Of a stretch of 5,018 nt of DNA, positions 1 to 5,018 are shown piece after piece. Each line of letters starts with the position of its first letter. Position 1 is the stretch's first letter. The stretch is from assembly GCA_014730235.1 (NCBI GenBank), contig WJIO01000154.1:1-5018 (forward strand), in the 5' to 3' direction. The notes beneath the pieces were generated by a model that saw nothing but the letters and a program-made list of their open reading frames with translations, was not told the origin of the DNA and searched no databases. The DNA comes from Candidatus Poribacteria bacterium. GTDB lineage: Bacteria; Poribacteria; DTPJ01; WJIO01. The position numbers were made by a program, and so were the translations under genes.

Positions 1-585
1 GAAATAGCGTCGAATATACCTAAACCCATAAACATGCAAGGCCTGCTTGAAACAGTTAAAGAGATCATCAGCAACAGACGAAAGACCGTATTACAGACAA
101 GAAAACGAATAGCAATCCTTGATGATGAAGCTCGTTCCCAGCAGTTTTTGCAAAGCATCCTGGTTCATGATATGTATGACATAGAAACTTTTATCTCGGA
201 AAAGGAACTGTTAAAAAGACATAGACACAAAGTTTTTGACCTTTACATTATAGATTTACCGTCAGCAGGTAAAAAATTTGGTGATATTATCCAGAATATA
301 AAGGAATTATCAGCGAATGCAGTATTTCTTACTATCACCCCGGATGATTATGAAGTATCTCAGGAAGACATGGATAAACAGGATATACATGCGCATTATA
401 CCAAACCTATAGATATTAATAATTTCAGAACCAATATAGACAGTTTGTTGGAAAAATCGAATAAGGATGAGCAAATAGAAACAGAACAGGAAGAAGCCCG
501 GGAAGATCAGGAAGACGAATCTAAAGATTCACAGGTTGATATAAATGATGAATCAGAGGAAGCAGTAGAGGTAGATAATGGCTGA
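1..585 (+). CDS. Tandem receiver (CheY-like) response-regulator protein with acidic tail, 5' end outside window
   Basis: The reading frame is open to the left edge, so the gene starts upstream. The first in-frame ATG (34) has no Shine-Dalgarno sequence and lies inside a conserved fold, so it is probably internal. Codons 1-28 (EIASNIPKPINMQGLLETV and on) look like the beta5-alpha5 end of a REC domain, with the invariant Lys-Pro at nt 22-27. A complete REC domain follows (about nt 100-465): the acidic pair Asp-Asp in AILDDE at nt 121-126, the predicted phospho-acceptor Asp in YIIDLP at nt 253-255, the beta4 Thr in VFLTIT, and Lys-Pro in YTKPID at about nt 403-408. The last 39 residues are dominated by Glu, Asp, Gln and Ser, are likely disordered, and hold no recognisable output domain. 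The protein is probably cytoplasmic and takes phosphoryl groups from a histidine kinase such as CheA. Its position before fliL and the switch genes suggests a motility role, but no target is shown. REC assignment is confident; the specific function is unknown. Confidence 0.85.
   Translation, partial: EIASNIPKPINMQGLLETVKEIISNRRKTVLQTRKRIAILDDEARSQQFLQSILVHDMYDIETFISEKELLKRHRHKVFDLYIIDLPSAGKKFGDIIQNIKELSANAVFLTITPDDYEVSQEDMDKQDIHAHYTKPIDINNFRTNIDSLLEKSNKDEQIETEQEEAREDQEDESKDSQVDINDESEEAVEVDNG
568..572 (+). promoter_or_regulatory. Ribosome binding site of fliL
   Basis: GAGGT lies 5 nt before the fliL ATG at 578 and sits inside the end of the upstream REC gene. It supports this fliL start and an 8-bp overlap between the two genes, an arrangement that favours translational coupling. 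Confidence 0.55.
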
Positions 586-1084
586 AGAAAATCAGGAAAA
601 TACAGCAAAAAATAATGATAAAAAATCCAGAATAGCTCTTTATATCATAGCTATTATTCCTACAATAGCTATGGTTAGTTTTTTTCTTGTGACAAAGGTC
701 ATTAACCCCAGGGTTAATCCGGCAGCAGCAGACACTACAGAAACCCCTGTGGAAAATGTGGTAGCCAAAACAGAAGAGACATTTCTCTGCGAATTGGGAA
801 CTGTTCTGGCTAATCCATCAGGAGGAAACAGCAGACGAATTATGAAAATGGGAATTTCTCTTGAAGTATCATCCAAAAAGATGATAGAAGGAGTTGAAAA
901 GATTAAGCCTAAATTACAGCATCAGCTTATAATAATACTTTCATCCAAAGACCTGGATTTAATCAGTTCAGCAGAGGGTAAATCATCCCTGCAGGAGGAG
1001 ATTAAAACTGCTTTTTCTGAGTTGCTGGATTCTAGCGAAGGTAGTTTACTCCAGGTCTATTTCAGCGAATTTGTAGTTCAGTAA
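578..1084 (+). CDS. fliL: Flagellar basal body-associated protein FliL
   Basis: This 168-residue protein has the FliL layout: a short charged cytoplasmic N-terminus rich in Asn, Lys and Glu (residues 1-18), one membrane helix (about 19-42, with a Pro at 28), a Pro/Ala/Thr linker, and a periplasmic domain from about residue 65 to the end. The domain opens with ETFLCELGTVLANP, continues with a strand RRIMKMGISLEV, and ends in VYFSEFVVQ, close to the family's usual terminal motif. FliL family members sit in the inner membrane around the stator units and influence motor torque or stator stability. The start overlaps the REC gene by 8 bp and has a GAGGT ribosome site. fliM begins 4 bp after the stop. 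The length is normal. Identification rests on the topology, the terminal motif and the position before fliM. Confidence 0.9.
   Translation: MAEENQENTAKNNDKKSRIALYIIAIIPTIAMVSFFLVTKVINPRVNPAAADTTETPVENVVAKTEETFLCELGTVLANPSGGNSRRIMKMGISLEVSSKKMIEGVEKIKPKLQHQLIIILSSKDLDLISSAEGKSSLQEEIKTAFSELLDSSEGSLLQVYFSEFVVQ
701..718. repeat. Short perfect inverted repeat inside fliL
   Basis: The arms ATTAACCC (701-708) and GGGTTAAT (711-718) are exact reverse complements around a 2-bp CA spacer. In the reading frame they encode Ile-Asn-Pro-Arg-Val-Asn, just after the membrane helix of FliL. The form could be a dimeric operator or a small RNA hairpin. However, an 8-bp arm can occur by chance in 5 kb, and no function is supported. 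Confidence 0.4.
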
Positions 1085-1088
1085 AATT

Positions 1089-2180
1089 ATGGAAAAAGAT
1101 CCTTCTCTGGAAGACGAAATAAAGGCTTTACAGGATGAAATCGAGTCGCTTTTAAATTCCGATTCATCTTCACACCAGTTGTTTTCAGATGGTAAATCCA
1201 GAACTGTTGATCCGCTTCTGTCCCAGGACGAGGTGGATACGCTTCTTACTGCTATGTCATCAAATGCACCTGCACCGACACCATCTGATGAAAATATCAG
1301 TGTGGAAAAATATGATTTTATAAAACCCACTCACCTCACCCGGGAGCATATTAAGTCTATTTCCGCACTTCACAGCAATTTTGCCCGTAATTTGGGTTCT
1401 ATTCTCTCTTCTATATTGCGAACCCCTGTGGAGGTAAATTGTTCCCATATTGAGCAGTTGAATTACGGGGAATATCTAACCTCCCTTCTGGATCCAAGCT
1501 GTATAGGAATTTTCAGTATATCGCCCATGAAAAGCTATGGTGTTATTGATATGAACCCAACCCTGGTTTTTCCCATGATAGATATGCTGCTGGGGGGAAC
1601 TGGTTCGGTAGGATTTTACAGCAGGGGTCTTACCAAGATTGAGGAAAATATAATCGCCAATGTGATGAAAAGAATCCTGGAAATACTTCAAGAGATATGG
1701 TTGCGCAATATGGAGGGAATAAAGATAAATATGGAAAATCTCGAAAGCAGCCCTCAGTTTGTCCATGCTGCATCTCATGGTGATCCAATGGTACTTGTGC
1801 TGTTTGATATTAAATTCGATGATATACGAAACATGATGAGCCTGTGTTTTCCCTTTCTAACAATACAGCAGTTGTTGGCGAATATTCAGAAAGAGGAATA
1901 TCCTGAGGCAGATGAAAAAGGGGATATGAAGCCCTACAAAGTTATGATGCGAAAGCACGTGGATAGTGTACCGCTGAATTTGAGTGTAAGATATGAATCC
2001 AACCAGGTAACTCTTGGTGAATTACTGGAATTGCAGAAGGGCGATATTGTCAAACTCCAGAATGCAGATAAAAACCGGGTTCTGGTGTATATTGAGGACA
2101 AAGGGAAATTCCAGGGCAAACCGGGGATGGTCAATGGTCGAAGGGCGGTACAGATATTTGATGCTGTAGAGGGAGAATAA
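1089..2180 (+). CDS. fliM: Flagellar motor switch protein FliM with extended N-terminus
   Basis: FliM forms the middle of the C-ring, binds phosphorylated CheY and sets rotation direction. The CheY-docking motif LSQDEVDTLL is at residues 44-53. The core begins at YDFIKPTHLTREHI (75-88), followed by FARNLGSILSSILRTPVEV and the middle-domain motif LLGGTG (167-172). The C-terminal SpoA domain, which contacts FliN, spans about 294-363 (VPLNLSVRYE through QIFDAVEGE). The protein has 363 residues, against about 334 in E. coli. The excess is at the front: the docking motif normally lies within roughly the first 16 residues, but here about 43 precede it. That extension holds a second similar element, LQDEIESLLNS (14-24). 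The ATG follows the fliL stop by 4 bp and lacks a clear ribosome site, so it is probably read by coupling. The only in-frame alternative start I see before the canonical motif is a TTG at 1179, also without a ribosome site. The family is certain; the start is likely. Confidence 0.95.
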   Translation: MEKDPSLEDEIKALQDEIESLLNSDSSSHQLFSDGKSRTVDPLLSQDEVDTLLTAMSSNAPAPTPSDENISVEKYDFIKPTHLTREHIKSISALHSNFARNLGSILSSILRTPVEVNCSHIEQLNYGEYLTSLLDPSCIGIFSISPMKSYGVIDMNPTLVFPMIDMLLGGTGSVGFYSRGLTKIEENIIANVMKRILEILQEIWLRNMEGIKINMENLESSPQFVHAASHGDPMVLVLFDIKFDDIRNMMSLCFPFLTIQQLLANIQKEEYPEADEKGDMKPYKVMMRKHVDSVPLNLSVRYESNQVTLGELLELQKGDIVKLQNADKNRVLVYIEDKGKFQGKPGMVNGRRAVQIFDAVEGE

Positions 2181-2184
2181 TTAC

Positions 2185-2190
2185 GGAGGA
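2185..2190 (+). promoter_or_regulatory. Strong ribosome binding site of fliN
   Basis: GGAGGA lies 5 nt before the ATG at 2196, in the 15-bp gap after fliM. It is the best Shine-Dalgarno sequence in the window and fixes the fliN start, so the long charged N-terminus of FliN is really translated. A strong site fits the high copy number FliN needs in the C-ring. Confidence 0.8.
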
Positions 2191-2195
2191 TAAAC

Positions 2196-2702
2196 ATGGA
2201 GGAGAAAGATGTTACCCAGGAAGAACTTGATGCCTTACTTGAGGAAGCCATGAAAGAAGCCGATGAAATAGATATTCCCGGTGAAAATAATCCTGACACC
2301 GGAGAAGAGGCAAAGGACAAAAGTCAGTCGAAAGCTCAACTAAAAGCAGAACAAAATGATTTCCAGCAGGGGGTTAAGCCCGAAAAAAAGCCGATTCAGA
2401 ATGACGGTTTTGAAAATATGACATCAGAACCTGATAGGGAAAAAAGCAATATTGATATACTGATGGATGTTCCTCTGGATGTATCTGTAGAATTAGGTAG
2501 AACGAGGATCGCGATAAAAGATATGCTGAAGTTGGGCCCTGGTTCGGTGGTAGAGCTTGATAAGCTAATAGGTGAACCGGTAGATTTACTGGTGAACGGC
2601 AGGCTTATTGCCCGGGGTGAAGTTGTGGTGTTTGATGAGAATTTCGGGATCAGGATAACTGATATAATCAATCCGGCAGACAGGATTAAAAGCCTGAGAT
2701 AA
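2196..2702 (+). CDS. fliN: Flagellar motor switch protein FliN, long N-terminal region
   Basis: FliN builds the base of the C-ring, pairs with the FliM C-terminus and helps dock export cargo through FliH. The C-terminal SpoA domain fills about residues 88-160: [17 protein letters not shown], then [21 protein letters not shown], and [20 protein letters not shown] with [10 protein letters not shown] at the end. These are classic FliN motifs. The first 84 residues are unlike the short E. coli N-terminus (whole protein 137 residues there, 168 here). They open with [13 protein letters not shown] (6-18), which resembles the EIDALL docking peptide of FliM and FliY. A charged linker rich in Glu, Lys, Gln and Asp follows and is likely disordered. 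No CheC-like phosphatase domain is present, so it is not a full FliY. The ATG is fixed by GGAGGA 5 nt upstream. fliO starts 4 bp after the stop. Confidence 0.94.
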
Positions 2703-2706
2703 AGAC

Positions 2707-3252
2707 ATGGACTTTAAAACAAATAGATTTAAATATGCTGTAGTAATAATCCTGTTTGCATCTTTTTGTCTTTTAAACAGCGTTGCCCAGGCCGATTCTT
2801 CTTCAGAAACATGGAGGCGGGATCAGGATGGCAAGACTATGAAGTTTTCTGAGAATAAATCTGATGATGGATTGTTAAACGCCGGGCTTCGCATGGTGGT
2901 GTCTTTACTTCTGGTTTTAGGATTATTGATCGGTGGGGTGTATCTATTAAAGAAAATAACGCCATATAAAAGGCTAATTTCCGGTAGTCAGCAGCCTTTG
3001 TCTTTATTGTCAAAGATTGCGGTAGCCCCTCGAACTTATATATTAATTGCTAAAATTGCCGATGAAATACTGGTTATAGGTCTTGCAAATAATAATATGA
3101 CTTTATTATCCAAAATGGATGCGGAGGAATTTCAGAAGAAAAGCGATTTTAATATCAATGAGGGTTATGGAAACTCCTCGGATTCAAAACAGACTTTCCG
3201 TAAATTTTTGGACAGGCTTTATATAAAAAAGGAAAATGATTCGCTTCAATGA
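2707..3252 (+). CDS. fliO: Flagellar biosynthetic protein FliO
   Basis: FliO is a small membrane protein that helps the FliP ring assemble in the export gate. It is poorly conserved, so the call rests on layout and position between fliN and fliP. An N-terminal hydrophobic segment (about 10-25) ends in SVAQA, a likely signal peptidase site near residue 29. A polar stretch of about 30 residues follows, then a second membrane helix (about 63-81, MVVSLLLVLGLLIGGVYLL) bounded by Lys-Lys. A beta-rich cytoplasmic part then reads LSLLSKIAVAPRTYILIAKI, EILVIGLANNNMTLLSKM, the usual FliO pattern. The C-terminal 45 residues are polar. At 181 residues it is longer than E. coli FliO, mainly from the signal peptide with its following segment and from the tail. 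The ribosome site is weak, and the 4-bp gap suggests coupling to fliN. The stop overlaps the fliP start by 4 bp. Confidence 0.85.
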   Translation: MDFKTNRFKYAVVIILFASFCLLNSVAQADSSSETWRRDQDGKTMKFSENKSDDGLLNAGLRMVVSLLLVLGLLIGGVYLLKKITPYKRLISGSQQPLSLLSKIAVAPRTYILIAKIADEILVIGLANNNMTLLSKMDAEEFQKKSDFNINEGYGNSSDSKQTFRKFLDRLYIKKENDSLQ

Positions 3253-3989
3253 AATATCTATTGACAATTATATTAATAATAATGATTGTTAAACCTGTCC
3301 ATGCCCAGGTAAGTATTACGCTGCCGAAAGTCGAGATAGACAACAAGGAAACCGAGGGAATTGATTTATCCACAGGGATAAAGATACTTCTGCTTTTAAC
3401 AGCTTTATCCCTTGCTCCTGCTTTTCTTTTGCTTATGACGTCCTTCACCCGGATTGTTATTGTGTTATCATTGGTGCGAACTGCACTGGCAATTCATCAG
3501 ACTCCGCCCAATCAGGTAATAATAGGAATGGCCTTATTCCTGACATTGTTTGTTATGGCCCCTACATGGCAGCAGGTTAATTCTCAGGGGATTCAACCTT
3601 ATATGGCTGGAGATGTTGAATATAAAAGCGCCATCGAACAGGGATTTAAACCTATTCGGGATTTTATGTTTAGACAGACGGATGAAAAAGAACTGGCACT
3701 GATGGTTAATATTTCAAAAATGGAAAAGCCGCAAAATGAAGACGATGTACCTACCCATGTATTGATACCGGCTTTTATTTTGAGCGAACTTAATATAGCT
3801 TTTCGCATGGGATTTATGCTCTTTATACCCTTTATTGTAATTGACATGGTGGTTGCATCCATACTCATGTCCCTGGGTATGATGATGCTACCTCCAGTTA
3901 TGATCTCACTTCCGTTTAAGATACTGCTTTTTGTTATGGTTGATGGCTGGCGGTTGGTGGTGCAATCTCTTATCGCTGGTTTTAATTGA
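3249..3989 (+). CDS. fliP: Flagellar type III export gate protein FliP
   Basis: FliP forms a pentamer with FliQ and FliR that makes the core channel of the flagellar export gate. The 246 residues match the family's usual length (245 in E. coli). A cleavable signal peptide ends at PVHA (residue 19), as is typical of FliP. Membrane helices lie at about 44-64, 88-105, 183-208 and 217-240. Signature stretches are SFTRIVIVLSLVRTALA (65-81) with HQTPPNQVIIGMALFLT, then LIPAFILSELNIAFRMGF (172-189), the Met-rich SLGMMMLPP (208-216) expected at the gate constriction, and LPFKILLFVMVDGW (221-234). The ATGA start overlaps the fliO stop. An AAGGA-like site lies about 13 nt upstream, further than ideal, so reinitiation after fliO is likely. 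Confidence 0.97.
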   Translation: MKYLLTIILIIMIVKPVHAQVSITLPKVEIDNKETEGIDLSTGIKILLLLTALSLAPAFLLLMTSFTRIVIVLSLVRTALAIHQTPPNQVIIGMALFLTLFVMAPTWQQVNSQGIQPYMAGDVEYKSAIEQGFKPIRDFMFRQTDEKELALMVNISKMEKPQNEDDVPTHVLIPAFILSELNIAFRMGFMLFIPFIVIDMVVASILMSLGMMMLPPVMISLPFKILLFVMVDGWRLVVQSLIAGFN

Positions 3990-3992
3990 TAT

Positions 3993-3998
3993 AAAGGT
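3993..3998 (+). promoter_or_regulatory. Ribosome binding site of fliQ
   Basis: AAAGGT lies 9 nt before the fliQ ATG at 4008, in the 18-bp gap after fliP, the widest gap in the window. It supports independent initiation of fliQ at this codon. Confidence 0.5.
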
Positions 3999-4007
3999 AT
4001 TAGCAAA

Positions 4008-4280
4008 ATGACTGAGGAATTTGTTGTATATATTATCAGACAGGGGTTAATAACGATTCTAACAGCAGCCGCCCCTGTGCTGATTATTGGACTGGCAGTG
4101 GGTTTAATAGTAAGTATTCTCCAGGCCATAAGCCAGGTTCATGAAATGACCCTTACTTTTATACCCAAGATAGTGGCCATATTCGCCGCTTTGATAATTT
4201 TTGGATCATGGATGGTTAGAGTGATTACGAATTTTGCAACGGGTATACTTGCGAATCTGGCTGAATATGCACAGATGTAA
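4008..4280 (+). CDS. fliQ: Flagellar type III export gate protein FliQ
   Basis: FliQ is a small hairpin membrane protein that wraps around the FliP-FliR cone and helps form the export channel. The 90 residues match the family length. Two membrane helices lie at about 13-38 and 51-76. The loop between them carries the signature ILQAISQVHEMTLTFIPKI (37-55), including the invariant FIPK. The ATG has an AAAGGT site 9 nt upstream. fliR begins 2 bp after the stop, in the standard P-Q-R order. Confidence 0.96.
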   Translation: MTEEFVVYIIRQGLITILTAAAPVLIIGLAVGLIVSILQAISQVHEMTLTFIPKIVAIFAALIIFGSWMVRVITNFATGILANLAEYAQM

Positions 4281-4282
4281 AT

Positions 4283-5018
4283 ATGTTTAGAATTAATATT
4301 GACAATATAGAGTTGGTTACTTTTCTCCTGGTGTTTTTCCGAACCGGTGCTGTTCTTCTTACCGCGCCGTTATTCAGTCGTAAGAATATACCTGTGCCCA
4401 TAAGGATACTTATTCCCTTTATGTTGAGCGTAATTCTTACCATATCCATGAGAGACTTGATAGGACAAAACAATGTATTAATTATTTTGAATCAAGGCAC
4501 AGCAGGTCTGGCTGTGGCCGTATTCGGGGAATTACTGCTGGGTATATCTATTGGTTTTACCGCACAAATGACCTTTATGGCCCTTTATGTAGCCGGTAGG
4601 TTGGTAGGACAGGAAATAGGTTTCGGTATGGCCAGAATACTTGACCCATCCACCCAGGAAAATACAGAACTCATAGGACAATATAACACCATAATTGCTA
4701 TATTAATATTTCTTGTAATCCGAGGTCATCACTACATAATAAGAGCTATTGCCTGGAGCTTTTCCACTATTCAACTCGGTCAGCAGTGGATAAACGGTAA
4801 TTTCATAGGTCATCTGAATAACGTTTTTGCGGGGATTTTCTCAACAGGACTCAGGATCGCTCTACCGGTTATGGGAACACTTTTTCTGGCAAAGATAGCA
4901 ATGGGGATAATAGCTCGGACAATGCCTCAGATGAATGTGTTTATCGTTGGTTTTCCCCTGCAAATTGCGGTTGGATTGATAACGATGGCAATATCTCTGC
5001 CTTTTTTTGTGAAAATAC
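4283..5018 (+). CDS. fliR: Flagellar type III export gate protein FliR, 3' end outside window
   Basis: The frame from the ATG at 4283 is open to the right edge and gives 245 residues. FliR is usually about 255-265 long, so only the last 10-20 residues should be missing. It begins MFRINIDNIELVTFLLVFFR, with TAPLFSRKNIPVPIRI after it. It has successive membrane helices, the motif GFGMARILDPSTQENT (113-128) and the family signature ARTMPQMNVFIVGFPLQIA (211-229). FliR contributes one subunit to the FliP5-FliQ4-FliR1 gate in the inner membrane and contacts FlhB. FlhB is often encoded next and may lie just beyond the window. The start is 2 bp after the fliQ stop with no clear ribosome site, so coupling to fliQ is likely. 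It is intact as far as visible. Confidence 0.95.
   Translation, partial: MFRINIDNIELVTFLLVFFRTGAVLLTAPLFSRKNIPVPIRILIPFMLSVILTISMRDLIGQNNVLIILNQGTAGLAVAVFGELLLGISIGFTAQMTFMALYVAGRLVGQEIGFGMARILDPSTQENTELIGQYNTIIAILIFLVIRGHHYIIRAIAWSFSTIQLGQQWINGNFIGHLNNVFAGIFSTGLRIALPVMGTLFLAKIAMGIIARTMPQMNVFIVGFPLQIAVGLITMAISLPFFVKI

Follow-up and report, generated by a model that had tools for sequence, protein, structure and literature searches.

A putative second EIDALL-type docking motif on the N-terminal arm of FliM in one order of Candidatus Poribacteria

FliM proteins of E. coli, B. subtilis and T. maritima (TIGR01397 / PF02154) carry a single N-terminal LSQxEIDALL peptide, to which CheY-P docks. Two questions are still standing: how an ultrasensitive switch arises from CheY-P occupancy of FliM, and why a single docking peptide on each FliM is enough.

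CheY-P binds FliM at the EIDAL motif (PMC6946799; PMC9126983), and in a current model a disordered linker hands the tethered CheY over to a second set of sites on either FliM or FliN (PMC7355467). In Caulobacter crescentus FliM the docking peptide (residues 47-62, motif Ile/Asp at 57/58) lies behind an extension. This site is common to CheY and the Cle proteins, and mutation of Ile-Asp to Trp-Ala abolishes docking to it (PMC5677366). FliN and FliY proteins sporadically contain EIDAL motifs as well, in full or degenerate form (PMC6946799). Furthermore, FlhG makes contact with the N-terminus of FliM in monotrichous bacteria; in B. subtilis it contacts FliY (PMC12826062).

The stretch of DNA analysed here, referred to as the window, spans an entire contig of 5018 bases from an assembly of 5.5 Mb in 451 contigs. 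Pfam matches identified, in this order, the end of a receiver-domain gene, fliL, fliM, fliN, fliO and fliP, while fliQ and fliR were assigned behind fliP by ORF position only. This corresponds to the fliL-fliM-fliN-fliO-fliP-fliQ-fliR order expected for a FliM gene. The relevant features, all on the plus strand, are as follows.

1..585, + strand: gene of a tandem receiver-domain protein; the contig end truncates it, leaving the tail of REC1, all of REC2 and an acidic tail
578..1084, + strand: fliL (PF03748, 6e-17), with its stop codon 4 nt ahead of the fliM ATG
1089..2180, + strand: fliM (363 aa), N-terminally extended by 43 residues
1110..1133, + strand: EDEIKALQ, FliM residues 8-15, the degenerate positional equivalent of QDEIDALL in the sister genome G001 (MAFFT alignment A1)
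1128..1160, + strand: LQDEIESLLNS, FliM residues 14-24, the second EIDALL-like motif (10.5 bits, shuffle P 0.004), within predicted helix 5-23
1218..1247, + strand: LSQDEVDTLL, FliM residues 44-53, the canonical CheY-docking motif (24.5 bits), with predicted helix 46-57
2196..2702, + strand: fliN, 168 aa (TIGR02480, 1.2e-33), with an EIDALL-type motif at the N-terminus

A bona fide FliM is encoded at 1089-2180. The protein contains the middle CheC-like and the C-terminal SpoA domain (PF02154, 1.1e-47, residues 75-263; FliMN_C, 4.4e-17; PF01052, residues 290-358), and TIGR01397 (fliM_switch) matched residues 43-359 with 254.6 bits (1.2e-75), exceeding the curated cut-off of 219.6. As this match begins only at residue 43, the family model does not cover residues 1-42, which confirms the N-terminal extension postulated in the original prediction. 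No other FliM was found in the window genome. The canonical motif conforms to LSQ[x]E[I/V][D/N]xL[L/F], and its score of 24.5 bits falls inside the 13-30 range of other FliM motifs. Residues L44, S45, Q46, E48 and L52 were invariant in alignment A1. Structure prediction with AlphaFold2 from an eight-sequence alignment placed helices at residues 5-23 and 46-57, joined by a linker (residues 24-42) with pLDDT below 50.

The extension would never be made if translation of fliM initiated further downstream, and no clear Shine-Dalgarno sequence was seen ahead of the ATG at 1089. However, the position of this ATG 4 nt past the fliL stop codon is compatible with coupling. The only in-frame start between Met1 and the canonical motif is a TTG at residue 31, which is not preceded by a Shine-Dalgarno sequence either, and initiation at GTG 49 or ATG 56 would truncate or delete the canonical motif. 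Moreover, the fliM start codon of G001, which lies upstream of its first motif copy, is preceded by the Shine-Dalgarno-like sequence AAGGA. A wrong start codon was judged unlikely, and a downstream start that eliminates the extension appears highly improbable. No in-frame start codon with a plausible ribosome site was present between Met1 and the canonical motif; the extension is in all probability translated.

The single other genome of the same order that was compared, G001, belongs to a different family. Its FliM is 52% identical to the window FliM and carries two perfect motifs, SQDEIDALLKAM at residues 7-18 and SQEEIDALLKAV at residues 50-61. The N-terminus reads MENGPISQDEIDALLKAMGD...NPILSQEEIDALLKAVPS, with the motifs 43 residues apart. 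Copy 1 (residues 7-15) scored 29.2 bits, which is within the range of other FliM motifs, and copy 2 scored 29.0 bits. At the DNA level the two copies are alike at 27 of 39 bases only, indicating that they are not an assembly duplicate; mis-assembly as source of the duplication is disfavoured. The two perfect copies of G001 are the strongest evidence and, at the sequence level, give firm support to a second motif of the EIDALL docking type in the FliM arm of this order. Consistent with the original prediction, no orthologue lacking conservation of the first segment was found within the order.

In the window, both motifs were present at the predicted positions, LQDEIESLLNS at residues 14-24 (nt 1128-1160) and LSQDEVDTLL at residues 44-53 (nt 1218-1247). 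The upstream copy was scored against a profile of 31 single-motif FliM sequences, from which the motifs of the window and G001 were left out. Residues 14-22 reached 10.5 bits, which is outside the range of the profile motifs (lowest, 13.0 bits) yet above chance. This score was attained by 0.4% of composition shuffles, 0.4-0.5% of shuffles preserving the hydrophobic/polar pattern and 0.1% of random acidic heptad coils. The proteins of the studied loci yielded 1217 stretches of 42 residues; 17 of them scored at least 10.5 bits, and 16 of these were FliM or FliN N-termini. A chance resemblance of the window copy to the docking motif appears unlikely. The best fit to QxEIDALLN in the window arm was QDEIESLLN (residues 15-23), in which Glu replaces Asp; it has Q, E, I, L, L and N in common with E. 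coli QAEIDALLN.

Both the MAFFT alignment and the ungapped N-termini placed QDEIDALL of G001 (residues 8-15) over EDEIKALQ of the window (residues 8-15), one heptad ahead of LQDEIESLLNS. The segment LEDEIKALQ (window residues 7-15) scored 5.05 bits against the same 31-sequence profile. The counterpart of the Ile-Asp pair is I18-E19 at the window copy and I11-K12 at the orthologous position. Both segments belong to a heptad repeat, LEDEIKA-LQDEIES-LL, with L7, L14 and L21 as well as I11 and I18 in register. Two histories would account for this register: a one-heptad shift of the docking face in the lineage of the window, or decay of the ancestral site, in which case QDEIESLLN would represent a heptad echo. 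If either window segment still binds, residues 15-22 would be a better candidate than residues 8-15. Being degenerate and displaced by one heptad, the window copy is uncertain in its binding. The predicted second docking motif is thus upheld for the order by the two perfect copies of G001, but the copy on which it was originally based is degenerate and lies one heptad off the orthologous site.

These features could also mean that the window motif has decayed, or that the segment forms a generic amphipathic or coiled-coil helix without a ligand; in either case only G001 would possess a functional double motif. The heptad repeat, the exchange of Asp for Lys and of Leu for Gln in EDEIKALQ at the G001-equivalent position and the score under the range of other FliM motifs all point in this direction. 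In contrast, the agreement of QDEIESLLN with the E. coli motif, the small fraction of acidic heptad coils that reach 10.5 bits and the homology of the region within the order argue for a docking motif. We regard a decayed motif or a ligand-free helix in the window as possible, though on the unlikely side; for the window species alone, loss of function of copy 1 is a serious alternative.

In a set of 47 FliM-like ORFs, all distinct and taken from E. coli, Acidobacteriota and the present phylum, two motifs per protein were seen in only two cases, the window and G001. Direct reading of the other 45 N-termini detected no double motif; these proteins displayed a single motif close behind the start, a divergent motif or none. 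Each of 11 plasmid-borne FliM from Proteobacteria, Bacillota and Actinomycetota had at most one recognisable EIDALL motif, and some alphaproteobacterial members of this set combined a single motif with an extension of tens of residues. As far as two genomes show, the double motif appears to be a feature of the order. A scan of genome contigs retrieved only three Acidobacteriota FliM, each with a single motif, and no FliM was found in a scan of viral contigs. When four genomes were scanned with a wider-gap DNA pattern, G001 alone was found and the window was missed through a GTG codon. A degenerate-DNA two-motif scan of 396 Acidobacteriota genomes gave no hit, but was discounted as a usable negative because it missed GTG, CTG or TTG at the Ile position and the EINALF form, and because its gap range excluded G001.

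Several observations concern FliM in the phylum at large. A FliM match was lacking in 68 of 84 genomes, including all of the largest family (f3), so that flagella are restricted to a small number of families. Another family (f4; L026-L030 in G040, G062, G055, G061 and G060) has FliM proteins without recognisable EIDALL motif, which would be chemotaxis-deaf if their starts are right. Two FliM genes with very unlike N-termini are present in G023, G057 and G067 (L022, L023, L031-L033), which suggests two flagellar or export systems.

Both members of the order possess a chemotaxis operon encoding CheA, CheW, CheR, CheD and CheB. The operon of G001 additionally encodes CheX and a conventional CheY; here (L059 5241-6093) a CheX-type phosphatase adjoins CheY and CheD, and neither CheC nor FliY was found at this site. 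FliN begins with TQEELDALL in the window (2196-2240, 23.0 bits) and with DQEEIDAIM in G001 (L045 5623-5650, 18.3 bits). Since both FliN proteins start with an EIDALL-type motif, the C-ring may hold far more docking peptides than the motif copies on FliM would supply by themselves. These N-termini fit the sporadic EIDAL motifs reported in FliN and FliY (PMC6946799).

The best explanation, to which we assign a probability of roughly 0.5, is that this lineage has a second docking helix of the EIDALL type, specific to it and partly decayed in the window, which would add CheY-P capture sites at the motor. This explanation builds on the motifs in both order members, the predicted helices and the chemotaxis operon; from these we infer binding, the identity of the ligand and an effect on switching. 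The FliM arm of this order would carry two docking helices, one behind the other, with a flexible acidic/Ser-rich linker between them. CheY-P would dock to the downstream copy in the usual manner. The upstream copy most likely acts alike: folding into a short amphipathic helix on a phosphorylated receiver of the CheY type, against its alpha4-beta5-alpha5 face, it would tether that receiver beside the C-ring. This would provide two capture sites per FliM, in addition to the EIDALL-type N-termini of FliN, and would raise local CheY-P occupancy before the second-stage contacts with FliM or FliN. In the window species the upstream copy is weakened by the replacement of Asp by Glu or Lys and by the heptad shift, and it may be of lower affinity or decaying. 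For two such helices on one arm, the simplest reading is that the second adds another capture site like the first. Counted against this explanation are the number of genomes, two from this order, the score of the window copy below all profile motifs, the still lower score of its positional equivalent, and the longer, heptad-like window helix, which is as expected of a generic amphipathic helix.

The main rival to a second CheY-P capture site is docking of FlhG to the upstream copy, which would then act in C-ring assembly and the control of flagellar number and leave the downstream copy for CheY-P. The known contact of FlhG with the FliM N-terminus in monotrichous bacteria (PMC12826062) and strong FlhG homologues in the window genome (G000, 2.7e-56) and G001 (1.6e-70) are consistent with this possibility. 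However, FlhG was also found in the five other phylum members searched, whose FliM motif is single or divergent, indicating that FlhG does not need a second copy. Moreover, nothing ties copy 1 specifically to FlhG. FlhG docking is less favoured, since FlhG occurs elsewhere in the phylum alongside a FliM that lacks a second copy, and we consider it rather unlikely.

The tandem receiver-domain protein was considered as another ligand. The original prediction had envisaged docking of both its receivers; copy 1 would then serve this protein, and the motor would read a pair of receivers, either different ones or the two of a single protein. The gene, which encodes an acidic tail, lies directly 5' of fliL in both order members, and in the stretches that precede fliM in three further members of the phylum (L004-L006), no such gene was present among the long ORFs. 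The truncated window protein matched PF00072 with 9.6e-7 on residues 37-146, and its homologue in G001 is complete, with two receiver stretches (L045 2922-3857). REC2 retains the equivalents of Asp57 and Lys109, and CheY-like proteins other than CheY, the Cle proteins, can occupy the docking site (PMC5677366). In contrast, Ser occupies the phospho-acceptor (Asp57) position in REC1 of G001, and REC2 has His at the position of Tyr106, so that the protein is not a plain pair of CheY domains. The CheY residue set (acidic pair, phospho-acceptor Asp, Thr/Ser, Tyr106, Lys109) is incomplete, and the receivers are only 11-19% identical to CheY. What connects this protein to copy 1 is gene neighbourhood. 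A role of copy 1 in binding it seems quite improbable, and docking of both receivers is doubtful in view of the Ser in REC1. More generally, two docking helices with different ligands, CheY-P on one and the tandem receiver protein or FlhG on the other, are unlikely; if they existed, a single FliM arm would integrate two motor signals instead of offering two equal CheY-P sites.

A natural FliM with two such peptides, both perfect in the sister species, would offer a way to alter the valency per subunit without engineering. Such a protein could be used as a test system for occupancy and cooperativity, or for examining CheY-P docking apart from FlhG-dependent assembly.

The FliM proteins of this order resemble single-motif FliM in their domains, in the canonical motif at the start of the family model and in the fliL-fliM-fliN gene order, but differ by an extension of 43 (window) or 48 (G001) residues with a second EIDALL-type motif. 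C. crescentus FliM likewise has an extension ahead of the motif, but only one docking site according to the description in that paper (PMC5677366). With B. subtilis FliY and other EIDAL-containing FliY and FliN proteins the order shares more than one EIDAL per C-ring protomer (PMC6946799). There the copies reside on separate proteins, whereas here a single FliM bears two in a row, with a further one on FliN. The interaction of FlhG with the FliM N-terminus in C-ring assembly involves the same region of FliM, and FlhG is encoded in both genomes; the described systems give no evidence for a dedicated second copy. A FliM with two tandem CheY sites was not found in the literature, as far as our partial coverage extends. 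N-terminal extensions of FliM and EIDAL motifs on several C-ring proteins are already known; two tandem copies on one FliM appear to be new with respect to the papers searched. The doubled motif is genuine, though a modest departure from a familiar machine.
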